Under the pieces are notes generated by a model. The model worked only from the letters and a program-made list of their open reading frames with translations, was not told the origin of the DNA and ran no database searches. From positions 2,232,001 through 2,296,000 of the forward strand of contig NSGV01000001.1 of assembly GCA_002300355.1 (NCBI GenBank): a stretch of 64,000 bases of DNA, read 5' to 3'. This DNA is from Streptomyces sp. TLI_235 (GTDB lineage: Bacteria > Actinomycetota > Actinomycetes > Streptomycetales > Streptomycetaceae). Both the position numbers and the translations under genes were made by a program. Positions 1-64,000 of this stretch are shown in pieces (positions within the stretch are counted from its first letter, which is position 1; the number at the start of each line of letters is the position of its first letter).

Positions 1-1874
1 GGCCGGGCCAGCAGGGCGCGGGCGGTGTCGCCGAGCAGGGCCAGCGCGGCGGGCCGCTCGGCAGGGCCGAGGTAACGGGCGACGACGTGGTCGGCCGCGA
101 ACCTCAGCACCGCCTCGACGATCGTCACCGCCGTCTCGGCGGGCAGGTGGTCGGCGACCAGCCGCAGGTAGCCGGCGGCCGGCAGCTCGGCGGAGCGCAC
201 CAGGTCGCGGGCGTGCTCCCAGAGCACCGCGCGGGCCTGCTCGTCCTCGATCCGGGAGAGCGAGGCGCCGACGGTCGCGGCGGAGTGCTCGTCGAGGCGG
301 ACCAGCGCCCAGGTGAGGTCGCCGTCGTTGGGCAGCAGCAGGGCCGGGCGGGGCGCGCCGGCGAGCTCCGGCAGCACGGTGCGGCCGCCGGGGGCGACGT
401 CCGCGTCGATCCGCTCGCGCAGCACCACCGCCTCGCCGGCCCGGTCGTACACGCCGACCCGGATCCGGTGCGGGCGGGTGCCGTCGTTGACCAGCACCAC
501 GGAGGCGAGGGTGTCGCCCTCGGCCTCGACCTCCAGGCGCAGGGTGTCGACACCGCTGGTGCGCAGCCAGGCCTCGGCCCAGCCGGCCACGTCCCGGTCG
601 GTGGCGGCGCCGAGCGCGGCCAGGAAGTCGGCGAGGTCGGCGTTGCCCCGGCGGTGCTTGGCGAAGTAGGCGTTGAGGCCGGCGAAGAACGCCTCGTCGC
701 CGAGCCAGTGCACCAGCTGGCGCAGCGCGGAGGCGCCCTTAGCGTAGGAGATGCCGTCGAAGTTGACCAGCGCCTCGGCGACCGAGCCCATCGCGGTGGC
801 CGCGACCGGGTGGGTGGAGCCGCGCAGGTCCGCGTCGTAGCCCCAGCCCTTGCGCTTGACCGCGAAGGAGGTCCAGGCGCCGGTGAAGCGGGTGGAGTCG
901 GCGGCCGTCCGGTAGCCGAGCATCTCCGCGAAGGACTCGTTCAGCCACAGGTCGTCCCACCAGGCCATGGTGACCAGGTCGCCGAACCACATGTGCGCCA
1001 TCTCGTGGCAGACCACCATGGCCCGCATCTCGCGCTGCGGCTCGGTCGGCGCGGAGCGGAACAGCATCTCGTCGCGGAAGACCACGCAGCCCGGGTTCTC
1101 CATGGCGCCCCAGTTGAACTCGGGGACGAAAGCCTGGTCGTACTTCCCGAAGGGGTAGCGCTCGTCGAAGAGGCCGTGCAGCCGGTCGAAGGAGGCCCGG
1201 GTGACCTCGAAGAGCTCCTCGGCCTCCCGTTCCAGCTCGGCGGCGAGCGAGCGGCGGGCGTACAGGCCGAGCGGGATTCCGTCGTGCTCGGTGCGGACCG
1301 CGTGCAGCGGGCCGCCGACCACGGTGACCAGGTAGGTGGAGATCGGGCCGACCGGGGCGACCTGCCAGCGGCCGTCGGGCAGCCGCACGGCGGTGCCGTT
1401 GCCGATCACCGTCCAGTCCTCGGGGGCGGTCACGGTGAAGGTGAACGGCGCCTTGAGGTCGGGCTGGTCGAAGCAGGCGAACATCCGCGGTGCCAGGTCG
1501 GGGCCGCAGCTGGCGAAGACGTATCCGGCACCGTCGGCCGGGTCGGTGAAGCGGTGCAGGCCCTCGCAGGTGCGCGAGTAGTGCATGTCGGCCTCGACCA
1601 GCAGCTCGTTCTCGGCGGCCAGCCCGGGCAGCGCGAGGCGGCCGCCGTCGAGGGCGGCGGGGTCGAGCGGCCGCCCGTTGAGCTCGGCGCGCAGCAGCGC
1701 GGCAGGGGCGAGGTCGACGAAGGAGCCGGCCCCGGGCTCGGCGCAGCCGAACCGGATCACGGTGGTGCTGCGGAACAGGCTGTCGCCGCGGGTGAGGTCG
1801 AGGTCGACGGAGTACGACCGCACGTCGAGCAGCTGGGCACGGAAGGCGGCCTCGGAACGTTGCAGAGCTGGCAT
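1..1874 (-). CDS. pepN: aminopeptidase N, M1 family (partial, C-terminus off left edge)
   Basis: Zinc metallo-aminopeptidase that removes N-terminal residues from peptides, expected to be cytoplasmic. About 624 codons are present; streptomycete PepN is about 850-860 residues, so roughly the last quarter is missing. The protein reads MPALQRSEAAFRAQLLDV from an ATG at 1874. The substrate-binding GAMEN motif lies at about 1091-1106, and the zinc motif HEMAHMWFGD at about 982-1011, in the usual order. A second upstream ATG at 1882 is out of frame. The gene is divergent from the TerD gene at 2028. Seen: both signature motifs. Known: M1 family mechanism. Identity is near certain. Confidence 0.95.
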   Translation of the reverse strand, partial: MPALQRSEAAFRAQLLDVRSYSVDLDLTRGDSLFRSTTVIRFGCAEPGAGSFVDLAPAALLRAELNGRPLDPAALDGGRLALPGLAAENELLVEADMHYSRTCEGLHRFTDPADGAGYVFASCGPDLAPRMFACFDQPDLKAPFTFTVTAPEDWTVIGNGTAVRLPDGRWQVAPVGPISTYLVTVVGGPLHAVRTEHDGIPLGLYARRSLAAELEREAEELFEVTRASFDRLHGLFDERYPFGKYDQAFVPEFNWGAMENPGCVVFRDEMLFRSAPTEPQREMRAMVVCHEMAHMWFGDLVTMAWWDDLWLNESFAEMLGYRTAADSTRFTGAWTSFAVKRKGWGYDADLRGSTHPVAATAMGSVAEALVNFDGISYAKGASALRQLVHWLGDEAFFAGLNAYFAKHRRGNADLADFLAALGAATDRDVAGWAEAWLRTSGVDTLRLEVEAEGDTLASVVLVNDGTRPHRIRVGVYDRAGEAVVLRERIDADVAPGGRTVLPELAGAPRPALLLPNDGDLTWALVRLDEHSAATVGASLSRIEDEQARAVLWEHARDLVRSAELPAAGYLRLVADHLPAETAVTIVEAVLRFAADHVVARYLGPAERPAALALLGDTARALLAR

Positions 1875-1976
1875 TCCAGCATGCTTTCCCAGCCGGGCGG
1901 GCACCACAAGCCTTGTTCTCCGACAGCGGGACGCGGCTGACAGCGGGTCACCCGCGGTCCGGCGGCCGGGGTGCCC

Positions 1977-1982
1977 TAGGGT
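1977..1982 (+). promoter_or_regulatory. candidate -10 element (TAGGGT) for the TerD gene
   Basis: TAGGGT is a typical streptomycete -10 hexamer and lies 45 bases before the GTG start at 2028. No clear -35 is visible. The intervening bases carry a strong GAGGAGGAG ribosome binding site. Assignment is by sequence only. Confidence 0.35.
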
Positions 1983-2027
1983 GGCCGGGGAGAGCCCCGG
2001 ACGCCGCGAGCAGCGAGGAGGAGCACC

Positions 2028-3242
2028 GTGACCACGGTCCTGACCCAGGGCGGCAACGCCCCACTCAACGCCGCCCGGGTGACGGTCGAGGTGACGGCGC
2101 CCAAGGCGCTGGACGTCTCCGGCCTGCTGCTGACCGAGGCCGGCAAGGTCCGTTCGGACGACGACTTCGTCTTCTTCAACGCCCCGAACGGGCCCGGGGT
2201 GACGCACCGCCCGGCCTCCGCCGGCACGCCGGACGCGATCACCGTGGACACCGCGGCGGTGCCGGCCGGCATCGAGAAGATCGTGGTGACCGCCAGCCTG
2301 GACGAGGCCGGGGCGACCTTCGCCGGCACCGAGCCCACCGCCACCGTGCGGGACGCCGGCAGCGGCGAGGTGCTGGTCACCTTCACCCCGCCGCAGCTGA
2401 GCAGCGAGACGGCGCTGGTCGTCGTCGAGGTGTACCGCCGCGGCGGCGCGTGGAAGGTCCGTGCGGTGGGCCAGGGCTACGCCAACGGGCTGGCCGGCAT
2501 CGCCACCGACTTCGGCGTCTCGGTCGAGGATCCGGGGCCGGCCGCGGCCGCCCCGCCGGTGCCCGTGGCGCCGCCCGTCCAGGCGCTGCAGAAGTCGGAC
2601 GTGCCCCCGCCGCCGGCCGCCCCGCCCGCTCCCCCGGCCGCCGCCCCCTCCGTTCCTTCGATGACCAAGGTGACCTTGGACAAGGGCCGGGTCAGCCTCG
2701 CCAAGGGCGGCTCGGTCTCGCTGGAGAAGGGCGGCAAGCCGTTCCTGTCCGCCGTCCGGATGGGCCTCGGCTGGGAGCCGGCCGGGCGCGGCCGCAACGT
2801 CGACCTGGACGCCTCGTGCATCGCCTTCGACGCCCAGCGCAAGAAGATCGAGACCGCCTGGTTCATGAAGCTCTCGATCTTCAACGGCGCGATCGCGCAC
2901 TCCGGTGACAACCTGACCGGCGCCGGCGCCGGCGACGACGAGTCCATCACCGTCCACCTGGACGGCCTGCCGCCCGAGGTGTGCGGCCTGGTCTTCGTCG
3001 TCAACTCCTTCTCCGGCCAGAAGTTCACCGACGTCAAGAACGCCTACTGCCGTCTGCTGGACGCCGGCAGCGGCCAGGAGCTGGTCCGCTTCGACCTGAC
3101 CCACGCCGAGGCGCGCACCGGTGTCGCCATGTGCAAGCTGGTCCGCCAGTTCTCCGGCGAGTGGGTGATGACCGCCCTCGGCGAGTACGTCGACTCCAAG
3201 ACCGCCCGCGGCATGGTCGACCCGGCCGCCCGGATGCTCTAG
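2028..3242 (+). CDS. two-domain TerD family protein
   Basis: 404-residue stress protein of the tellurium-resistance (TerD) family, whose members bind calcium and associate with the inner membrane face. The N-terminal TerD-like domain spans about residues 1-165 (LLLTEAGKVRSDDDFVFFN). An Ala/Pro-rich linker covers about 170-212. A canonical TerD domain follows from about 215 to 404, with VDLDASCIAFD and GDDESITVHLDGLP as the acidic metal-binding segments. The N-terminal copy is more diverged. The GTG start follows an excellent GAGGAGGAGC site. The gene stands alone between pepN (divergent) and a terminator. A second, single-domain TerD gene is at 61195. The exact physiological role is not shown by the sequence. 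Confidence 0.92.
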   Translation: MTTVLTQGGNAPLNAARVTVEVTAPKALDVSGLLLTEAGKVRSDDDFVFFNAPNGPGVTHRPASAGTPDAITVDTAAVPAGIEKIVVTASLDEAGATFAGTEPTATVRDAGSGEVLVTFTPPQLSSETALVVVEVYRRGGAWKVRAVGQGYANGLAGIATDFGVSVEDPGPAAAAPPVPVAPPVQALQKSDVPPPPAAPPAPPAAAPSVPSMTKVTLDKGRVSLAKGGSVSLEKGGKPFLSAVRMGLGWEPAGRGRNVDLDASCIAFDAQRKKIETAWFMKLSIFNGAIAHSGDNLTGAGAGDDESITVHLDGLPPEVCGLVFVVNSFSGQKFTDVKNAYCRLLDAGSGQELVRFDLTHAEARTGVAMCKLVRQFSGEWVMTALGEYVDSKTARGMVDPAARML

Positions 3243-3263
3243 GCCCGGGCCCGGAACGACGAC

Positions 3264-3297
3264 GGAGGGGACGGGCGCCCACACGCCCGTCCCCTCC
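3264..3297 (+). terminator. hairpin terminator after the TerD gene
   Basis: Perfect 14-bp inverted repeat (3264-3277 with 3284-3297) and a 6-base loop, 21 bases after the stop codon. There is no U-tract, as is common in streptomycetes. The rest of the gap to 3413 shows nothing further. Confidence 0.7.
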
Positions 3298-3413
3298 TTG
3301 GACCGATCGGCGATCGGGGCGGGCGTCGCGCCGCCGTGGCTCTCGCCTGAGCGGCTGCTCCACCCACCCCCCGATTGCCGGTCGGTCCTGCATCCCCGCG
3401 GCAGACGGTGCGA

Positions 3414-4343
3414 TCAGCCGCGGGTGGCCATGGCGCGCAGGAAGAAGGTCAGGTTGGCCGGGCGCTCGGCCAGGCGGCGCATGAAGTAGCCGTACCACTC
3501 CTGGCCGTAGGGCAGGTAGACGCGCATGGTGTTGCCCTCCTCCGCGAGGCGCAGCTGCTCCTCGGGGCGGATGCCGAGCAGCATCTGGTACTCGAAGCTG
3601 TCGGTGTCGCGCTTGTTCCACTCGGCGAGCTGGCCGGCGATGCGGACCATGCGCGGGTCGTGGCTGGCGATCATCGGGTAGCCCTCGCCGCCCATGAGGA
3701 TCTTGAGCGCGCGGACGTAGGCGAGGTCGACCTGCTCCTTGCCCTGGAAGGCGACCGACTCGGGCTCCTTGTAGGCGCCCTTGCAGAGGCGGACGCGGGA
3801 GCCGGCGTGCGCGAGGTCGCGGCAGTCGGCCTCGGTGCGGCGCAGGTAGGCCTGGAGGACGACGCCGAGCCACGGGAAGTCGGCGCGCAGCTCGCGGGCG
3901 ATCTCCAGGGTGGAGTCGGTGGTGGTGTGGTCCTCCATGTCGAGGGTCACCGTGGTGCCGGCCGCGGCCGCGGCCTCGCAGATCCGCCGGGCGTTCTCCA
4001 GCGCGATCTTCTCGCCGTCCGCCGGGAGGAACTGGCCGACCGCCGAGAGCTTGACCGAGACCTCGGCGTTCGCGGCGAGGCCGGTCTCCTTGAGGGCGGC
4101 CAGGAGGTGCTCGTACGCCTCCGCGGTGCCCGCCGCCTGGGTGGCGTCGCGGGTGTCCTCGCCGAGGTGGTCCAGGGTCACCTTGCGGCCGCTGGCCACG
4201 AGTTCGGTGGTGGCGTCGATGCCCTGCTGCAGGGTCTCGCCGGCGACGAAGCGCTTGACGATGGCCTGGGTCGGCGGGAACTTCTCGACGACGGTGCGCA
4301 CCTGCGGGGAGCGGGACGCTGCGAGGAGGGCGGAACGGAGCAT
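3414..4343 (-). CDS. proline dehydrogenase (monofunctional)
   Basis: FAD-dependent oxidation of L-proline to pyrroline-5-carboxylate, the first step of proline catabolism. 309 residues, the size expected for a stand-alone PRODH rather than a PutA fusion. Visible landmarks are SVKLSAVGQF, TLDMEDHTTTD, LQAYLRRTEADC, VRLCKGAYKEP and the C-terminal FEYQMLLGIRPEEQ barrel segment. The ATG at 4343 (MLRSALLAASRSPQV) is the family start. It lies 89 bases downstream of pruA on the same strand, with an intercistronic hairpin between them. The two enzymes form a complete proline-to-glutamate pathway, presumably controlled by the divergent PucR regulator. Confidence 0.95.
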   Translation of the reverse strand: MLRSALLAASRSPQVRTVVEKFPPTQAIVKRFVAGETLQQGIDATTELVASGRKVTLDHLGEDTRDATQAAGTAEAYEHLLAALKETGLAANAEVSVKLSAVGQFLPADGEKIALENARRICEAAAAAGTTVTLDMEDHTTTDSTLEIARELRADFPWLGVVLQAYLRRTEADCRDLAHAGSRVRLCKGAYKEPESVAFQGKEQVDLAYVRALKILMGGEGYPMIASHDPRMVRIAGQLAEWNKRDTDSFEYQMLLGIRPEEQLRLAEEGNTMRVYLPYGQEWYGYFMRRLAERPANLTFFLRAMATRG

Positions 4344-4383
4344 CGGTGACTCCTGGGCTTTCTTCCGGAGTGGTGGAGAGGGT

Positions 4384-4416
4384 GGTGCGGCGGCCCGGGG
4401 TGGGGGCCGCCGCACC
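4384..4416 (-). other. intercistronic hairpin between pruA and proline dehydrogenase
   Basis: Perfect 13-bp inverted repeat (4384-4396 with 4404-4416) in the 89-base spacer. Inference: it may reduce read-through from pruA or stabilise the upstream message. It could also be a real terminator, with proline dehydrogenase having its own promoter. Confidence 0.55.
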
Positions 4417-4432
4417 GGGGTGCGACGGGGTG

Positions 4433-6061
4433 TCAGCCCATGTGCGGGTAGCGGTAGTCCGTCGGCGGGACGAACGTCTCCTTGATGGAGCGGGTGGACG
4501 TCCAGCGCATCAGGTTCTGCTTGGCGCCGGCCTTGTCGTTGGTGCCGGAGGCGCGGCCGCCGCCGAAGGGCTGCTGGCCGACGACGGCGCCGGTCGGCTT
4601 GTCGTTGATGTAGAAGTTGCCGGCGGCGTGCCGCAGGACGCCCATGGCGTGCTGCACGGCCTCGCGGTCCTGGGAGATGATCGAGCCGGTCAGGGCGTAC
4701 GCGGCGACGGACTCCATCTGCGCGAGCATCTCGTCGTACGTGTCGTCCTCGTAGACGTGCACGGCGAGGATCGGGCCGAAGTACTCGTCGCGGAAGTACT
4801 CGCTCGCCGGGTCCTGGCAGACCAGGACGGTCGGGCGGACGAAGTAGCCGACCGAGTCGTCGTAGCTGCCGCCGGCCAGGACCTCGACCGTCGGGTCGGC
4901 CTTGGCGCGGTCGATGGCGGCCTTGTTCTTGGCGAAGGACCGCTCGTCGATGACGGCGCCCATGAAGTTGGACAGGTCGCTGACGTCGCCCATGGTGAGC
5001 CACTCGACCTCGTCGCGGAAGTCGTCCTTGATCTGCGCCCAGAGCGAGGCCGGGACGTAGGCGCGCGACAGGGCGGAGCACTTCTGGCCCTGGAACTCGA
5101 AGGCGCCGCGGGTCATCGCGGTCTTCAGCACGGCCTTGTCGGCAGACGGGTGGGCGACCAGGAAGTCCTTGCCGCCGGTCTCGCCGACGATCCGCGGGTA
5201 GGTGCGGTAGCCGGCGATGTTGGTGCCGACCTCACGCCACAGGTGCTGGAAGGTCGCGGTGGAGCCGGTGAAGTGGATGCCGGCGAGGGCCGGGTGCTTG
5301 AGGGCGACCTCGGAGACGGCCAGACCGTCGCCGGTGACCATGTTGATGACGCCCTTGGGCAGGCCGGCGGCCTCCAGCAGCTGCATCAGGTAGTGCGCGG
5401 CGAACTGCTGGGTCGGGGACGGCTTCCAGATCACCACGTTGCCCATCAGCGCGGGCGCGGTCGGCAGGTTGCCGGCGATCGCGGTGAAGTTGAACGGGGT
5501 GATCGCGTAGACGAAGCCCTCCAGCGGGCGGTGGTCGCTGCGGTTCCACACGCCGTCCGAGGAGATCGGCTGCTCGGAGATGATCTGCCGGGCGAAGTGC
5601 ACGTTGAAGCGCAGGAAGTCGACCAGCTCGCAGGGGGTGTCGATCTCGGCCTGCTGGGCGGTCTTGGACTGGCCGAGCATGGTGGCGGCGGCCAGGGTCT
5701 CGCGCCAGGGGCCGGCCAGCAGGTCGGCGGCCCGCAGGAAGATCGCGGCGCGGGAGTCGAAGGAGAGCGCCTGCCACGCGGGGGCAGCGGCGAGGGCGGC
5801 CTCGACGGCGTCCTGCGCGTCCTCGCGGGTCGCGTTGCGCAGGGTGCCGAGGCGGGCGGCGTGGTTGTGCGGCTGGACGACGTGGATCTCGTCGCCGCCG
5901 CCCATCCGGTGCTCGCCGCCGATCGTCATGGTGAGCTGGAGGGGCTCCTGGCCACCCAGCTCCTTCAGCTTGGCCTCCAGGCGGGCCCGTTCCGGGCTGC
6001 CGGGGGCGTAGCTGTGGACCGGCTCGTTCACCGGCGCGGGGACCTGGGTCACAGCATCCAT
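4433..6061 (-). CDS. pruA: L-glutamate gamma-semialdehyde (P5C) dehydrogenase
   Basis: Oxidises glutamate semialdehyde to glutamate with NAD+, the second step of proline use. 542 residues, the normal size for the monofunctional aldehyde dehydrogenase. Landmarks: GIHFTGSTATFQ (cofactor loop), GETGGKDFLVAHPSA, the catalytic cysteine in GAFEFQGQKCSALSR, EYFGPILAVHVYED, and the C-terminal FGGGRASGTNDKAG. The ATG at 6061 (MDAVTQVPAPVNEP) has AGAAGGAG upstream at a workable distance. It is the first gene of the pruA-proline dehydrogenase unit and is divergent from the PucR-type gene at 6233. Confidence 0.96.
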   Translation of the reverse strand: MDAVTQVPAPVNEPVHSYAPGSPERARLEAKLKELGGQEPLQLTMTIGGEHRMGGGDEIHVVQPHNHAARLGTLRNATREDAQDAVEAALAAAPAWQALSFDSRAAIFLRAADLLAGPWRETLAAATMLGQSKTAQQAEIDTPCELVDFLRFNVHFARQIISEQPISSDGVWNRSDHRPLEGFVYAITPFNFTAIAGNLPTAPALMGNVVIWKPSPTQQFAAHYLMQLLEAAGLPKGVINMVTGDGLAVSEVALKHPALAGIHFTGSTATFQHLWREVGTNIAGYRTYPRIVGETGGKDFLVAHPSADKAVLKTAMTRGAFEFQGQKCSALSRAYVPASLWAQIKDDFRDEVEWLTMGDVSDLSNFMGAVIDERSFAKNKAAIDRAKADPTVEVLAGGSYDDSVGYFVRPTVLVCQDPASEYFRDEYFGPILAVHVYEDDTYDEMLAQMESVAAYALTGSIISQDREAVQHAMGVLRHAAGNFYINDKPTGAVVGQQPFGGGRASGTNDKAGAKQNLMRWTSTRSIKETFVPPTDYRYPHMG

Positions 6062-6194
6062 GGCGCGCACGCTCTCCTTCTCGTCATGGGTCGGCCGGCG
6101 GGGGTCGCACGTCGGCCATGTACACACGCTATGCCGCGGCCGGGGGCCGCTTGATTGGCCAGGCCGCCAAAGTGCGGCCGATACCCTTGTACGT

Positions 6195-6236
6195 GTGAAC
6201 AGACCCGCCGACCGGCCGAAGGCCGCCGCCCGATGA
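6195..6236 (+). CDS. putative 13-codon leader ORF overlapping the pucR-type start
   Basis: GTG at 6195 opens a short frame VNRPADRPKAAAR whose TGA (6234-6236) overlaps the ATG of the regulator at 6233 as ATGA. A TACCCT hexamer at 6182-6187 lies seven bases before the GTG, the spacing of a leaderless transcript start. Inference: a leaderless mini-cistron translationally coupled to the regulator. Chance is a real alternative for so short a frame. Confidence 0.35.
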   Translation: MNRPADRPKAAAR

Positions 6237-7846
6237 CCGCAGCCCCCGGCCTGCCGCTGCGGCAGCTGCTGATGTCGCTGGGCGAGCCGCTGGTGGAGCT
6301 GCAGGCCGCCCCGGCCGGCCTGGACGTGCCGGTGCGCGACGTGGCGATCCTCGACCCGGAGGAGCCGCCCGCGGCCGGCCCCGGCGAGCTGGTGCTGGCG
6401 ATCGGGGTGCGCGGCCGGGCCGCGCTGCCGGTGCTGCGCGCGGCCGGCCGGGGCGGGGCCGCCGCGGTCGCCGTCAAGCTCGACGCGGGCGGTGTCCCCG
6501 ACGCGCTGCGCGAGGCCGCCGCCGAGGCCGGGGTGGCGCTGCTGTCGGTCCGTCCGGAGACCCGCTGGGAGCACCTGGACGGGCTCGCCCGGATGCTGAT
6601 CGCGGGCCCGAACACCCCGGAGCCCGCCGAGCCGAACGCCGGCGACCTGTTCTCGCTCGCCCAGACGGTGGCCGTGCTGACGCACGGCGTGGTCACCATC
6701 GAGGACACCTCCAGCCGGGTGCTCGCCTACTCCCGTTCCTCCGACTCCGACGAGCTGGACGACCTGCGGCGGCTGTCCATCCTCGGCTGGCAGGGCCCGG
6801 AGCCGTACCTGTCCAAGCTCCGCGAGTGGGGCGTCTTCCAGCATCTGCGCGGCTCCGACGCGGTGCTCGAGATCGAGGCCCACGCGGACCTCGGCATCCG
6901 CCGCCGCCTCGCCATCGGCATCCGGGCCGGCGCCCAGCCGCTGGGCACCATCTGGGTGCAGGAGAGCGGCCGGCCGCTGGCCGAACAGGCCGGGCAGGCG
7001 CTGGTCGGCGCCGCCCGGGTGGCGGCCGGGCAGCTGGTCCGGCGGCGCCGCGAGCTGTCCGCGGACGTCCGGCTGACCCGCACCCTGCTGACCGGCCTGC
7101 TGGAGGGCTCCACCGGCCCGCAGTCGCTGGCCACCCATCTCGGCCTCGGCCTGCGCCGCCCGGCGACCGTCCTCGCGTACGCCGCCGACTCCGCCGACGA
7201 CGGCACCGACCTCGAGCTCACCCGGGTCGAGGTGACCGGTCTGATCTCGGTGCACGCCGCGGCACGGCACCGCGGGGCGCTGCTCGCCCCGATCGAGTCC
7301 CGGGTGTACGTGCTGCTGCCCGAGCTGCCACCCGCCCTGCCCGCGGCCACCCTGCGCGGCTGGGCCCAGGAGGTCGTCGACGCGGCCCACGAGCACCTCG
7401 GGGTGCGGCTGCGGGCGGCGATCGGCTCCACCGTGGACGGGCTCGCCCGGGTGACCGAGTCCCGGGCGCAGGCCGACCGCATCCTGGACGCGATGGTCCG
7501 CGGCGGGGTGGCGCACCAGGTCGCGGCACTCGCCGACGTCCAGGCGGAGGTGCTGGTCAGCGAGGTGCTGGCGCTGCTGCTGGAGCACGCCCATCTGCGC
7601 GACCCGCGGCTCACCGAGCTGGCCGAGTACGACCGGAAGCACGGCACCCGGCTCGCCGAGTCGGTGCTCGCCTGGCTGGACGCGCTCGGCGAGGTACGGG
7701 TCGCCGCGGACGCCCTGCACATCCACCCCAACACCCTGCGCTACCGGGTCCGCCGGGCCGAGCAGCTCACCGGTCTCGACCTCGCCCAGCCGCAGCAGCG
7801 GCTGCTGGCGATGCTGCAACTGCGGCTGCCCGCCGAGGACACCTGA
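6233..7846 (+). CDS. PucR family transcriptional regulator (likely proline-catabolism activator)
   Basis: 537-residue regulator. The N-terminal region has the PucR-type sensory domain (LPLRQLLMSLGEPLVE onward, about 1-130). The middle is GGDEF-like/linker sequence. The C-terminal HTH_30 region, about 470-525, contains VAADALHIHPNTLRYRVRR. Start chosen at ATG 6233. An in-frame ATG at 6155 would extend into the intergenic promoter region and adds non-family sequence. The Shine-Dalgarno sequence is weak, so coupling to the small upstream frame is possible. Known: PucR-type regulators adjoin and control proline catabolic genes in several bacteria (PutR of Bacillus is one). Inference: it responds to proline and acts on the divergent pruA promoter. 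Confidence 0.88.
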   Translation: MTAAPGLPLRQLLMSLGEPLVELQAAPAGLDVPVRDVAILDPEEPPAAGPGELVLAIGVRGRAALPVLRAAGRGGAAAVAVKLDAGGVPDALREAAAEAGVALLSVRPETRWEHLDGLARMLIAGPNTPEPAEPNAGDLFSLAQTVAVLTHGVVTIEDTSSRVLAYSRSSDSDELDDLRRLSILGWQGPEPYLSKLREWGVFQHLRGSDAVLEIEAHADLGIRRRLAIGIRAGAQPLGTIWVQESGRPLAEQAGQALVGAARVAAGQLVRRRRELSADVRLTRTLLTGLLEGSTGPQSLATHLGLGLRRPATVLAYAADSADDGTDLELTRVEVTGLISVHAAARHRGALLAPIESRVYVLLPELPPALPAATLRGWAQEVVDAAHEHLGVRLRAAIGSTVDGLARVTESRAQADRILDAMVRGGVAHQVAALADVQAEVLVSEVLALLLEHAHLRDPRLTELAEYDRKHGTRLAESVLAWLDALGEVRVAADALHIHPNTLRYRVRRAEQLTGLDLAQPQQRLLAMLQLRLPAEDT

Positions 7847-7913
7847 CGGGCGTCGACGACGGGCAGCGCACAGAGGGTCGGCCGGCTCCCGGTCCGTCCG
7901 GGGCCGGGGGCGG

Positions 7914-9368
7914 TCAGTGGCGGCGCAGGCGGTGCCACGGACCGGTGATGGCGAGCATGATGCCCGGCTCCTGGATGTTGGCGAACAGCGTCTCGCCGTC
8001 GGCCGAGAAGGTGACACCGGTGAACTCGCTGTACTCCGGCTTCTCCGCGGTGCCGAGGTTCAGCTCGTTGCGGGCGATCGGGAAGGTCCGGCCCTCGTCC
8101 GTCGTGCCGAACAGGTGCTGCTGGCCCTCGCCGTCCTCGGCGATCACCAGGCCGCCGTGCGGGGAGACGGTGATGTTGTCCGGGCCGTCGAAGTTGCCGT
8201 TGTCCGCCCAGACGTCCTTGTTGACGCCGAGCAGCACCTTCAGGGTGACGGTGCGGCGGGCCGGGTTGTAGAACCACACCTGGCCGTCGTGCTGCACCGG
8301 GCTCTCCTCGCGGGCGTAGCTCGCCACGAAGTAGGTGCCGCCGTCACCCCACCACATGCCCTCCAGCTTGCGGGAGCGGGTGACCTCGCCGTCCTTGAAC
8401 TGCTTGCGGACGGAGACCGTCTTCGCGTCGCGGTCCGGCACCTTCACCCAGTCCACGCCGTAGGTGGTGCCGATCGTCGTCGCGCGGGACAGGTCGTCGA
8501 CCAGCTTGCCGTGCGAGTCGAAGCACTTGAAGGCCTCCAGCACACCGGCGTCGTCGGCCAGGGTGCGCAGCTTGCCGCGGCCGTGGTGGAAGCCGGCCGG
8601 CGGGGTCCAGCGGTAGAGCAGGCCGTTCGGGCCGGAGGCGTCCTCGGTCAGGTAGACGTGGCCGCGCCGGGGGTCGACCACGACCGCCTCGTGCGGGTAG
8701 CGGCCGAACGCCTTGATCGGCTTCGGGTCGCGGTTGGCGTCCTGCTCGTACGGGTCGACCTCGAAGATGTAGCCGTGGTCCTTGGTCATGCCGTTCTGGC
8801 CGGCCCGGTCCTCGGTCTCCTCGCCGGACAGCCAGGTGCCCCACGGGGTGGCGCCGCCCGCGCAGTTGGTGGAGGTGCCGGCGATGCCGACCCACTCGCG
8901 GACCTGCTTGCCGTGCCTGGCGACCTCGACGACGGTGCAGCCGCCGGCCGCGCCCGGGTCGTAGACGTGGCCCTCCAGCAGCGGCACCGGGTGCGGCCAG
9001 CTGCTGCGCTTGCCCTTCAGCTCGTGGTTGTTCACCAGCAGGGTGGCACCGTGCCGGCCGGGGAAGGCCGCCGTGCCGTCGTGGTTGCTGGGCGTCGACT
9101 CGCCGGTGACCAGGGTGGTCTTCCCGGTGTAGGTGATGACCCGGTACTTGAACCCCTTGGGCAGGGCCAGGACACCCTCCGGGTCGGAGACCAGCGGGCC
9201 GTAGCCGAGTGCGGTGTGCGCACCCTTCTCGGCCGCCGGGGCGTCGCCGCCGAGCGGGGCCGCGATCGCGCCGGGGGCGGTGGCCAGCACCTCGGCGCTG
9301 CCGGCGATGAGGACACCGGCCCCGAGCATGGTCGAGCGGTTCACGAAGTCCCGGCGGGACAGCGACAT
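7914..9368 (-). CDS. PhoX-type alkaline phosphatase (DUF839), Tat-exported
   Basis: 484-residue extracytoplasmic phosphatase-like protein. The N-terminus MSLSRRDFVNRSTMLGAG carries a twin-arginine signal, followed by a hydrophobic stretch and an Ala-rich cleavage region near residue 35. The body has the DUF839/PhoX pattern: LLVNNHE, GGCTVVEV, NCAGGATPWGTWLSGEE, HEAVVVDPRRGHVYLTEDA, PDNITVSPHGGLVIAEDG and FTGVTFSADGETLFANIQEPG. The start at ATG 9368 has AGGAGTGACGCC ahead of it. Known: PhoX enzymes are Tat-exported, metal-dependent phosphatases of the Pho regulon. A PHO-box-like repeat lies 61-82 bases upstream of the start, supporting phosphate control. Catalytic activity itself is inferred from family membership. 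Confidence 0.88.
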   Translation of the reverse strand: MSLSRRDFVNRSTMLGAGVLIAGSAEVLATAPGAIAAPLGGDAPAAEKGAHTALGYGPLVSDPEGVLALPKGFKYRVITYTGKTTLVTGESTPSNHDGTAAFPGRHGATLLVNNHELKGKRSSWPHPVPLLEGHVYDPGAAGGCTVVEVARHGKQVREWVGIAGTSTNCAGGATPWGTWLSGEETEDRAGQNGMTKDHGYIFEVDPYEQDANRDPKPIKAFGRYPHEAVVVDPRRGHVYLTEDASGPNGLLYRWTPPAGFHHGRGKLRTLADDAGVLEAFKCFDSHGKLVDDLSRATTIGTTYGVDWVKVPDRDAKTVSVRKQFKDGEVTRSRKLEGMWWGDGGTYFVASYAREESPVQHDGQVWFYNPARRTVTLKVLLGVNKDVWADNGNFDGPDNITVSPHGGLVIAEDGEGQQHLFGTTDEGRTFPIARNELNLGTAEKPEYSEFTGVTFSADGETLFANIQEPGIMLAITGPWHRLRRH

Positions 9369-9428
9369 GGCGTCACTCCTGAGGGTGCGAGCTGGGATGG
9401 GGCGGGCAACGCGCGCCAGACTCTTCGC

Positions 9429-9450
9429 GGCGGGTGAACCCGGCATGAAT
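9429..9450 (-). promoter_or_regulatory. candidate PHO box (PhoP direct repeats) upstream of PhoX
   Basis: Reading the minus strand, two adjacent 11-base units occur: ATTCATGCCGG and GTTCACCCGCC. The second has the perfect GTTCACC core of the streptomycete PhoP direct-repeat unit and the first keeps TTCA in register. The position, 61-82 bases before the PhoX start, fits activation. Match by eye only. Confidence 0.5.
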
Positions 9451-9560
9451 CAGGGGCTGCGGCCGGGTGGTGTTTTGCCGTCCTCATGCGAACCCATGAC
9501 CTGCTCTTCACCTTCCGTGCCGTCAGGCCCTTCCGGCACGTGCGTCCTTCGTCCACGCCC

Positions 9561-10724
9561 TCAGCCGCGGCGCAGCAGCCGCCAGTCCTCCCAGGCCTCC
9601 AGCCACGCCTGCTCGGCGCCGTCCGCGCCGCCCGGGACGCCGCCCGCCCACAGCCGTTCCCAGGCCCGCTGCGCCGACAGGCTCGGCACCTCGCTCGCGA
9701 AGACGGTGTAGCGGACGGACTCCCCGACCGCCGCCTCCCCCTCCGCCGTCCCCACCAGCCAGTCCGTCCGCTGCGCCAGTCTGGTCAGCTGATTGACCAT
9801 CGCGGAGACCGCCTCGACCGCCTCGTGGCGGCTCTCCGACGCCAGCCGCATCTGCTGCCGCACCGCCGCCTCCCAGCGCTCCGCCCCGGCCTCGCCGCGC
9901 AGCCGGCGCGGGATCCGGCCGGCGCGCCGCGAGCACAGCTGCGCCTCCATGGCGATCGCCTCCTGGATGCTGTGCTCGACGACCGCCCGGTGCGCCTCCA
10001 TTCCGACCGCCGGAGGCAGCTCGCGCTCCTCCACCGGCACGGAGCGTCGCCACTGACGCTCAGACAGTTCACGGGCCAGGGCGGTGCGGCCGCGGACGAA
10101 GGGCTCGACGTCCGCGACCCGGCGCAGCTCGACGCCGGCCGGCGGCAGCCCCCGCGCGGTGACGGCGACGGCGACGCCGTCCAGCTGAAGCCGCCCGGCC
10201 CACACCGGAGCGCCGACGTCCGCGCCGTCCGGGCCGACCGGCCGGCGGTCCTCGTGGATCTCCACCGGGCAGGGCTCGCCGTCGACGGAGATCCAGCCGC
10301 GCAGCGCCCTGGTCAGCCCCGGCCCGTCGCCCTCGTCGATCTCCAACTGGTCGTAGAGGCGGTCGCGTTCGTCCTCGACCAGGTCCTCCGGGTCGGGCAG
10401 CGGCCGCCCGGCCGGGTCCGCGGTGAGGTGGGTGCGCACCGAGACGTACGGGCCCTGCGGGCGGCTCCAGTCCCCGGAGCGCAGCTCGACCCAGCGGAGC
10501 CGGCCGTCGAGCACCTCGTAGCCCGCCAGACAGTCGCGGCCGCCCGCCGGGCCGGCGGCGTACAGCGGGAAGTCCGCGGCGGCCAGCACCCGCCGGTCGT
10601 TCGCCTCGTGTTCGGCGGGCCCGGCGTGCCGGCCCTGCGCTGCCTGCCCGGCCTGCTCGACCGGGGCGGGGTCGGCCGGGGCGTCCTCGGGGCCGTGGGG
10701 CCCGATCGGACCCTGTCTCGTCAT
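9561..10724 (-). CDS. hypothetical protein, streptomycete-type
   Basis: 387 residues, no function recognised. It starts at ATG 10724 (MTRQGPIGPHGPEDAPADP) with a disordered Pro/Ala/Gly head of about 60 residues. A mixed region rich in Asp/Glu follows (LPDPEDLVEDERDRLYDQLE). The C-terminal half is helical and Arg/Glu-rich (HSIQEAIAMEAQLCSRRAGR). It has no signal peptide or membrane segment. Codon use matches its neighbours, so it is a real resident gene. It is divergent from the VOC gene. Frames upstream of 10724 run into the promoter region and are not family-like. Confidence 0.75.
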   Translation of the reverse strand: MTRQGPIGPHGPEDAPADPAPVEQAGQAAQGRHAGPAEHEANDRRVLAAADFPLYAAGPAGGRDCLAGYEVLDGRLRWVELRSGDWSRPQGPYVSVRTHLTADPAGRPLPDPEDLVEDERDRLYDQLEIDEGDGPGLTRALRGWISVDGEPCPVEIHEDRRPVGPDGADVGAPVWAGRLQLDGVAVAVTARGLPPAGVELRRVADVEPFVRGRTALARELSERQWRRSVPVEERELPPAVGMEAHRAVVEHSIQEAIAMEAQLCSRRAGRIPRRLRGEAGAERWEAAVRQQMRLASESRHEAVEAVSAMVNQLTRLAQRTDWLVGTAEGEAAVGESVRYTVFASEVPSLSAQRAWERLWAGGVPGGADGAEQAWLEAWEDWRLLRRG

Positions 10725-10895
10725 GCTGGCCGCACCCCCGGTCCTCGCCGCGCCGTCCGCGGCGGCCGCCGGGCGCCGACCCGACCACCGCACCGCGTCC
10801 GTCCCACGATACGGGTCGGCCCGCCTGGCAGGCCATCAGGCCGCACGACCCGCCGACCGCACGCGGACCCGGGGCGTTTGTCTGCGGGGCTGCCT

Positions 10896-10901
10896 ACCCT
10901 G
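10896..10901 (+). promoter_or_regulatory. candidate -10 (TACCCT) of a leaderless transcript, VOC gene
   Basis: TACCCT ends six bases before the ATG at 10908, so transcription would begin at or next to the start codon. No Shine-Dalgarno sequence precedes the ATG (GAGCGGC only). Inferred from spacing. Confidence 0.4.
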
Positions 10902-10907
10902 AGCGGC

Positions 10908-11363
10908 ATGACATCGACCACCGACTCGACCACCGACTTCCCGGCCCGGATCAGCATCGTCACGCTCGGGGTCACCGACCTGGGCCGGTCCACCGCCTTC
11001 TACGAGGCGCTCGGCTGGCGCCGTTCGGCCGCGTCCAGCCCGGAGATCGTCTGGTTCCGCACCGCCGACTCGGTCCTCGGGCTCTTCCCCACCGAGGAGC
11101 TGGCCGCCGACGCCGGGGTGCCGGCGGCCGGCGAGCCGTCCTTCCGCGGTGTGACGTTGGCCGTCAACCTGGAGTCCCCGGCCAAGGTGGACGCCGCGCT
11201 GGCCACCGCCGTCGCCGCCGGCGCCACCGTGGTCAAGCCCCCGGCCGCCACCTCCTGGGGCGGCTACTCCGGCTACTTCGAGGACCCGGACGGCCACCTC
11301 TGGGAGCTGGCGCACAACCCCTTCTTCCCCTTCACCGAGGACGGCAGCCTCGACCTGCCGTAG
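10908..11363 (+). CDS. VOC (glyoxalase/bleomycin-resistance superfamily) protein
   Basis: 151-residue vicinal oxygen chelate protein with two beta-alpha-beta-beta-beta units: ISIVTLGVTDLGRSTAFYEA near residues 15-34, and GYFEDPDGHLWELAHNPF near the C-terminus. The DPDGHLWEL segment supplies the usual late metal ligand (Glu). Substrate is unknown: the superfamily spans glyoxalases, dioxygenases and drug-binding proteins. The probable leaderless start is at ATG 10908. It converges with the disrupted gene ending at 11387. Confidence 0.88.
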   Translation: MTSTTDSTTDFPARISIVTLGVTDLGRSTAFYEALGWRRSAASSPEIVWFRTADSVLGLFPTEELAADAGVPAAGEPSFRGVTLAVNLESPAKVDAALATAVAAGATVVKPPAATSWGGYSGYFEDPDGHLWELAHNPFFPFTEDGSLDLP

Positions 11364-11386
11364 GCCGGGTCGCCCGCCGGGTGCCG

Positions 11387-13029
11387 TCAGCCGTGGCCAT
11401 GCTGGGACTTGGCCTTGAAGGCGGCCTTGCGGGCCTCCTTGGCGACCTGGCGGTCGGTGTGGAGTTCGCCGACGGTGTCGAGGACCTGCGCGGTGTAGGG
11501 GTGCGGCACCCGCCAGAGCTCGCCGAAGTAGGAGGCCGGGTTGTCGGTCACCGGCAGCGAGGCGACCAGCTCGCGCAGCTGGGCGGCGTCGCCGCGCCCG
11601 GCGAGCAGCACCGCGGAGAAGTGGTCGACGGTCCGCCAGAGGGCGACCGACCGCTCGGGGGCGGCGATGTCGTGGCCGTGGACGCGCAGCAGCTCCCGGG
11701 CGAGCCCGCCGAGCTCGGGGTCGTCGACGACCTCGGCGAGGGCGGCGTCGCCTTCCTCGCCGAGTCCGGCGAGGGCCGCCGCGGTGTACATCCGCCGCAC
11801 CGGGCTGTACGCGTCGAGGCCGCGCGAGGCGACGAGGAGTTCCCGGGCGGCGGCGGTCGCCTCGCGGCGGGCCAGCCAGACGTGGATCTCCCGCTCGGGC
11901 AGGACGTTCGGGGACTCGGAGAGGCCGCGCAGCAGCGCGGCGGCGTCGCCCTGGGCGAGGTCGCCGATCAGCGGCGCGTCGTAGCCGTCGGCGAGCAGCC
12001 ACTCGCGGACGCCGTACTGGCCGAGCGGGGTGAGCCGGACGAGGCCGAAGCGGGCGGCGTCCTCATCGGTCGGTTCGGCGCCGGGCTCGGCGGCGGCCTC
12101 GGCGCCCTCCTCCGCTTCCTCTTCCTCCTCGAAGAGTTCCGGGTCGATCGGCCGGTGCTCGACCAGGCCGAGCTCGGCCAGGTCGGCGAGCATCGGGTCG
12201 AGTTCGACCATGAGGTCGGTGATCTGGCCGAGCATCTCCTCGTCCGGCTCCTCACCCTCGGGGACGACCAGCAGCGCGGCGAGGACGCCGAGCGGCACGG
12301 TCTCCTCGCCGGGCTCGGCGAAGGCCGTCAGCTCGTACAGCACCTGCAGCGCCTCGTCGAGCAGCTCGGCGGCGGCCTCGCTGGCCTCCTCGACCTCGGC
12401 GAGCCCGCTCTCCACGGCCTCCGTGTCCTCCTCCCCGCCCTCGGGGGCCTCGCCCTCGACGTCGAGCAGGTCGGTGTCGACGGCGAGCTCGCGGACGATG
12501 CCGGCCGCGGTGAGCCACAGGTCGAGGACGGTGGACGGGTCGCCGGCCTCGGCGTCGGCCACCTCCTCCATGGGCACGGCGACATGCTCGCCGGCCTGGG
12601 TGGTGGCGAGTTCGACCAGATCCAGGTCGCACGCCAGCGACCAGGCACGCAGCACCTCGACCACCGACTCCTCGGGCACCTCGCCCTCCTCCGGGGCGAG
12701 GCCGAGCTGCCGGGCGGCCGGCCCGCGGTCGTCCTCCACGAGGTCGCCGAACTCGTCGACGACCCGGTGCGGGGCGGCCCACCGGGCGAGCTTGACCGCC
12801 CGGCCGATCAGCGGGACGGCCAGCGCGGCGGCGGCAAGCTCCTCCTCGGGGGCAGCGCGATCGGCGGGACGAGCACCGCGGTGTCGTCGAGGTCCTCGTC
12901 GTCCTCGTCGCGGCCGCCTGCCCCGTACAGCTCGGCCAGGTCGTAGTCGGCGGGCAGCAGGCTCTCGGCGGGTGCCGCCTGCCCGGCACCGGCCGAGTGG
13001 TCAGGGGTGTTGCGGCGTCGTCCGGCCAT
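11387..13029 (-). pseudogene. conserved hypothetical protein, frameshifted at a G/C homopolymer
   Basis: The frame begins at ATG 13029 (MAGRRRNTPDHSAGAGQAAP) and runs through DYDLAELYGAGGRDEDDEDL to about 12850. It then goes out of frame at a run of five G (12848-12852, C on the coding strand) and would stop soon after. The reading resumes in another frame as EEELAAAALAVPLIGRAVKL and continues to the stop at 11387, giving about 547 residues if one base is added. The resumed part is Glu-rich with helical repeats (LRAWSLACDLDLVELATT; HVWLARREATAAARELLVA). Function is not recognised. Codon bias is good in both halves, so either the lesion is recent or it is a sequencing error in a homopolymer. 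The downstream part also has a GTG at 12739. Confidence 0.75.
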
Positions 13030-13393
13030 CGTTGGCGATCTCCCGTGGTGGCTGTGGTGGGCCCGGGCCGTCGCGTGTCGGCCCATCCACTCAGCGTATC
13101 GGGCGGGGCGCCCCGCCGCTGTGCCCGCGCGGCGCGCGCCGTCCGGGGTGTGACGGAAAACAGCGGGTCGCCGGGGGTCCGGGCGGCAAGGCGAGCCCGC
13201 CCGGGCGCGTAAACTGCTGCGGGCGCCGCGCACACCCCGCGCCGGCCCCTCGGGCAACGAAGCCCTCCCCCCTCCGCTCCCGACCACGGGTCGGAGGACC
13301 CGCACGCACACCGCGCCACCCGGGCTCCGCACCGCGGCCGCCACCCCTGGCCCCGTCGGCCCCGGTGGTGCCCGGCCACAGGAGACCCCTGCC
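13030..13393. other. divergent intergenic region, promoters only
   Basis: 363 bases between the disrupted gene and the MFS gene. A TAAACT hexamer near 13209 is a fair -10 candidate for the MFS gene and would give a leader of about 180 bases. On the minus strand GATACGCT lies near 13095. No coding frame with streptomycete codon bias, hairpin terminator or repeat was found. Confidence 0.5.
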
Positions 13394-14731
13394 ATGGCGG
13401 ACCTCTCCCCCGCCGGCCCCGGCCTGCGCTCCACGCAGTTTCCCGGGCGCCGACTGTCGGAGGCCCTGCTCTCCCCGGAACTCGCGCCGCGCGCGCAGCT
13501 CCGGCTCGCCGCGATCAGCCGCTGGAACGCGCTGCGCGGCATCCGCGTCGGCCTGGTGGCCGGCGCCCTGCTCCTCCTGCTGATCGGCGCCAATCTGGCC
13601 ACGCCGATCTACCCCGTGCTGCAGCGGCAGCTCGGTCTGACGCCGTTGCACACCACCGTGCTGTTCACGGTGTACGTGTTCGCGCTCGTTCCGGTGCTCG
13701 CGGTGGTCGGCCACTGGTCGGACCACCTGGGCCGGCGGGCATTGATCCTGCCGGCGGTGGGCCTGGCCGCGGTCGGCGACCTGATGTTCGCCAACGCAAC
13801 CGGTTTCGCCCTGCTGGTGGCGGGCCGCGCCGTCCAGGGTGTGGCGGTCGGCCTGTCGACCGGCGCCGCCGGGGCGGCCCTCGGCGACCTGCTGCCGGAC
13901 CGCCCCTCGCTGGCCGCGAAGCTGACCCTGGCCTGTTCGGCGGGCGGCGTGGCGATCGGCCCGGTGGTCGGGGCGAGCCTGTCCACCGGCGCGCACCCGC
14001 TGCTGACGCCCTTCGTGCTGCACGCGCTGGCGCTGCTCGCGCTGTGCGTGCCGCTGGCGGTGGTGCACCCGCGGATGCCCGGCCGGGAGCGCCCGCCGGC
14101 CGCGCCGCCGCGCATCACCACGCCGGCCCACCTGCGGCCGCAGCGGCTGCGGCTGCCGCGCCGGGGCCGCCGGACCTTCCTGCTGGCGGCCGGCGCGGGC
14201 TTCGTCTCGTACGCGGTGTTCGGGGTGTACCTGTCGCTGGCGCCGGCCTTCGCGGCCCGGCTGCTGCACTCGGACTCGCACCTGACCGGCGCGGTGGTGG
14301 CCGCGCTGCTGCTGGGCTCCTCCGCCGCGGCGCAGCTGCTGGTGCCGCCGACCGCCGACCGACCGGTGATCGCGGCGGGTCTTGCCGGTCTGGCGGCGGG
14401 CCTGGCGCTGGTGGTGGCCGCGGGCTACTCCGGCACGCCGGCGCTGCTGTTCATCGGCAGTGTGCTGGGCGGGGCCTGCCAGGGTGTGGCGTTCCGGTCG
14501 CTGTTCACCTCCGCGGTGGCGGCGATGGACCCGGAGCGCCGGGGCAGCGAGCTGTCCGCGCTGTGGGTGATCGTCTACCTGGGCAGCTCGCTGCCGATCG
14601 TGGTGGTCGGCTGGCTGACCCAGCGCTACGGCCTGCTGCCCGCGGTGAGCGGGTTCGCGGCGGTGGCGGCGACGGTCTGCCTGGGGCTGGCGGCGGCCGT
14701 GCTGGTGCGGCCGGGCGGGCGCAGCGAGTAG
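13394..14731 (+). CDS. MFS transporter
   Basis: 445-residue major facilitator superfamily permease with about 12 hydrophobic segments. The first starts near residue 53 (GLVAGALLLLLIGANLATPI). The loop-2 motif is GHWSDHLGRRALILP and the TM5 segment GGVAIGPVVGASLS is antiporter-like (motif C type). A cytoplasmic Arg-rich central loop around residues 225-255 (RPQRLRLPRRGRR) separates the two bundles. Start at ATG 13394 after CAGGAGACCCCTGCC. Drug or metabolite efflux is likely but the substrate is unknown. Its last 106 bases overlap, antisense, the 3' end of the DUF4389 gene. Confidence 0.88.
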   Translation: MADLSPAGPGLRSTQFPGRRLSEALLSPELAPRAQLRLAAISRWNALRGIRVGLVAGALLLLLIGANLATPIYPVLQRQLGLTPLHTTVLFTVYVFALVPVLAVVGHWSDHLGRRALILPAVGLAAVGDLMFANATGFALLVAGRAVQGVAVGLSTGAAGAALGDLLPDRPSLAAKLTLACSAGGVAIGPVVGASLSTGAHPLLTPFVLHALALLALCVPLAVVHPRMPGRERPPAAPPRITTPAHLRPQRLRLPRRGRRTFLLAAGAGFVSYAVFGVYLSLAPAFAARLLHSDSHLTGAVVAALLLGSSAAAQLLVPPTADRPVIAAGLAGLAAGLALVVAAGYSGTPALLFIGSVLGGACQGVAFRSLFTSAVAAMDPERRGSELSALWVIVYLGSSLPIVVVGWLTQRYGLLPAVSGFAAVAATVCLGLAAAVLVRPGGRSE

Positions 14732-15483
14732 CCGTTGTCGTCGTCGTAGTCCACGAAGGTCCGGGAGATCCCGCCGATCAGGCCGAGCACGAGGAAGACC
14801 ACGACCAGCGCCTTGGCGCCGCCCGAGAGGATCAGCGGGCGGGTCGCGGAACGGGCTGCCGCCACCGGCGGCAGCCCGTCGTCGCCGAAGAGGCGCTTGG
14901 GGTAGGCCGAGGTGAGCATCAGCGCGTAGGCGCTGAAGCGCATCGCGTAGCGCAGGGTCGCGGCGGTCGCGCCGAACAGCGGATCGGGCATCCGGCCGAG
15001 GATCAGCGCGATCAGCCAGACGATGAAGGCGACGGCGTACCAGCCGGTGACGACCAGGCCCTGCACGATCGCCGCGGGGATCATCAGGATCAGGCGGAAG
15101 AACACGGCGAGCCGGTTCAGTTCGCCGGGCCGCAGTTCCACCCGGACGGGGTAGTCCTCGGGCCGCCACGCGAACGGCGGGTAGTCGTCGACCAGCAGCA
15201 TGGCGGAGGCCCGCACCCGGGTGTCCCAGGCGACGAAGCCGGAGAGGTACTCCTCGATCGGCTCGGGCAGCCGGCCGATGAACAGGGCGCCGAACCAGCC
15301 CACGATGACGGCCGGGATCGCCAGCACCGACAGCACCCACACCACGATGAACTGCGGGATCAGCAGCAGCCAGCGCAACAGGATCGTCCAGCGGCGCTGC
15401 TGTGCGGCCTCCGGGACGTCCAGCTCGGGAAGGAATTCCAGCGGCATGCTGCCCTGGGGGACCTGCCAACCGTCCGTCGCCAC
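14626..15483 (-). CDS. DUF4389 membrane protein
   Basis: About 285 residues with four or more hydrophobic segments (LLRWLLLIPQFIVVWVLSVL; IPAAIVQGLVVTGWYAVAFI; ALVVVFLVLGLIGG) and the DUF4389 signature of paired RL..R.W..IP blocks. Function unknown. Start set at GTG 15483 because AGGGAG lies seven bases upstream. An in-frame GTG at 15552 would add 23 residues. After the last membrane segment and FVDYDDDNGYS the frame runs about 35 further low-complexity residues into the antisense of the MFS gene, so the natural stop may have been lost. Confidence 0.82.
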   Translation of the reverse strand: MATDGWQVPQGSMPLEFLPELDVPEAAQQRRWTILLRWLLLIPQFIVVWVLSVLAIPAVIVGWFGALFIGRLPEPIEEYLSGFVAWDTRVRASAMLLVDDYPPFAWRPEDYPVRVELRPGELNRLAVFFRLILMIPAAIVQGLVVTGWYAVAFIVWLIALILGRMPDPLFGATAATLRYAMRFSAYALMLTSAYPKRLFGDDGLPPVAAARSATRPLILSGGAKALVVVFLVLGLIGGISRTFVDYDDDNGYSLRPPGRTSTAAASPRQTVAATAANPLTAGSRP

Positions 15484-15608
15484 GCTGTGCTCCCTGACCT
15501 CGACCGGTGCGGACGAGGGGATGACATTCCCGGTCCGAACGGTCGCCGACACCTGCCGGGACCCGTACGGCGCAAAGCCGGGGGTGCCGGGTCCGCCGGG
15601 GATACGGA

Positions 15609-15645
15609 CGCCGCCCCCGGCCCGGCGAGCGGGACGGGGGCGGCG
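15609..15645 (-). terminator. hairpin terminator of the suf operon
   Basis: An 11-bp perfect stem (15609-15619 with 15635-15645) lies 19 bases beyond the sufT stop. It sits between sufT and the DUF4389 gene, both on the minus strand, so it separates the two transcription units. Confidence 0.65.
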
Positions 15646-15664
15646 GAAGGCGTCCGGGCGGGGC

Positions 15665-16060
15665 TCAGACGTTGAAGCCGAGGGCTCGGAGCTGGTCGCG
15701 GCCCTCGTCGGTGATCTTGTCGGGGCCCCACGGCGGCATCCAGACCCAGTTGATCCGCAGGTCCTTGACGAGGCCGTCGGTGGCGGTCTTCGCCTGGTCC
15801 TCGATGACGTCGGTCAGCGGGCAGGCCGCCGAGGTGAGCGTCATGTCGACGGTCGCCACGTCGTCCTCGTCGATGTGGAGGCCGTAGATCAGGCCGAGGT
15901 TGACCACGTCGATGCCGAGCTCGGGGTCGACGACGTCCATCAGGGCCTCGTGGAGGTCCTCGACGGACACCGTGCCGACGCTGGTGAAGCCCACCATGCC
16001 CTCGGTGGCCTCGGCCGTCGGCTCGGCGGCCTGCTCGGCCGGGGTCTCGCTGTCACTCAT
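15665..16060 (-). CDS. sufT: SufT-type Fe-S assembly factor (DUF59/MIP18)
   Basis: 131 residues. An acidic, disordered head of about 25 residues precedes the DUF59 domain: EDLHEALMDVVDPELGIDVV, then LIYGLHIDEDD and TLTSAACPLTDVIEDQ with the conserved Cys in the SAACPL segment, ending INWVWMPPWGPDKITDEGR. Known: actinobacterial suf operons end with this maturation factor, which helps Fe-S cluster maturation or transfer. It is the last gene of the operon, 17 bases after sufU. Start at ATG 16060. Confidence 0.9.
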   Translation of the reverse strand: MSDSETPAEQAAEPTAEATEGMVGFTSVGTVSVEDLHEALMDVVDPELGIDVVNLGLIYGLHIDEDDVATVDMTLTSAACPLTDVIEDQAKTATDGLVKDLRINWVWMPPWGPDKITDEGRDQLRALGFNV

Positions 16061-16077
16061 GGGAGAGTCCGTCCGTT

Positions 16078-16530
16078 TCAGTCGTTGATGGCGGGCTGCT
16101 CGCCCAGGGCCTTGGCGGTGGCGTCCTTCCAGGCCATCCAGCTGAGCAGGGCGCACTTGACCCGGGCCGGGTACTTGGAGACGCCGGCGAACGCGACCGC
16201 GTCCTCCAGCACCTCCTCGTCGCCCTCGCCCTGGCCCTTGCTCTGCATCAGTGCCAGGAAGGCCTCCTGGACGGCCTGGGCCTCGCCGACGGTCTTGCCG
16301 ACCACCAGGTCGTTCAGCACCGAGGCGCTGGCCTGGCTGATCGAGCAGCCCTGCGACTCGTAGCTGACGTCCGCCACGGTGGCGCCGTCGAGCTTCACCC
16401 GCAGGGTGATCTCGTCGCCGCAGGTCGGGTTGACGTGGTGGACCTCGGCGTCGCCTGCCCGCAGCCCCTTGCCGTGGGGGTTTCGGTAGTGGTCCAGGAT
16501 GATCTCCTGGTACATCGAGTCGAGCTTCAT
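16078..16530 (-). CDS. sufU: SufU-type Fe-S scaffold / zinc-dependent sulfur acceptor
   Basis: 150 residues. The zinc or cluster ligands are visible in the expected order: Cys37 and Asp39 (NPTCGDE), Cys62 (ESQGCSIS) and Cys126 (ARVKCALLSW). The roughly 18-20 residue insert between the second and third Cys that distinguishes SufU from IscU is present as an acidic stretch (GQGEGDEEVLED). Known: SufU takes persulfide sulfur from SufS by ligand exchange at zinc. It follows sufS by nine bases. Start at ATG 16530. Confidence 0.95.
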   Translation of the reverse strand: MKLDSMYQEIILDHYRNPHGKGLRAGDAEVHHVNPTCGDEITLRVKLDGATVADVSYESQGCSISQASASVLNDLVVGKTVGEAQAVQEAFLALMQSKGQGEGDEEVLEDAVAFAGVSKYPARVKCALLSWMAWKDATAKALGEQPAIND

Positions 16531-16539
16531 CCCGTCACC

Positions 16540-17814
16540 TCAGGCGAAGAAGTTGCGGACGTGGTGCAGGCCGTCGATCAGCGCATCGACCTCGGCCGGC
16601 GCCGAGTACAGGTAGAACGACGCCCTGGTGGTCGCCGGAACTCCGTACCGCAGGCAGACCGGCCGCGCGCAGTGGTGGCCGACGCGCACGGCGATGCCCT
16701 GCTCGTCGAGCACCTGGCCGACGTCGTGCGGGTGGATGTCGCCGAGCGTGAAGGAGATCGCGGCACCGCGGTCCACGGCCGTGCGCGGGCCGATGATCCG
16801 CAGGTCCGGGACCTCCAGCAGGCGCTCGATCGCGTACTCGGTGATCGCGTGCTCGTGCGCGGCGATCTTCGCCATGCCGATGGCCGACAGGTAGTCGACG
16901 GCCGCGCCGAGGCCGACGGCCTGGGCGATCGGCGGGGTGCCGGCCTCGAACTTGTGCGGCGCCGGGGCGTAGGTGGACGAGCCCATCGTGACGGTCTCGA
17001 TCATCTCGCCGCCGCCCAGGAACGGCGGGAGGTCCTCCAGCAGCTCCTGACGGCCCCACAGCACGCCGATGCCGGTCGGGGCCAGCATCTTGTGGCCGGT
17101 GAAGGCGACGAAGTCGGCCTCCAGCGCCTGCACGTCCAGCACCATGTGCGGGGCGGCCTGCGAGGCGTCGATCACGACCAGGGCGCCGACCGACTGGGCC
17201 TTGCGGACGATGGTCTCGACCGGGTTGAACGTGCCCAGCAGGTTGGAGACCAGGGTGAAGGAGACCACCTTGGTCTTCTCGGTGATCAGCTCGTCGATGT
17301 TCGACAGGTCGAGCCGGCCCTCGTCGGTCAGCCCGAACCACTTCAGCTTCGCGCCGGTGCGCTGCGAGAGCAGCTGCCACGGCACGATGTTGGAGTGGTG
17401 CTCCATCTCGGTGATCACGATCTCGGCGTCCGCGTCGACGCGGTAGGGCTCGTCCGCCCAGCCGAGCATGTTGGCGACCAGGTTGAGCGACTCCGAGGCG
17501 TTCTTGGTGAAGATCACCTCGTCCCGGCTCGGCGCGTTGACGAAGGCCGCGACCTTGTCGCGGGCGCCCTCGTACAGCGCCGTGGCCTCCTCGGCCAGCA
17601 CGTGCACACCGCGGTGCACGTTGGCGTTGTGCTGCTCGTAGTACGCGTTCAGCGCCTCCAGCACCTGGCGCGGCTTCTGCGAGGTGGCCGCGTTGTCCAG
17701 GTAGACCAGCGGCTTGTCGTCGTGCAGCAGGCGCTGCAGGACGGGGAAGTCCTTGCGGATCGCGTCGGTGTCGAGGAGCCCGGTCAGCGCCGAGCCGGTA
17801 TGAGTCGTCGTCAC
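16540..17814 (-). CDS. sufS: cysteine desulfurase, group II
   Basis: 424 residues. PLP-dependent enzyme that moves sulfur from cysteine to SufU. Seen: PLP Schiff-base Lys242 in FTGHKMLAPTG, the ring-stacking His in EMEHHSNIVPWQ (His140 region), the Asp of IDASQAAPH, and the catalytic Cys382 in RVGHHCARPVCLRYGV. The short C-terminal loop marks a class II SufS-type enzyme. The GTG start at 17814 overlaps the sufC stop by four bases (GTGA), so translation is probably coupled. Confidence 0.97.
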   Translation of the reverse strand: MTTTHTGSALTGLLDTDAIRKDFPVLQRLLHDDKPLVYLDNAATSQKPRQVLEALNAYYEQHNANVHRGVHVLAEEATALYEGARDKVAAFVNAPSRDEVIFTKNASESLNLVANMLGWADEPYRVDADAEIVITEMEHHSNIVPWQLLSQRTGAKLKWFGLTDEGRLDLSNIDELITEKTKVVSFTLVSNLLGTFNPVETIVRKAQSVGALVVIDASQAAPHMVLDVQALEADFVAFTGHKMLAPTGIGVLWGRQELLEDLPPFLGGGEMIETVTMGSSTYAPAPHKFEAGTPPIAQAVGLGAAVDYLSAIGMAKIAAHEHAITEYAIERLLEVPDLRIIGPRTAVDRGAAISFTLGDIHPHDVGQVLDEQGIAVRVGHHCARPVCLRYGVPATTRASFYLYSAPAEVDALIDGLHHVRNFFA

Positions 17815-18575
17815 TCGGAAGCGCCGCCCTTCACGTAGCTCTCGTAGCCCTCTTCCTCCAGCTTGTCGGCCAGCTCGGCACCGCCGGACTCGACGATGCG
17901 ACCGGCCGCGAAGACGTGGACGTAGTCGGGCTTGATGTACCGCAGGATGCGGGTGTAGTGGGTGACCAGCAGGGTGCCGACCTCGCCGGTCGAGCGGACC
18001 CGGTTGATGCCCTCGGAGACGACGCGCAGCGCGTCGACGTCCAGGCCCGAGTCGGTCTCGTCGAGGATCGCGATCCTCGGCTTGAGGAGCTCCAGCTGGA
18101 GGATCTCGTGCCGCTTCTTCTCACCGCCGGAGAAGCCCTCGTTGACGTTGCGCTCGGCGAAGGACGGGTCCATCTGGAGCGCGGCCATGGCCTCCTTGAC
18201 CTCCTTCACCCAGAGGCGCAGCTTGGGGGCCTCGCCGCGGACGGCGGTGGCGGCGGTGCGCAGGAAGTTGGAGACGGAGACGCCGGGGACCTCGACCGGG
18301 TACTGCATGGCCAGGAAGACGCCCGCGCGGGCCCGCTCGTCGACGGACATCGCCAGCACGTCCTCGCCGTCCAGCAGCACCGAGCCGCTGGTCACGGTGT
18401 ACTTCGGGTGCCCGGCCAGCGAGTAGGCGAGGGTGGACTTGCCGGAGCCGTTGGGGCCCATGATGGCGTGGGTCTCGCCCTGCTTCACGGTCAGGTCGAC
18501 GCCGCGGAGGATCTCGCGGGGGCCCGACTCGGCCTCGACGGAGACGTGCAGGTCGCGGATTTCAAGCGTTGCCAT
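17811..18575 (-). CDS. sufC: Fe-S assembly ATPase
   Basis: 254-residue ABC-type ATPase of the SufBCD scaffold complex, cytoplasmic and not a transporter. Walker A is GPNGSGKSTL (about residues 39-48), followed by a Q-loop in LAMQYPVEVPG. The signature is FSGGEKKRHEI, Walker B is PRIAILDETDSGLD, and the H-loop is VTHYTRILRYI. The DETDSGLD variant is typical of SufC. Start at ATG 18575, six bases after the Rieske stop. Confidence 0.97.
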   Translation of the reverse strand: MATLEIRDLHVSVEAESGPREILRGVDLTVKQGETHAIMGPNGSGKSTLAYSLAGHPKYTVTSGSVLLDGEDVLAMSVDERARAGVFLAMQYPVEVPGVSVSNFLRTAATAVRGEAPKLRLWVKEVKEAMAALQMDPSFAERNVNEGFSGGEKKRHEILQLELLKPRIAILDETDSGLDVDALRVVSEGINRVRSTGEVGTLLVTHYTRILRYIKPDYVHVFAAGRIVESGGAELADKLEEEGYESYVKGGASE

Positions 18576-18581
18576 GTGTAC

Positions 18582-18899
18582 TCAGGACTCCTGGTTGACG
18601 GAGACGAGCACATCGTCCCCTTCGATCTTTACGGGGTAGACGGCGACCGGCTTGGTGGCGGGCAGCCCGGACGGCTTGCCGGTGCGCAGGTCGAAGCTCG
18701 ATCCGTGCAGCCAGCACTCGATCATGCAGTCCTCGACCTCGCCCTCGGACAGCGAGACGTTGGCGTGCGAGCAGGTGTCGTTGACGGCGAACACGCCCTC
18801 GTCGGTGCGGACCACCGACACGGCGACACCGTTGAGCTCGACCCGGCGAGGGACGTCCTCGGCCAGGTCGCTCAGCGAGCACGCACGGAGGAAACTCAT
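18582..18899 (-). CDS. Rieske-type non-haem [2Fe-2S] ferredoxin within the suf operon
   Basis: 105-residue small Rieske protein. Cluster ligands: Cys-x-His in NDTCSHANVSLSEG and Cys-x2-His in IECWLHGSSFDLRTG. No signal or membrane anchor, so it is a cytosolic electron carrier. It lies between sufD and sufC. Its ATG overlaps the sufD stop by four bases (ATGA), and sufC follows after six bases, so it is a bona fide operon member. Inference: it may supply electrons for cluster assembly. The specific partner is unknown. Confidence 0.93.
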   Translation of the reverse strand: MSFLRACSLSDLAEDVPRRVELNGVAVSVVRTDEGVFAVNDTCSHANVSLSEGEVEDCMIECWLHGSSFDLRTGKPSGLPATKPVAVYPVKIEGDDVLVSVNQES

Positions 18900-20131
18900 G
18901 CGACCGTCGCTTCCAGCTCGGCCTCGATCTTCTCCATGAGGTGGTCCTGGATCTCGGCGACGCCGATCTGCTGGACGAGCTCGGCGAAGAAGCCGCGGAC
19001 CACCAGGCGGCGGGCCTCGTCGGCCGGGATGCCGCGGGCCTGCAGGTAGAACAGCTGCTCGTCGTCGAAGCGGCCGGTCGCGGAGGCGTGGCCGGCGCCG
19101 ACGATCTCGCCGGTCTCGATCTCCAGGTTCGGGATCGAGTCGACCCGGGCGCCGTCGGTGAGCACCAGGTTGCGGTTGTGCTCGTAGGTGTCGGTGCCGA
19201 CGGCGGCGGCGCGGATCAGCACGTCGCCGACCCAGACCGCGTGCGCGTCCTGGCCCTGCAGGGCGCCCTTGTAGACCACGTTGGAGCGGCAGTGCGGGGT
19301 GTCGTGGTCGATGACCAGACGGTGCTCCAGGTGCTGGCCCGCGTCCGCGAAGTACAGGCCGAACAGCTCGGCCTCGCCGCCGGAGGCGGCGTAGACCACC
19401 CGCGGGTGGATGCGGACCAGGTCGCCGCCGAAGGTGACCACGACCGACTTGAAGGTGGCGTCGCGGCCGACCAGGGCGGAGTGCTGGGCGGCGTGCACCG
19501 CGTCGCGCTCCCAGTCCTGGACGGAGACGAAGGTCAGCTTGGCGCCCTCGCCGACGAGCAGCTCGACGTTGGCGGCGCGGGTGCCGGTGCCGGTGTGGTT
19601 GATCACCACGACGGCCTCGGCGAACGGCTTGACGTCGACGACCACGTGGGCGAAGCGGACGCCGCCCTCGCCGTGCACGTCGATCCTCACCGGCTCGGTG
19701 AGCACCTGCTCCTTGGGGACGGTGACCACCAGGGCCTGCTCGAAGGCGCTGAACGCCTGGGCGGCGACCCGGTCGACCGGCTTGCCGGCGGCGCCCAGGC
19801 GGGCGTCGTCCCGGCCGACGGTCTCGGCGGTGACGCCGTCCGGCAGCGCCAGCTCCAGCTTGTCCTGGCCGGTGGCACCCTCGGCGGCGGTGCCGTCGTG
19901 CAGGCCGTTCAGGCGGTGCAGCGGGGTGAACCGCCAGTCCTCCTCGCGCCCGGTCGGCACGGGGAAGTCGTTCACGTCGTAGGACGGCTTGACCGCGACG
20001 CGGGCGTCGATCGGCTGCTGCACGGCGGTGCGGCCGGTACCGGGGCCGGCCAGCTGCGCGCCGGTGCCGGCGGTGCCGACCTCGATCGAACCGGCGGTGG
20101 TGGCACCGCTAGGGGTGTTGACGTCAGCCAT
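18896..20131 (-). CDS. sufD: Fe-S assembly scaffold subunit SufD
   Basis: 411-residue SufB/SufD core-domain protein. The N-terminus is Gly/Thr-rich and variable; the beta-helix core begins around residue 130. Landmarks include FPVPTGREEDWRFTPL, LFGLYFADAGQHLEHRLVID, NVVYKGALQGQDAHAVWVGD, IPNLEIETGEIVGAGHASAT and GRFDDEQLFYLQARGIPADE. The late conserved His (GAGHAS) thought to help cluster formation is retained. It pairs with SufB and SufC. Start at ATG 20131, 54 bases after sufB. Confidence 0.95.
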   Translation of the reverse strand: MADVNTPSGATTAGSIEVGTAGTGAQLAGPGTGRTAVQQPIDARVAVKPSYDVNDFPVPTGREEDWRFTPLHRLNGLHDGTAAEGATGQDKLELALPDGVTAETVGRDDARLGAAGKPVDRVAAQAFSAFEQALVVTVPKEQVLTEPVRIDVHGEGGVRFAHVVVDVKPFAEAVVVINHTGTGTRAANVELLVGEGAKLTFVSVQDWERDAVHAAQHSALVGRDATFKSVVVTFGGDLVRIHPRVVYAASGGEAELFGLYFADAGQHLEHRLVIDHDTPHCRSNVVYKGALQGQDAHAVWVGDVLIRAAAVGTDTYEHNRNLVLTDGARVDSIPNLEIETGEIVGAGHASATGRFDDEQLFYLQARGIPADEARRLVVRGFFAELVQQIGVAEIQDHLMEKIEAELEATVA

Positions 20132-20185
20132 GGCTGTCGTAGTGCTCTCTTCCTGGGATACGGGACGGACGGGGGCGGTGGGGCG

Positions 20186-21598
20186 TCAGCCGACCGCGCC
20201 CTCCATCTGCAGCTCGATCAGCCGGTTGAGCTCCAGCGCGTACTCCATCGGCAGCTCGCGCGCGATCGGCTCGACGAAGCCGCGGACGATCATCGCCATG
20301 GCCTCCTGCTCGGTCATGCCGCGGCTCATCAGGTAGAAGAGCTGGTCCTCGCTGACCTTGGAGACCGTCGCCTCGTGGCCCATGGAGACGTCGTCCTCGC
20401 GGACGTCGACGTACGGGTAGGTGTCCGAGCGGGAGATCGTGTCGACCAGCAGCGCGTCGCAGAGCACGTTGGACTTGGCGCCGTGCGAGCCCTCGCCGAT
20501 CTCGATCAGGCCGCGGTACGAGGTGCGGCCGCCGCCGCGGGCCACCGACTTGGAGACGATGGACGACGAGGTGTGCGGCGCCATGTGCACCATCTTGGCG
20601 CCCGCGTCCTGGTGCTGGCCCTCGCCGGCGAAGGCGATGGAGAGCGTCTCGCCCTTGGCGTGCTCGCCCATCAGGTAGACCGCCGGGTACTTCATGGTCA
20701 CCTTGGAGCCGATGTTGCCGTCGACCCACTCCATGGTCGCGCCCTCGTACGCCACGGCGCGCTTGGTGACCAGGTTGTAGACGTTGTTCGACCAGTTCTG
20801 GATGGTCGTGTAGCGGCAGCGGCCGCCCTTCTTGACGATGATCTCCACGACCGCGGAGTGCAGCGAGTCGGAGGAGTAGATCGGCGCGGTGCAGCCCTCG
20901 ACGTAGTGGACGTAGGCGTCCTCGTCGACGATGATCAGCGTCCGCTCGAACTGGCCCATGTTCTCGGTGTTGATCCGGAAGTAGGCCTGCAGCGGGATGT
21001 CGACGTGCACGCCCTTCGGCACGTAGATGAACGAGCCGCCCGACCACACGGCGGTGTTCAGCGAGGCGAACTTGTTGTCACCCACCGGGATGACGGTGCC
21101 GAAGTACTCCTTGAAGAGCTCCGGGTGCTCGCGCAGCGCCGTGTCGGTGTCCAGGAAGATGACGCCCTGCTGCTCCAGGTCCTCGCGGATCTGGTGGTAG
21201 ACGACCTCGGACTCGTACTGGGCGGCGACACCGGCGACCAGGCGCTGCTTCTCCGCCTCCGGGATGCCCAGCTTGTCGTACGTCGCCTTGATGTCGGCGG
21301 GCAGGTCCTCCCAGGACTCGGCCTGCTTCTCGGTGGAGCGCACGAAGTACTTGATGTTGTCGAAGTCGATGCCCGACAGGTCGGAGCCCCAGGTCGGCAT
21401 GGGCTTCTTGCCGAAGAGCTTCAGGCCCTTGAGACGCAGGTTGAGCATCCACTCGGACTCGTTCTTCTTCGCCGAGATGTCGCGCACGACCTCCTCGCTG
21501 AGACCGCGCTTGGCAACCGCGCCGGCCTCGTCGGAGTCGGCCCAGCCGTACTCGTAGGTGCCCAGGCCTTCGAGCTCGGGGTGTGCGATGTCAGTCAT
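20186..21598 (-). CDS. sufB: Fe-S assembly scaffold subunit SufB
   Basis: 470 residues. The N-terminal domain ends near [20 protein letters not shown]. The core contains [37 protein letters not shown], a Cys in [54 protein letters not shown] and [19 protein letters not shown]. Known: SufB carries the nascent cluster. The ATG at 21598 overlaps the 3' end of sufR by eight bases, so the regulator and the first structural gene are translationally linked. Confidence 0.97.
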
Positions 21599-22445
21599 GC
21601 GAGGTTCCTCCGCGCGGACGAGCCGTTTCATTGGGGGACGTACCGGCAGTCGGCACGGCACCGGGCGCCCGCTCGGCGGACGACGGTGCGGCACCGGATG
21701 CCGGCACATAGGTGGTGCAGACCCCGTCGCCGTGGGCGATCGTGGCCAGCCTTTGCACATGGGTGCCCAGGAGCTGCGAGAAGACCTCGGTCTCGGCCTC
21801 GCAGAGCTGCGGGAACTGCTCGGCGATGTGCGCGACCGGGCAGTGGTGCTGGCAGAGCTGGGCTCCCGCGGGGGCCTTGGCGGCGGCCGCGGACGGCACC
21901 CGCCGCACCGTGGCAGCGTACCCGTCGGCGCTCAGCGCCTCCGCGAGCGCCTCGGCGCGGTGACCCGCAGCGGCCCGCTCCAGGCTGCTCAGGTACTTCT
22001 GGCCCTGCTTGGCGAAACGGGCCCGAGCGAAGGCGGCGACCGCCTCCTCGCCCGCCGTGCCGCCGCCCACCGACTCCGAGATCCAGCGCAGCGCGTCGGC
22101 TGCGAGCTGGTCGTACGCCTGGTAGAAGGCGTCCCGGCCGGACTCGGTGAGAGCGAAGACCTTGGCCGGCCGGCCGCGGCCACGGCTGCCGTACACCCGC
22201 TGCTCACGGGACTCGACCAGGCCGGCGGCGGCCAGCGAGTCCAGGTGGCGGCGGACGGCGGCCGCGGTCAGCCCGAGGCGGCTGGCCAGGTCGGCGGCGG
22301 ACGACGGACCGTGGTCCAGGACCGAGCGGGCGACCCGGTCCCGGGTCGCCCGATGGCCCTCCAGCAGGACCTCCGTCGCTGTCGCGGGCACGGCGCAGCC
22401 GGGGGCCGTCTCGGCCGCCCCGTCCTGTGCTGAGTGCTCGCGCAT
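21591..22445 (-). CDS. sufR: SufR, Fe-S sensing repressor of the suf operon
   Basis: 284 residues. A winged-helix N-terminal domain ([21 protein letters not shown], then [14 protein letters not shown] as the wing) binds DNA. The C-terminal sensor has Cys198, Cys202, Cys215 and Cys243, i.e. C-x3-C-x12-C-x27-C in [20 protein letters not shown] and GDGVCTTY, suited to a [4Fe-4S] cluster. Known: holo-SufR represses suf in cyanobacteria and actinobacteria, and cluster loss derepresses it. The gene leads the operon, consistent with autoregulation, and a CAAC-N6-GTTG operator lies nine bases upstream of its start. ATG at 22445 chosen; an in-frame extension to 22502 would run across the operator. Confidence 0.95.
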
Positions 22446-22453
22446 GTTTTTCA

Positions 22454-22467
22454 CAACACCATTGTTG
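22454..22467. promoter_or_regulatory. SufR operator, perfect CAAC-N6-GTTG
   Basis: CAACACCATTGTTG matches exactly the inverted-repeat operator CAAC-N6-GTTG described for SufR. It sits 9-22 bases upstream of the sufR ATG, where a bound dimer would block the promoter or the early transcript. Confidence 0.85.
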
Positions 22468-22475
22468 CGTAATTC

Positions 22476-22488
22476 GTTCCGATGGAAC
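22476..22488. promoter_or_regulatory. second palindrome upstream of sufR
   Basis: GTTCCGATGGAAC is a perfect 5-bp inverted repeat around GAT, nine bases from the SufR operator and on the opposite side of sufR. It does not match CAAC-N6-GTTG. It may be part of the promoter or a site for a second regulator; unproven. Confidence 0.4.
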
Positions 22489-22527
22489 AAGCCGTGATCC
22501 ACGCCTCAGCGGTGTCCTCAATCACGC

Positions 22528-22542
22528 AGGTAAGCCTTACCT
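22528..22542. promoter_or_regulatory. iron box (DmdR1/IdeR/DtxR-type), perfect 15-bp core
   Basis: AGGTAAGCCTTACCT is a perfect 7-1-7 palindrome and fits the DtxR-family core AGGTWAGSCTWACCT at every position. It lies 83 bases upstream of sufR and 68 bases upstream of the divergent ABC transporter, so it could control either or both. Confidence 0.82.
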
Positions 22543-22597
22543 GGCCTGGGGCGGCGGGAGGTCCGGGGCGGTGTCCGGAGCCGGTCGGCAGCCCTCT

Positions 22598-22603
22598 TAC
22601 ACT
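22598..22603 (+). promoter_or_regulatory. candidate -10 (TACACT), leaderless ABC transporter transcript
   Basis: TACACT ends seven bases before the ATG at 22611. No Shine-Dalgarno sequence is present, suggesting a leaderless message. If so, the iron box at 22528-22542 lies about 55 bases upstream of this -10, too far to overlap it. Confidence 0.45.
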
Positions 22604-22610
22604 CGCCGGT

Positions 22611-23531
22611 ATGCGACTCGAACCCGCCGTAGAGGTGGCCGGGCTGGTCAAGCGCTACGGCGAGAAGACGGCCGTCGACGGCCTCGACCTCACCATGGCC
22701 CGCGGCACCGTCACCGCCGTCCTCGGCCCGAACGGCGCCGGCAAGACCACCACGATCGAGATGTGCGAGGGCTACCGCCGGCCCGACGCCGGCACCGTCC
22801 GGGTGCTCGGCCTCGACCCGGTCGCCGACGGCGCCGCACTGCGCCCGCGGATCGGCGTGATGCTCCAGTCGGGTGGCGTCTACCCGGGCGCCCGCGCGGT
22901 CGAGATGCTGCAGCACACCGCGAAGCTCTACGCCGACCCGCTGGACGTGCCCGGGCTGGTCGAGCGCCTCGGCCTCGGCTCCTGCGGGCGCACCGCCTAC
23001 CGCCGGCTCTCCGGCGGCCAGCAGCAGCGCCTCGCACTCGCCATGGCCGTGGTCGGCCGCCCCAAACTGGTCTTCCTGGACGAGCCCACGGCCGGCCTCG
23101 ACCCGCAGGCCCGCCGCGCCACCTGGGAGCTGGTCCGCGAGCTGCGCGCCGACGGGGTGACCGTGGTGGTCACCACCCACCACATGGACGAGGCCGAGCA
23201 GCTCGCCGACGAGGTCGTCATCGTCGACCACGGCCGGGTCGTCGCCACCGGCTCTCCCGCCGACCTCTGCCGGGCCGAGGACGGGGTCCGTTTCGGCGCG
23301 CCCGGCGGCCTGGACCTCACCGGGCTGCGGGCCGTGCTGCCGGCCGGCGCGGTGGCCGTCGAGGCCGCCCCCGGCGCGTACCGGGTGGACGCCCCGGTCG
23401 ACCCGCAGCTGCTGGCCGCCGTCACCGCCTGGTGCGCCGAGACCGGTGTGATGCCGGAGGGGCTGGCCGTGCAGCGGCGCAGCCTGGAGGACGTCTTCCT
23501 GGAGCTGACCGGACGGGAGCTGCGCTCGTGA
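22611..23531 (+). CDS. ABC transporter ATP-binding protein (ABC-2 export type)
   Basis: 306 residues. Walker A is GPNGAGKTTTIEMCEGY, the Q-loop region is GVMLQSGGVYPGA, the signature is LSGGQQQRLALAMA and Walker B is PKLVFLDEPTAGLDPQA. The H-loop is VTTHHMDEAEQLAD. A C-terminal extension of about 70 residues ends LEDVFLELTGRELRS, as in drug/daunorubicin-type exporters. It overlaps the permease gene by four bases (GTGA). It is divergent from sufR; the same neighbour pairing occurs beside mycobacterial suf genes as I recall. Substrate unknown; an iron box upstream points to iron-related use. Confidence 0.94.
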   Translation: MRLEPAVEVAGLVKRYGEKTAVDGLDLTMARGTVTAVLGPNGAGKTTTIEMCEGYRRPDAGTVRVLGLDPVADGAALRPRIGVMLQSGGVYPGARAVEMLQHTAKLYADPLDVPGLVERLGLGSCGRTAYRRLSGGQQQRLALAMAVVGRPKLVFLDEPTAGLDPQARRATWELVRELRADGVTVVVTTHHMDEAEQLADEVVIVDHGRVVATGSPADLCRAEDGVRFGAPGGLDLTGLRAVLPAGAVAVEAAPGAYRVDAPVDPQLLAAVTAWCAETGVMPEGLAVQRRSLEDVFLELTGRELRS

Positions 23532-24292
23532 CCGACTACTCGCCGCGGCCGGGCGCCGCCCCGGTCGGCCGGATGCTGCTGGCGCAGACCGCGCTGGAGA
23601 CCCGGATGCTGCTGCGCAACGGCGAGCAGCTGCTGCTGACCGTGATCATCCCGACCGTGCTGCTGGTGCTGTTCAGCGCCGTGGACATCGTCGCCGTGGA
23701 CGGCCCCGGCAAGCGGGTCGACTTCCTGGCGCCCGGCCTGCTGGCGCTCGCGGTGATGTCCACCGCGTTCACCGGGCAGGCGATCGCCACCGGCTTCGAG
23801 CGCCGCTACGGCGTGCTGAAGCGGCTCGGCGCGACCCCGCTGCCGCGCTGGGCGCTGCTGACCGCGAAGACCGGCTGCGTGCTGGTGACCGAGGCGCTGC
23901 AGGTGGCGCTGCTGACGGTGATCGCGCTGGCGCTGGGCTGGTCGCCGCAGGGCGACCCGCTCGCGGTCGCCGGGCTGCTGGTGCTCGGCACCGCCGCATT
24001 CTCGGGCCTCGGCCTGCTGATGGCGGGCACGCTGAAGGCGGAGGCCACGCTGGCTGGCGCGAACCTGGTCTTCGTCCTGCTGCTGCTGGTCGGCGGCGTG
24101 GTGGTGCCGCTGTCGCGGTTCCCGGAGGCCGTCCGCCCGGTGCTGGAGCTGCTGCCGATCAGCGCGCTCTCGGACGGGCTGCGCTCGGTGCTGCAGGACG
24201 GCGCCGGGGCGCCCTGGTCGGACCTCGGGGTGCTGGCCGTCTGGTCGGTGCTGGGGCTGGGCGCGGCGGCGCGCTTCTTCCGCTGGGAGTGA
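23528..24292 (+). CDS. ABC-2 type transporter permease
   Basis: 254 residues with six hydrophobic segments (LLLTVIIPTVLLVLFSAVDI; LLALAVMSTAFTGQAIATGF; ALLTVIALALGWSPQ; GLLVLGTAAFSGLGLLMAGT; LVFVLLLLVGGVVVPL; LAVWSVLGLGAAARFF). The FERRYGVLKRLGATPLPRW loop is typical of ABC-2 permeases. The GTG start overlaps the ATPase stop, so the two are co-translated and probably form a 2:2 exporter. It is followed by a strong hairpin. Confidence 0.93.
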   Translation: MTDYSPRPGAAPVGRMLLAQTALETRMLLRNGEQLLLTVIIPTVLLVLFSAVDIVAVDGPGKRVDFLAPGLLALAVMSTAFTGQAIATGFERRYGVLKRLGATPLPRWALLTAKTGCVLVTEALQVALLTVIALALGWSPQGDPLAVAGLLVLGTAAFSGLGLLMAGTLKAEATLAGANLVFVLLLLVGGVVVPLSRFPEAVRPVLELLPISALSDGLRSVLQDGAGAPWSDLGVLAVWSVLGLGAAARFFRWE

Positions 24293-24305
24293 GCCCCGGC
24301 GCGGC

Positions 24306-24336
24306 GGTGCCCCGTACCCGGCGGGTACGGGGCACC
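24306..24336. terminator. bidirectional hairpin terminator
   Basis: Perfect 14-bp stem (24306-24319 with 24323-24336) and a 3-base loop, placed between convergent genes 14 bases after the permease stop and 19 bases from the stop of the anchored-protein pseudogene. Confidence 0.8.
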
Positions 24337-24354
24337 GTCGTGTCCGGGGCCGGG

Positions 24355-25624
24355 TCAGGCTCGGCGGCGCCGCACGGCGAGGACGATGCCGCCGCCCGCG
24401 GCGAGCACCAGGGCGCCGCCGATCGCCAGCGGGATCACGCCGTCGGCGCCGGTGAAGGCGAGGCCGCCGGTGGTGGTACCGCCGGTGGTGGTGGCCGGCG
24501 GGGTCGAGGCCGGGGCGGAGCCGGACGGCGTGGGCGACGGGGAGCCGGTGGTGCCCCCGGAGGTGCTGCCGCCGCTGGTGCCGCCGGTCGTCGTGGTGCC
24601 GGTGCTGCCGCCGGAGGTGGTGCCCGGGGTGGAGCCGGAGGGGGTGGGCTTCGGGGTGTCGCTGCCGGGCAGGCAGCCCTCGAAGGGGTAGAAGGGGTAG
24701 TGGTGGGTCTCGGCGCCGCCGCTGCCCTTGAGCGACTTGGCGATCACGGAGCCGTTGACCGGGCCGCCGGAGCCCAGGTCGAAGGCGGCGTTCGGGGCGA
24801 GCACGCTGCCCGGCCAGGCGTTGCCGCTGTTCTTGACCACCTTGGCGGCGGTCGGGAAGTTCCACAGCAGGCGGGCCCGGACGGCGCCGCCGGCGGCGGA
24901 CTGCGTCTTGTCGTCCAGGACGTACTTCTTCGCGGCCGCGTCCCACAGGAAGAAGCCGCTGGTGTGCGCCGCCGCCTGGTCGTAGGCGTCGCCGGTGACG
25001 CTGACGCTGACGACGGTGACCCGCGCCCGCGGGCACGTGCAGGTAGACCTCCTTGGCGCCCTGGAGCTGCGCGGCCGTCAGGACGAAGGCGTCGATGCCG
25101 GTGTCGGTGCCGGTGAGGGTCAGGGTGTCGCCGGAGGCCTTGATCGCGGTGCCGGGGGTGGTCTGCTTCGCCAGGTCGGTGGAGACCGCGCGCAGCTTCG
25201 CGAACTCGGCGGCGAAGTCGATCGGCGAGGCGCCGTGCACCACCTTGCCGTGGTGGGCCTCGGCGGTGCCGGCGAGGGTGCCGCCGTAGACGCCGTTGCC
25301 CTTCATGACCTGGACGCCGCCCCTGATGCCGCCGGCCACGACCAGGGCGTTGCCGCCGGGCAGGGCGGCGACCTGGGCGTCCGTCAGCTCGTTGCCGACC
25401 GAGAAGCCGCCGCGGAAGTCGGCGTTGCCGCCGACCGCGACGGCGCCCTCGGCGTCCGGCTAGTGGGTGTCGTCGTCCTCGACGAACTCGCCGTACAGGT
25501 TGGCGACACCGAGGCTCCGGCAGCCGTCGCCGGCCGGGGCGGCGTGGGCGGCCGGGACGGCGAGCGCACCGAGGGCGACGGAGCCGCCGAGCGCGAGGGC
25601 TGCGGCGGGTCGGGATATGCGCAT
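24355..25624 (-). pseudogene. choice-of-anchor-A cell-wall protein with LAXTG sortase signal, disrupted twice
   Basis: The start at ATG 25624 gives a Sec signal (MRISRPAAALALGGSVALGA, cleavage near AAHA-AP). An in-frame TAG follows at codon 55 (25460-25462). Beyond it the family sequence continues (GAVAVGGNADFRGGFSVGNE; AGGIRGGVQVMKGNGVYGGT) until a one-base insertion near 25018-25030. Past that, the other frame carries the end of the domain, a Thr/Gly/Ser-rich wall-spanning region (about 24450-24680), then LAFTG, a hydrophobic helix and RRRRA at the stop at 24355. Known: LAXTG is the class E sortase signal in streptomycetes. Two independent lesions make genuine decay more likely than one sequencing error. 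The protein is not made intact. Confidence 0.85.
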
Positions 25625-25686
25625 GGGAGGGGGCTCCGCGGAGAGAGTGGGAGTGATCAGTGCGCACTCTCCCGAGCCGCCGGGGC

Positions 25687-25702
25687 ATTGGTCAAGACCA
25701 AT
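25687..25702. promoter_or_regulatory. DasR-like (dre) palindrome upstream of the anchored-protein gene
   Basis: ATTGGTCAAGACCAAT is a perfect palindrome except for the central AA. It resembles the DasR consensus with TGGTCTAGACCA at its core, differing at one core base. It lies 62-78 bases before the pseudogene start. Other GntR-family regulators could use such a site. Confidence 0.5.
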
Positions 25703-25733
25703 GGTCGGCTTGCCGCGATTGCCCGGCTTTCGT

Positions 25734-25762
25734 CCGTCGGCCGGCGGGCCGCCGGCCGACGG
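25734..25762 (-). terminator. hairpin terminator after the GH26-like gene
   Basis: Perfect 14-base arms (25734-25747 and 25749-25762) nearly abutting; effectively a 13-bp stem with a 3-base loop. It begins four bases beyond the GH26 stop at 25767. Confidence 0.7.
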
Positions 25763-25766
25763 CCCG

Positions 25767-26864
25767 TCAGTCGCGCGGCGCCGGGTGCCCGAAGGCGCGC
25801 GCGCCGACGGCCTTCTTCACCGCGGCGGCGGCGCCGGCCGAGCTGCCCACCCGCCAGTCGGTCTGGTACTTGCTGCCGGGCCAGGTCTTCTGCAGGTCGA
25901 ACCAGACCAGCCCGATCAGCCCCTCGGTGCCGGCGGCCCCGCCGAAGAGGTCGGCGACCTGCTGCACCTTGCGCGGCCCCTCGGCCACCCCGGTCTCGGT
26001 GATCAGCAGCGGCTTGCGGGTGAACTCGCGCACCGTCTTCACCATCGGCGCGAACAGACCGCTCCAGGCGCTGCCGTCCTCGGGGCCGTAGTAGCCGACC
26101 ATGCCGACCCAGTCCACGTAGGCGTCGCCCGGATAGTAGGGCCGCGGCGCCACCGAGGAGTGCTGGTCGGAGACGTGCGGGGCCCACACCCAGACGACGT
26201 TGCCGGCGCCGTGCTCCGTGAACACGTCGTGGACGTGCCGCCAGGCCCGGACGAAGTCGGCCGCGCTGGCCCGCTCCGCACCCCAGGAGTTCCAGCCGCT
26301 GTTCATCTCGGGCGCGAAGGCCAGGGCGACCGGTCCGCCGTACTGCGCCACCTTGTCGGCGAATCCCGCCAGGTACTCGTCCTGGCCGCCGTCGGCGATC
26401 TCGGTGAGCCTGGTGTCGCCGGGCACCCAGGAGACCAGCGGCACCTGGCCGTTGGCCCAGAGCGCGGCATTGCCGGCCGGGTCGAAGTCGGAACCCCAGA
26501 CGAGGTAGTACTCCCGCAGGTCCGGCGCGCGGCCGGTCTCGGCGGAGAACCCTGTCACCGCGCCGAGGTCCGCCGGGCCACCCTCGGAGGCGACGCCGAG
26601 CATCCGGCCCTTCGGCGTGCGCAGCAGTGCGGCGTCGTAGTGTGCCGCCGGCGAGGCCGACGCGCTCGCGGACGGCGCCTGCGACGCACCGGGGCTCTCG
26701 TCCCCGCCGTCGTCGTCGGCGTGGGCGCCCGCCGGAACGGCGTCCGGCACCAGCTGCTCGCTGGAGCACGCCGTCACCAGCAGCAGCGGGAGCAGCAGGG
26801 CGGCGAGCGTCCGGACGGCGGCCGCGGGCAGGCCGGGACGGGCTGCGGGAAGTCGTCTGGCCAC
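25767..26864 (-). CDS. GH26-like secreted glycoside hydrolase lipoprotein
   Basis: 365 residues. A hydrophobic signal ends in the lipobox LVTAC (LLLPLLLVTACSSEQ), so the mature protein would be a lipoprotein on the outer membrane face. An Asp/Ser/Ala-rich spacer follows to about residue 75. The catalytic barrel shows FAPEMNSGWNSWG, with the acid/base Glu as in GH26 mannanases, then VWVWAPHVSD, DWVGMVGYYGPEDG and the nucleophile Glu in LLITETGVAEG. GTG start at 26864. Known: GH26 enzymes cut beta-mannan or mixed-linked glucans. Here the substrate may be the polymer of the divergent polysaccharide operon (inference). Confidence 0.83.
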   Translation of the reverse strand: MARRLPAARPGLPAAAVRTLAALLLPLLLVTACSSEQLVPDAVPAGAHADDDGGDESPGASQAPSASASASPAAHYDAALLRTPKGRMLGVASEGGPADLGAVTGFSAETGRAPDLREYYLVWGSDFDPAGNAALWANGQVPLVSWVPGDTRLTEIADGGQDEYLAGFADKVAQYGGPVALAFAPEMNSGWNSWGAERASAADFVRAWRHVHDVFTEHGAGNVVWVWAPHVSDQHSSVAPRPYYPGDAYVDWVGMVGYYGPEDGSAWSGLFAPMVKTVREFTRKPLLITETGVAEGPRKVQQVADLFGGAAGTEGLIGLVWFDLQKTWPGSKYQTDWRVGSSAGAAAAVKKAVGARAFGHPAPRD

Positions 26865-27015
26865 GGGCCTGTCCGCTCCTGTGAGGGTGTCGGCCGAGCG
26901 TTGCGCTCGTCGAGATGCCCCGGCATCCTACGAGGCTGACAGGTCCGCGCCGAAGGCGGCCTCGGGACGTCTCGATACGGTCACAAGGCCACCCCATATA
27001 ACCGCACATCGGACA

Positions 27016-27021
27016 TTGACA
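27016..27021 (+). promoter_or_regulatory. consensus-like -35 (TTGACA) before the mat-like operon
   Basis: Perfect TTGACA in the 243-base divergent spacer, 87 bases upstream of the first gene. No matching -10 at 16-19 bases is convincing (TACGGT is 24 bases away), so promoter identity is tentative. Confidence 0.3.
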
Positions 27022-27107
27022 CTGATTCAGGTCGGTGCGAGGCACTACGGTCTCGCATGCGGTGCCTGTGCCCGCCCAGCGCCTGATCTGGAAGGGCACG
27101 GAGCGCA

Positions 27108-27560
27108 ATGTCCACCCCCTCGCTGCAGACCGACGAACCGATACCGGTCGCGGCCGCCGCCGAAGCCGCGCCCGTCTTCGTCGACCAGTCCGGCGCGCGC
27201 GGACGACGTCTGCGCGGCCTGGGCTGGCTGGTCGGCGGCGGCGGCCTGCTGTTCACCGCGGGCATGATCGGCAGCCTCTTCGGAGCGGTGGCCCAGGCCC
27301 CTCCGCTCCAGCTCCCGGAGTCCCTGCCGTCGCCGACCGCGGTCGCCTCCCCGTCCCCCTCGCCCTCGCCCACCACGAGCGGCAAGCCGAAGACCTCCGC
27401 GAAGCCCACCACCGCGGCACACTCCGGCAGCGCCTCCGCGCGCCCGAGCGGCTCGGCCTCCAAGTCCGCCGGCAAGACGACAGCCTCGCACTCGCCCACC
27501 ACCCGGACGGCCCCCACCGGCACCAGGCCGACCACCGCCACCGCGAAGCCCGCCCGCTGA
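27108..27560 (+). CDS. small single-pass membrane protein at head of polysaccharide operon
   Basis: 150 residues, no family recognised. A cytoplasmic head of about 38 residues precedes one hydrophobic helix (LGWLVGGGGLLFTAGMIGSL, about residues 38-60). An extracellular tail of about 85 residues follows, almost entirely Ser/Thr/Pro/Lys/Ala (SPSPSPSPTTSGKPK), a wall-spanning or O-mannosylated type. The ATG at 27108 has GGAG eight bases upstream. It sits 49 bases before the deacetylase-GT2 gene on the same strand. Inference: an accessory or scaffold subunit of the synthase, by position only. Confidence 0.78.
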   Translation: MSTPSLQTDEPIPVAAAAEAAPVFVDQSGARGRRLRGLGWLVGGGGLLFTAGMIGSLFGAVAQAPPLQLPESLPSPTAVASPSPSPSPTTSGKPKTSAKPTTAAHSGSASARPSGSASKSAGKTTASHSPTTRTAPTGTRPTTATAKPAR

Positions 27561-27609
27561 GCCGGCGCCCCCGCCCGTCCTCTCCTTTACACCGGCCACA
27601 GGAACGCCC

Positions 27610-29766
27610 ATGCCCCGTCCCCAGCACCGCCGGCAGTCCGTCCTCCGGTCACGCAGACTCGCCGCGCCGCCGCTGCGGTTCTTCCTGCCGGTGACCCTGC
27701 TGGTCTGCCTGCTCGGCCTCATGGTGCTGCGCGGCATGGCGACCAACGAGGTCTTCCACGACACCCGGACGACGGACGCGCAGGACAGCGACACCGTGCC
27801 GCCGGACCTGCTCACCGGCGGCCCGATCATCGACGCCCGCGGCGACCTCAACGACGCGCCGGTCAGCTACCGCATTCCGGACCGCACCATCGTGCTGAGC
27901 TTCGACGACGGCCCTGACCCGACCTGGACCCCGAAGCTGCTCGACGAGCTCGCCGAGCGGCACGTGCACGCCAGCTTCTTCATCACCGGCGCCATGGCGG
28001 CCCACCACCCGGACCTGGTCCGCCGGATGGTCGCCGAGGGCCACGAGATCGGCCTGCACACCTTCAGCCACCCCGACCTGTCGCTGCAGTCCAAGGCGCG
28101 GCTGACCTACGAGCTGAGCCAGACCCAGCTGGCCCTGGCCGGCGTCGCCGGCATCCACAGCTCGCTGTTCCGGCCGCCCTACTCCTCCACCGCCTCCGCC
28201 CTGGACGACTGGACCTGGCCGGTGGTGAAGGAGATCGGCTCCCGCGGCTACCTCACCACCTTCATCGACACCGACACCGAGGACTGGCAGCGCCCGGGCG
28301 TGCCGGCCATCGTGAACGCCGCCATCCCCAAGAAGGACGGCCAGGGCGCGATGGTGCTGCTGCACGACGCCGGCGGCGACCGCTCGCAGACCGTCGCCGC
28401 GGTCGGCCAGCTGATCGACACCCTGAAGGAGCGCGACTACCGCTTCGCCACCATCGGCGAGGCGCTCGGCAGCTCGCCGACCATGGTCAAGGTGCACGGC
28501 TACCAGCTGTGGGCCGGCAAGGCGTACATCTGGGCCACCCAGCTCTCGGTCGACCTGCTGCCCTGGCTCATCTCGCTGCTCGCCGTCGTCGGCGGTCTGG
28601 TCTTCGCCCGGTTCGCCCTGATGCTCGTCCTCGCCATGCTGCACGTGCGGCGCACCCGCAGGGCGGACTTCAGCTGGGGGCCGCCGGTCACCGAACCGGT
28701 TACCGTCCTCGTGCCGGCGTACAACGAGCAGGAGTGCATCGCCAACACCCTGCACTCGCTGACGGCCGGCGAGCACCCGATCGAGGTCATCGTCATCGAC
28801 GACGGCTCCAGCGACGACACCGCCCAGATCGTGCGGGACCTCGCGCTGCCCGGTGTGCGGCTGATCACCCAGCCGAACAGCGGCAAGCCGCAGGCCCTCA
28901 ACACCGGCCTGGCGAACGCCTCGAACGAGCTGATCGTGATGATGGACGGCGACACCGTCTTCGAGCCCGCCACCGTCCGCGAGCTCGTCCAGCCCTTCGG
29001 CGACCCGACGGTCGGCGCCGTCGCCGGCAACGCCAAGGTCGGCAACCGCGACACCCTGATCGGCGCCTGGCAGCACATCGAGTACGTGATGGGCTTCAAC
29101 CTGGACCGCCGGATGTACGACGTCCTCAACATCATGCCGACCATCCCCGGTGCGGTCGGCGCCTTCCGCCGCTCCGCCCTGGAGCGGGTCGGCGGCATGA
29201 GCGAGGACACCCTCGCCGAGGACACCGACGTCACCATGGCGCTGCTGCGCGACGGCTGGCGCATCGTCTACGCCGAGAAGGCCCGCGCCTGGACGGAGGC
29301 CCCGGCGACCATGGGCCAGCTGTGGTCCCAGCGCTACCGCTGGAGCTACGGCACCATGCAGGCGATGTGGAAGCACCGGCACGCGCTGGTGGAACGCGGA
29401 CCCGGCGGTCGCTTCGGCCGGATCGGCCTGCCGCTCGTCGTCCTCTTCGGCGTCCTCGCACCGCTGCTCGCACCGGTGATCGACCTCTTCCTGCTCTACG
29501 GCATCCTGTTCGTCGACGCGCCGAAGACCCTCACCGCCTGGGCCGGCGTGCTCGCCGTCCAGGGCCTTCTCGCCTACTACGCCTTCCGGCTGGACGGCGA
29601 GAAGCCCGCCCACCTGATCACCCTGCCGGTCCAACAGATGGTCTACCGGCAGCTCATGTACCTCGTGCTGCTGCAGTCGTCGATCACCGCGCTCACCGGC
29701 GGCCGGCTGCGCTGGCAGAAACTGCGGCGCACCGGCGAGGTCTCCGCACCGATCGTGGAGGTCTGA
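27610..29766 (+). CDS. matB: bifunctional polysaccharide deacetylase / GT2 synthase (MatB-like)
   Basis: 718 residues. TM near 24-42; NodB deacetylase about 90-285 with SFDDGPD (Asp99/Asp100), HTFSH (His150, His154), RPPY (188-191) and LHDAGG (251-256). Two TM segments follow near 312-345. The processive GT2 domain spans 363-600 with VPAYNE, DDGSSDD (397-403), MDGDT (445-449), AEDTD (536-540) and QRYRW (574-578). C-terminal TM helices come last. All catalytic motifs are intact. Known: this fusion architecture is that of streptomycete MatB, implicated in making a poly-beta-1,6-GlcNAc-like polymer that sticks hyphae together. Inference: it polymerises GlcNAc in the cytoplasm and partially de-N-acetylates it outside. 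The next gene starts two bases after its stop. Confidence 0.88.
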   Translation: MPRPQHRRQSVLRSRRLAAPPLRFFLPVTLLVCLLGLMVLRGMATNEVFHDTRTTDAQDSDTVPPDLLTGGPIIDARGDLNDAPVSYRIPDRTIVLSFDDGPDPTWTPKLLDELAERHVHASFFITGAMAAHHPDLVRRMVAEGHEIGLHTFSHPDLSLQSKARLTYELSQTQLALAGVAGIHSSLFRPPYSSTASALDDWTWPVVKEIGSRGYLTTFIDTDTEDWQRPGVPAIVNAAIPKKDGQGAMVLLHDAGGDRSQTVAAVGQLIDTLKERDYRFATIGEALGSSPTMVKVHGYQLWAGKAYIWATQLSVDLLPWLISLLAVVGGLVFARFALMLVLAMLHVRRTRRADFSWGPPVTEPVTVLVPAYNEQECIANTLHSLTAGEHPIEVIVIDDGSSDDTAQIVRDLALPGVRLITQPNSGKPQALNTGLANASNELIVMMDGDTVFEPATVRELVQPFGDPTVGAVAGNAKVGNRDTLIGAWQHIEYVMGFNLDRRMYDVLNIMPTIPGAVGAFRRSALERVGGMSEDTLAEDTDVTMALLRDGWRIVYAEKARAWTEAPATMGQLWSQRYRWSYGTMQAMWKHRHALVERGPGGRFGRIGLPLVVLFGVLAPLLAPVIDLFLLYGILFVDAPKTLTAWAGVLAVQGLLAYYAFRLDGEKPAHLITLPVQQMVYRQLMYLVLLQSSITALTGGRLRWQKLRRTGEVSAPIVEV

Positions 29767-29768
29767 CC

Positions 29769-31829
29769 GTGTCCGAGCCGACCGAGCGGCCCGAGCCCGC
29801 CGACAGCTTCTTCACCCCGCGCAAGCGCCCCCAGGCCGCCGAGGGCACCGACCGCCCGGCCTCCGAGGGCCGCCCCGCCGCGCCGCCCGGCACCCCGCCC
29901 GGCACCTCCGGCGCGCCCCGCGACCCCGGCACGAACCGCGACGCCCGCGCACCGCGCGACACCGGCGGGCAGGCCCGCCCTGACATGCCGCGCACCGCCG
30001 GCGGCCCCGGCCGTCCCGACGCCCCGCACCGGCCGCAGGGCCCGGGTGCGCCGAGCCGGCCGCAGGGCCCGGAAGCAGCGAACCGGCCGCAGGCGCCCGG
30101 CAGCGGGTACCGGCCGCAGGGCCCGGAGGCCGACGGCCGACCACCGCACGGCCAGGGGCCCGGCACCGCCGACGCACCACGCCGCCCGCAGGGCCCCGAG
30201 GCCCGGGCCCAGCGCCCGCAGACCCCGCCGCAGCGCACCCCGGAACGCCCTGGCGCTCCGGAGCGCCCCCGTGCCGCGGAGCGCCCGGCTCCCGAGGCCC
30301 GGAGCGGCTTCTCGCCAGACGAGACCATGGCCCTGCGCGTCCCGCCGCCGCCCGGCGGCCGCAGCGGCCTGCCGTCGCAGCGCCGCTCGTCCGAGGCCAC
30401 GGCTGCGGGCCGCCCCCAGCCCGGCCCCCAGCGGACCGAGCAGCGCACGGCCGAGCGGCCGTCGTTCGAGAAGCCGTCGTTCGACAGGCCCGCCGCGGCG
30501 GAGGACGACTGGACGGAGCGCTCCACGGCCCGGAGCACCGTGCCCCGGCACGAGGAGACCCTCAAGCTCCGCGTCCCGGACGAGCTCGCCGCACTGGCCA
30601 AGGCCTTCGACGCCCAGTACGCCCGTCCGCCGGGGGCCCCGGACGAGGAGACGGCCGAGGCCGCCCCCGAGGCGAAGCCGGCCCGCCGCGGTGGCGGCCG
30701 CGACCGCTACCTCGACCTGCTGCGCGCCCTGGCGATCATCCGCGTCGTCCTCTACCACCTGTTCGGCTGGGCGTGGATGCCGCTGGTCTTCCCGTCGATG
30801 GGCGTGATGTTCGCGCTGGCGGGCTCGCTGATGGCCCGGTCGCTCAGCCGTCCGGCCCTCGGTGTCATCCGCGGGCGTCTGCGCCGGCTGCTGCCGCCGA
30901 TGTGGCTGTTCGGCGCCATCGCCATCACCGGCATGGTGCTGGACGGCTGGCGTCCCACGCCGCACGCCGAGACCACCTGGTGGGCCGACCTCGCGTTCTG
31001 GATCGTGCCGTTCAGCGACCCGCCGTTCGCCCACTCGCTGCACGGCTTCCACGGCGTGCTGGAGTCCACCTGGGGCTCGCCCGCGGTCGAACCGCTCTGG
31101 TACCTGCGCGCCTACCTCTGGTTCGTGCTGCTGTCGCCGCTGCTGCGGAAGGCGATCCACCGGTTCGGCTGGCCGGCCGTGCTCGTGCCGCTCGCCGTGT
31201 CGGTCACCTTCGCGCTGACCGGTTTCGACGAGGGCGGCCGCTTCTGGGACGTCATCGTCGACATCACCACCTACGGCTCCTGCTGGATGCTCGGCATGGC
31301 CCGTCAGGAGGGCCTGATGGAGCGCATTCCGCGGTACGTCATCCCCTCGGTCTCACCGCTGGTGATGGTCGCCGGCCTCTGGTACTTCCTGTCGCTGCCC
31401 GAGGAGGAGCCCGGCATCCCGCTCGAGCTGGACGGCGTGCCGACCGCCCAGGCCGTCTGGTCCTTCGGCTGCGTGCTGCTGCTGCTCTACCTGAGCCCGT
31501 CCTGGGAGCAGTGGCCCCCCCGACTGGAGCGTTTCAACGGCTTCATCAGCCTGCTCAACTCCCGCGCCGTCACCATCTACCTCTGGCACAACATCACGCT
31601 GACCTTCGCCGTCGGCATGATCCAGAAGCTGTGGACGGTGGACCTCGTGGTGGACAACACGCCCTGGCTGATCGACAGCGACTGGTTCGCCCTCACGGCG
31701 ACCGTCCTGCTGATCACCCTCTGCGTGGCCTCCTTCGGCTGGGTCGAGGACCTGGCCGCCAAGCGCCCGCTGCGGCTCTTCCCCTACCCGCGGCGCCGCC
31801 CCGGCGGAAAGCGGCGGGCGGCGGTCTGA
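29769..31829 (+). CDS. membrane acyltransferase with long disordered N-terminus (MatA-like)
   Basis: 686 residues. The first about 300 are Pro/Gly/Arg/Ala-rich with imperfect RPQGP repeats (about residues 85-150), probably cytoplasmic and disordered. The acyltransferase-3 domain starts at GGGRDRYLDLLRALAIIRVV (about 308) and has some ten membrane helices. Landmarks are YHLFGWAWMPLVFPSMG, EPLWYLRAYLWFVLLSPLL and TIYLWHNITLTFAV. The catalytic His of the family lies in VVLYHLFG. The GTG at 29769 is two bases after the preceding stop, so it is co-translated. Known: MatA of the streptomycete mat locus is reported as an acyltransferase-like partner of MatB. Inference: O-acylates or exports the polymer. 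Confidence 0.84.
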   Translation: MSEPTERPEPADSFFTPRKRPQAAEGTDRPASEGRPAAPPGTPPGTSGAPRDPGTNRDARAPRDTGGQARPDMPRTAGGPGRPDAPHRPQGPGAPSRPQGPEAANRPQAPGSGYRPQGPEADGRPPHGQGPGTADAPRRPQGPEARAQRPQTPPQRTPERPGAPERPRAAERPAPEARSGFSPDETMALRVPPPPGGRSGLPSQRRSSEATAAGRPQPGPQRTEQRTAERPSFEKPSFDRPAAAEDDWTERSTARSTVPRHEETLKLRVPDELAALAKAFDAQYARPPGAPDEETAEAAPEAKPARRGGGRDRYLDLLRALAIIRVVLYHLFGWAWMPLVFPSMGVMFALAGSLMARSLSRPALGVIRGRLRRLLPPMWLFGAIAITGMVLDGWRPTPHAETTWWADLAFWIVPFSDPPFAHSLHGFHGVLESTWGSPAVEPLWYLRAYLWFVLLSPLLRKAIHRFGWPAVLVPLAVSVTFALTGFDEGGRFWDVIVDITTYGSCWMLGMARQEGLMERIPRYVIPSVSPLVMVAGLWYFLSLPEEEPGIPLELDGVPTAQAVWSFGCVLLLLYLSPSWEQWPPRLERFNGFISLLNSRAVTIYLWHNITLTFAVGMIQKLWTVDLVVDNTPWLIDSDWFALTATVLLITLCVASFGWVEDLAAKRPLRLFPYPRRRPGGKRRAAV

Positions 31830-31834
31830 CGCGG

Positions 31835-31870
31835 CGGGCCGTCACCCGGCGCTGCCGCGGTGACGGCCCG
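31835..31870 (+). terminator. hairpin terminator of the mat-like operon
   Basis: 12-bp perfect stem (31835-31846 with 31859-31870) and a 12-base loop, five bases after the acyltransferase stop and 39 bases before ctaA. Confidence 0.65.
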
Positions 31871-31897
31871 GCGGTCGGTGATCGGATAAGGGCAATC

Positions 31898-31903
31898 TAG
31901 GAT
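31898..31903 (+). promoter_or_regulatory. candidate -10 (TAGGAT) for leaderless ctaA
   Basis: TAGGAT ends six bases before the GTG at 31910, consistent with transcription starting at the start codon. No Shine-Dalgarno sequence is present in GAAGCG. Confidence 0.45.
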
Positions 31904-31909
31904 GAAGCG

Positions 31910-32863
31910 GTGTTCACCCCCACCGCACTCCTCGCCGACCGCTGGCACCCGACGGCCGCGACCGTCCGCCGGGCGGCGCTGTCCGCCCTGGTGATGAGCG
32001 TGGTCATCGTGCTCACCGGCGGCGCCGTCCGGCTCACCGCCTCCGGCCTCGGCTGCACCACGTGGCCCCGCTGCACCGGCGAGAGCATCACGCCGACGCC
32101 CGAGATGGGCGTCCACGGTGTCATCGAGTTCACCAACCGGATGCTCACCTACGTGCTCTGCGCGGCGATCGCCTGGGCCACCCTGGCCGCCCGCTGCGCC
32201 ACGCCGTGGCGGCGCTCGCTCACCCGGCTCGGCTGGGCCCAGTTCTGGCTGGTCATGAGCAACGCCGTGATCGGCGGCATCACCGTGCTCACCGGACTGA
32301 ACCCGTACGTCGTGGCGCTGCACATGGTCGCCGCGATGGGCCTGGTCTGGGTCGCCGTGCTGATGTGGGAGCGCACCAAGGAGGGCGACGGCACGCCCGA
32401 GCTCCTGGTGCCCAGGCCGCTGGTGCAGCTCTCGTACGTCCTCGCCGGCGTGGTCGGCCTGCTGGTCACCGCCGGCACCCTGGTCACCGGCGCGGGCCAC
32501 CACCCCGGCTCCTCCAGCGACGTCTGGCGCATCCCGGTCGACTACGACCGCCTCGCCCAGGCCCACGCCGACCTGGCCTTCCTCTCGGTCGGGCTGACGC
32601 TCGCGGCGGTGTTCGTGCTGGCCGCGGTGAAGGCGCCGCGGGCGGCCCGGGCGCGGGTGCGGGACCTGCTCGTCGTGCTGCTGCTGCAGGGCGTCCTGGG
32701 CTTCGTCCAGTACTTCACCGACGCCCCGGAGCTCATGGTCGGCCTGCACATGGTGGGCGCCGCCCTCACCTGGGTCGCCGCCCTCCGCGTACCGCTCGCC
32801 CTGCGGACCCGCGCCGTCACCGACCAGGCCGCCGTCCCGGCTCAGCTGGTCCCGGCGAGCTGA
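31910..32863 (+). CDS. ctaA: haem A synthase (COX15/CtaA)
   Basis: 317 residues, eight predicted membrane helices. It converts haem O to haem A for cytochrome aa3 oxidase, in the cytoplasmic membrane. Seen: the conserved EFTNRMLTYV region after VHGVIEF (helix 2), ALHMVAAMGLVW, the QAHADLAFLSVG segment and GLHMVGAALTWVAAL, which provide the paired haem-ligand histidines, plus LTASGLGCTTWPRC with the Cys pair in the first external loop. GTG start at 31910. The haem O synthase ctaB lies 3 kb away. Confidence 0.94.
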   Translation: MFTPTALLADRWHPTAATVRRAALSALVMSVVIVLTGGAVRLTASGLGCTTWPRCTGESITPTPEMGVHGVIEFTNRMLTYVLCAAIAWATLAARCATPWRRSLTRLGWAQFWLVMSNAVIGGITVLTGLNPYVVALHMVAAMGLVWVAVLMWERTKEGDGTPELLVPRPLVQLSYVLAGVVGLLVTAGTLVTGAGHHPGSSSDVWRIPVDYDRLAQAHADLAFLSVGLTLAAVFVLAAVKAPRAARARVRDLLVVLLLQGVLGFVQYFTDAPELMVGLHMVGAALTWVAALRVPLALRTRAVTDQAAVPAQLVPAS

Positions 32864-32883
32864 CGCACACGCGGGGCCCAAAA

Positions 32884-32962
32884 CAGGGGCGCGGGGAACT
32901 GCGCGAATCGGAAGGCTACGGCGCCGTCTCTTCCGTCTCGCGCAGTTCCCCGCGCCCCTGTC
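32884..32962. repeat. long perfect inverted repeat, dispersed Streptomyces-type element / bidirectional terminator
   Basis: Two perfect 24-base arms (32884-32907, 32939-32962), the left beginning ACAGGGGCGCGGGGAACT. Inside the 31-base loop there is a further 6-bp stem (32910-32915 with 32931-32936). It lies between convergent ctaA and the 110-residue gene. I recognise the AGGGGCGCGGGGAACTGCGC core as a sequence repeated in intergenic positions in many Streptomyces genomes. It probably ends transcription in both directions. Confidence 0.8.
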
Positions 32963-32994
32963 TTTGGTTGCCCCTGAGCGTAGGGAGCGGCCCG

Positions 32995-33327
32995 TCAGAT
33001 CTGGATGCCGGCCATGCGCTTCCACTCGTAGGCGCTCGTCTTCACCTTGAGGCCGAGTTCGCCCTCGAAGGTGTCGTGGAGGGTGACGCCGGCCAGCTGG
33101 GCGGCGCGCTGCCCGATGGCGTAGGTCGGGGCGACCTGGTCGCCCCACGCGCCGTCCGCGCCGACGAGCACGATCCGGGTGGCGGTGCGGCCGACGTACT
33201 CGACGACGCCGTCCGCACTGCCGCCGTGCTCTGCGGCGAAGGCGGTGATGTGCTTGGCGATGCGCTTGGCGCGCCGCTCGGCGCGGGCGTCCTGCGCGGT
33301 GGGGGTGGCGGTCTCTGCGCTGGTCAT
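32995..33327 (-). CDS. conserved hypothetical protein
   Basis: 110 residues, function not recognised. A basic helical head (ARAERRAKRIAKHITAFAAE) is followed by a compact beta-rich part (VVEYVGRTATRIVLVGADG; WGDQVAPTYAIGQRAAQLAG; TLHDTFEGELGLKVKTSAYE). No membrane segment. ATG at 33327 follows a TAGCAT hexamer by six bases and lacks a Shine-Dalgarno sequence, suggesting a leaderless message. It converges with ctaA across the long inverted repeat. Confidence 0.78.
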   Translation of the reverse strand: MTSAETATPTAQDARAERRAKRIAKHITAFAAEHGGSADGVVEYVGRTATRIVLVGADGAWGDQVAPTYAIGQRAAQLAGVTLHDTFEGELGLKVKTSAYEWKRMAGIQI

Positions 33328-33333
33328 GCCCGC

Positions 33334-33339
33334 ATGCTA
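33334..33339 (-). promoter_or_regulatory. candidate -10 (TAGCAT), leaderless transcript of the 110-residue gene
   Basis: On the minus strand TAGCAT is followed by GCGGGC and then the ATG at 33327. Confidence 0.42.
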
Positions 33340-33408
33340 CCGAGCGGTAGAGACGGTGGCGACGGCGGCACGGTGTGCGGCGGGCCACACCGTCACCACC
33401 TCGCCCCC

Positions 33409-33414
33409 TAGGCT
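33409..33414 (+). promoter_or_regulatory. candidate -10 (TAGGCT), leaderless DUF2461 transcript
   Basis: TAGGCT is followed by GGCGCA and the ATG at 33421. No ribosome binding site. Confidence 0.45.
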
Positions 33415-33420
33415 GGCGCA

Positions 33421-34062
33421 ATGACCTTCGATGGCTGGCCGGCCGAGGCGCTCGAGTTCTACGAGCAGCTGGAGGCCGACAACTCCAAGACCTTCTGGGC
33501 GGCGCACAAGGACCGCTACGAGCAGTCCGTCCGCGCGCCGATGGCCGACCTGCTGGACGCCCTGGAGGGCGAGTTCGGCCCGGGGAAGATCTTCCGGCCC
33601 AACCGCGACGTCCGGTTCAGCGCCGACAAGTCGCCGTACAAGACGCACATCGGCGCCTTCCTGGAGGCGGGCGGCTACATCCAGCTGTCGGCGGACGGCC
33701 TGGCCTGCGGCAACGGCATGTACCAGCTCGCCCCGGACCAGCTGACGCGCTACCGGGAGGCGGTCGCGGAGGACGTCACCGGCGCCGAACTGGAGCGGGT
33801 GATCGCCGGTGTGGAGGAGGAGGGCCCGTCGGTGGTCGGCCGGGACCCGCTGAAGTCGGCGCCCCGCGGCTACCCCAAGGACCATCCGCGGATCGAACTG
33901 CTGCGCAACAAGGGCCTGATCGCCTGGCAGGAGTGGGAGCCCGCGGCGTGGCTGGGCACCGCCGAGGCGTACGAACGGATCACCGGCTTCCTGCGCTCCT
34001 CCCGTCCGCTCAAGGACTGGCTGGACGGCCACGTCGGCCCCAGCGAGCTCCCGCCGCGCTGA
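33421..34062 (+). CDS. DUF2461 (TIGR02453 family) protein
   Basis: 213 residues. Family landmarks: FYEQLEADNSKTFWAAHKDR at the start, IFRPNRDVRFSADKSPYKTHIG with the conserved Arg/Lys patch, GMYQLAPDQLTRYREAV, LKSAPRGYPKDHPRIELLR and KGLIAWQEWE. Function of the family is unknown. No signal or membrane helix. Start at ATG 33421. Confidence 0.88.
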   Translation: MTFDGWPAEALEFYEQLEADNSKTFWAAHKDRYEQSVRAPMADLLDALEGEFGPGKIFRPNRDVRFSADKSPYKTHIGAFLEAGGYIQLSADGLACGNGMYQLAPDQLTRYREAVAEDVTGAELERVIAGVEEEGPSVVGRDPLKSAPRGYPKDHPRIELLRNKGLIAWQEWEPAAWLGTAEAYERITGFLRSSRPLKDWLDGHVGPSELPPR

Positions 34063-34121
34063 CATCGGCCCGCCCGTACGACACTCACGTCCGCACTCTG
34101 GCCGCCCCGCGCGGCCTCTGG

Positions 34122-34127
34122 TAGACC
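34122..34127 (+). promoter_or_regulatory. candidate -10 (TAGACC), leaderless oxidoreductase transcript
   Basis: TAGACC is followed by TGCCGC and the ATG at 34134. No Shine-Dalgarno sequence. Confidence 0.42.
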
Positions 34128-34133
34128 TGCCGC

Positions 34134-35732
34134 ATGCAGCCCTCCCGAGGTGACGCGAGCACGCCCGACTCCCCCCTCCGCGGCCGCTACGACGCGGTCG
34201 TGGTCGGCGGCGGCCACAACGGCCTGGTGGCCGCCGCCTACCTGGCCCGGGCCGGCCGCAGTGTGCTGGTGCTGGAGCGGCTCGGCCGCACCGGCGGTGC
34301 GGCGGTCTCCACCGAGGCGTTCCCGGGGGTCGCGGCCCGGCTGTCGCGCTACTCGTACCTGGTGAGCCTGCTGCCGCAGAAGATCGTCGACGAGCTGGGG
34401 CTGCGGTTCGCGGTCCGGCGCCGGCGGATCTCCTCGTACACGCCGGCCGTGCGCGGCGGGCGGCCCACCGGGCTGCTGGTGGGCCAGGCGGACCCGGCCC
34501 GCACCGCCGACTCGTTCCGCGCCCTGACCGGCTCGGACCGTGAGTACGCGGCCTGGCAGGAGTTCTACGCGGCGACCGGCCGGGTGGCCGAGCGGGTCTT
34601 CCCGTCGTTGACCGAGCCGCTGCCGACCCGCGCGGAGCTGCGCCGACGGCTCGACGACCCGGCCGCCTGGGAGGCGCTGTTCGAGCGGCCGATCGGCGAG
34701 GCCGTGGAGCGCGCGTTCGCCGACGACCTGGTGCGCGGCGTGGTGCTCACGGACGCCCTGATCGGCACCTTCACCCACGCCCACGACCCGGCGCTGCCGC
34801 AGAACCGCTGCTTCCTCTACCACGTGATCGGCGGCGGCACCGGCGACTGGAACGTCCCGGTCGGCGGCATGGGCGCGCTCACCGACGCGCTGACCGACGC
34901 GGCCCGGGCGGCGGGCGCCGAGATCCGCACCGGCTGCGAGGTCACCGCGATCGACCCGGGCGCCGCCGGCGGCACCGCCGAGGTCGCCTTCCGGCACGGG
35001 GGCCGGGCGCAGCGGGTGGGCGCCGGGACGGTGCTGTGCAACGCGGCCCCGCAGGTGCTCGCCCGGCTGCTCGGCGAGGCGCCGCCGGAGCCCGCCCCGG
35101 AGGGCTCCCAGCTGAAGGTGAACATGCTGCTGCGCCGGCTGCCCCGGCTGCGGGACGGTGCGGTCGACCCGCGGGACGCCTTCGCCGGCACCCTGCACCT
35201 GGCCGAGTCCTACACCGAGCTGGAGACGGCCTACCGGCAGGCCGCCGAGGGCCGGCTACCGGCGCCGGCGCCGTCCGAGATCTACTGCCACTCGCTGACC
35301 GACCCGTCGATCCTCGGGCCGGAGCTCGCCGCGCAGGGCTACCACACGCTGACCCTGTTCGGGGTGCACCAGCCGGCCCGGCTGTTCGCCGAGAACCCGG
35401 AGAAGGCCCGGGCGGCGGCGCTGGAGGCGGTGCTCGCCCCGCTGCAGGAGTGCCTGGACGAGCCGCTGGCCGACTGCCTGGCCGTGGACGGCGAGGGCCG
35501 GCCCTGCATCGAGGCGAAGAGCCCGCTGGACCTGGAGGCCGACCTCGGCCTGCCCGGCGGCAACATCTTCCACCGGGAACTGGCCTTCCCCTGGGGCGAG
35601 GACCCCGCCGACCGCTGGGGTGTGGCCACCGCCCACCCGAACGTGCTGCTCTGCGGCGCCGGCGCCGTCCGGGGCGGCGGCGTCAGCGGCATCCCCGGCC
35701 ACAACGCGGCGATGGCCGTCCTCGGCCGCTAG
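34134..35732 (+). CDS. FAD-dependent oxidoreductase, phytoene-desaturase/PYROXD2-like
   Basis: 532 residues. The N-terminal dinucleotide fold is YDAVVVGGGHNGLVAAAYLARAG (about residues 20-42) followed by GRTGGAAVSTEAFPG. There is a central substrate region, and the C-terminal FAD signature is VLLCGAGAVRGGGVSGIPGHN. NVPVGGMGALTDALTDAAR is the CrtI-type middle motif. Substrate unknown; no carotenoid genes are nearby, so a role in carotenoid synthesis is not supported. Start at ATG 34134. Convergent with ctaB. Confidence 0.88.
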   Translation: MQPSRGDASTPDSPLRGRYDAVVVGGGHNGLVAAAYLARAGRSVLVLERLGRTGGAAVSTEAFPGVAARLSRYSYLVSLLPQKIVDELGLRFAVRRRRISSYTPAVRGGRPTGLLVGQADPARTADSFRALTGSDREYAAWQEFYAATGRVAERVFPSLTEPLPTRAELRRRLDDPAAWEALFERPIGEAVERAFADDLVRGVVLTDALIGTFTHAHDPALPQNRCFLYHVIGGGTGDWNVPVGGMGALTDALTDAARAAGAEIRTGCEVTAIDPGAAGGTAEVAFRHGGRAQRVGAGTVLCNAAPQVLARLLGEAPPEPAPEGSQLKVNMLLRRLPRLRDGAVDPRDAFAGTLHLAESYTELETAYRQAAEGRLPAPAPSEIYCHSLTDPSILGPELAAQGYHTLTLFGVHQPARLFAENPEKARAAALEAVLAPLQECLDEPLADCLAVDGEGRPCIEAKSPLDLEADLGLPGGNIFHRELAFPWGEDPADRWGVATAHPNVLLCGAGAVRGGGVSGIPGHNAAMAVLGR

Positions 35733-35745
35733 CGGTCGGTGGCGG

Positions 35746-35789
35746 GAACGACGGAGCCCCGGGGCGCAGGCCCCGGGGCTCCGTCGTTC
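35746..35789. terminator. strong bidirectional hairpin terminator
   Basis: Perfect 19-bp stem (35746-35764 with 35771-35789) with a 6-base loop between the convergent oxidoreductase and ctaB genes. Confidence 0.85.
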
Positions 35790-35802
35790 GGCGCGTGGGC
35801 CG

Positions 35803-36750
35803 TCACTTGACGAAGGGGTCCACCGCGATGACCACGAAGAGGAGGGTCAGGTAGGTGATGGACCAGTGGAAGAGGCGCATCTCCTTGAGCTTGGCGCCGA
35901 CGACCCCGGCCTTGGCGCGGGCGTGCAGGCCGTGCGCCTCCTTCAGCCAGAACGCGCCGAGCAGCACCGCGGAGACGGGGTACAGCCAGCTGGTGTCGCC
36001 GAGCGGCCAGAGGGCCAGCGAGACGGCGACCATCACCCAGGAGTAGACGACGATCTGCCGGGCGACGGCCAGGTTGCCCTTGATGACCGGGAGCATCGGC
36101 ACGCCGGCCTTGACGTAGTCGTCGCGGACCTTCATGGACAGCGGCCAGTAGTGCGGCGGCGTCCAGAAGAAGATCACCAGGAAGAGCACCAGCGCGGACC
36201 AGGACAGCGAGTTCGTCACCGCGGCCCAGCCGACGAACACCGGCATGCAGCCGGCGATGCCGCCCCAGACGATGTTCTGGGTCGTACGGCGCTTGAGGCC
36301 CAGGGTGTAGACGAAGACGTAGAAGAGCAGTGCGCCGAGGGCCAGCGCCGAGGACAGCGCGTTGACCAGCAGCCCCAGCCAGAGCGTGGAGCCGATCGCG
36401 AGCGCGATGCCGAAGACCAGCGCCTCGCGCGGCGACACCATGCCGGTGACGATCGGCCGGCGCTCGGTGCGGGACATCACCGCGTCGATGTCGCGGTCGA
36501 TGTACATGTTGAGCGCGTTGGCGCCGCCCGCGGAGAGGTATCCGCCGACCACCACCTTGACGACAAGCCACGGGTCGGGTACACCGTGCTGCGCCAGGAA
36601 CATCACCGGGACGGTGGTGATCAGCAGCAGCTCGATGATCCGCGGCTTTGTCAGTGCGACGAATGCGCCGACACGGGCCCCGAACGGCCGGTGCGCAGGC
36701 GTCGCCCCGACCGCCCCGGCAGGGCGGGATTCGACGGCGGTCACGAACAC
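35803..36750 (-). CDS. ctaB: protohaem IX farnesyltransferase (haem O synthase)
   Basis: 315 residues, UbiA superfamily, about nine membrane helices. It adds the farnesyl group to haem B. First Asp-rich motif: [20 protein letters not shown] (residues about 79-98). Second: the [17 protein letters not shown] loop, followed by [21 protein letters not shown]. Start GTG 36750; GTG 36744 is an equally placed alternative. No good ribosome site is seen. It is divergent from tkt, as in other actinobacteria, and supplies haem O for CtaA. Confidence 0.94.
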
Positions 36751-37200
36751 CCCAACTCACGATGAACTTCCACAGGCGTCCCCTGGGCCCGTGGGCTCCG
36801 GTGCGTCCGCTCTGCGCGTACCACGCCACCTTAGACGCTCCATATGTCCCGTCCCGCCCCGGGGTGCCCCGGCGAGCCGGAGCCGCACACCCGCGGGTGA
36901 ATCACCGCAGTTGGCGCACCACGCGGCCGCCCGGCGCGTCTTGCCCCTCGGACGAGCGGACCGTTCGCGTCCGGGTGAGGGTAGGACAGTGGCCGGGGAG
37001 CCCTTCGGGAATGCCGATAGCGCCACCCCGGATGCCTCGGCACGCAAGGTGAGGCCCCTTGTGAGCGGTAGGCTCGCACAGAGAAGCGGGATCAACCCTC
37101 CGTGACCGGCACCAGCGAACGTCTGGACCACAGCGACGTGGCCGACCCGGTCCCCTTCACGGGGTCACTCTTCACCACCAGGAAGGAGCCCTGAGACAGG
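36751..37200. other. ctaB-tkt divergent spacer with in-frame short frame before tkt
   Basis: 450 bases between divergent genes. No hairpin of note and no clear promoter: TTGTGA (about 37059) and TAGGCT are only five bases apart. GTG at 37102 opens a 30-codon frame (MTGTSERLDHSDVADPVPFT...) that stops at 37194, in the same frame as tkt and six bases before its start. AAGGAG at 37183-37188, inside this frame, is the likely tkt ribosome site. The distal part (36760-37000) shows nothing definite. Confidence 0.4.
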
Positions 37201-39300
37201 GTGAGCACCACGCCGACGAACGCTTTCGAATGGACCGAACTGGACCAGCGGACCGTCGACACGGCCCGCGTCCTCGCGATGGACGCCGTGCAGAAGGTGG
37301 GCAACGGACACCCCGGCACCGCGATGTCGCTGGCCCCGGCCGCGTATGTGATCTTCCAGCGCTTCCTGCGGCACGACCCGACCGACCCCGCGTGGGTCGG
37401 CCGCGACCGCTTCGTCCTCTCCCCCGGCCACACGTCGCTGACTCTCTACACCCAGCTCTACCTCTCCGGCTACGGCCTGTCACTGGACGACCTGAAGGCC
37501 TTCCGGGTCGCCGGCAGCCGTACCCCCGGCCACCCGGAGCACGGCCACACGGCCGGTGTCGAGACCACCACCGGTCCGCTCGGCCAGGGCATCGCCAACG
37601 CGGTGGGCATGGCGATGGCCGCCCGCTACGAGCGCGGCCTGTTCGACCCGGAGGCCGCGGCGGGCGAGTCCCCCTTCGACCACACCGTCTGGGCCATCGT
37701 CTCCGACGGCGACCTGGAGGAGGGCATCTCCGCCGAGGCGTCCTCGCTGGCCGGCCACCAGAAGCTCGGCAACCTGGTCGCACTGTACGACGACAACCAC
37801 ATCTCCATCGAGGGTGACACCGAGACGGCCTTTTCCGAGGACGTCCTCGCCCGTTACGAGGCGTACGGCTGGCACGTCCAGCGGATCACGCCGAAGTCCG
37901 ACGGCGACGTCGACGTGCACGCGCTGGCCACCGCGCTCGCGGCCGCCAAGGCGGAGACCGAGCGCCCGTCCATGATCGCGATGCGCACCATCATCGCCTG
38001 GCCGGCACCGAACGCCCAGGACACCGCGAAGGCGCACGGCTCCGCGCTCGGCGACGCCGAGATCGCCGCCACCAAGAAGGTCCTCGGCTTCTCGCCGGAG
38101 AAGACCTTCGAGGTGACGGAGCAGGTCGTCGAGCACGCCCGCCAGGTCGTGCACCGCGGCAAGGCCGCCCGCGCCCAGTGGGAGGCCACGTTCCACGCGT
38201 GGCGCGCCGCCAACCCGGAGCGCGCCGCCGAGTTCGACCGGATCCAGATCGGCGAGCTGCCCGACGGCTGGGAGAAGGCGATCCCGGTCTTCCCCGCCGG
38301 CAAGGACGTCGCGACCCGCAAGGCCTCCGGCGACACGCTGAAGGCCGTCGGCAAGCACATCCCGGAGCTGTGGGGCGGTTCGGCGGACCTCGCCGAGTCC
38401 AACCTCACCACCATCGACGAGGAGTCGTCCTTCCTCCCGGCGAGCAACCCGCTGAAGACCGCCTCGCCGTACGGCCGGACGATCCACTTCGGCATCCGCG
38501 AACACGCCATGGGCGCGATCATGAACGGCATCGCGCTGCACGGCCGCACCCGCATCTACGGCGGCACCTTCCTGGTGTTCTCCGACTACATGCGCCCGGC
38601 CGTCCGCCTCGCCGCCCTGATGAAGATCCCCGTCACCTACGTGTGGACGCACGACTCCATCGGCCTCGGCGAGGACGGCCCGACCCACCAGCCGGTCGAG
38701 CACCTGGCCGCGCTGCGCGCCATCCCCGGCCTTGCGGTGGTCCGCCCCGGCGACGCCAACGAGACGGCCGTCGTCTGGCGCACCATCCTGGAGCGGCAGA
38801 CCAGCCACCCCGGGCCGGTCGGCCTGGCGCTCACCCGTCAGGGCGTGCCCACCTACGACCGCGAGGTGTTCGCCTCCGCCGAGGGTGCGGCCAAGGGCGG
38901 CTACGTGCTGGCCGAGGCCGAGGGCGCCTCGCCGAAGGTCATCCTGATCGGCACCGGCTCCGAGGTCCAGCTGGCCGTCCAGGCCCGCGCGGCCCTGGAG
39001 GCGGACGGCATCCCGACCCGCGTCGTCTCGATGCCGTCGATCGAGTGGTTCAACGAGCAGGACCAGGCGTACCGCGACAGCGTGCTGCCGCCGAACGTCC
39101 GTGCCCGGGTCTCGGTCGAGGCGGGCATCGCCCAGGGCTGGCGCGAGCTGGTCGGCGACGCCGGCCGGATCATCAGCCTGGAGCACTTCGGTGCCTCCGC
39201 CGACTACAAGGTGCTGTTCCAGGAGTTCGGCCTGACCGCCGACGCCGTGGCCAACGCCGCCCGCGCCTCGCTCCGCACGGTCGAGGCCGTCTCCCGCTGA
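37201..39300 (+). CDS. tkt: transketolase
   Basis: 699 residues, thiamine-diphosphate enzyme of the non-oxidative pentose phosphate pathway, cytoplasmic. Landmarks: NGHPGTAMSLAPAAY with the catalytic His, DRFVLSPGHTSLTLYTQLY, GPLGQGIANAVGMAMAAR, the TPP/Mg site WAIVSDGDLEEGISAEASS through LYDDNHISIEGDT, and the pyrimidine domain AFGIREHAMG-type (HFGIREHAMGAIMNGIALHG) and HDSIGLGEDGPTHQPVEHLA. GTG start, with AAGGAG 12 bases upstream, which is slightly far. First gene of tkt-tal-zwf-opcA-pgl. Confidence 0.97.
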   Translation: MSTTPTNAFEWTELDQRTVDTARVLAMDAVQKVGNGHPGTAMSLAPAAYVIFQRFLRHDPTDPAWVGRDRFVLSPGHTSLTLYTQLYLSGYGLSLDDLKAFRVAGSRTPGHPEHGHTAGVETTTGPLGQGIANAVGMAMAARYERGLFDPEAAAGESPFDHTVWAIVSDGDLEEGISAEASSLAGHQKLGNLVALYDDNHISIEGDTETAFSEDVLARYEAYGWHVQRITPKSDGDVDVHALATALAAAKAETERPSMIAMRTIIAWPAPNAQDTAKAHGSALGDAEIAATKKVLGFSPEKTFEVTEQVVEHARQVVHRGKAARAQWEATFHAWRAANPERAAEFDRIQIGELPDGWEKAIPVFPAGKDVATRKASGDTLKAVGKHIPELWGGSADLAESNLTTIDEESSFLPASNPLKTASPYGRTIHFGIREHAMGAIMNGIALHGRTRIYGGTFLVFSDYMRPAVRLAALMKIPVTYVWTHDSIGLGEDGPTHQPVEHLAALRAIPGLAVVRPGDANETAVVWRTILERQTSHPGPVGLALTRQGVPTYDREVFASAEGAAKGGYVLAEAEGASPKVILIGTGSEVQLAVQARAALEADGIPTRVVSMPSIEWFNEQDQAYRDSVLPPNVRARVSVEAGIAQGWRELVGDAGRIISLEHFGASADYKVLFQEFGLTADAVANAARASLRTVEAVSR

Positions 39301-39392
39301 CAGCAGCCCGCCGGGTACTCGGCCGCACACCGGGTACCCGGCCTGTCTGACGACCCCACAGCAGACGTACGAAACACAGAGGATGTAGCACC

Positions 39393-40508
39393 ATGACTGA
39401 CGCACTGAAGCGCCTCAGCGACGAAGGCGTGGCGATCTGGCTGGACGACCTCAGCCGCGAGCGGCTCAACAGCGGCAACCTGGCCGAGCTGGTGCAGGAG
39501 AAGCACGTCGTCGGTGTCACGACCAACCCGACCATCTTCCAGAAGGCGATCGGCTCCGGCAGCGTCGCCTACGACGGCCAGCTGAACGACCTGGCCGTCC
39601 GCAAGGTCACCGTGGACGAGGCCGTCCGCATGATCACCACCTCCGACGTGCGCGACGCCGCCGACGTGCTGCGCCCGGTCTACGACGCGTCCAACGGCCG
39701 CGACGGCCGGGTCTCCATCGAGGTCGACCCCCGTCTGGCGCACGAGACCGCCGCCACGATCGCCGAGGCCAAGCAGCTGTGGTGGCTGGTGGACCGCCCG
39801 AACGTGTTCATCAAGATCCCCGCCACCAAGGCCGGCCTGCCCGCGATCACCGAGGTCATCGGCAAGGGCATCAGCGTCAACGTCACGCTGATCTTCTCCC
39901 TCGAGCGGTACCGCGCCGTGATGGACGCCTTCCTGTCCGGCCTGGAGAAGGCCAAGGCCGCCGGCCTCGACCTCTCCCAGATCGAGTCGGTCGCCTCGTT
40001 CTTCGTCTCCCGCGTGGACACCGAGATCGACAAGCGCCTCGACAAGATCGGCGGAGACGCCAAGGAGCTCCGCTCCAAGGCCGGCGTGGCCAACGCCCGC
40101 CTCGCCTACGAGGCCTACGAGGGGGTCTTCGCCTCGGACCGCTGGAAGGCCCTGGAGGCCGCCGGCGCCAAGGCCCAGCGCCCGCTGTGGGCCTCGACCG
40201 GCGTCAAGGACCCGAACCTGCCGGACACCCTGTACGTGACCGAGCTGGTCGCCCCGGGCACCGTCAACACCATGCCCGAGGGCACCCTCGACGCCACCGA
40301 CGACCACGGCGTGGTCACCGGCGACACCATCACCCCGAACTACGGCGACGCCAAGGCCGTGATGGACGCCGTCGCCGCGGCCGGCGTCGACTACGACGAC
40401 GTCGTCCAGGTGCTCGAGGACGAGGGCGTCGAGAAGTTCGAGGTCTCCTGGAAGGAACTGCTGGACACGGTCGCGGCCTCGCTCGCCGCGCACGGCGACC
40501 AGAACTGA
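39393..40508 (+). CDS. tal: transaldolase
   Basis: 371 residues, the long actinobacterial type. It exchanges a dihydroxyacetone unit between sedoheptulose 7-phosphate and glyceraldehyde 3-phosphate. Schiff-base Lys141 lies in [16 protein letters not shown]. Also seen: [26 protein letters not shown], the [15 protein letters not shown] strand, and the [17 protein letters not shown] segment. ATG 39393 follows GAGGATGTAGCACC. The 92-base gap after tkt includes the short inverted repeat GCCGGGTAC / GTACCCGGC. Confidence 0.97.
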
Positions 40509-40554
40509 CATCACTGCTCACGACCGAAGCGCACGGAGAGCGGAGCCAACACCA

Positions 40555-42138
40555 GTGAGCAACACCCCTGCTTTTCCCGATGTCGAGGGGGCCGAGGTCG
40601 GGCAGGGTGACCCCCTGCAGCCCTCCAACCCGCTGCGCGATCCGGCCGACCGCCGGCTGCCGAGGATCGCCGGGCCGTCCGGCCTGGTGATCTTCGGCGT
40701 GACCGGCGATCTGTCGCGCAAGAAGCTGATGCCGGCCGTCTACGACCTCGCCAACCGCGGACTGCTCCCGCCGGGCTTCTCGCTCGTCGGCTTCGCCCGC
40801 AGGGAGTGGGAGGACGAGGACTTCGCCCGCGAGGTGCACGACGCGGTCAAGGAGCACGCGCGTACGCCGTTCCGCGAGGAGGTCTGGCAGCAGCTCGCCA
40901 AGGGCATGCGGTTCGTCCAGGGCGACTTCGGCGACGACGAGGCCTTCGACACCCTGCGCAAGACCATCGAGGACCTCGACCAGGCCCAGGGCACCGGCGG
41001 GAACTTCGCCTTCTACCTCTCGGTGCCGCCGAAGTTCTTCCCCACCGTCGTCCAGCAGCTCAAGAAGCACGGTCTGACCGACCCGCCGAAGGGCTCCTGG
41101 CGTCGCGCGGTCATCGAGAAGCCGTTCGGCCACAACCTGGAGAGCGCCCAGGAGCTGAACCGGATCGTCCACGAGGTCTTCCCGCGGGACGAGGTCTTCC
41201 GGATCGACCACTACCTCGGCAAGGAGACCGTCCAGAACATCCTGGCGCTCCGCTTCGCCAACCAGATGTTCGAACCGATCTGGAACCGGTCGTACGTCGA
41301 CCACGTGCAGATCACCATGGCCGAGGACATCGGCATCGGCGGCCGCGCCGGCTACTACGACGGCATCGGCTCGGCCCGCGACGTCATCCAGAACCACCTG
41401 CTCCAGCTGATGGCCCTCACCGCCATCGAGGAGCCCGCGTCCTTCCACCCCAAGGCCCTGGTCGCCGAGAAGCTCAAGGTGTTCAGCGCCGTCCGGCTGC
41501 CCGCCGACCTCGGCAGCCACACCGTCCGCGGCCAGTACGCGTCCGGCTGGCAGGGCGGCGAGGAGGTCGTCGGCTACCTGGACGAGGACGGCATCGACCC
41601 CGACTCCAAGACCGACACCTACGCGGCCCTCAAGCTGGAGATCAACAACCGCCGCTGGGCGGGCGTCCCGTTCTACCTGCGGACGGGCAAGCGCCTCGGC
41701 CGCCGCGTGACCGAGATCGCGGTGGTCTTCCAGCGCGCCCCGTACCTGCCGTTCGACTCCTACGCCACCGAGGAGCTGGGGCAGAACGCCCTGGTCATCC
41801 GGGTGCAGCCGGACGAGGGCGTCACCGTGCGGTTCGGCTCCAAGGTGCCCGGCACCGCGCTGGAGGTCCGGGACGTCACGATGGACTTCGCCTACGGCGA
41901 GTCCTTCACCGAGTCCAGCCCGGAGGCGTACGAGCGGCTCATCCTCGACGTGCTGCTCGGCGACGCCAACCTCTTCCCCCGCCACCAGGAGGTCGAGCTC
42001 TCCTGGCAGATCCTCGACCCGGTCGAGCAGTACTGGGACACCCACGGCAAGCCCGCCCAGTACGCGGCCGGGACGTGGGGGCCCATCGAGGCCGACGAGA
42101 TGCTCGCACGAGACGGCAGGAGCTGGCGCCGGCCATGA
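40555..42138 (+). CDS. zwf: glucose-6-phosphate dehydrogenase
   Basis: 527 residues; makes 6-phosphogluconolactone and NADPH. The Rossmann motif is VIFGVTGDLSRKKLMPAVYD (about residues 45-64), with EKPFGHNLESAQELN, the substrate/catalytic motif FRIDHYLGKETVQNI (His near residue 219) and PFYLRTGKRLGRRVTEIAV. GTG start at 40555 after GGAGCGGAGCC. The stop overlaps opcA by four bases (ATGA). Confidence 0.97.
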   Translation: MSNTPAFPDVEGAEVGQGDPLQPSNPLRDPADRRLPRIAGPSGLVIFGVTGDLSRKKLMPAVYDLANRGLLPPGFSLVGFARREWEDEDFAREVHDAVKEHARTPFREEVWQQLAKGMRFVQGDFGDDEAFDTLRKTIEDLDQAQGTGGNFAFYLSVPPKFFPTVVQQLKKHGLTDPPKGSWRRAVIEKPFGHNLESAQELNRIVHEVFPRDEVFRIDHYLGKETVQNILALRFANQMFEPIWNRSYVDHVQITMAEDIGIGGRAGYYDGIGSARDVIQNHLLQLMALTAIEEPASFHPKALVAEKLKVFSAVRLPADLGSHTVRGQYASGWQGGEEVVGYLDEDGIDPDSKTDTYAALKLEINNRRWAGVPFYLRTGKRLGRRVTEIAVVFQRAPYLPFDSYATEELGQNALVIRVQPDEGVTVRFGSKVPGTALEVRDVTMDFAYGESFTESSPEAYERLILDVLLGDANLFPRHQEVELSWQILDPVEQYWDTHGKPAQYAAGTWGPIEADEMLARDGRSWRRP

Positions 42139-43259
42139 AGATCGACCTGACCCACACCACCTCCAGCAGGATCAACGCGGCGCTGATGGACGCCCGCCGG
42201 GCCAGCGGCTCCACCGCGGCCGGCATGGTGCTCACCCTGGTGATCGTGACCGACGAGGGCAGCGCGTACGACGCCCTCAAGGCCGCCAACGACGCCTCCC
42301 GCGAGCACCCGTCGCGCACCCTGGCGGTCATCAAGCGGGCCGGGCGCTCGCCGCGCGCCCGCGCCGAGACCCGGCTGGACGCCGAGATCCTGGTCGGCAG
42401 CGACGCGGGCTCCGGCGAGACGGTCGTCCTGCGCATGCACGGCGAGCTCGCCGCGCACGCCCAGTCGGTCGTCCTGCCGTTGCTGCTGCCGGACGCCCCG
42501 GTGGTGGTCTGGTGGCCGGAGAACGCCCCGCTGCACCCGGCCAACGACCCGCTCGGCGCGCTCGCCCAGCGCCGCATCACCGACGCGGTCACCGCCGAGT
42601 CCCCGGTCGGCCAGCTCGCCCAGCGGGCCGCCAGCTACACCCCCGGCGACACCGACCTCGCCTGGACCCGCATCACCGGCTGGCGCTCCATGCTGGCCGC
42701 CGCCCTCGACCAGCGGCCCACCGCCATCACCGGCGCGGTCGTCGAGGGCGAGTCGTACAACCCCAGCGTCGAGCTGCTCGGCCTGTGGCTGACCAACCGG
42801 CTGCGCGTGCCGGTCGAACGGATCGTCACCGGCGGCCCCGGCATCACCGCCGTCCGGCTGCGCACCAAGGAGGGCGAGATCGTCCTCGACCGCCCGGACG
42901 GCCTGATGGGCACGCTGTCCATGCCCGGCTCGCCGGACCGGATGGTCGCGCTCAAGCGCCGCGACACCGCGGAGCTCATCGCGGAGGAGCTGCGCCGGCT
43001 CGACCCGGACGACATCTACGCGACGGCCGTCCGCACCCCGGTCGACCGGCTGCGCGAGCCGCAGCCCGAGGAGCCCGCCGCCCCGTCGGCCGACGCCGTC
43101 CCTGCCGAGGTCGCCGCACCGGCGCGGGTCACCGCCAAGCTGCCGTCCGCCGAGCCGGCGGACACTGCGCCGGCGGACACTGCGCCGGCCGAGGCGGAGC
43201 CGGCGACGAAGAAGGCGACCGCCAAGAAGGCCGCCCCGCGCAAGCGGAGCGCCTCGTGA
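42135..43259 (+). CDS. opcA: OpcA, glucose-6-phosphate dehydrogenase assembly protein
   Basis: 374 residues. Known: OpcA modulates or assembles G6PDH in cyanobacteria and actinobacteria. Seen: the family segments TLAVIKRAGRSPRARAETRL, VVLPLLLPDAPVVVWWPENA, AASYTPGDTDLAWTRITGWR and VTGGPGITAVRLRTKEGEI. The C-terminal about 70 residues are an Ala/Pro/Lys tail with two tandem ADTAP units coded by a perfect 15-bp repeat (43154-43183) and a basic end. ATGA coupling with zwf and GTGA coupling with pgl. Confidence 0.95.
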   Translation: MKIDLTHTTSSRINAALMDARRASGSTAAGMVLTLVIVTDEGSAYDALKAANDASREHPSRTLAVIKRAGRSPRARAETRLDAEILVGSDAGSGETVVLRMHGELAAHAQSVVLPLLLPDAPVVVWWPENAPLHPANDPLGALAQRRITDAVTAESPVGQLAQRAASYTPGDTDLAWTRITGWRSMLAAALDQRPTAITGAVVEGESYNPSVELLGLWLTNRLRVPVERIVTGGPGITAVRLRTKEGEIVLDRPDGLMGTLSMPGSPDRMVALKRRDTAELIAEELRRLDPDDIYATAVRTPVDRLREPQPEEPAAPSADAVPAEVAAPARVTAKLPSAEPADTAPADTAPAEAEPATKKATAKKAAPRKRSAS

Positions 43260-44044
43260 CCGCGGCCACCCCGCAGCTGGTGGTCCACCGGGACAAGGAG
43301 CTGATGGCGCAGGCCGCGGCGGCCCGGCTGATCACCCGCATCGTGGACGCCCAGTCCGCCCGCGGCACCGCCTCGGTGGTGCTGACGGGCGGGCGGAACG
43401 GCAACGCCCTGCTCGCCGCGATCGCCGCCTCCCCGGCGCGCGACGCGGTGGACTGGGCGCGGCTCGACCTCTGGTGGGGCGACGAGCGCTTCGTCCCGGC
43501 GGACGACCCGGAGCGCAACGCCGTCCAGGCCCGCGCCGAGCTGCTCGACCGGGTCCCGGTGGACCCGGCCCGGGTGCACGAGATGCCGGCCTCGGACGGC
43601 GTGGACGGCTCGGACGTCGAGGCGGCCGCCGACCGGTACGCCGAGGAGCTCGCCAAGGCCGCCGGGCCCGGCGAGCACGCCGGGGTGCCCGCCTTCGACG
43701 TGCTGCTGCTCGGCGTCGGCCCGGACACCCACGTCGCCTCGCTCTTCCCGGAGCACCCCGGTGTCCGGGAGGCCGAGCGCACCGTGATCGGCGTCCGCGG
43801 GGCGCCGAAGCCGCCGCCCACCCGGATCTCGCTCACCCTCCCGGCGATCCGGGCGGCCCGCGAGGTCTGGCTGCTCGCCGCCGGCGAGGACAAGGCCGGC
43901 GCCGTCGCCCTCGCGCTGAGCGGCCCCGGGGAGCTCCAGGCGCCCGCCTCCGGCGCGTACGGCACCGCGCGGACCCTCTGGCTGCTCGACCGCTCCGCGG
44001 CGGCCGAGCTTCCGCCCCAGCTGTACCCGCCCGCCTCGGCCTGA
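43256..44044 (+). CDS. pgl: 6-phosphogluconolactonase
   Basis: 262 residues, hydrolyses 6-phosphogluconolactone. Landmarks: SVVLTGGRNGNALLAAIA, LDLWWGDERFVPADDPERN, FDVLLLGVGPDTHVASLFPE with the catalytic His, and PPPTRISLTLPAIRAAREVW. The GTG at 43256 overlaps opcA by four bases. Last gene of the operon; a hairpin follows. Confidence 0.96.
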   Translation: MTAATPQLVVHRDKELMAQAAAARLITRIVDAQSARGTASVVLTGGRNGNALLAAIAASPARDAVDWARLDLWWGDERFVPADDPERNAVQARAELLDRVPVDPARVHEMPASDGVDGSDVEAAADRYAEELAKAAGPGEHAGVPAFDVLLLGVGPDTHVASLFPEHPGVREAERTVIGVRGAPKPPPTRISLTLPAIRAAREVWLLAAGEDKAGAVALALSGPGELQAPASGAYGTARTLWLLDRSAAAELPPQLYPPASA

Positions 44045-44057
44045 GACGGACACGCAC

Positions 44058-44089
44058 GAGGCCCGGCCCCCGCTCGGGGGCCGGGCCTC
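44058..44089. terminator. strong hairpin terminator after pgl, shared with rbpA
   Basis: Perfect 15-bp stem (44058-44072 with 44075-44089), 14 bases after the pgl stop and between convergent genes. Confidence 0.85.
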
Positions 44090-44155
44090 ACGCATGGTGC
44101 CGCAGACGCCGGGGCGCCGCGGGGACGGATGCCCCCGCGGCGCCTTTGGCACCGC

Positions 44156-44491
44156 TCAGATCTCGCCGCGGAGCTTGGCCAGCGCCTCGGCGAGGATCGC
44201 CTCGCCGTCCGCGTCGGTGCGGCGCTCGCGCACGTACGCGAGGTGGGTCTTGTACGGCTCGTTGCGGGCCGGGGCCGGGGGATTGTGCTCGTCCTGACCG
44301 GCCGGAAACCCGCAGCGCGGACAGTCCCAGGTCTCCGGGATCGCCGCCTCGGCGGCGAAGCTGGGGCGCGTCTCGTGCTTGTTCGCGCACCAGAAGGAGA
44401 TCCGGTTACGGGGGGCGGACTCGCCGCGCTCCGCCTCGCCCATGGGGCCTGCGCCGACTCTGCTTCCTCGGATGGCGTTGCCACTTGCCAC
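44156..44491 (-). CDS. rbpA: RNA polymerase-binding protein RbpA
   Basis: 111 residues. Actinobacterial transcription factor that binds the housekeeping sigma and stabilises open complexes. The basic N-terminal tail (NAIRGSRVGAG) is followed by zinc ligands Cys35 and His39 (FWCANKHET) and Cys57 and Cys60 (DCPRCGFPAG). The C-terminal sigma-interaction domain is TDADGEAILAEALAKLR. GTG start at 44491 with AGGGAG seven bases upstream. A TACACT hexamer on the minus strand near 44560 is a possible -10; no SigR-type GGAAT-N18-GTT was seen. Confidence 0.96.
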   Translation of the reverse strand: MASGNAIRGSRVGAGPMGEAERGESAPRNRISFWCANKHETRPSFAAEAAIPETWDCPRCGFPAGQDEHNPPAPARNEPYKTHLAYVRERRTDADGEAILAEALAKLRGEI

Positions 44492-44638
44492 GGTTGGACT
44501 CCCTGCGTGCTGGTGCCGCCCGGCCGCGGCAGTGCGGACGGTGGCGAAGTCGTCCTAGTGTAAGCGGCAGTTAAGGCTCTGCCACCACCGCCTGCCGGAC
44601 CGGCCCCCGACCGGCCAGGACCGGGCCCGGACGGGACG

Positions 44639-44875
44639 TCAGGTGTTGTACTTGAGCAGCAGGCTCAGCACGATGATGCAGGCGAACCAGGCGATGCCCA
44701 CGATGATCGTGATGCGGTCCAGGTTCCGCTCGGCCACCGCCGAACCGCCGCCGGTCGACATCGCGCCACCGCCGAACATGTCGGACAGGCCGCCGCCCTT
44801 GCCCTTGTGCAGCAGCACCAGGAGGACCATCAGCAGACTGAAGATGATCAGGGCAATCGAGAACCCGAGAACCAC
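44639..44875 (-). CDS. secG: preprotein translocase subunit SecG
   Basis: 78 residues, two membrane helices (VVLGFSIALIIFSLLMVLLV and IIVGIAWFACIIVLSLLL). The conserved cytoplasmic loop is LLHKGKGGGLSDMFGGG followed by SAVAERNLDRIT. Start GTG 44875. The frame is open further to 44941 but the extra 22 residues are Arg-rich, cross the hairpin and do not fit the family. It lies downstream of tpiA, the normal actinobacterial position. Confidence 0.95.
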   Translation of the reverse strand: MVLGFSIALIIFSLLMVLLVLLHKGKGGGLSDMFGGGAMSTGGGSAVAERNLDRITIIVGIAWFACIIVLSLLLKYNT

Positions 44876-44907
44876 GGCGGGACCAACTCTCTCGTATCTT
44901 CGGCGAA

Positions 44908-44939
44908 GGGGCCGGGCCGCGTGAAAGCGGTCCGGCCCC
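44908..44939 (-). terminator. hairpin between tpiA and secG
   Basis: 13-bp stem with one G-T pair (44908-44920 with 44927-44939), 24 bases after the tpiA stop and 32 bases before the secG start. It is a terminator or attenuator that would lower secG read-through. Confidence 0.65.
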
Positions 44940-44963
44940 AAAGCCTACGTTGCTGCGGCGGCG

Positions 44964-45749
44964 TTAGCCTACTGCCTGCTCGCGGTAGCGCACGATCTTG
45001 ACGAACTCCTCGGCATCCAGCGAGGCGCCGCCGATCAGACCGCCGTCGACGTCCGGCTTGGCCATCAGGCCTGCCGCGCTGGAGGACTTCACCGAACCGC
45101 CGTACAGGATGCGGACCTTGCCGGCCAGCTCGGCGTCGTACAGCTCGGCCAGGCGGGCACGGATCGCACCGCAGACCTCCTGCGCGTCCTCCGGGGTCGC
45201 CACCTCGCCGGTGCCGATCGCCCAGACCGGCTCGTACGCGACGACGACCGTCTCCGCGTCCGAGGCCGGCACACCCTCCAGCGCGCCGTCCAGCTGCGCC
45301 AGGGTGTACTCGACGTGGGTGCCCGCCTTGCGGATGTCCAGCGGCTCGCCGATGCACAGGATCGGGGTGATCCCGCTGCGGTAGGCGGCCTTCACCTTGG
45401 CGTTGACGATCTCCTCGTTCTCGCCGTGGTACTGGCGGCGCTCCGAGTGGCCGATCACCGCGAAGGCGCACTTCAGCTTCGACAGCATCGGGCCGGAGAT
45501 CTCGCCGGTGTAGGCACCGGAGTCGTACTGCGAGATGTCCTGCGAGCCGTACTTGATCTTCAGCTTGTCGCCGTCGACCAGGGTCTGCACCGAGCGGAGG
45601 TCGGTGAAGGGGACGAGGACGGCGACCTCGACGGCCTCGTAGTCCTTGTCGGCCAGCGCGAAGGCCAGCTTCTGGGTGTGCTGGATGGCCTCGAGGTGGT
45701 TGAGGTTCATCTTCCAGTTGCCCGCCATCAGCGGGAGGCGCTCAGTCAT
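44964..45749 (-). CDS. tpiA: triosephosphate isomerase
   Basis: 261 residues, interconverts dihydroxyacetone phosphate and glyceraldehyde 3-phosphate. Substrate Lys in MAGNWKMN, catalytic His in [16 protein letters not shown], catalytic Glu and loop 6 in [20 protein letters not shown], phosphate loop [12 protein letters not shown] and [14 protein letters not shown] 45749 lies five bases after the pgk stop, so the two are co-transcribed. Confidence 0.97.
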
Positions 45750-45754
45750 CTTCC

Positions 45755-46960
45755 TCAGCCTTCCAGGGCGTCGAGTCCGGGGAGGGTCTTGCCCTCCAGG
45801 TACTCCAGGCTTGCGCCACCGCCGGTCGAGATGTGCCCGAACTTCGTCTCGTCGAAGCCCAGGATGCGGACGGCCGCGGCGGAGTCGCCGCCGCCGACCA
45901 CGGTGAACGCGTCGCTGTCGAGCAGCGCCGCGGCGACGGCCTTGGTGCCGTCGGCGAAGGCCGGGTGCTCGAAGACGCCCATGGGGCCGTTCCAGAAGAC
46001 CGTCGCAGCGTCCGCGATCTTGGATGCGAACAGCTCCCCGGACTTCGGGCCGATGTCCAGACCCAGGGTGTCGGCGGGGATCTTGTCCGCGTCGACGACC
46101 CGGCGGTCCTCGACCGGGGCCTTGGTCTTCAGGTCGGGGAAGCCCCCGGAGACCACGGCGTCCACCGGGATCACGAACTCGACGCCGTTCGCCTTCGCGC
46201 GCTCGAGGTACTCCAGCACGGTCGGGATCTGGTCCTTCTGCAGCAGCGAGGTGCCGACCTCGTGTCCCTGGGCCGCAAGGAAGGTGAACGCCATGCCGCC
46301 GCCGATGAGGATCCGGTCGGCCTTGCCGAGCAGGTTGTCGATCACGCCGACCTTGTCGGAGACCTTCGAACCGCCGAGCACCACCACGTACGGGCGGGCG
46401 ACCTCCTCGGTGAGGCGCTTGAGCACACCCACCTCGGTCGCGATCAGGTCGCCGACCGCGTGCGGCAGCCGGGCCGGCAGGTCGTACACCGAGGCGTGCT
46501 TGCGGTGCACCGCACCGAAGCCGTCGCCCACGTACAGGTCCGCCAGGGCGGCCAGCTCGTCCGCGAAGGCGCCGCGCTCGGCGTCGTCCTTGGCGGTCTC
46601 GCCGGCGTTGAAGCGCAGGTTCTCCAGCAGCGTGACCTCGCCGTCGGCCAGGGCGGCGACGGTGGCCTTCGCGCTCTCGCCCACGGTGTCGGTGGCGAAG
46701 GCCACCGGGACGCCCAGGATCTCGCCGAGGCGGACGGCCACCGGCGCGAGGGAGAACTGCGGGTCGGGCTCGCCCTTCGGACGGCCCAGGTGGGAGGCGA
46801 CGACCACCTTGGCGCCGGCCTGCACCAGCTTGGCGATGGTCGGGGCGACGGCACGGATCCGGCCGTCGTCGGTGATCTCGCCGCCGGACAGCGGCACGTT
46901 CAGGTCGGCGCGGACGAACACCCGCTGGCCGGCGACCTGGAGGTCTTCGATCGTCTTCAC
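45755..46960 (-). CDS. pgk: phosphoglycerate kinase
   Basis: 401 residues. Substrate-binding [20 protein letters not shown] and [49 protein letters not shown]; nucleotide-binding [15 protein letters not shown] and [11 protein letters not shown] near the C-terminus. Start GTG 46960 ([14 protein letters not shown]), with GGGAG upstream. It follows gap by 155 bases and pairs with tpiA. Confidence 0.97.
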
Positions 46961-47115
46961 GGTCTTGGGTCTCCCGAGGAGGTGGTGCGTGTCGGCGGCA
47001 CGGCGGCGGGCCACCAGGAACACGACGGGCGAGGGTTGGAGACGCGAAGCGGGGGCCCGGACGGCCGCAGCCTTCCGGGCCCCGCACCTCACATCACGTC
47101 AGCTCCCGCGCAGGG

Positions 47116-48369
<1,254 letters not shown>

Positions 48370-49350
48370 CTAGTTGAGCGCCATCTCGTCGGTCAGGTTG
48401 GCCTCCGTGCTGGGCAGGCCCAGTTCGGCGGCCCGCTTGTCGGCCATCGCCAGCAGGCGGCGGATCCGGCCGGCGACCGCGTCCTTGGTGAGCGGCGGGT
48501 CGGCGAGCGCGCCGAGCTCCTCCAGCGAGGCCTGCTTGTGCTGCATCCGCAGCTGGCCGGCGGCCGCCAGGTGCTCGGGCACCTCCTCGCCGAGAATTTC
48601 CAGCGCGCGCTGCACGCGCGCGCCCGCCGCGACCGCCGCGCGCGCCGACCGGCGCAGATTGGCGTCGTCGAAGTTGGCGAGCCGGTTGGCGGTGGCCCGG
48701 ACCTCGCGCCGCATCCGGCGCTCCTCCCAGGCGAGCACCGCCTCGTGCGCACCGAGCCGGGTCAACAGGGCCCCGATCGCGTCACCGTCCCGGATGACCA
48801 CCCGGTCGACGCCGCGCACCTCGCGGGCCTTGGCCGGGATGCCGAGCCGGCGCGCCGCGCCGACCAGGGCGAGCGCCGCCTCCGAACCGGGGCAGGTGAT
48901 CTCCAGCGAGGAGGACCGGCCGGGCTCGGTGAGCGAACCGTGCGCCAGGAAGGCACCGCGCCAGGCGGCCTCGGCGTCGCAGGTCGCCCCGGACACCACC
49001 GCCGGCGGCAGGCCGCGGATGGGCCGGCCGCGGCCGTCCACCAGACCGGTCTGCCGGGCCAGCAGCTCGCCGTCCTTGACCACCCGGACCACGTACCGGC
49101 TGCCGCGGCGCAGCCCGCCGGGAGCCATCACCACGAGGTCGGAGGAGTGCCCGAAGATCTCCAGCAGGTCCTTGCGCAGACGCCGGGCCGCGATGGCCGT
49201 GTCCAGCTCCGCCTCGATCACGATCCGGCCGCTCACGATGTGCAGACCGCCGGCGAACCGGAGGATCGCCGAGACCTCGGCCTTCCGGCAGCAGGCCCGG
49301 GTGACCGGGAGCCGGGAGATTTCGTCCTTCACCGCAGGAGTCATCGCCAT
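48370..49350 (-). CDS. whiA: sporulation regulator WhiA
   Basis: 326 residues. The LAGLIDADG-like N-terminal lobe ([40 protein letters not shown]) is followed by a C-terminal HTH domain (about residues 265-315: [20 protein letters not shown] then [10 protein letters not shown]). Known: works with WhiB to drive sporulation septation in streptomycetes. ATG 49350 ([12 protein letters not shown]) overlaps yvcK by ten bases. The ATG at 49344 would give a classical ATGA overlap and cannot be excluded. Confidence 0.96.
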
Positions 49351-50417
49351 GGGCCGATCCTTCCATGTGTCCGGAAAATCCGGTCGTACGCAGCCGCCAG
49401 GAGCTCCGGGTCGTGTCGCGGAGTACCGTCCGCGCGGGCGACCCGGCCGAGCACCAGGGCGGCGCCCATCCGCTCGGCGGCCTTCTCCAGTCCGGCCAGG
49501 TCGGCGAGGCCGAACGCGCCGCCGGTGACCGCACGCTCGTCGACCAGCACCGCGTCGACGGCGAGGTCGGGCGCGTGGTCGGCGATCACGTCGAGGTGCC
49601 GCTGCGGGCTGAAGCCCTCGGTCTCGCCGGGCTGCGGCGCGAGGTTGAGGGTGAGCAGCCGGCGCGCGCGGGTGTCCACCAGCGCGTTGGCGAGCTCGGG
49701 CACCAGCAGGTGCGGCAGCACGCTGGTGAACCAGGAGCCGGGGCCGAGCACCACCCAGTCCGCCTCCAGTACGGCGGCGACCGCCTCGGGCACGGCGGGC
49801 GGCTCCTCGGGGAGCAGCCGCACCGACTGCACGGTGCCCGGGGTGACGGCGACGCTGGCCTGGCCGCGGACGGCGGTGAGCTCGTGCGGCCGGGCCGGGT
49901 CGTGCCCCCGGACCTCGGCCTCGATGTCCAGTGGGACGGCCGACATCGGCAGCACCCGGCCCTGGACGTTGAGCAGCCGGCCGACCCAGTTGAGCGCCTC
50001 GACCGGGTCGCGGAGCTTCTCCCACAGGGCGACGATCAGGAGGTTGCCGACGGCGTGGCCGCCGAGGTCGCCGTCCCCGGTGAAGCGCTGCTGGATGACC
50101 TCGGACCAGGTGCGGCCCCAGTCGTCGTCGCCGCAGAGCGCGGCCAGCGCCTTGCGCAGGTCACCGGGGGGCAGCACGCCGAGTTCGGCGCGCAGCCGCC
50201 CGCTGGAGCCGCCGTCGTCGGCCACGGTGACCACGGCGGTGAGCTCGTTGGTGAGCCGGCGCAGCGCGGACAGCGAGGCGGACAGCCCCTGGCCGCCCCC
50301 GAGCGCTGTGATCTTGGGGGCGCCGGGGCGCGACTTCTGGGCAGCCGGACTGCTTCCGGCCGGGGCTCGCTCGCCAGACCTCTGCTGGAACTGCCGTGCT
50401 GGCGAGTATCCCGTCAC
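49341..50417 (-). CDS. yvcK: YvcK/GlmR-type gluconeogenesis factor (UDP-sugar binding)
   Basis: 358 residues of the CofD-like/YvcK family, which binds UDP-GlcNAc and links carbon metabolism to wall synthesis in Firmicutes. Landmarks: [79 protein letters not shown] and [16 protein letters not shown]. The first about 35 residues are disordered and variable. GTG 50417. Conserved rapZ-yvcK-whiA cluster. Confidence 0.94.
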
Positions 50418-50489
50418 ACCGACCCCAATGTTCCTGTCTCGTGCTCCTAGGGCGGGCCGGGGGCCGCCGGCCGGGTCAGCCCCGGACGG

Positions 50490-51374
50490 TCACTCCCTGC
50501 CCATGTCGCGGTGGACGAGCACCGTTTCGACGCCGTCCGCGATCAGACGCCTGGTCAGCCGCTCGGACATGGCGACGCTCCGGTGCTTGCCACCGGTGCA
50601 GCCTACGGCAAGAGTCATGTAGCGCTTGCCCTCCCGGCGATACCCTTCGGTCACGATCCGCAGCAGCTCTGCGTAACCGTCCAGGAACTCCTGGGCACCG
50701 GGCTGCTTGAAGACGTAGTCGGCGACGTCGCTGTCCGTGCCGGTGTGGGCCCGCAGCTCGGGCACCCAGTGCGGGTTCGGCAGGAAGCGGCAGTCCACCA
50801 CGAGGTCGGCGTCGACGGGCAGGCCGTACTTGAAGCCGAAGGACATCACGGTGGCGCGCAGCTCGGGCTCGTCGTGGTCGGCGAACTGGGCGTCGAGCTT
50901 GGCCCGGAGCTGGTGGACGTTGAGGTTGGAGGTGTCGATCACCAGGTCGGCCTCGCCGCGCAGGTCGCGCAGCAGCTCGCGCTCCTGGGCGATGCCGTCG
51001 ACGATGCGGCCGTCGCCCTGCAGCGGGTGCGGGCGGCGGACGGACTCGAAGCGGCGGACGAGCGCCTCGTCGGAGGAGTCCAGGAAGACGACGCGCAGTC
51101 GTACGCCGCGCTTCTCCAGCTCCTCCAGCGAGGTGAGCAGGTCGTCGAAGAAGCTGCGGCCCCGGACGTCGACCACCGCGCCGATCCGCGGCACCGAGCC
51201 CTGGGAGCGGGCGCCGAGGTCCACCATGGTGGGGATCAGCGCGGGCGGCAGGTTGTCCACCACGAACCAGCCCAGGTCCTCCAGGCACTTGGCCGCGGTG
51301 CTCCGGCCGGCGCCGGACATGCCGGAGATGATCACCAGCTCCGGTACGTTGTCGCCCACGTCGGACACAGTCAC
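50490..51374 (-). CDS. rapZ: RapZ/YvcJ-type nucleotide-binding protein
   Basis: 294 residues. P-loop IISGMSGAGRSTAAKCLEDL (about residues 15-34), LGWFVVDNLPPALIP, VVFLDSSDEALVRRFESVRR, FGFKYGLPVDADLVVDCRFL and the C-terminal TLAVGCTGGKHRSVAMSERL. Known: in E. coli RapZ adapts RNase E to GlmZ sRNA; in actinobacteria the target is not settled. GTG 51374. Lies between uvrC and yvcK, with a 72-base gap to yvcK. Confidence 0.95.
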   Translation of the reverse strand: MTVSDVGDNVPELVIISGMSGAGRSTAAKCLEDLGWFVVDNLPPALIPTMVDLGARSQGSVPRIGAVVDVRGRSFFDDLLTSLEELEKRGVRLRVVFLDSSDEALVRRFESVRRPHPLQGDGRIVDGIAQERELLRDLRGEADLVIDTSNLNVHQLRAKLDAQFADHDEPELRATVMSFGFKYGLPVDADLVVDCRFLPNPHWVPELRAHTGTDSDVADYVFKQPGAQEFLDGYAELLRIVTEGYRREGKRYMTLAVGCTGGKHRSVAMSERLTRRLIADGVETVLVHRDMGRE

Positions 51375-51492
51375 TTCGGTTCCCCGCTCTCGCTGGTTCG
51401 CTTCGGAAGAACGCCCCGGGCCCTGCGGTGCTTCCCGGCGCCGCCGGCGAGGGCGGTGCCGGGGGCCGTGCAGCGACGGGCGTCATCGGCCG

Positions 51493-53577
51493 TCATGGCG
51501 TCTCCCGGGGCGCGCCGGCCCCGGCCGGGTCGACGCTGTCATCAATGATCTCGCCGGTGGCGGTGTTCACCGCGGGTGCGGCGGATGGCCGGGAGGCCAA
51601 CGCCGCCGCAACAGTCTCCGCGGTGCGGCGGCCGATCCCGGGCACCGCGCACAGCTCGTCCACGGTGGCGGCCCGCAGCCGCTTGAGGGAGCCGAAGTGC
51701 TTGAGCAGTGCCTGGCGGCGGGTCTCGCCGAGGCCGGGCACCGCGTCCAGCCCACCGGCGGTGAGCCGCTTGGAGCGCTTGGCGCGCTGGTAGGTGATGG
51801 CGAAGCGGTGCGCCTCGTCGCGCACGCGCTGCAGCAGGTAGAGGCCCTCGCTGGTGCGCGGCAGGACGACCGGGTCGTCCTGGCCGGGCAGCCAGACCTC
51901 CTCCAGGCGCTTGGCGAGGCCGCAGAGCGCGACGTCGTCGATGCCGAGCTCGTCGAGGGCGCGGCGGGCGGCGGCGACCTGCGGCTGGCCGCCGTCGACG
52001 ACCAGCAGCTGCGGCGGGTAGGCGAAGCGGCGGGGGCGGCCGGTCTCGGGGTCGACCGGGCCGGCGGCGGCCGGGTCGTCGGCGGCCGGGTCGTCGGCGC
52101 CGTAGGCGGCCCCGTCGAGGGCACCGTCGACCGTGCCGTCGGCCGTGGTGTCCTCGGGGACGGCCCACTCGCCGGTCTGCTCGCGCTCCTGGAGGTAGCG
52201 GCGGAAGCGGCGGCCGATCACCTCGTGCATCGAGCGGACGTCGTCCTGCCCGGCGAAGCCCTTGATCTGGAAGCGCCGGTACTCGCTCTTGCGGGCCAGG
52301 CCGTCCTCGAAGACGACCATGGAGGCGACCACGTCCTCGCCCTGCAGGTGGGAGATGTCGAAGCACTCGATGCGCAGCGGGACGGAGTCGAGTTCCAGCG
52401 CCTCGGCGATCTCCTGGAGGGCGCGGCTGCGGGTGGTGAGGTCGGAGGCGCGCTTGGTCTTGTGCAGCGCGAGCGCCTGCTGGGCGTTGCGCTGCACGGT
52501 GGCCATCAGGTCCTTCTTGTCGCCGCGCTGCGGGACGCGCAGGTCGACCTGGGCGCCGCGCAGACCGGTGAGCCACTCGCGGGCGGGCTCGACCGGCTCC
52601 GGCAGGGCGGGGACGAGCACCTCGCGGGGCACTGACTCGGTGCCGGAGCCGTAGAGCTGCTGCAGGGCGTGCTCGACCAGGGAGGCGGTGTCGACGTCCT
52701 CGACCCGGTCGGTCACCCAGCCGCGCTGGCCGCGGACCCGGCCGCCGCGGACGTGGAAGATCTGGACGGCGGCCTCCAGCTCGTCCTCGGCGAGGGCGAG
52801 CACGTCCGCGTCGGTGCCGTCGGCGAGGACGACCGCGTTCTTCTCCATGGCGCGCTTGAGGGCGCCGATGTCGTCGCGCAGCCGGGCCGCCTTCTCGTAC
52901 TCCATGGCGGCGGCGGCGTCCTGCATCTGCTGCTCCAGGCGGCGCAGGTACCCGCCGGTGCGGCCGGCCATGAAGTCGCAGAACTCCTCGGCGAGGGCGC
53001 GGTGCTCGTCGGCGGAGACCTTGCCGACGCAGGGCGCGGCGCACTTGCCGATGTAGCCGAGCAGGCAGGGGCGGCCGACCTGCTGCGCGCGCTTGAAGAC
53101 GCCGTTGGAGCAGGTGCGGACGGGGAAGACCCGCAGCAGCAGGTCGACCGTCTCGCGGATGGCCCAGGCGTGGCCGTACGGGCCGAAGTAGCGCACGCCC
53201 TTCTTGTGCGCCCCCCGCATGACCTGCACGCGGGGGAACTCCTCGTTGAGGGTGACGGCGAGCTCGGGGTAGCTCTTGTCGTCGCGGTACTTGACGTTGA
53301 ACCGCGGGTCGAACTCCTTGATCCAGGAGTACTCCAGCTGCAGCGCCTCGACCTCGGTGCCGACCACCGTCCACTCGACGGAGGCGGCGGTGGTGACCAT
53401 CGTGGCGGTGCGCGGGTGCAGGCCGGCGAGGTCCTGGAAGTACGAGGAGAGGCGGGGGCGCAGGCTCTTCGCCTTGCCGACGTAGATGACCCGGCCGTGC
53501 TCGTCGCGGAACCGGTACACCCCGGGTGAGAGCGGGATCGCACCGGGCGCCGGACGGTAGGTGGACGGGTCTGCCAT
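51493..53577 (-). CDS. uvrC: excinuclease ABC subunit C
   Basis: 694 residues. GIY-YIG nuclease at the N-terminus ([20 protein letters not shown]); Cys-rich region ([19 protein letters not shown]); UVR motif around 215-250; RNase H-like second nuclease ([34 protein letters not shown]); two HhH motifs at the end ([39 protein letters not shown]). An Asp/Ala-rich insert at about 500-540 holds two tandem DDPAA units coded by a perfect 15-bp repeat (52066-52095). ATG 53577. Confidence 0.97.
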
Positions 53578-53642
53578 GCCCCTACCGTACCGACTGCCGA
53601 TGACCGTCCGTGGCCGTTTCCCGGGGTGCTGCCGGGAACCGG

Positions 53643-54164
53643 TCAGACCGTTGTGACCTGGACGTTGTTGTTGACGACGGCCACCTTGTAGGCGGGCAGC
53701 GGCTTGGGGGCCGGGCCGGCCTCGACGGCGCCGTCGGAGATCGAGAACCGGCTGCCGTGGCACGGGCAGTCGATCTGCTTGTCCTTGATCTCGTCGACGA
53801 TGCAGCCGGCGTGGGTGCACTTGGCGCTGAAGGCCTTGTACTCGCCCGCGGCGGGCTGGGTGACGACGATCTTCTGCTCACGGAAGACCTTGCCGCCGCC
53901 GACCGGGATGTCCGCGGCCGGGCCGAGGTCGACCGGGGCGGCAGTCTGCGCCTGGGTGCTGCCGGAGCCGTCCGCGGACCCCGAGCCGGACGAGCCCGGG
54001 CCGGAGGAGGACGACGAGGAACAGCCGGAGACCGCGACGGCCCCGCCCGCGGCGAGCACGGCCGCGGCGCCGCAGAGCAGCGTGCGGCGGGAGGCGGCGG
54101 GGCCCTGGCCGGGCTCGGCGGTGACGGGCTCGGTGACGGGCGCGGTGACGGCGGGCTCGATCAT
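53643..54164 (-). CDS. Tat-exported Rieske [2Fe-2S] lipoprotein-like protein
   Basis: 173 residues. The Tat signal is [20 protein letters not shown], followed by AVAVSGC, a lipobox-like cysteine, and a Ser/Gly-rich spacer of about 25 residues. The Rieske domain has ligands in [13 protein letters not shown] and [15 protein letters not shown], plus the disulfide cysteines of a true Rieske fold. The partner is unknown; it may transfer electrons on the outer face of the membrane. ATG 54164. Lies between uvrA and uvrC, facing the same way as both. Confidence 0.9.
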
Positions 54165-54258
54165 GCGGGCGGCTCCTCGGACGCTGGTACGGGCGGACCG
54201 ACCGCAGTTTATGTCTCGAAGCCGAGCATGCCGGTCGGCCGAGCGGTACCGACACACC

Positions 54259-54289
54259 ACCTCCCCGGCCGGCCCGGGGCCGGGGAGGT
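54259..54289 (-). terminator. hairpin terminator after uvrA
   Basis: Perfect 12-bp stem (54259-54270 with 54278-54289), 19 bases beyond the uvrA stop. Confidence 0.7.
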
Positions 54290-54308
54290 TCGGTGAGCGT
54301 GCGCCTCG

Positions 54309-57275
<2,967 letters not shown>

Positions 57276-57709
57276 TGCTTCTGGCGCCTTTCTCCGGGGA
57301 GGTGGGCTTCGGGGGCTTGAGGGCCGGCCTCGGACGGTTCCGGGGCGGCTTCGGGGCGGCTTCGGGGCTACGACAGGCGAATCGGTGCGTCCTCGGATCC
57401 ACCGCGGCCCGGCCCCTGGCGGCACACGGCCGCGTCGGCGGCGACCGCAAGCATGCCCCAGGGAAGGCAACCAGCGGGATGGGCGATTTCTTCCGACTCG
57501 GGACTGCCAGCCTATAGCTCAGGCGTTCGAATATCGAGCTTGTCCAGTGGAGACCACCCGAATGAGTGACGCGGTCCCGACACGTTGATCATCAGGACGG
57601 GAGAAGCGGCAGCTCGGCGCCCTCGCCGGGCGATAGCGTCGCCGTGACAACGACCGGCGGCCCCCGCGGGAAACGCCGGTCCGCACCACGGCCCACCCGG
57701 GAGACCGCC
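57276..57709. other. uvrA / maleylpyruvate-isomerase-like divergent spacer with short tandem repeat
   Basis: 434 bases. An 11-bp unit CGGGGCGGCTT occurs about 2.5 times in tandem (57341 to about 57368). On the minus strand TATAGGCT (57509-57516) is a -10 candidate for uvrA, which would give a leader near 230 bases. On the plus strand TAGCGT near 57634 precedes an in-frame GTG (about 57643) by four bases, an alternative start for the next gene. GTTCGA near 57525 is only half of a LexA site. Confidence 0.4.
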
Positions 57710-58534
57710 ATGACCGACCCCGCGCCCACCGGCACCCCCACCGTCATCCCGTCCGGCGTCACGTCCGAGGAGGCCGCCGCCAGGGCCGCCGAGAGCCTCA
57801 AGGCGGTCGCCGGGGCCACCGAGCACCTGCTGCGCACCGTCGCCGAGCTCGATCCGGAGGCCGTCGCCGGGCCCTCCGCACTGCCCGGCTGGACCCGCGG
57901 CCACGCGCTGGCCCACCTGGCGCGCAACGCCGACTCGCTGGTCAACCTGCTGGAGACCGCCCGCACCGGGGTCGACATCCCGCAGTACGCGAGCCCGGAG
58001 GCCCGCGAGCAGGGCATCCGGGACGGCGCCGGCCGCCCGCTCGACGAGCAGCTCGCCGACCTGCGGCACACCGCCGAGCGGCTCGCCCGCACCGCCGAGA
58101 GCCTGCCGGGCGCCGCCTGGACGGTGTCGCTGCGGCACCGCACCGGCTACGTCTTCCCCGCGTACGAGGTGCCGTGGAAGCGGCTGATGGAGGTCGAGTA
58201 CCACCACGTCGACCTGGACGCCGGGTACACCCCCGCACACTGGCCGGAGGCCTTCGCGGGCGCCGAACTGGCCCGGCTCGCCGCCCGGCTGGACGGCGCC
58301 GAGGGCCTGCCCGCCGTCGTGCTCACCGCCGAGGACACCGGCGCCCGGGTGCGGCTCGGCGAGCCGGCCGACCCCGGGACGGCCGGCCCCGAGCTGGCCG
58401 TGGAGGGGCCCGTCCGGGCGCTCACGGCCTGGCTCTCCGGCCGCTCCGACGGCGACTGCCTGCAGGTGCACCGGGCCGGCGTGCTCCTGCCCGACCCGCG
58501 CACCGCGCTGCCCCCGCTTCCGCCGCTGAACTGA
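57710..58534 (+). CDS. maleylpyruvate isomerase family mycothiol-dependent enzyme (DinB-like)
   Basis: 274 residues of the DinB/MDMPI superfamily. The N-terminal four-helix bundle is VAGATEHLLRTVAELDPEAV, with GWTRGHALAHLARNADSLVN carrying the first metal-ligand His, then MEVEYHHVDLDAGYTPAHWP with the second His pair. The C-terminal MDMPI_C-like domain is PAVVLTAEDTGARVRLG onward. The true substrate is uncertain: many actinobacterial paralogues are uncharacterised mycothiol transferases. ATG 57710 chosen for GGGAG five bases before; an in-frame GTG about 67 bases upstream is possible. Confidence 0.87.
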   Translation: MTDPAPTGTPTVIPSGVTSEEAAARAAESLKAVAGATEHLLRTVAELDPEAVAGPSALPGWTRGHALAHLARNADSLVNLLETARTGVDIPQYASPEAREQGIRDGAGRPLDEQLADLRHTAERLARTAESLPGAAWTVSLRHRTGYVFPAYEVPWKRLMEVEYHHVDLDAGYTPAHWPEAFAGAELARLAARLDGAEGLPAVVLTAEDTGARVRLGEPADPGTAGPELAVEGPVRALTAWLSGRSDGDCLQVHRAGVLLPDPRTALPPLPPLN

Positions 58535-58618
58535 ACAGGCGATGATGCAGGTGACGGACTTTCAGCCGGCACCCGGCCCCGCCGCGGTGTCCGGCCACGA
58601 CGACCGAGGAGCAGTGCG

Positions 58619-59272
58619 ATGACCTACCACGGAGCGGTCAAGGTCGGCGGCCCGCCGGACGTACGGGAGCTCGCCCACCTGATCGTCACCAAGGTGGCGG
58701 TCGGCCCGTACGACAACAACGCCTATCTACTGCGCTGCCGCGCCACCGACGAGCAGCTGCTGATCGACGCGGCCGCCGACGCCCCCACCCTGATGGAGAC
58801 CGTCGGCGACCGTCTGGCCACGGTCGTCACCACCCACCGGCACCACGACCACTGGGCGGCGCTGGCCGAGGTGGTGGCCGCCACCGGCGCCCGGACGGCG
58901 GCCGGCCGGATCGACGCCGAGGCCGTCGACGTCCCCACCGAGCTGCTGCTCGACGACGGCGACGTGCTGCGGGTCGGCCAGGTCGAGCTCACCGTCCGCA
59001 CGCTGGTCGGCCACACCCCCGGCGCGATCGTGCTGATCTACGACGACCCGCAGGGCCACCCGCACGTGTTCACCGGCGACTGCCTCTTCCCCGGCGGCGT
59101 CGGCAACACCTGGAAGAACCCGGAGGCCTTCGCCAGCCTCTTCCGCGACGTCAACGAGAAGATCTTCGACGTGCTGCCGGACGAGGCCTGGGTGTACCCC
59201 GGCCACGGCAACGACACCACGCTCGGCGCCGAGCGCCCGCACCTCGACGAGTGGCGCGAGCGCGGCTGGTGA
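58619..59272 (+). CDS. MBL-fold metallo-hydrolase (glyoxalase II-like)
   Basis: 217 residues. Zinc motif THRHHDHWAAL (H-x-H-x-D-H), GHTPGAIVLIY with the third-site His, FTGDCLFPGGVGNTW with the bridging Asp, and the final His in WVYPGHGNDTTLG. Short relative to classical glyoxalase II, so hydroxyacylglutathione activity is unlikely; a mycothiol thioester or similar substrate is possible given the preceding gene. ATG 58619 follows GAGGAGCAGTGCG. It probably shares a transcript with its neighbours. Confidence 0.9.
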   Translation: MTYHGAVKVGGPPDVRELAHLIVTKVAVGPYDNNAYLLRCRATDEQLLIDAAADAPTLMETVGDRLATVVTTHRHHDHWAALAEVVAATGARTAAGRIDAEAVDVPTELLLDDGDVLRVGQVELTVRTLVGHTPGAIVLIYDDPQGHPHVFTGDCLFPGGVGNTWKNPEAFASLFRDVNEKIFDVLPDEAWVYPGHGNDTTLGAERPHLDEWRERGW

Positions 59273-59290
59273 TCGGCCGGTGAGCCGCCG

Positions 59291-59890
59291 ATGAGTGACG
59301 GTGCGCGGCCGGGCCGCGCGGTCGAGGCCGAGCTGAAGGCCGTGGTCCGCGACCCGGCCGCCGTCCGGGCCCGGCTGGACGCGCTGGCCGGCCCCGGCCG
59401 GGCCGAGGTGTACCGGGACACCTACTACGACCTGGCGGACGGCCCGCTGGCCCGCGGCGACCGCGAGCTGCGGCTGCGCACCGTCGACGGCCCGGCCGGC
59501 ACCCGCACCCTGCTGACGTACAAGGACGCCCGCGTCGACCCGGTCTCCGGCGCCAAGCCGGAGGCCGAGACCGCCGTCGCCGACCCCGTCGCGGCCGCCG
59601 CCGTGCTGCACGGGCTCGGCTACCGGCCGGTGCTGGCCTTCGAGAAGCACTGCCGCAACCACGCCCTGCGCCGGGCCGGCCGGGAGCTGCTGGCCACCCT
59701 GGTCGAGGTCCCGGAGCTCGCCGGGGTCTTCCTGGAGGTGGAGACGGTCTGCGGCGAGGAGGACCTGGCGGGGGCGCTGGCGGCCGTCCGCGCCGTGCTG
59801 GCCGAGCTCGGCGTGCCGCCGGCGGACCTCACCGACGAGGCGTACACCGACGCGGTGGCCGCCGCGCGCCGACGCAGCGGCGGGGTGTGA
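59291..59890 (+). CDS. CYTH domain protein (class IV adenylate cyclase / ThTPase fold)
   Basis: 199 residues. The EAELK signature (E-x-E-x-K) near residue 13, YRDTYYDLADG, GDRELRLRTVDG, LLTYKDARVD and LEVETVCGEEDL match the triphosphate-tunnel metalloenzyme fold. It could be a class IV adenylate cyclase, a thiamine triphosphatase or an inorganic triphosphatase; the sequence does not decide. ATG 59291 is 18 bases after the MBL gene, same strand. Confidence 0.85.
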   Translation: MSDGARPGRAVEAELKAVVRDPAAVRARLDALAGPGRAEVYRDTYYDLADGPLARGDRELRLRTVDGPAGTRTLLTYKDARVDPVSGAKPEAETAVADPVAAAAVLHGLGYRPVLAFEKHCRNHALRRAGRELLATLVEVPELAGVFLEVETVCGEEDLAGALAAVRAVLAELGVPPADLTDEAYTDAVAAARRRSGGV

Positions 59891-59933
59891 CCGGTCCCCG
59901 CGGTCGCACCCCGCCGCTGCGGGATCGGGTGGG

Positions 59934-60923
59934 TCAGACGTCCGCGCCGTCGCGCTCGTCCGCCGCTTCCAGCGCCGCGCGCTCCTGGCGGCGCGAGGCG
60001 ATCAGGCTGGTGACGGTGGTGACGGCGAGGACCACCACGATGAAGCCCAGCGAGGCGGCGATGCTGATCTCCGGCACGTGCACGCCGCTCTCGTGCAGCG
60101 CGTGCAGCACGAGCTTCACGCCGATGAAGCCGAGGATCACCGACAGGCCGTAGGCGAGGTGGACCAGCTTCTTCAGCAGGCCGCCGATCAGGAAGTACAG
60201 CTGGCGCAGACCCATCAGCGCGAACGCGTTCGCGGTGAAGACGATGTACGGGTCCTGGGTCAGGCCGAAGATCGCCGGGATGGAGTCCAGCGCGAACAGC
60301 ACGTCGGTGGTGCCGATCGCCAGCATGACGATCAGCATCGGCGTCATCAGCCGGCGGCCGTTCTCCACGATGAAGAGCTTGGTGCCGTGGTACTTGTCGG
60401 TCGCCGGGAAGCGCCGCTCGATCGACTTGAGCAGGCGGTTCTCCTCGAACTCCTCCTCCTCGTCGGAGCGGGCGTCCTGGATGAGCTTCCAGGCCGTCCA
60501 GATGAGGAAGGCGCCGAAGATGTAGAACACCCACGAGAAGGTGGAGACCAGGGCCGCGCCGCCGGCGATGAAGACCGCCCGCAGCACCAGCGCGATGATC
60601 ACGCCGAACATCAGCACGCGCTGCTGGTAGATCCGCGGCACGGCGAACTTGCCCATGATCAGGATGAAGACGAAGAGGTTGTCGACGCTCAGCGACTTCT
60701 CGGTGATGTAGCCGGCGAAGAACTCGCTCGCCGGCTGCGATCCGTACTGCTTCCACAGGAAGGCGCCGAAGCCGATCGCCAGGATGATCCAGACGGTCGT
60801 CCAGATCCCGGCCTCCTTGATCGAGACCTCGTGCGGTTTGCGGCCGCCGATGAAGAAGTCGGCCATGATCAGGGCGATCAGCACCCCGATCGTGCCGATC
60901 CACAGGCTCAGGGAAACGTCCAC
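59934..60923 (-). CDS. TerC family integral membrane protein
   Basis: 329 residues, about nine membrane helices. Family motifs: FFAGYITEKSLSVDNLFVFI with the conserved Glu and Asp for metal transport, and IGTTDVLFALDSIPAIFG with a second Asp pair. The cytoplasmic loop SDEEEEFEENRLL is acidic. Known: TerC/Alx-family proteins export Mn2+ and are often controlled by the yybP-ykoY riboswitch, which appears to be present here. GTG 60923 with GGAGGAG five bases upstream. Convergent with the CYTH gene. Confidence 0.93.
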   Translation of the reverse strand: MDVSLSLWIGTIGVLIALIMADFFIGGRKPHEVSIKEAGIWTTVWIILAIGFGAFLWKQYGSQPASEFFAGYITEKSLSVDNLFVFILIMGKFAVPRIYQQRVLMFGVIIALVLRAVFIAGGAALVSTFSWVFYIFGAFLIWTAWKLIQDARSDEEEEFEENRLLKSIERRFPATDKYHGTKLFIVENGRRLMTPMLIVMLAIGTTDVLFALDSIPAIFGLTQDPYIVFTANAFALMGLRQLYFLIGGLLKKLVHLAYGLSVILGFIGVKLVLHALHESGVHVPEISIAASLGFIVVVLAVTTVTSLIASRRQERAALEAADERDGADV

Positions 60924-60960
60924 GTCTGCTCCTCCGGCAGGTAGGCGAACAGGCATCGTC

Positions 60961-61077
60961 ACTGCCGGAGGTCTCCTCCACCCTGCGGCTCACCGAAGGA
61001 GCACGCGGGCCGGCACCCCGGGACACCCGATGGGCGGGTGTCCGTGATGACGGGGCTGCCGCTGGGGAGTACTCCCC
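60961..61077 (-). ncRNA. yybP-ykoY (Mn2+) riboswitch-like leader of terC
   Basis: In the 5' leader of terC, read on the minus strand: CGGAGGGGAGTAC opens the element, CCCGTCATCACGG follows, and GGAGACCTCCGG closes it. The outer CGGAGG/CCTCCG bases pair as stem P1, flanking GGGGAGTA and GAGACC, the conserved parts I associate with the yybP-ykoY class. Internal GGGTGTCC/GGACACCC forms another stem. Known: this riboswitch senses Mn2+ and precedes terC-type genes. Confidence 0.65.
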
Positions 61078-61091
61078 TCCGCTCTACGCCG

Positions 61092-61121
61092 AGGCTAACA
61101 GAATCCCCAAGACAAGGTAAA
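61092..61121 (-). promoter_or_regulatory. candidate terC promoter upstream of the riboswitch
   Basis: On the minus strand TTTACC (61121-61116) and TAGCCT (61097-61092) are 18 bases apart. Transcription would start near 61085, just before the aptamer, giving a leader of about 160 bases. Confidence 0.5.
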
Positions 61122-61131
61122 GAAGGTAAAG
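61114..61131. repeat. tandem 9-bp direct repeat overlapping the terC -35
   Basis: AAGGTAAAG occurs twice in immediate succession (61114-61122, 61123-61131). A 9-base phase places both copies on nearly the same DNA face, and one copy contains the candidate -35. Confidence 0.7.
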
Positions 61132-61194
61132 AAACGTCAGGTGCCGGGGCGACCGGGGGTGCTCAACGGGTGCGCCTGGGGTGCGCCACCGGGC

Positions 61195-61776
61195 TCAGAG
61201 GAAGGGCTCGATCGCCGGCAGCATGTCCTGGAAGGTCCTGGCCCGGGCCGGTGCGCCGATCGCCTGCATCGCCCAGCCGCCCTCCGGCTCGCGGTAGACC
61301 TTGGCCATGATCTGCCCGGTGTGCCGGCCGCCGGCCGCCAGCTCGTAGCGGGCCAGTTCCTGGCCGGTGGACTCGTCGACCAGCCGGCAGTGCGCGTCCT
61401 GCACCTCGGCGAAGCTCTGGCCGGTGTACGAGCTGACGGTGAACACGATCTGGGTGATGTGCGCCGGCACCCGCAGCAGGTCGACCAGGATCACCTCGTC
61501 GTCGCCGCCGCGGCCGGCCCCGCCGGTCACGTTGTCCCCGGTGTGCTGCACCGAGCCGTCATTGCTCGCCAGGTGCTGGAAGAACACCACGTCGGAGGGG
61601 GTGCGCTCGGCGTACAGCAGGGCCGAGGCGTCCAGGTCGACCTGGCGGCTGCGGCTGCCGAACAGCCCCTTGCGGACGGCGGCCCGCCAGCCGAGGCCCA
61701 TCCGCACGACCGTCAGCGACTCCCCCGAGCTCTTCTGCAGGCTGACGCTCTGCCCCTTGGCCAGATTCACCGACAC
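61195..61776 (-). CDS. TerD family protein, single domain
   Basis: 193 residues. Canonical start MSVNLAKGQSVSLQKSSGES, then VVRMGLGWRA, VDLDASALLYAERTPSDVVF, GGDDEVILVDLLRVPAHIT and the C-terminal LARYELAAGGRHTGQIMAKV. The acidic residues that bind calcium are present. GTG 61776 with AGGGAAG upstream. It lies upstream of terC on the same strand, with the terC promoter and riboswitch between, so the two are probably separately transcribed. Confidence 0.93.
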   Translation of the reverse strand: MSVNLAKGQSVSLQKSSGESLTVVRMGLGWRAAVRKGLFGSRSRQVDLDASALLYAERTPSDVVFFQHLASNDGSVQHTGDNVTGGAGRGGDDEVILVDLLRVPAHITQIVFTVSSYTGQSFAEVQDAHCRLVDESTGQELARYELAAGGRHTGQIMAKVYREPEGGWAMQAIGAPARARTFQDMLPAIEPFL

Positions 61777-61932
61777 GGTGCTTCCCTCTCTCTCCTCAGC
61801 CCGGCGGGAGCGGTCCCACCGCGCTCCGACGGAACACCCCGTTGCCGTCCCCCGGCTGAGGCCCCCAGTGCCCTGCGGCCGCACCGCCGCCGCCCGGCCG
61901 CATGTCCTGCGGCCGGATTCGAACGACGAACG

Positions 61933-61965
61933 GTGCCCGCAGGCCAGCCTAGGGCCTGCGGGCAC
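61933..61965 (-). terminator. hairpin terminator after uvrB
   Basis: Perfect 13-bp stem (61933-61945 with 61953-61965), 7-base loop, 48 bases past the uvrB stop. A shorter GCTCCC/GGGAGC hairpin lies at about 61979-61993. Confidence 0.75.
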
Positions 61966-62013
61966 ACGTCATGCAGGCCGCTCCCGATGGGAGCGCACCC
62001 GGCCGGGCCGGGC

Positions 62014-64000
62014 TCAGGCCATTCCGGCCTCGCGCATCTGCCGGAGCTCCTTCTTCAGCTCGCCGACCTCGTCGCGCAGCCGCGCCGCCACCTCGAACTG
62101 CAGCTCGGCGGCGGCCGCGTGCATCCGGTCGGTGAGGTCCTGGATGAGCTGGGCCAGCTCGGCCGCGGGCAGGCTCTTGGCCGGCTTGCGGTCGGCCCCG
62201 AGCGCCGGCACCGGTGTGCGGGTCTTGCCACCCGACCCCCGGTAGCCGGTGGAGAGCAGCTCCTCGGTGTCCACGTCCTCCCGGGCCAGGGTGTCCAGGA
62301 TGTCGCCGATCTTCTTGCGCAGCGGCTGCGGGTCGATGCCGTTCGCCTCGTTGTACGCCTGCTGCACCACCCGGCGGCGGTTGGTCTCCTCGATCGCCAG
62401 CTCCATCGCCGGGGTGATCCGGTCCGCGTACATGTGGACCTGGCCGGAGACGTTGCGCGCCGCACGGCCGATCGTCTGGATCAGCGAGGTGCCCGACCGC
62501 AGGAAGCCCTCCTTGTCCGCGTCGAGGATCGCCACCAGCGACACCTCGGGCAGGTCGAGGCCCTCGCGGAGCAGGTTGATGCCGACCAGCACGTCGTACT
62601 CGCCGGCCCGCAGCTCGCGCAGCAGCTCGACCCGGCGCAGCGTGTCGATGTCGCTGTGCAGGTACCGGACCCGGATGTCCAGGCCGAGCATGTAGTCGGT
62701 GAGATCCTCCGCCATCTTCTTGGTGAGGGTGGTGACCAGGACGCGCTCGTTCCGCTCGACCCGGGTGCGGACCTCGTGCACCAGGTCGTCGATCTGGCCC
62801 TCGGTCGGCTTGACGATCACCTCGGGGTCGATCAGGCCGGTCGGGCGGATGATCTGCTCGACGGCGCCGTCACCGCGGGACAGCTCGTACTTGCCGGGGG
62901 TCGCCGACAGGTACACCGTCTGCCCGACCCGCCCCAGGAACTCCTCCCACTTCAACGGGCGGTTGTCCATCGCGGACGGCAGCCGGAAGCCGTGGTCGAC
63001 CAAGGTCCGCTTGCGGGAGGCGTCGCCCTCGTACATCGCGCCGATCTGCGGCACCGTCACGTGCGACTCGTCGATGACCAGGAGGAAGTCCTCCGGGAAG
63101 TAGTCGAGCAGGGTGTTCGGCGCGGTGCCGGGCTCGCGGCCGTCGAAGTGCATCGAGTAGTTCTCCACGCCGGAGCAGGTGCCGATCTGGCGGAGCATCT
63201 CGATGTCGTAGGTGGTGCGCATGCGCAGCCGCTGGGCCTCCAGCAGCTTGCCCTGCTTCTCCAGCACCGCGAGGCGCTCGCCGAGCTCCTTCTCGATGTC
63301 GTTGACGGCGCGCTCCATGCGCTCCGGGCCGGCCACGTAGTGCGAGGCCGGGAAGACGTAGATCGAGTCGTCCTGGCTGATGATCTCGCCGGTCAGCGGG
63401 TGCAGCGTGTACAGCGCCTCGATCTCGTCGCCGAACATCTCGATCCGGACGGCGAGCTCCTCGTACACCGGGAAGATCTCGATGGTGTCGCCGCGGACGC
63501 GGAAGGTGCCGCGGCTGAAGGCGACGTCGTTGCGGGTGTACTGGATGTCGACGAAGCGGCGCAGCAGCGCGTCGCGGTCGATCTCCTCGCCGACCTTGAG
63601 CGGGACCATCCGGTCCACGTACTCCTGCGGGGTGCCGAGACCGTAGATGCAGGAGACCGAGGCGACCACGATCACGTCGCGGCGGGTGAGCAGCGAGTTG
63701 GTCGCGGAGTGACGCAGCCGCTCGACCTCCTCGTTGATCGAGGAGTCCTTCTCGATGTAGGTGTCCGTCTGCGGGACGTACGCCTCGGGCTGGTAGTAGT
63801 CGTAGTACGAGACGAAGTACTCGACCGCGTTGTTGGGCAGCAGCTCGCGGAACTCGTTGGCGAGCTGGGCGGCCAGCGTCTTGTTCGGCGCCATCACCAG
63901 GGTGGGGCGCTGGAGCTTCTCGATCATCCACGCGGTCGTCGCGGACTTGCCGGTGCCGGTGGCGCCGAGCAGGACGACGTCCTTCTCGCCCGCCCGGATC
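62014..64000 (-). CDS. uvrB: excinuclease ABC subunit B (partial, N-terminus beyond right edge)
   Basis: About 661 C-terminal residues are present of about 700-715 expected. Walker [12 protein letters not shown] is at the right edge, followed by [20 protein letters not shown], the beta-hairpin [60 protein letters not shown] and the C-terminal UVR domain [20 protein letters not shown]. No internal disruption. Working partner of uvrA (54309) and uvrC (51493). Confidence 0.97.

Follow-up and report, generated by a model that had tools for sequence, protein, structure and literature searches.

We identified a conserved, structured leader element upstream of the terC gene (minus strand, 61081-60966) in the window, the whole 64-kb stretch of DNA analyzed here. 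The element is very probably a compact member of the Mn2+ (yybP-ykoY) riboswitch class that lacks the P2 helix and is wired to terC translation, which would be on at high Mn2+. An original prediction from the DNA alone had already read this leader as yybP-ykoY-like; that reading gains support from the identity of its loops with those of solved structures, from class-wide double-sided covariation, from a near-exclusive association with terC and GDT1 genes, and from four loci recognized in common by the Rfam model RF00080 and by a model built from terC leaders (R1). What the analysis adds is the compact junction, the triple use of the closing arm, a second copy in the genome, and the blindness of RF00080 to the actinobacterial branch. 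Placing an actinobacterial terC under this riboswitch class is not itself new: the annotation of C. glutamicum cg2157 terC, in the part of PMC3890552 that treats it, gives a yybP-ykoY leader (49.1 bits, earlier Rfam) with an observed transcript, and, as annotated, it is like the window's locus in having a leader of the class ahead of an actinobacterial terC. The titles, abstract openings and passages of the literature that we consulted contain neither a P2-less form nor a Streptomyces terC Mn2+ riboswitch.

The terC leader and its recognition by covariance models

The terC coding sequence occupies positions 59934-60923 on the minus strand, as do all window features described here, with a GTG start at 60923 preceded by GGAGG 7 nt ahead, and its product matches the TerC family (PF03741, E 1.3e-53). 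All of the motifs named in the original prediction are present: the P1 arms CGGAGG (61081-61076) and CCTCCG (60971-60966), GGGGAGTA (61077-61070), CCCGTCATCACGG (around 61051-61044), and GGAGACC, with its end at 60970. The closing arm, which had been placed about 40 bases from the start codon, ends 42 nt ahead of the GTG. The sequence likewise contains a candidate for the promoter proposed just ahead of the element. This candidate promoter (61092-61120) consists of a -35-like TTACCT (61120-61115), a 17-nt spacer and a -10-like TAGCCT (61097-61092), and from these hexamers transcription would begin at about 61085, 3-4 nt ahead of P1. Among 71 distinct Streptomycetaceae leaders, 68 carry TANNNT 4-22 nt ahead of P1, versus 17.5 expected from shuffles. 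A gene encoding a TerD-domain protein (PF02342, 61195-61785) adjoins the leader on its upstream side. We rejected the idea that TerD is a constant upstream neighbor of terC, which it precedes in 16 of 80 named loci.

The covariance check that had been proposed for this element, with RF00080, was negative. The model gave no match at its gathering threshold over the whole window, none over positions 60500-61400 even at E<=10, none at the element when run on the element's own genome (two sub-threshold matches lie elsewhere, with E values of 0.96 and 2.96), and none at E<=10 in 17 relatives. The original prediction was to be abandoned if a clearly negative covariance score were joined by an absence of metal-dependent structural change, and the first half of this pair is what RF00080 returned for the window. 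Yet even the E. coli mntP switch (L113, 662-758), which is known from experiment, gets only 41.6 bits from RF00080 (Rfam 15), less than the model's own gathering cut-off of 45, and the model finds almost nothing in actinobacteria. Thus, the negative result in the window reflects the model more than the element.

We also relied on models built from terC leaders. R1 was made from 50 aligned leaders (alignment A1) and its training set included relatives of the window. R2 was made from other actinobacterial families (alignment A2, comprising 100 of the 119 loci fetched from outside the window's family, with L292 and L295-L312 left out) and contains no member of that family. With R2, the element was the top match in the window, spanning 60966-61083 and scoring 79.9 bits (E 6e-16); the next match scored 14.1 bits. 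R2 was reached through R1; the gene association and the overlap with RF00080 are independent of R1 training. Neither model matched E. coli mntP at E<=10. In a sample of 197 genomes from the class, RF00080 matched 4, none above its cut-off, and R1 matched 110 at E<=0.001. All four RF00080 loci were also R1 matches (31.2-49.5 bits, E<=1e-4), and RF00080 was the best Rfam family at each; a separate RNase P gene lies near one of them (L192). Because R1 recovers all four, both models see the same class. Within the order, R1 matched 111 of 119 genomes, including all 15 from two families absent from training. If the reading is correct, a metal-sensing RNA would be standard in the main antibiotic producers, where the standard library reports almost none (4 versus 110 of 197 genomes).

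The genes downstream of the matches are consistent with this assignment. R1 produced 127 matches outside the window's family, and downstream genes were examined for 119 of these: 102 are terC, nine are of the GDT1 type and eight are other genes. The two query proteins tested belong to PF03741 (the terC product) and PF01169 (GDT1), both of which are metal-export families.

A probable three-way junction with a conserved putative Mn2+ site

The element is closed by the switch helix P1.1, whose 5' arm CGGAGG (61076-61081) pairs with 60966-60971; all six pairs form in 71/71 distinct leaders, and double-sided changes occur, including a GC to AU double change in L101, L102 and L108. Both conserved strands of L1, GGGGAGUA and AGACC, are found in the window element. 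In the 5' strand (61070-61077), GGAGTA is invariant in 100/100 rows of A2. P1.2 follows, its 5' strand CUCC (61066-61069) pairing with 60976-60979, with double-sided changes at three of four pairs and 93.9% of cells paired. The P3 arm (61011-61061) comprises P3.1, the internal loop L3 and the P3.2 hairpin; every P3.1 pair and 6/7 P3.2 pairs covary on both sides. P4 (60980-61010) is a hairpin of variable length in which all five modeled pairs show double-sided changes and 96.3% of cells are paired. The stretch that completes the junction (60970-60979) joins the P1.2 3' strand GGAG (60979-60976) to the L1 3' strand GAGACC (60975-60970), and its AGAC is invariant in A2.

RNAalifold on the 50 leaders of A1 called 28 pairs, 16 of them with double-sided changes. 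It also proposed a local GGA/UCC hairpin inside L1, which we rejected: 27 of 98 rows cannot form its A-U pair, and P1.2 is preferred because its pairing is kept through UA/CG/GC and CG/UA swaps. With P1.2 added, 92.5% of cells in A2 are paired versus 72.7% in shuffled alignments, 25 of 29 pairs have double-sided changes, and 530 cells are double-changed, where shuffles gave 174 and slid controls 56-83; these counts lean upward because the A2 alignment was fitted to the structure of the model.

In 100/100 A2 rows, only 3-8 nt separate P1.2 from P3, which leaves no room for P2, and the junction would thus be three-way rather than four-way. A pattern search measured 17-22 nt between L1 and L3 for 96 of the 100 class rows; the four outlying values (9 or 12) probably arose where the pattern matched by chance at an earlier position. 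Thus, as read from the aligned sequences, the common actinobacterial form is a three-way junction of P1.1, L1, P1.2, P3 with L3, and P4. In passages of two papers, the aptamer of this class is described as having four helices, P1-P4 (PMC9495176), and as a four-way junction (PMC6754395). A2 has P1.1/P1.2, P3 and P4 and no P2, and we therefore file the element as a variant of the class rather than as a canonical member. P2 may already be optional in some earlier class consensus. Two known leaders illustrate the difference. The E. coli mntP leader shares the L1 core and a Mn2+-export target but has a P2 hairpin (a 29-nt segment between L1 and L3 that folds to 6 bp) and an L3 of GUCAACAUACU. The leader at L190 (genome G215, 1501-1608, minus strand), which is matched by both RF00080 and R1, keeps a P2-like hairpin, with 40 nt between L1 and L3 and an L3 of GACAUGCU; it is a possible intermediate between the four-way and three-way forms.

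The loops carry the main likeness to the solved aptamers of L. lactis and X. oryzae, which extends from L1 (GGGGAGUA/GAGACC) and the sensing adenosine of L3 to P1.1, P3, P4 and the metal-export targets. The structural passages of PMC6754395 describe L1 as sarcin-ricin-like with an extruded A10, quote GAGACC in its 3' half in X. oryzae, and place Mn2+ at N7 of an adenosine that never varies: A41 in the L. lactis loop (UCA41AU43UC), A48 in that of X. oryzae (ACA48U49ACU52). Set against these passages, the GAGACC of the window is identical to that of X. oryzae, the equivalent of A10 would be 61073, and adenosine 61048 corresponds to A41 and A48. This adenosine lies in the L3 octamer GUCAUCAC (61044-61051), where UCA is placed as in the solved loops described there, four residues before P3.2. 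It is invariant in 50/50 leaders of A1 and in 100/100 rows from outside the family (A2), and in all 100 of the latter it follows a C, as the CA of GUCA or GACA. The actinobacterial form differs from the solved aptamers and from RF00080 in lacking P2, in being GC-rich, in having an L3 that before terC is mostly GUCANYAC, and in being missed by RF00080; the residues after the sensing adenosine differ from both solved structures as quoted in those passages. If the reading is correct, the element raises the question of whether Mn2+ recognition can do without the paperclip four-way junction.

The closing arm as an anti-Shine-Dalgarno sequence

The P1.1 3' arm CCUCCG (60971-60966) continues as CCUCCGGCAG (60962-60971), which is complementary to the Shine-Dalgarno arm CUGCCGGAGG (60940-60931), so that the same strand can pair with either 61076-61081 or 60931-60940. 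Pairing of the closing arm with P1 and with the Shine-Dalgarno sequence is mutually exclusive, as expected of a translational platform. All 71 distinct Streptomycetaceae leaders have a completely paired P1 and, for the anti-Shine-Dalgarno arm, a downstream partner of 8-11 bp, versus a shuffled mean of 5.9. L101, L102 and L108 have all three strands changed together (CGAAGG / CCTTCGG / GCCGAAGG), which may represent one ancestral event rather than three. Among 89 terC loci of the class, 66 keep an anti-Shine-Dalgarno complement of at least 7 bp over a Shine-Dalgarno-like sequence (shuffled mean longest complement, 6.4), with many different sets of three strands, and 23 do not. The original prediction had left control at either translation or early elongation; the translational half stands and can be made more specific, since the strand that closes P1 doubles as the anti-Shine-Dalgarno.

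Nearest-neighbor energies calculated without metal were -89.3 for the OFF pairing versus -81.3 for the ON pairing. The OFF fold is thus favored by 8 kcal/mol, as a default-off switch needs. When the ON fold was forced, the Shine-Dalgarno sequence was only partly unpaired (probabilities of 0.02-0.57), and the unconstrained minimum free energy fold exactly matched neither drawn state. In the mechanism that we propose, the P1 3' arm (CCUCCGGCAG) would pair with the Shine-Dalgarno arm (CUGCCGGAGG) at low Mn2+ and terC would be off. At high Mn2+, the ion would bridge L1 and L3, dock the two legs and stabilize P1.1, which would then capture the anti-Shine-Dalgarno, free the ribosome site and allow the TerC exporter to be made. 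Since P2 is missing, this scheme assumes that the docking geometry survives without it. We infer Mn2+ binding, docking without P2, the direction of switching and Mn2+ export by the window's TerC. An arm that serves as both P1 and anti-Shine-Dalgarno would offer a clean, mutation-ready system for the study of translational Mn2+ control in Streptomyces.

The second aptamer copy in the window's genome lies ahead of a GDT1 gene (PF01169) at G000:C4:175624-175740 (L144, 1025-1141) and scores 48.4 bits with R1 and 52.8 bits with R2. Here, and in the GDT1 copies at L145-L148, the P1 3' arm CCUUCGGCC contributes to a strong competing stem that lies a good distance ahead of the start codon, an arrangement more like an attenuator than like Shine-Dalgarno blocking. 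In L3, these copies carry GACAUACU or a close variant, which resembles the X. oryzae loop.

The GDT1 arrangement bears on whether the main control point lies early in transcription elongation or at Rho-dependent termination, with only a secondary role for the Shine-Dalgarno sequence. A strong competing stem so distant from the start codon would suit such control, and passages of PMC6754395 and PMC11087558 report that Mn2+ riboswitches also act transcriptionally. At terC, however, the competing partner is the Shine-Dalgarno sequence itself and the two change together, which makes a mainly transcriptional mode quite unlikely there. It is very improbable that the leader is a protein-bound structure or a plain attenuator rather than a metal-binding aptamer. 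An anti-Shine-Dalgarno hairpin could by itself control translation, and metal binding is here inferred rather than computed; against this, the unpaired nucleotides of L1 and L3 vary no more than those of the stems do and coincide with the Mn2+ site in the solved aptamers.

The cue could be broader than we propose, with the same RNA sensing other divalent metals (for example Ca2+, Cd2+, Co2+ or Ni2+) or pH, besides or instead of Mn2+. E. coli alx, a TerC gene, is pH-responsive. A passage of the review PMC9495176 ties a Streptococcus yybP-ykoY switch to Ca2+/Mn2+ efflux, and the divergence of L3 after the sensing adenosine from both quoted structures points the same way. The invariance of the Mn2+-discriminating adenosine and the identity of the targets, terC and GDT1, nonetheless make a broader cue unlikely. 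As for a chance resemblance in GC-rich DNA, which the RF00080 result could be taken to suggest, its probability is negligible, as the covariation, class-wide recurrence and gene association already refute it.

Aptamer-free terC leaders and additional targets

The Streptomycetaceae scan covered the 80 named terC loci and 30 loci from 101 genomes of the family. The core pattern is present in 77 of these 110 loci, a total that includes the window's own locus and some duplicates, and absent in 33. The 80 named loci divide into 48 with the aptamer, 10 with the platform only (L042, L044, L046, L054, L061, L065, L034, L023, L029 and L043) and 22 with neither. An automated search for the longest anti-Shine-Dalgarno complement in aptamer-free leaders gave mixed results, and the platform-only leaders were therefore called by eye from the shared platform sequence. 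In L042, L044, L046, L054, L061 and L065, the GGAGG and CCTCCGG arms are kept and a short insert replaces the aptamer. Predicted folds contain a P1-like hairpin in L042, L054 and L061 and anti-Shine-Dalgarno/Shine-Dalgarno pairing in L044, L046, L065 and L034. On the TerC tree, platform-only leaders fall among aptamer-bearing ones, with well-supported branches forcing at least five label changes, and of the 16 aptamer-free genomes searched with R1, only one had an aptamer copy at another site.

We somewhat favor the view that the P2-less three-way form is the standard actinobacterial terC/GDT1 switch, invisible to Rfam 15, and that several Streptomyces lineages lost the aptamer, so that what remains there, the switch helix with its anti-Shine-Dalgarno platform, is a simple hairpin fossilized in a single state. 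If so, the four-way junction would be unneeded for Mn2+ sensing, and these leaders would form a natural series running from the complete switch to its frozen relic.

Some R1 matches lie ahead of other genes. L255 and L312 precede genes for PGPGW-family membrane proteins (PF09656), and L205, L221 and L238 precede genes for a single protein family with a shared N-terminus, in which the L205 and L221 proteins have no Pfam match; the genes at these five loci are possible new members of a Mn2+ regulon. Single matches ahead of an ion channel gene (L270, PF00520) and a gene for a GreA/GreB-type protein (L285, PF01272) may be distant or unrelated. At L191, on the minus strand, the aptamer lies ahead of a gene whose product resembles, by eye, a sodium/calcium exchanger.
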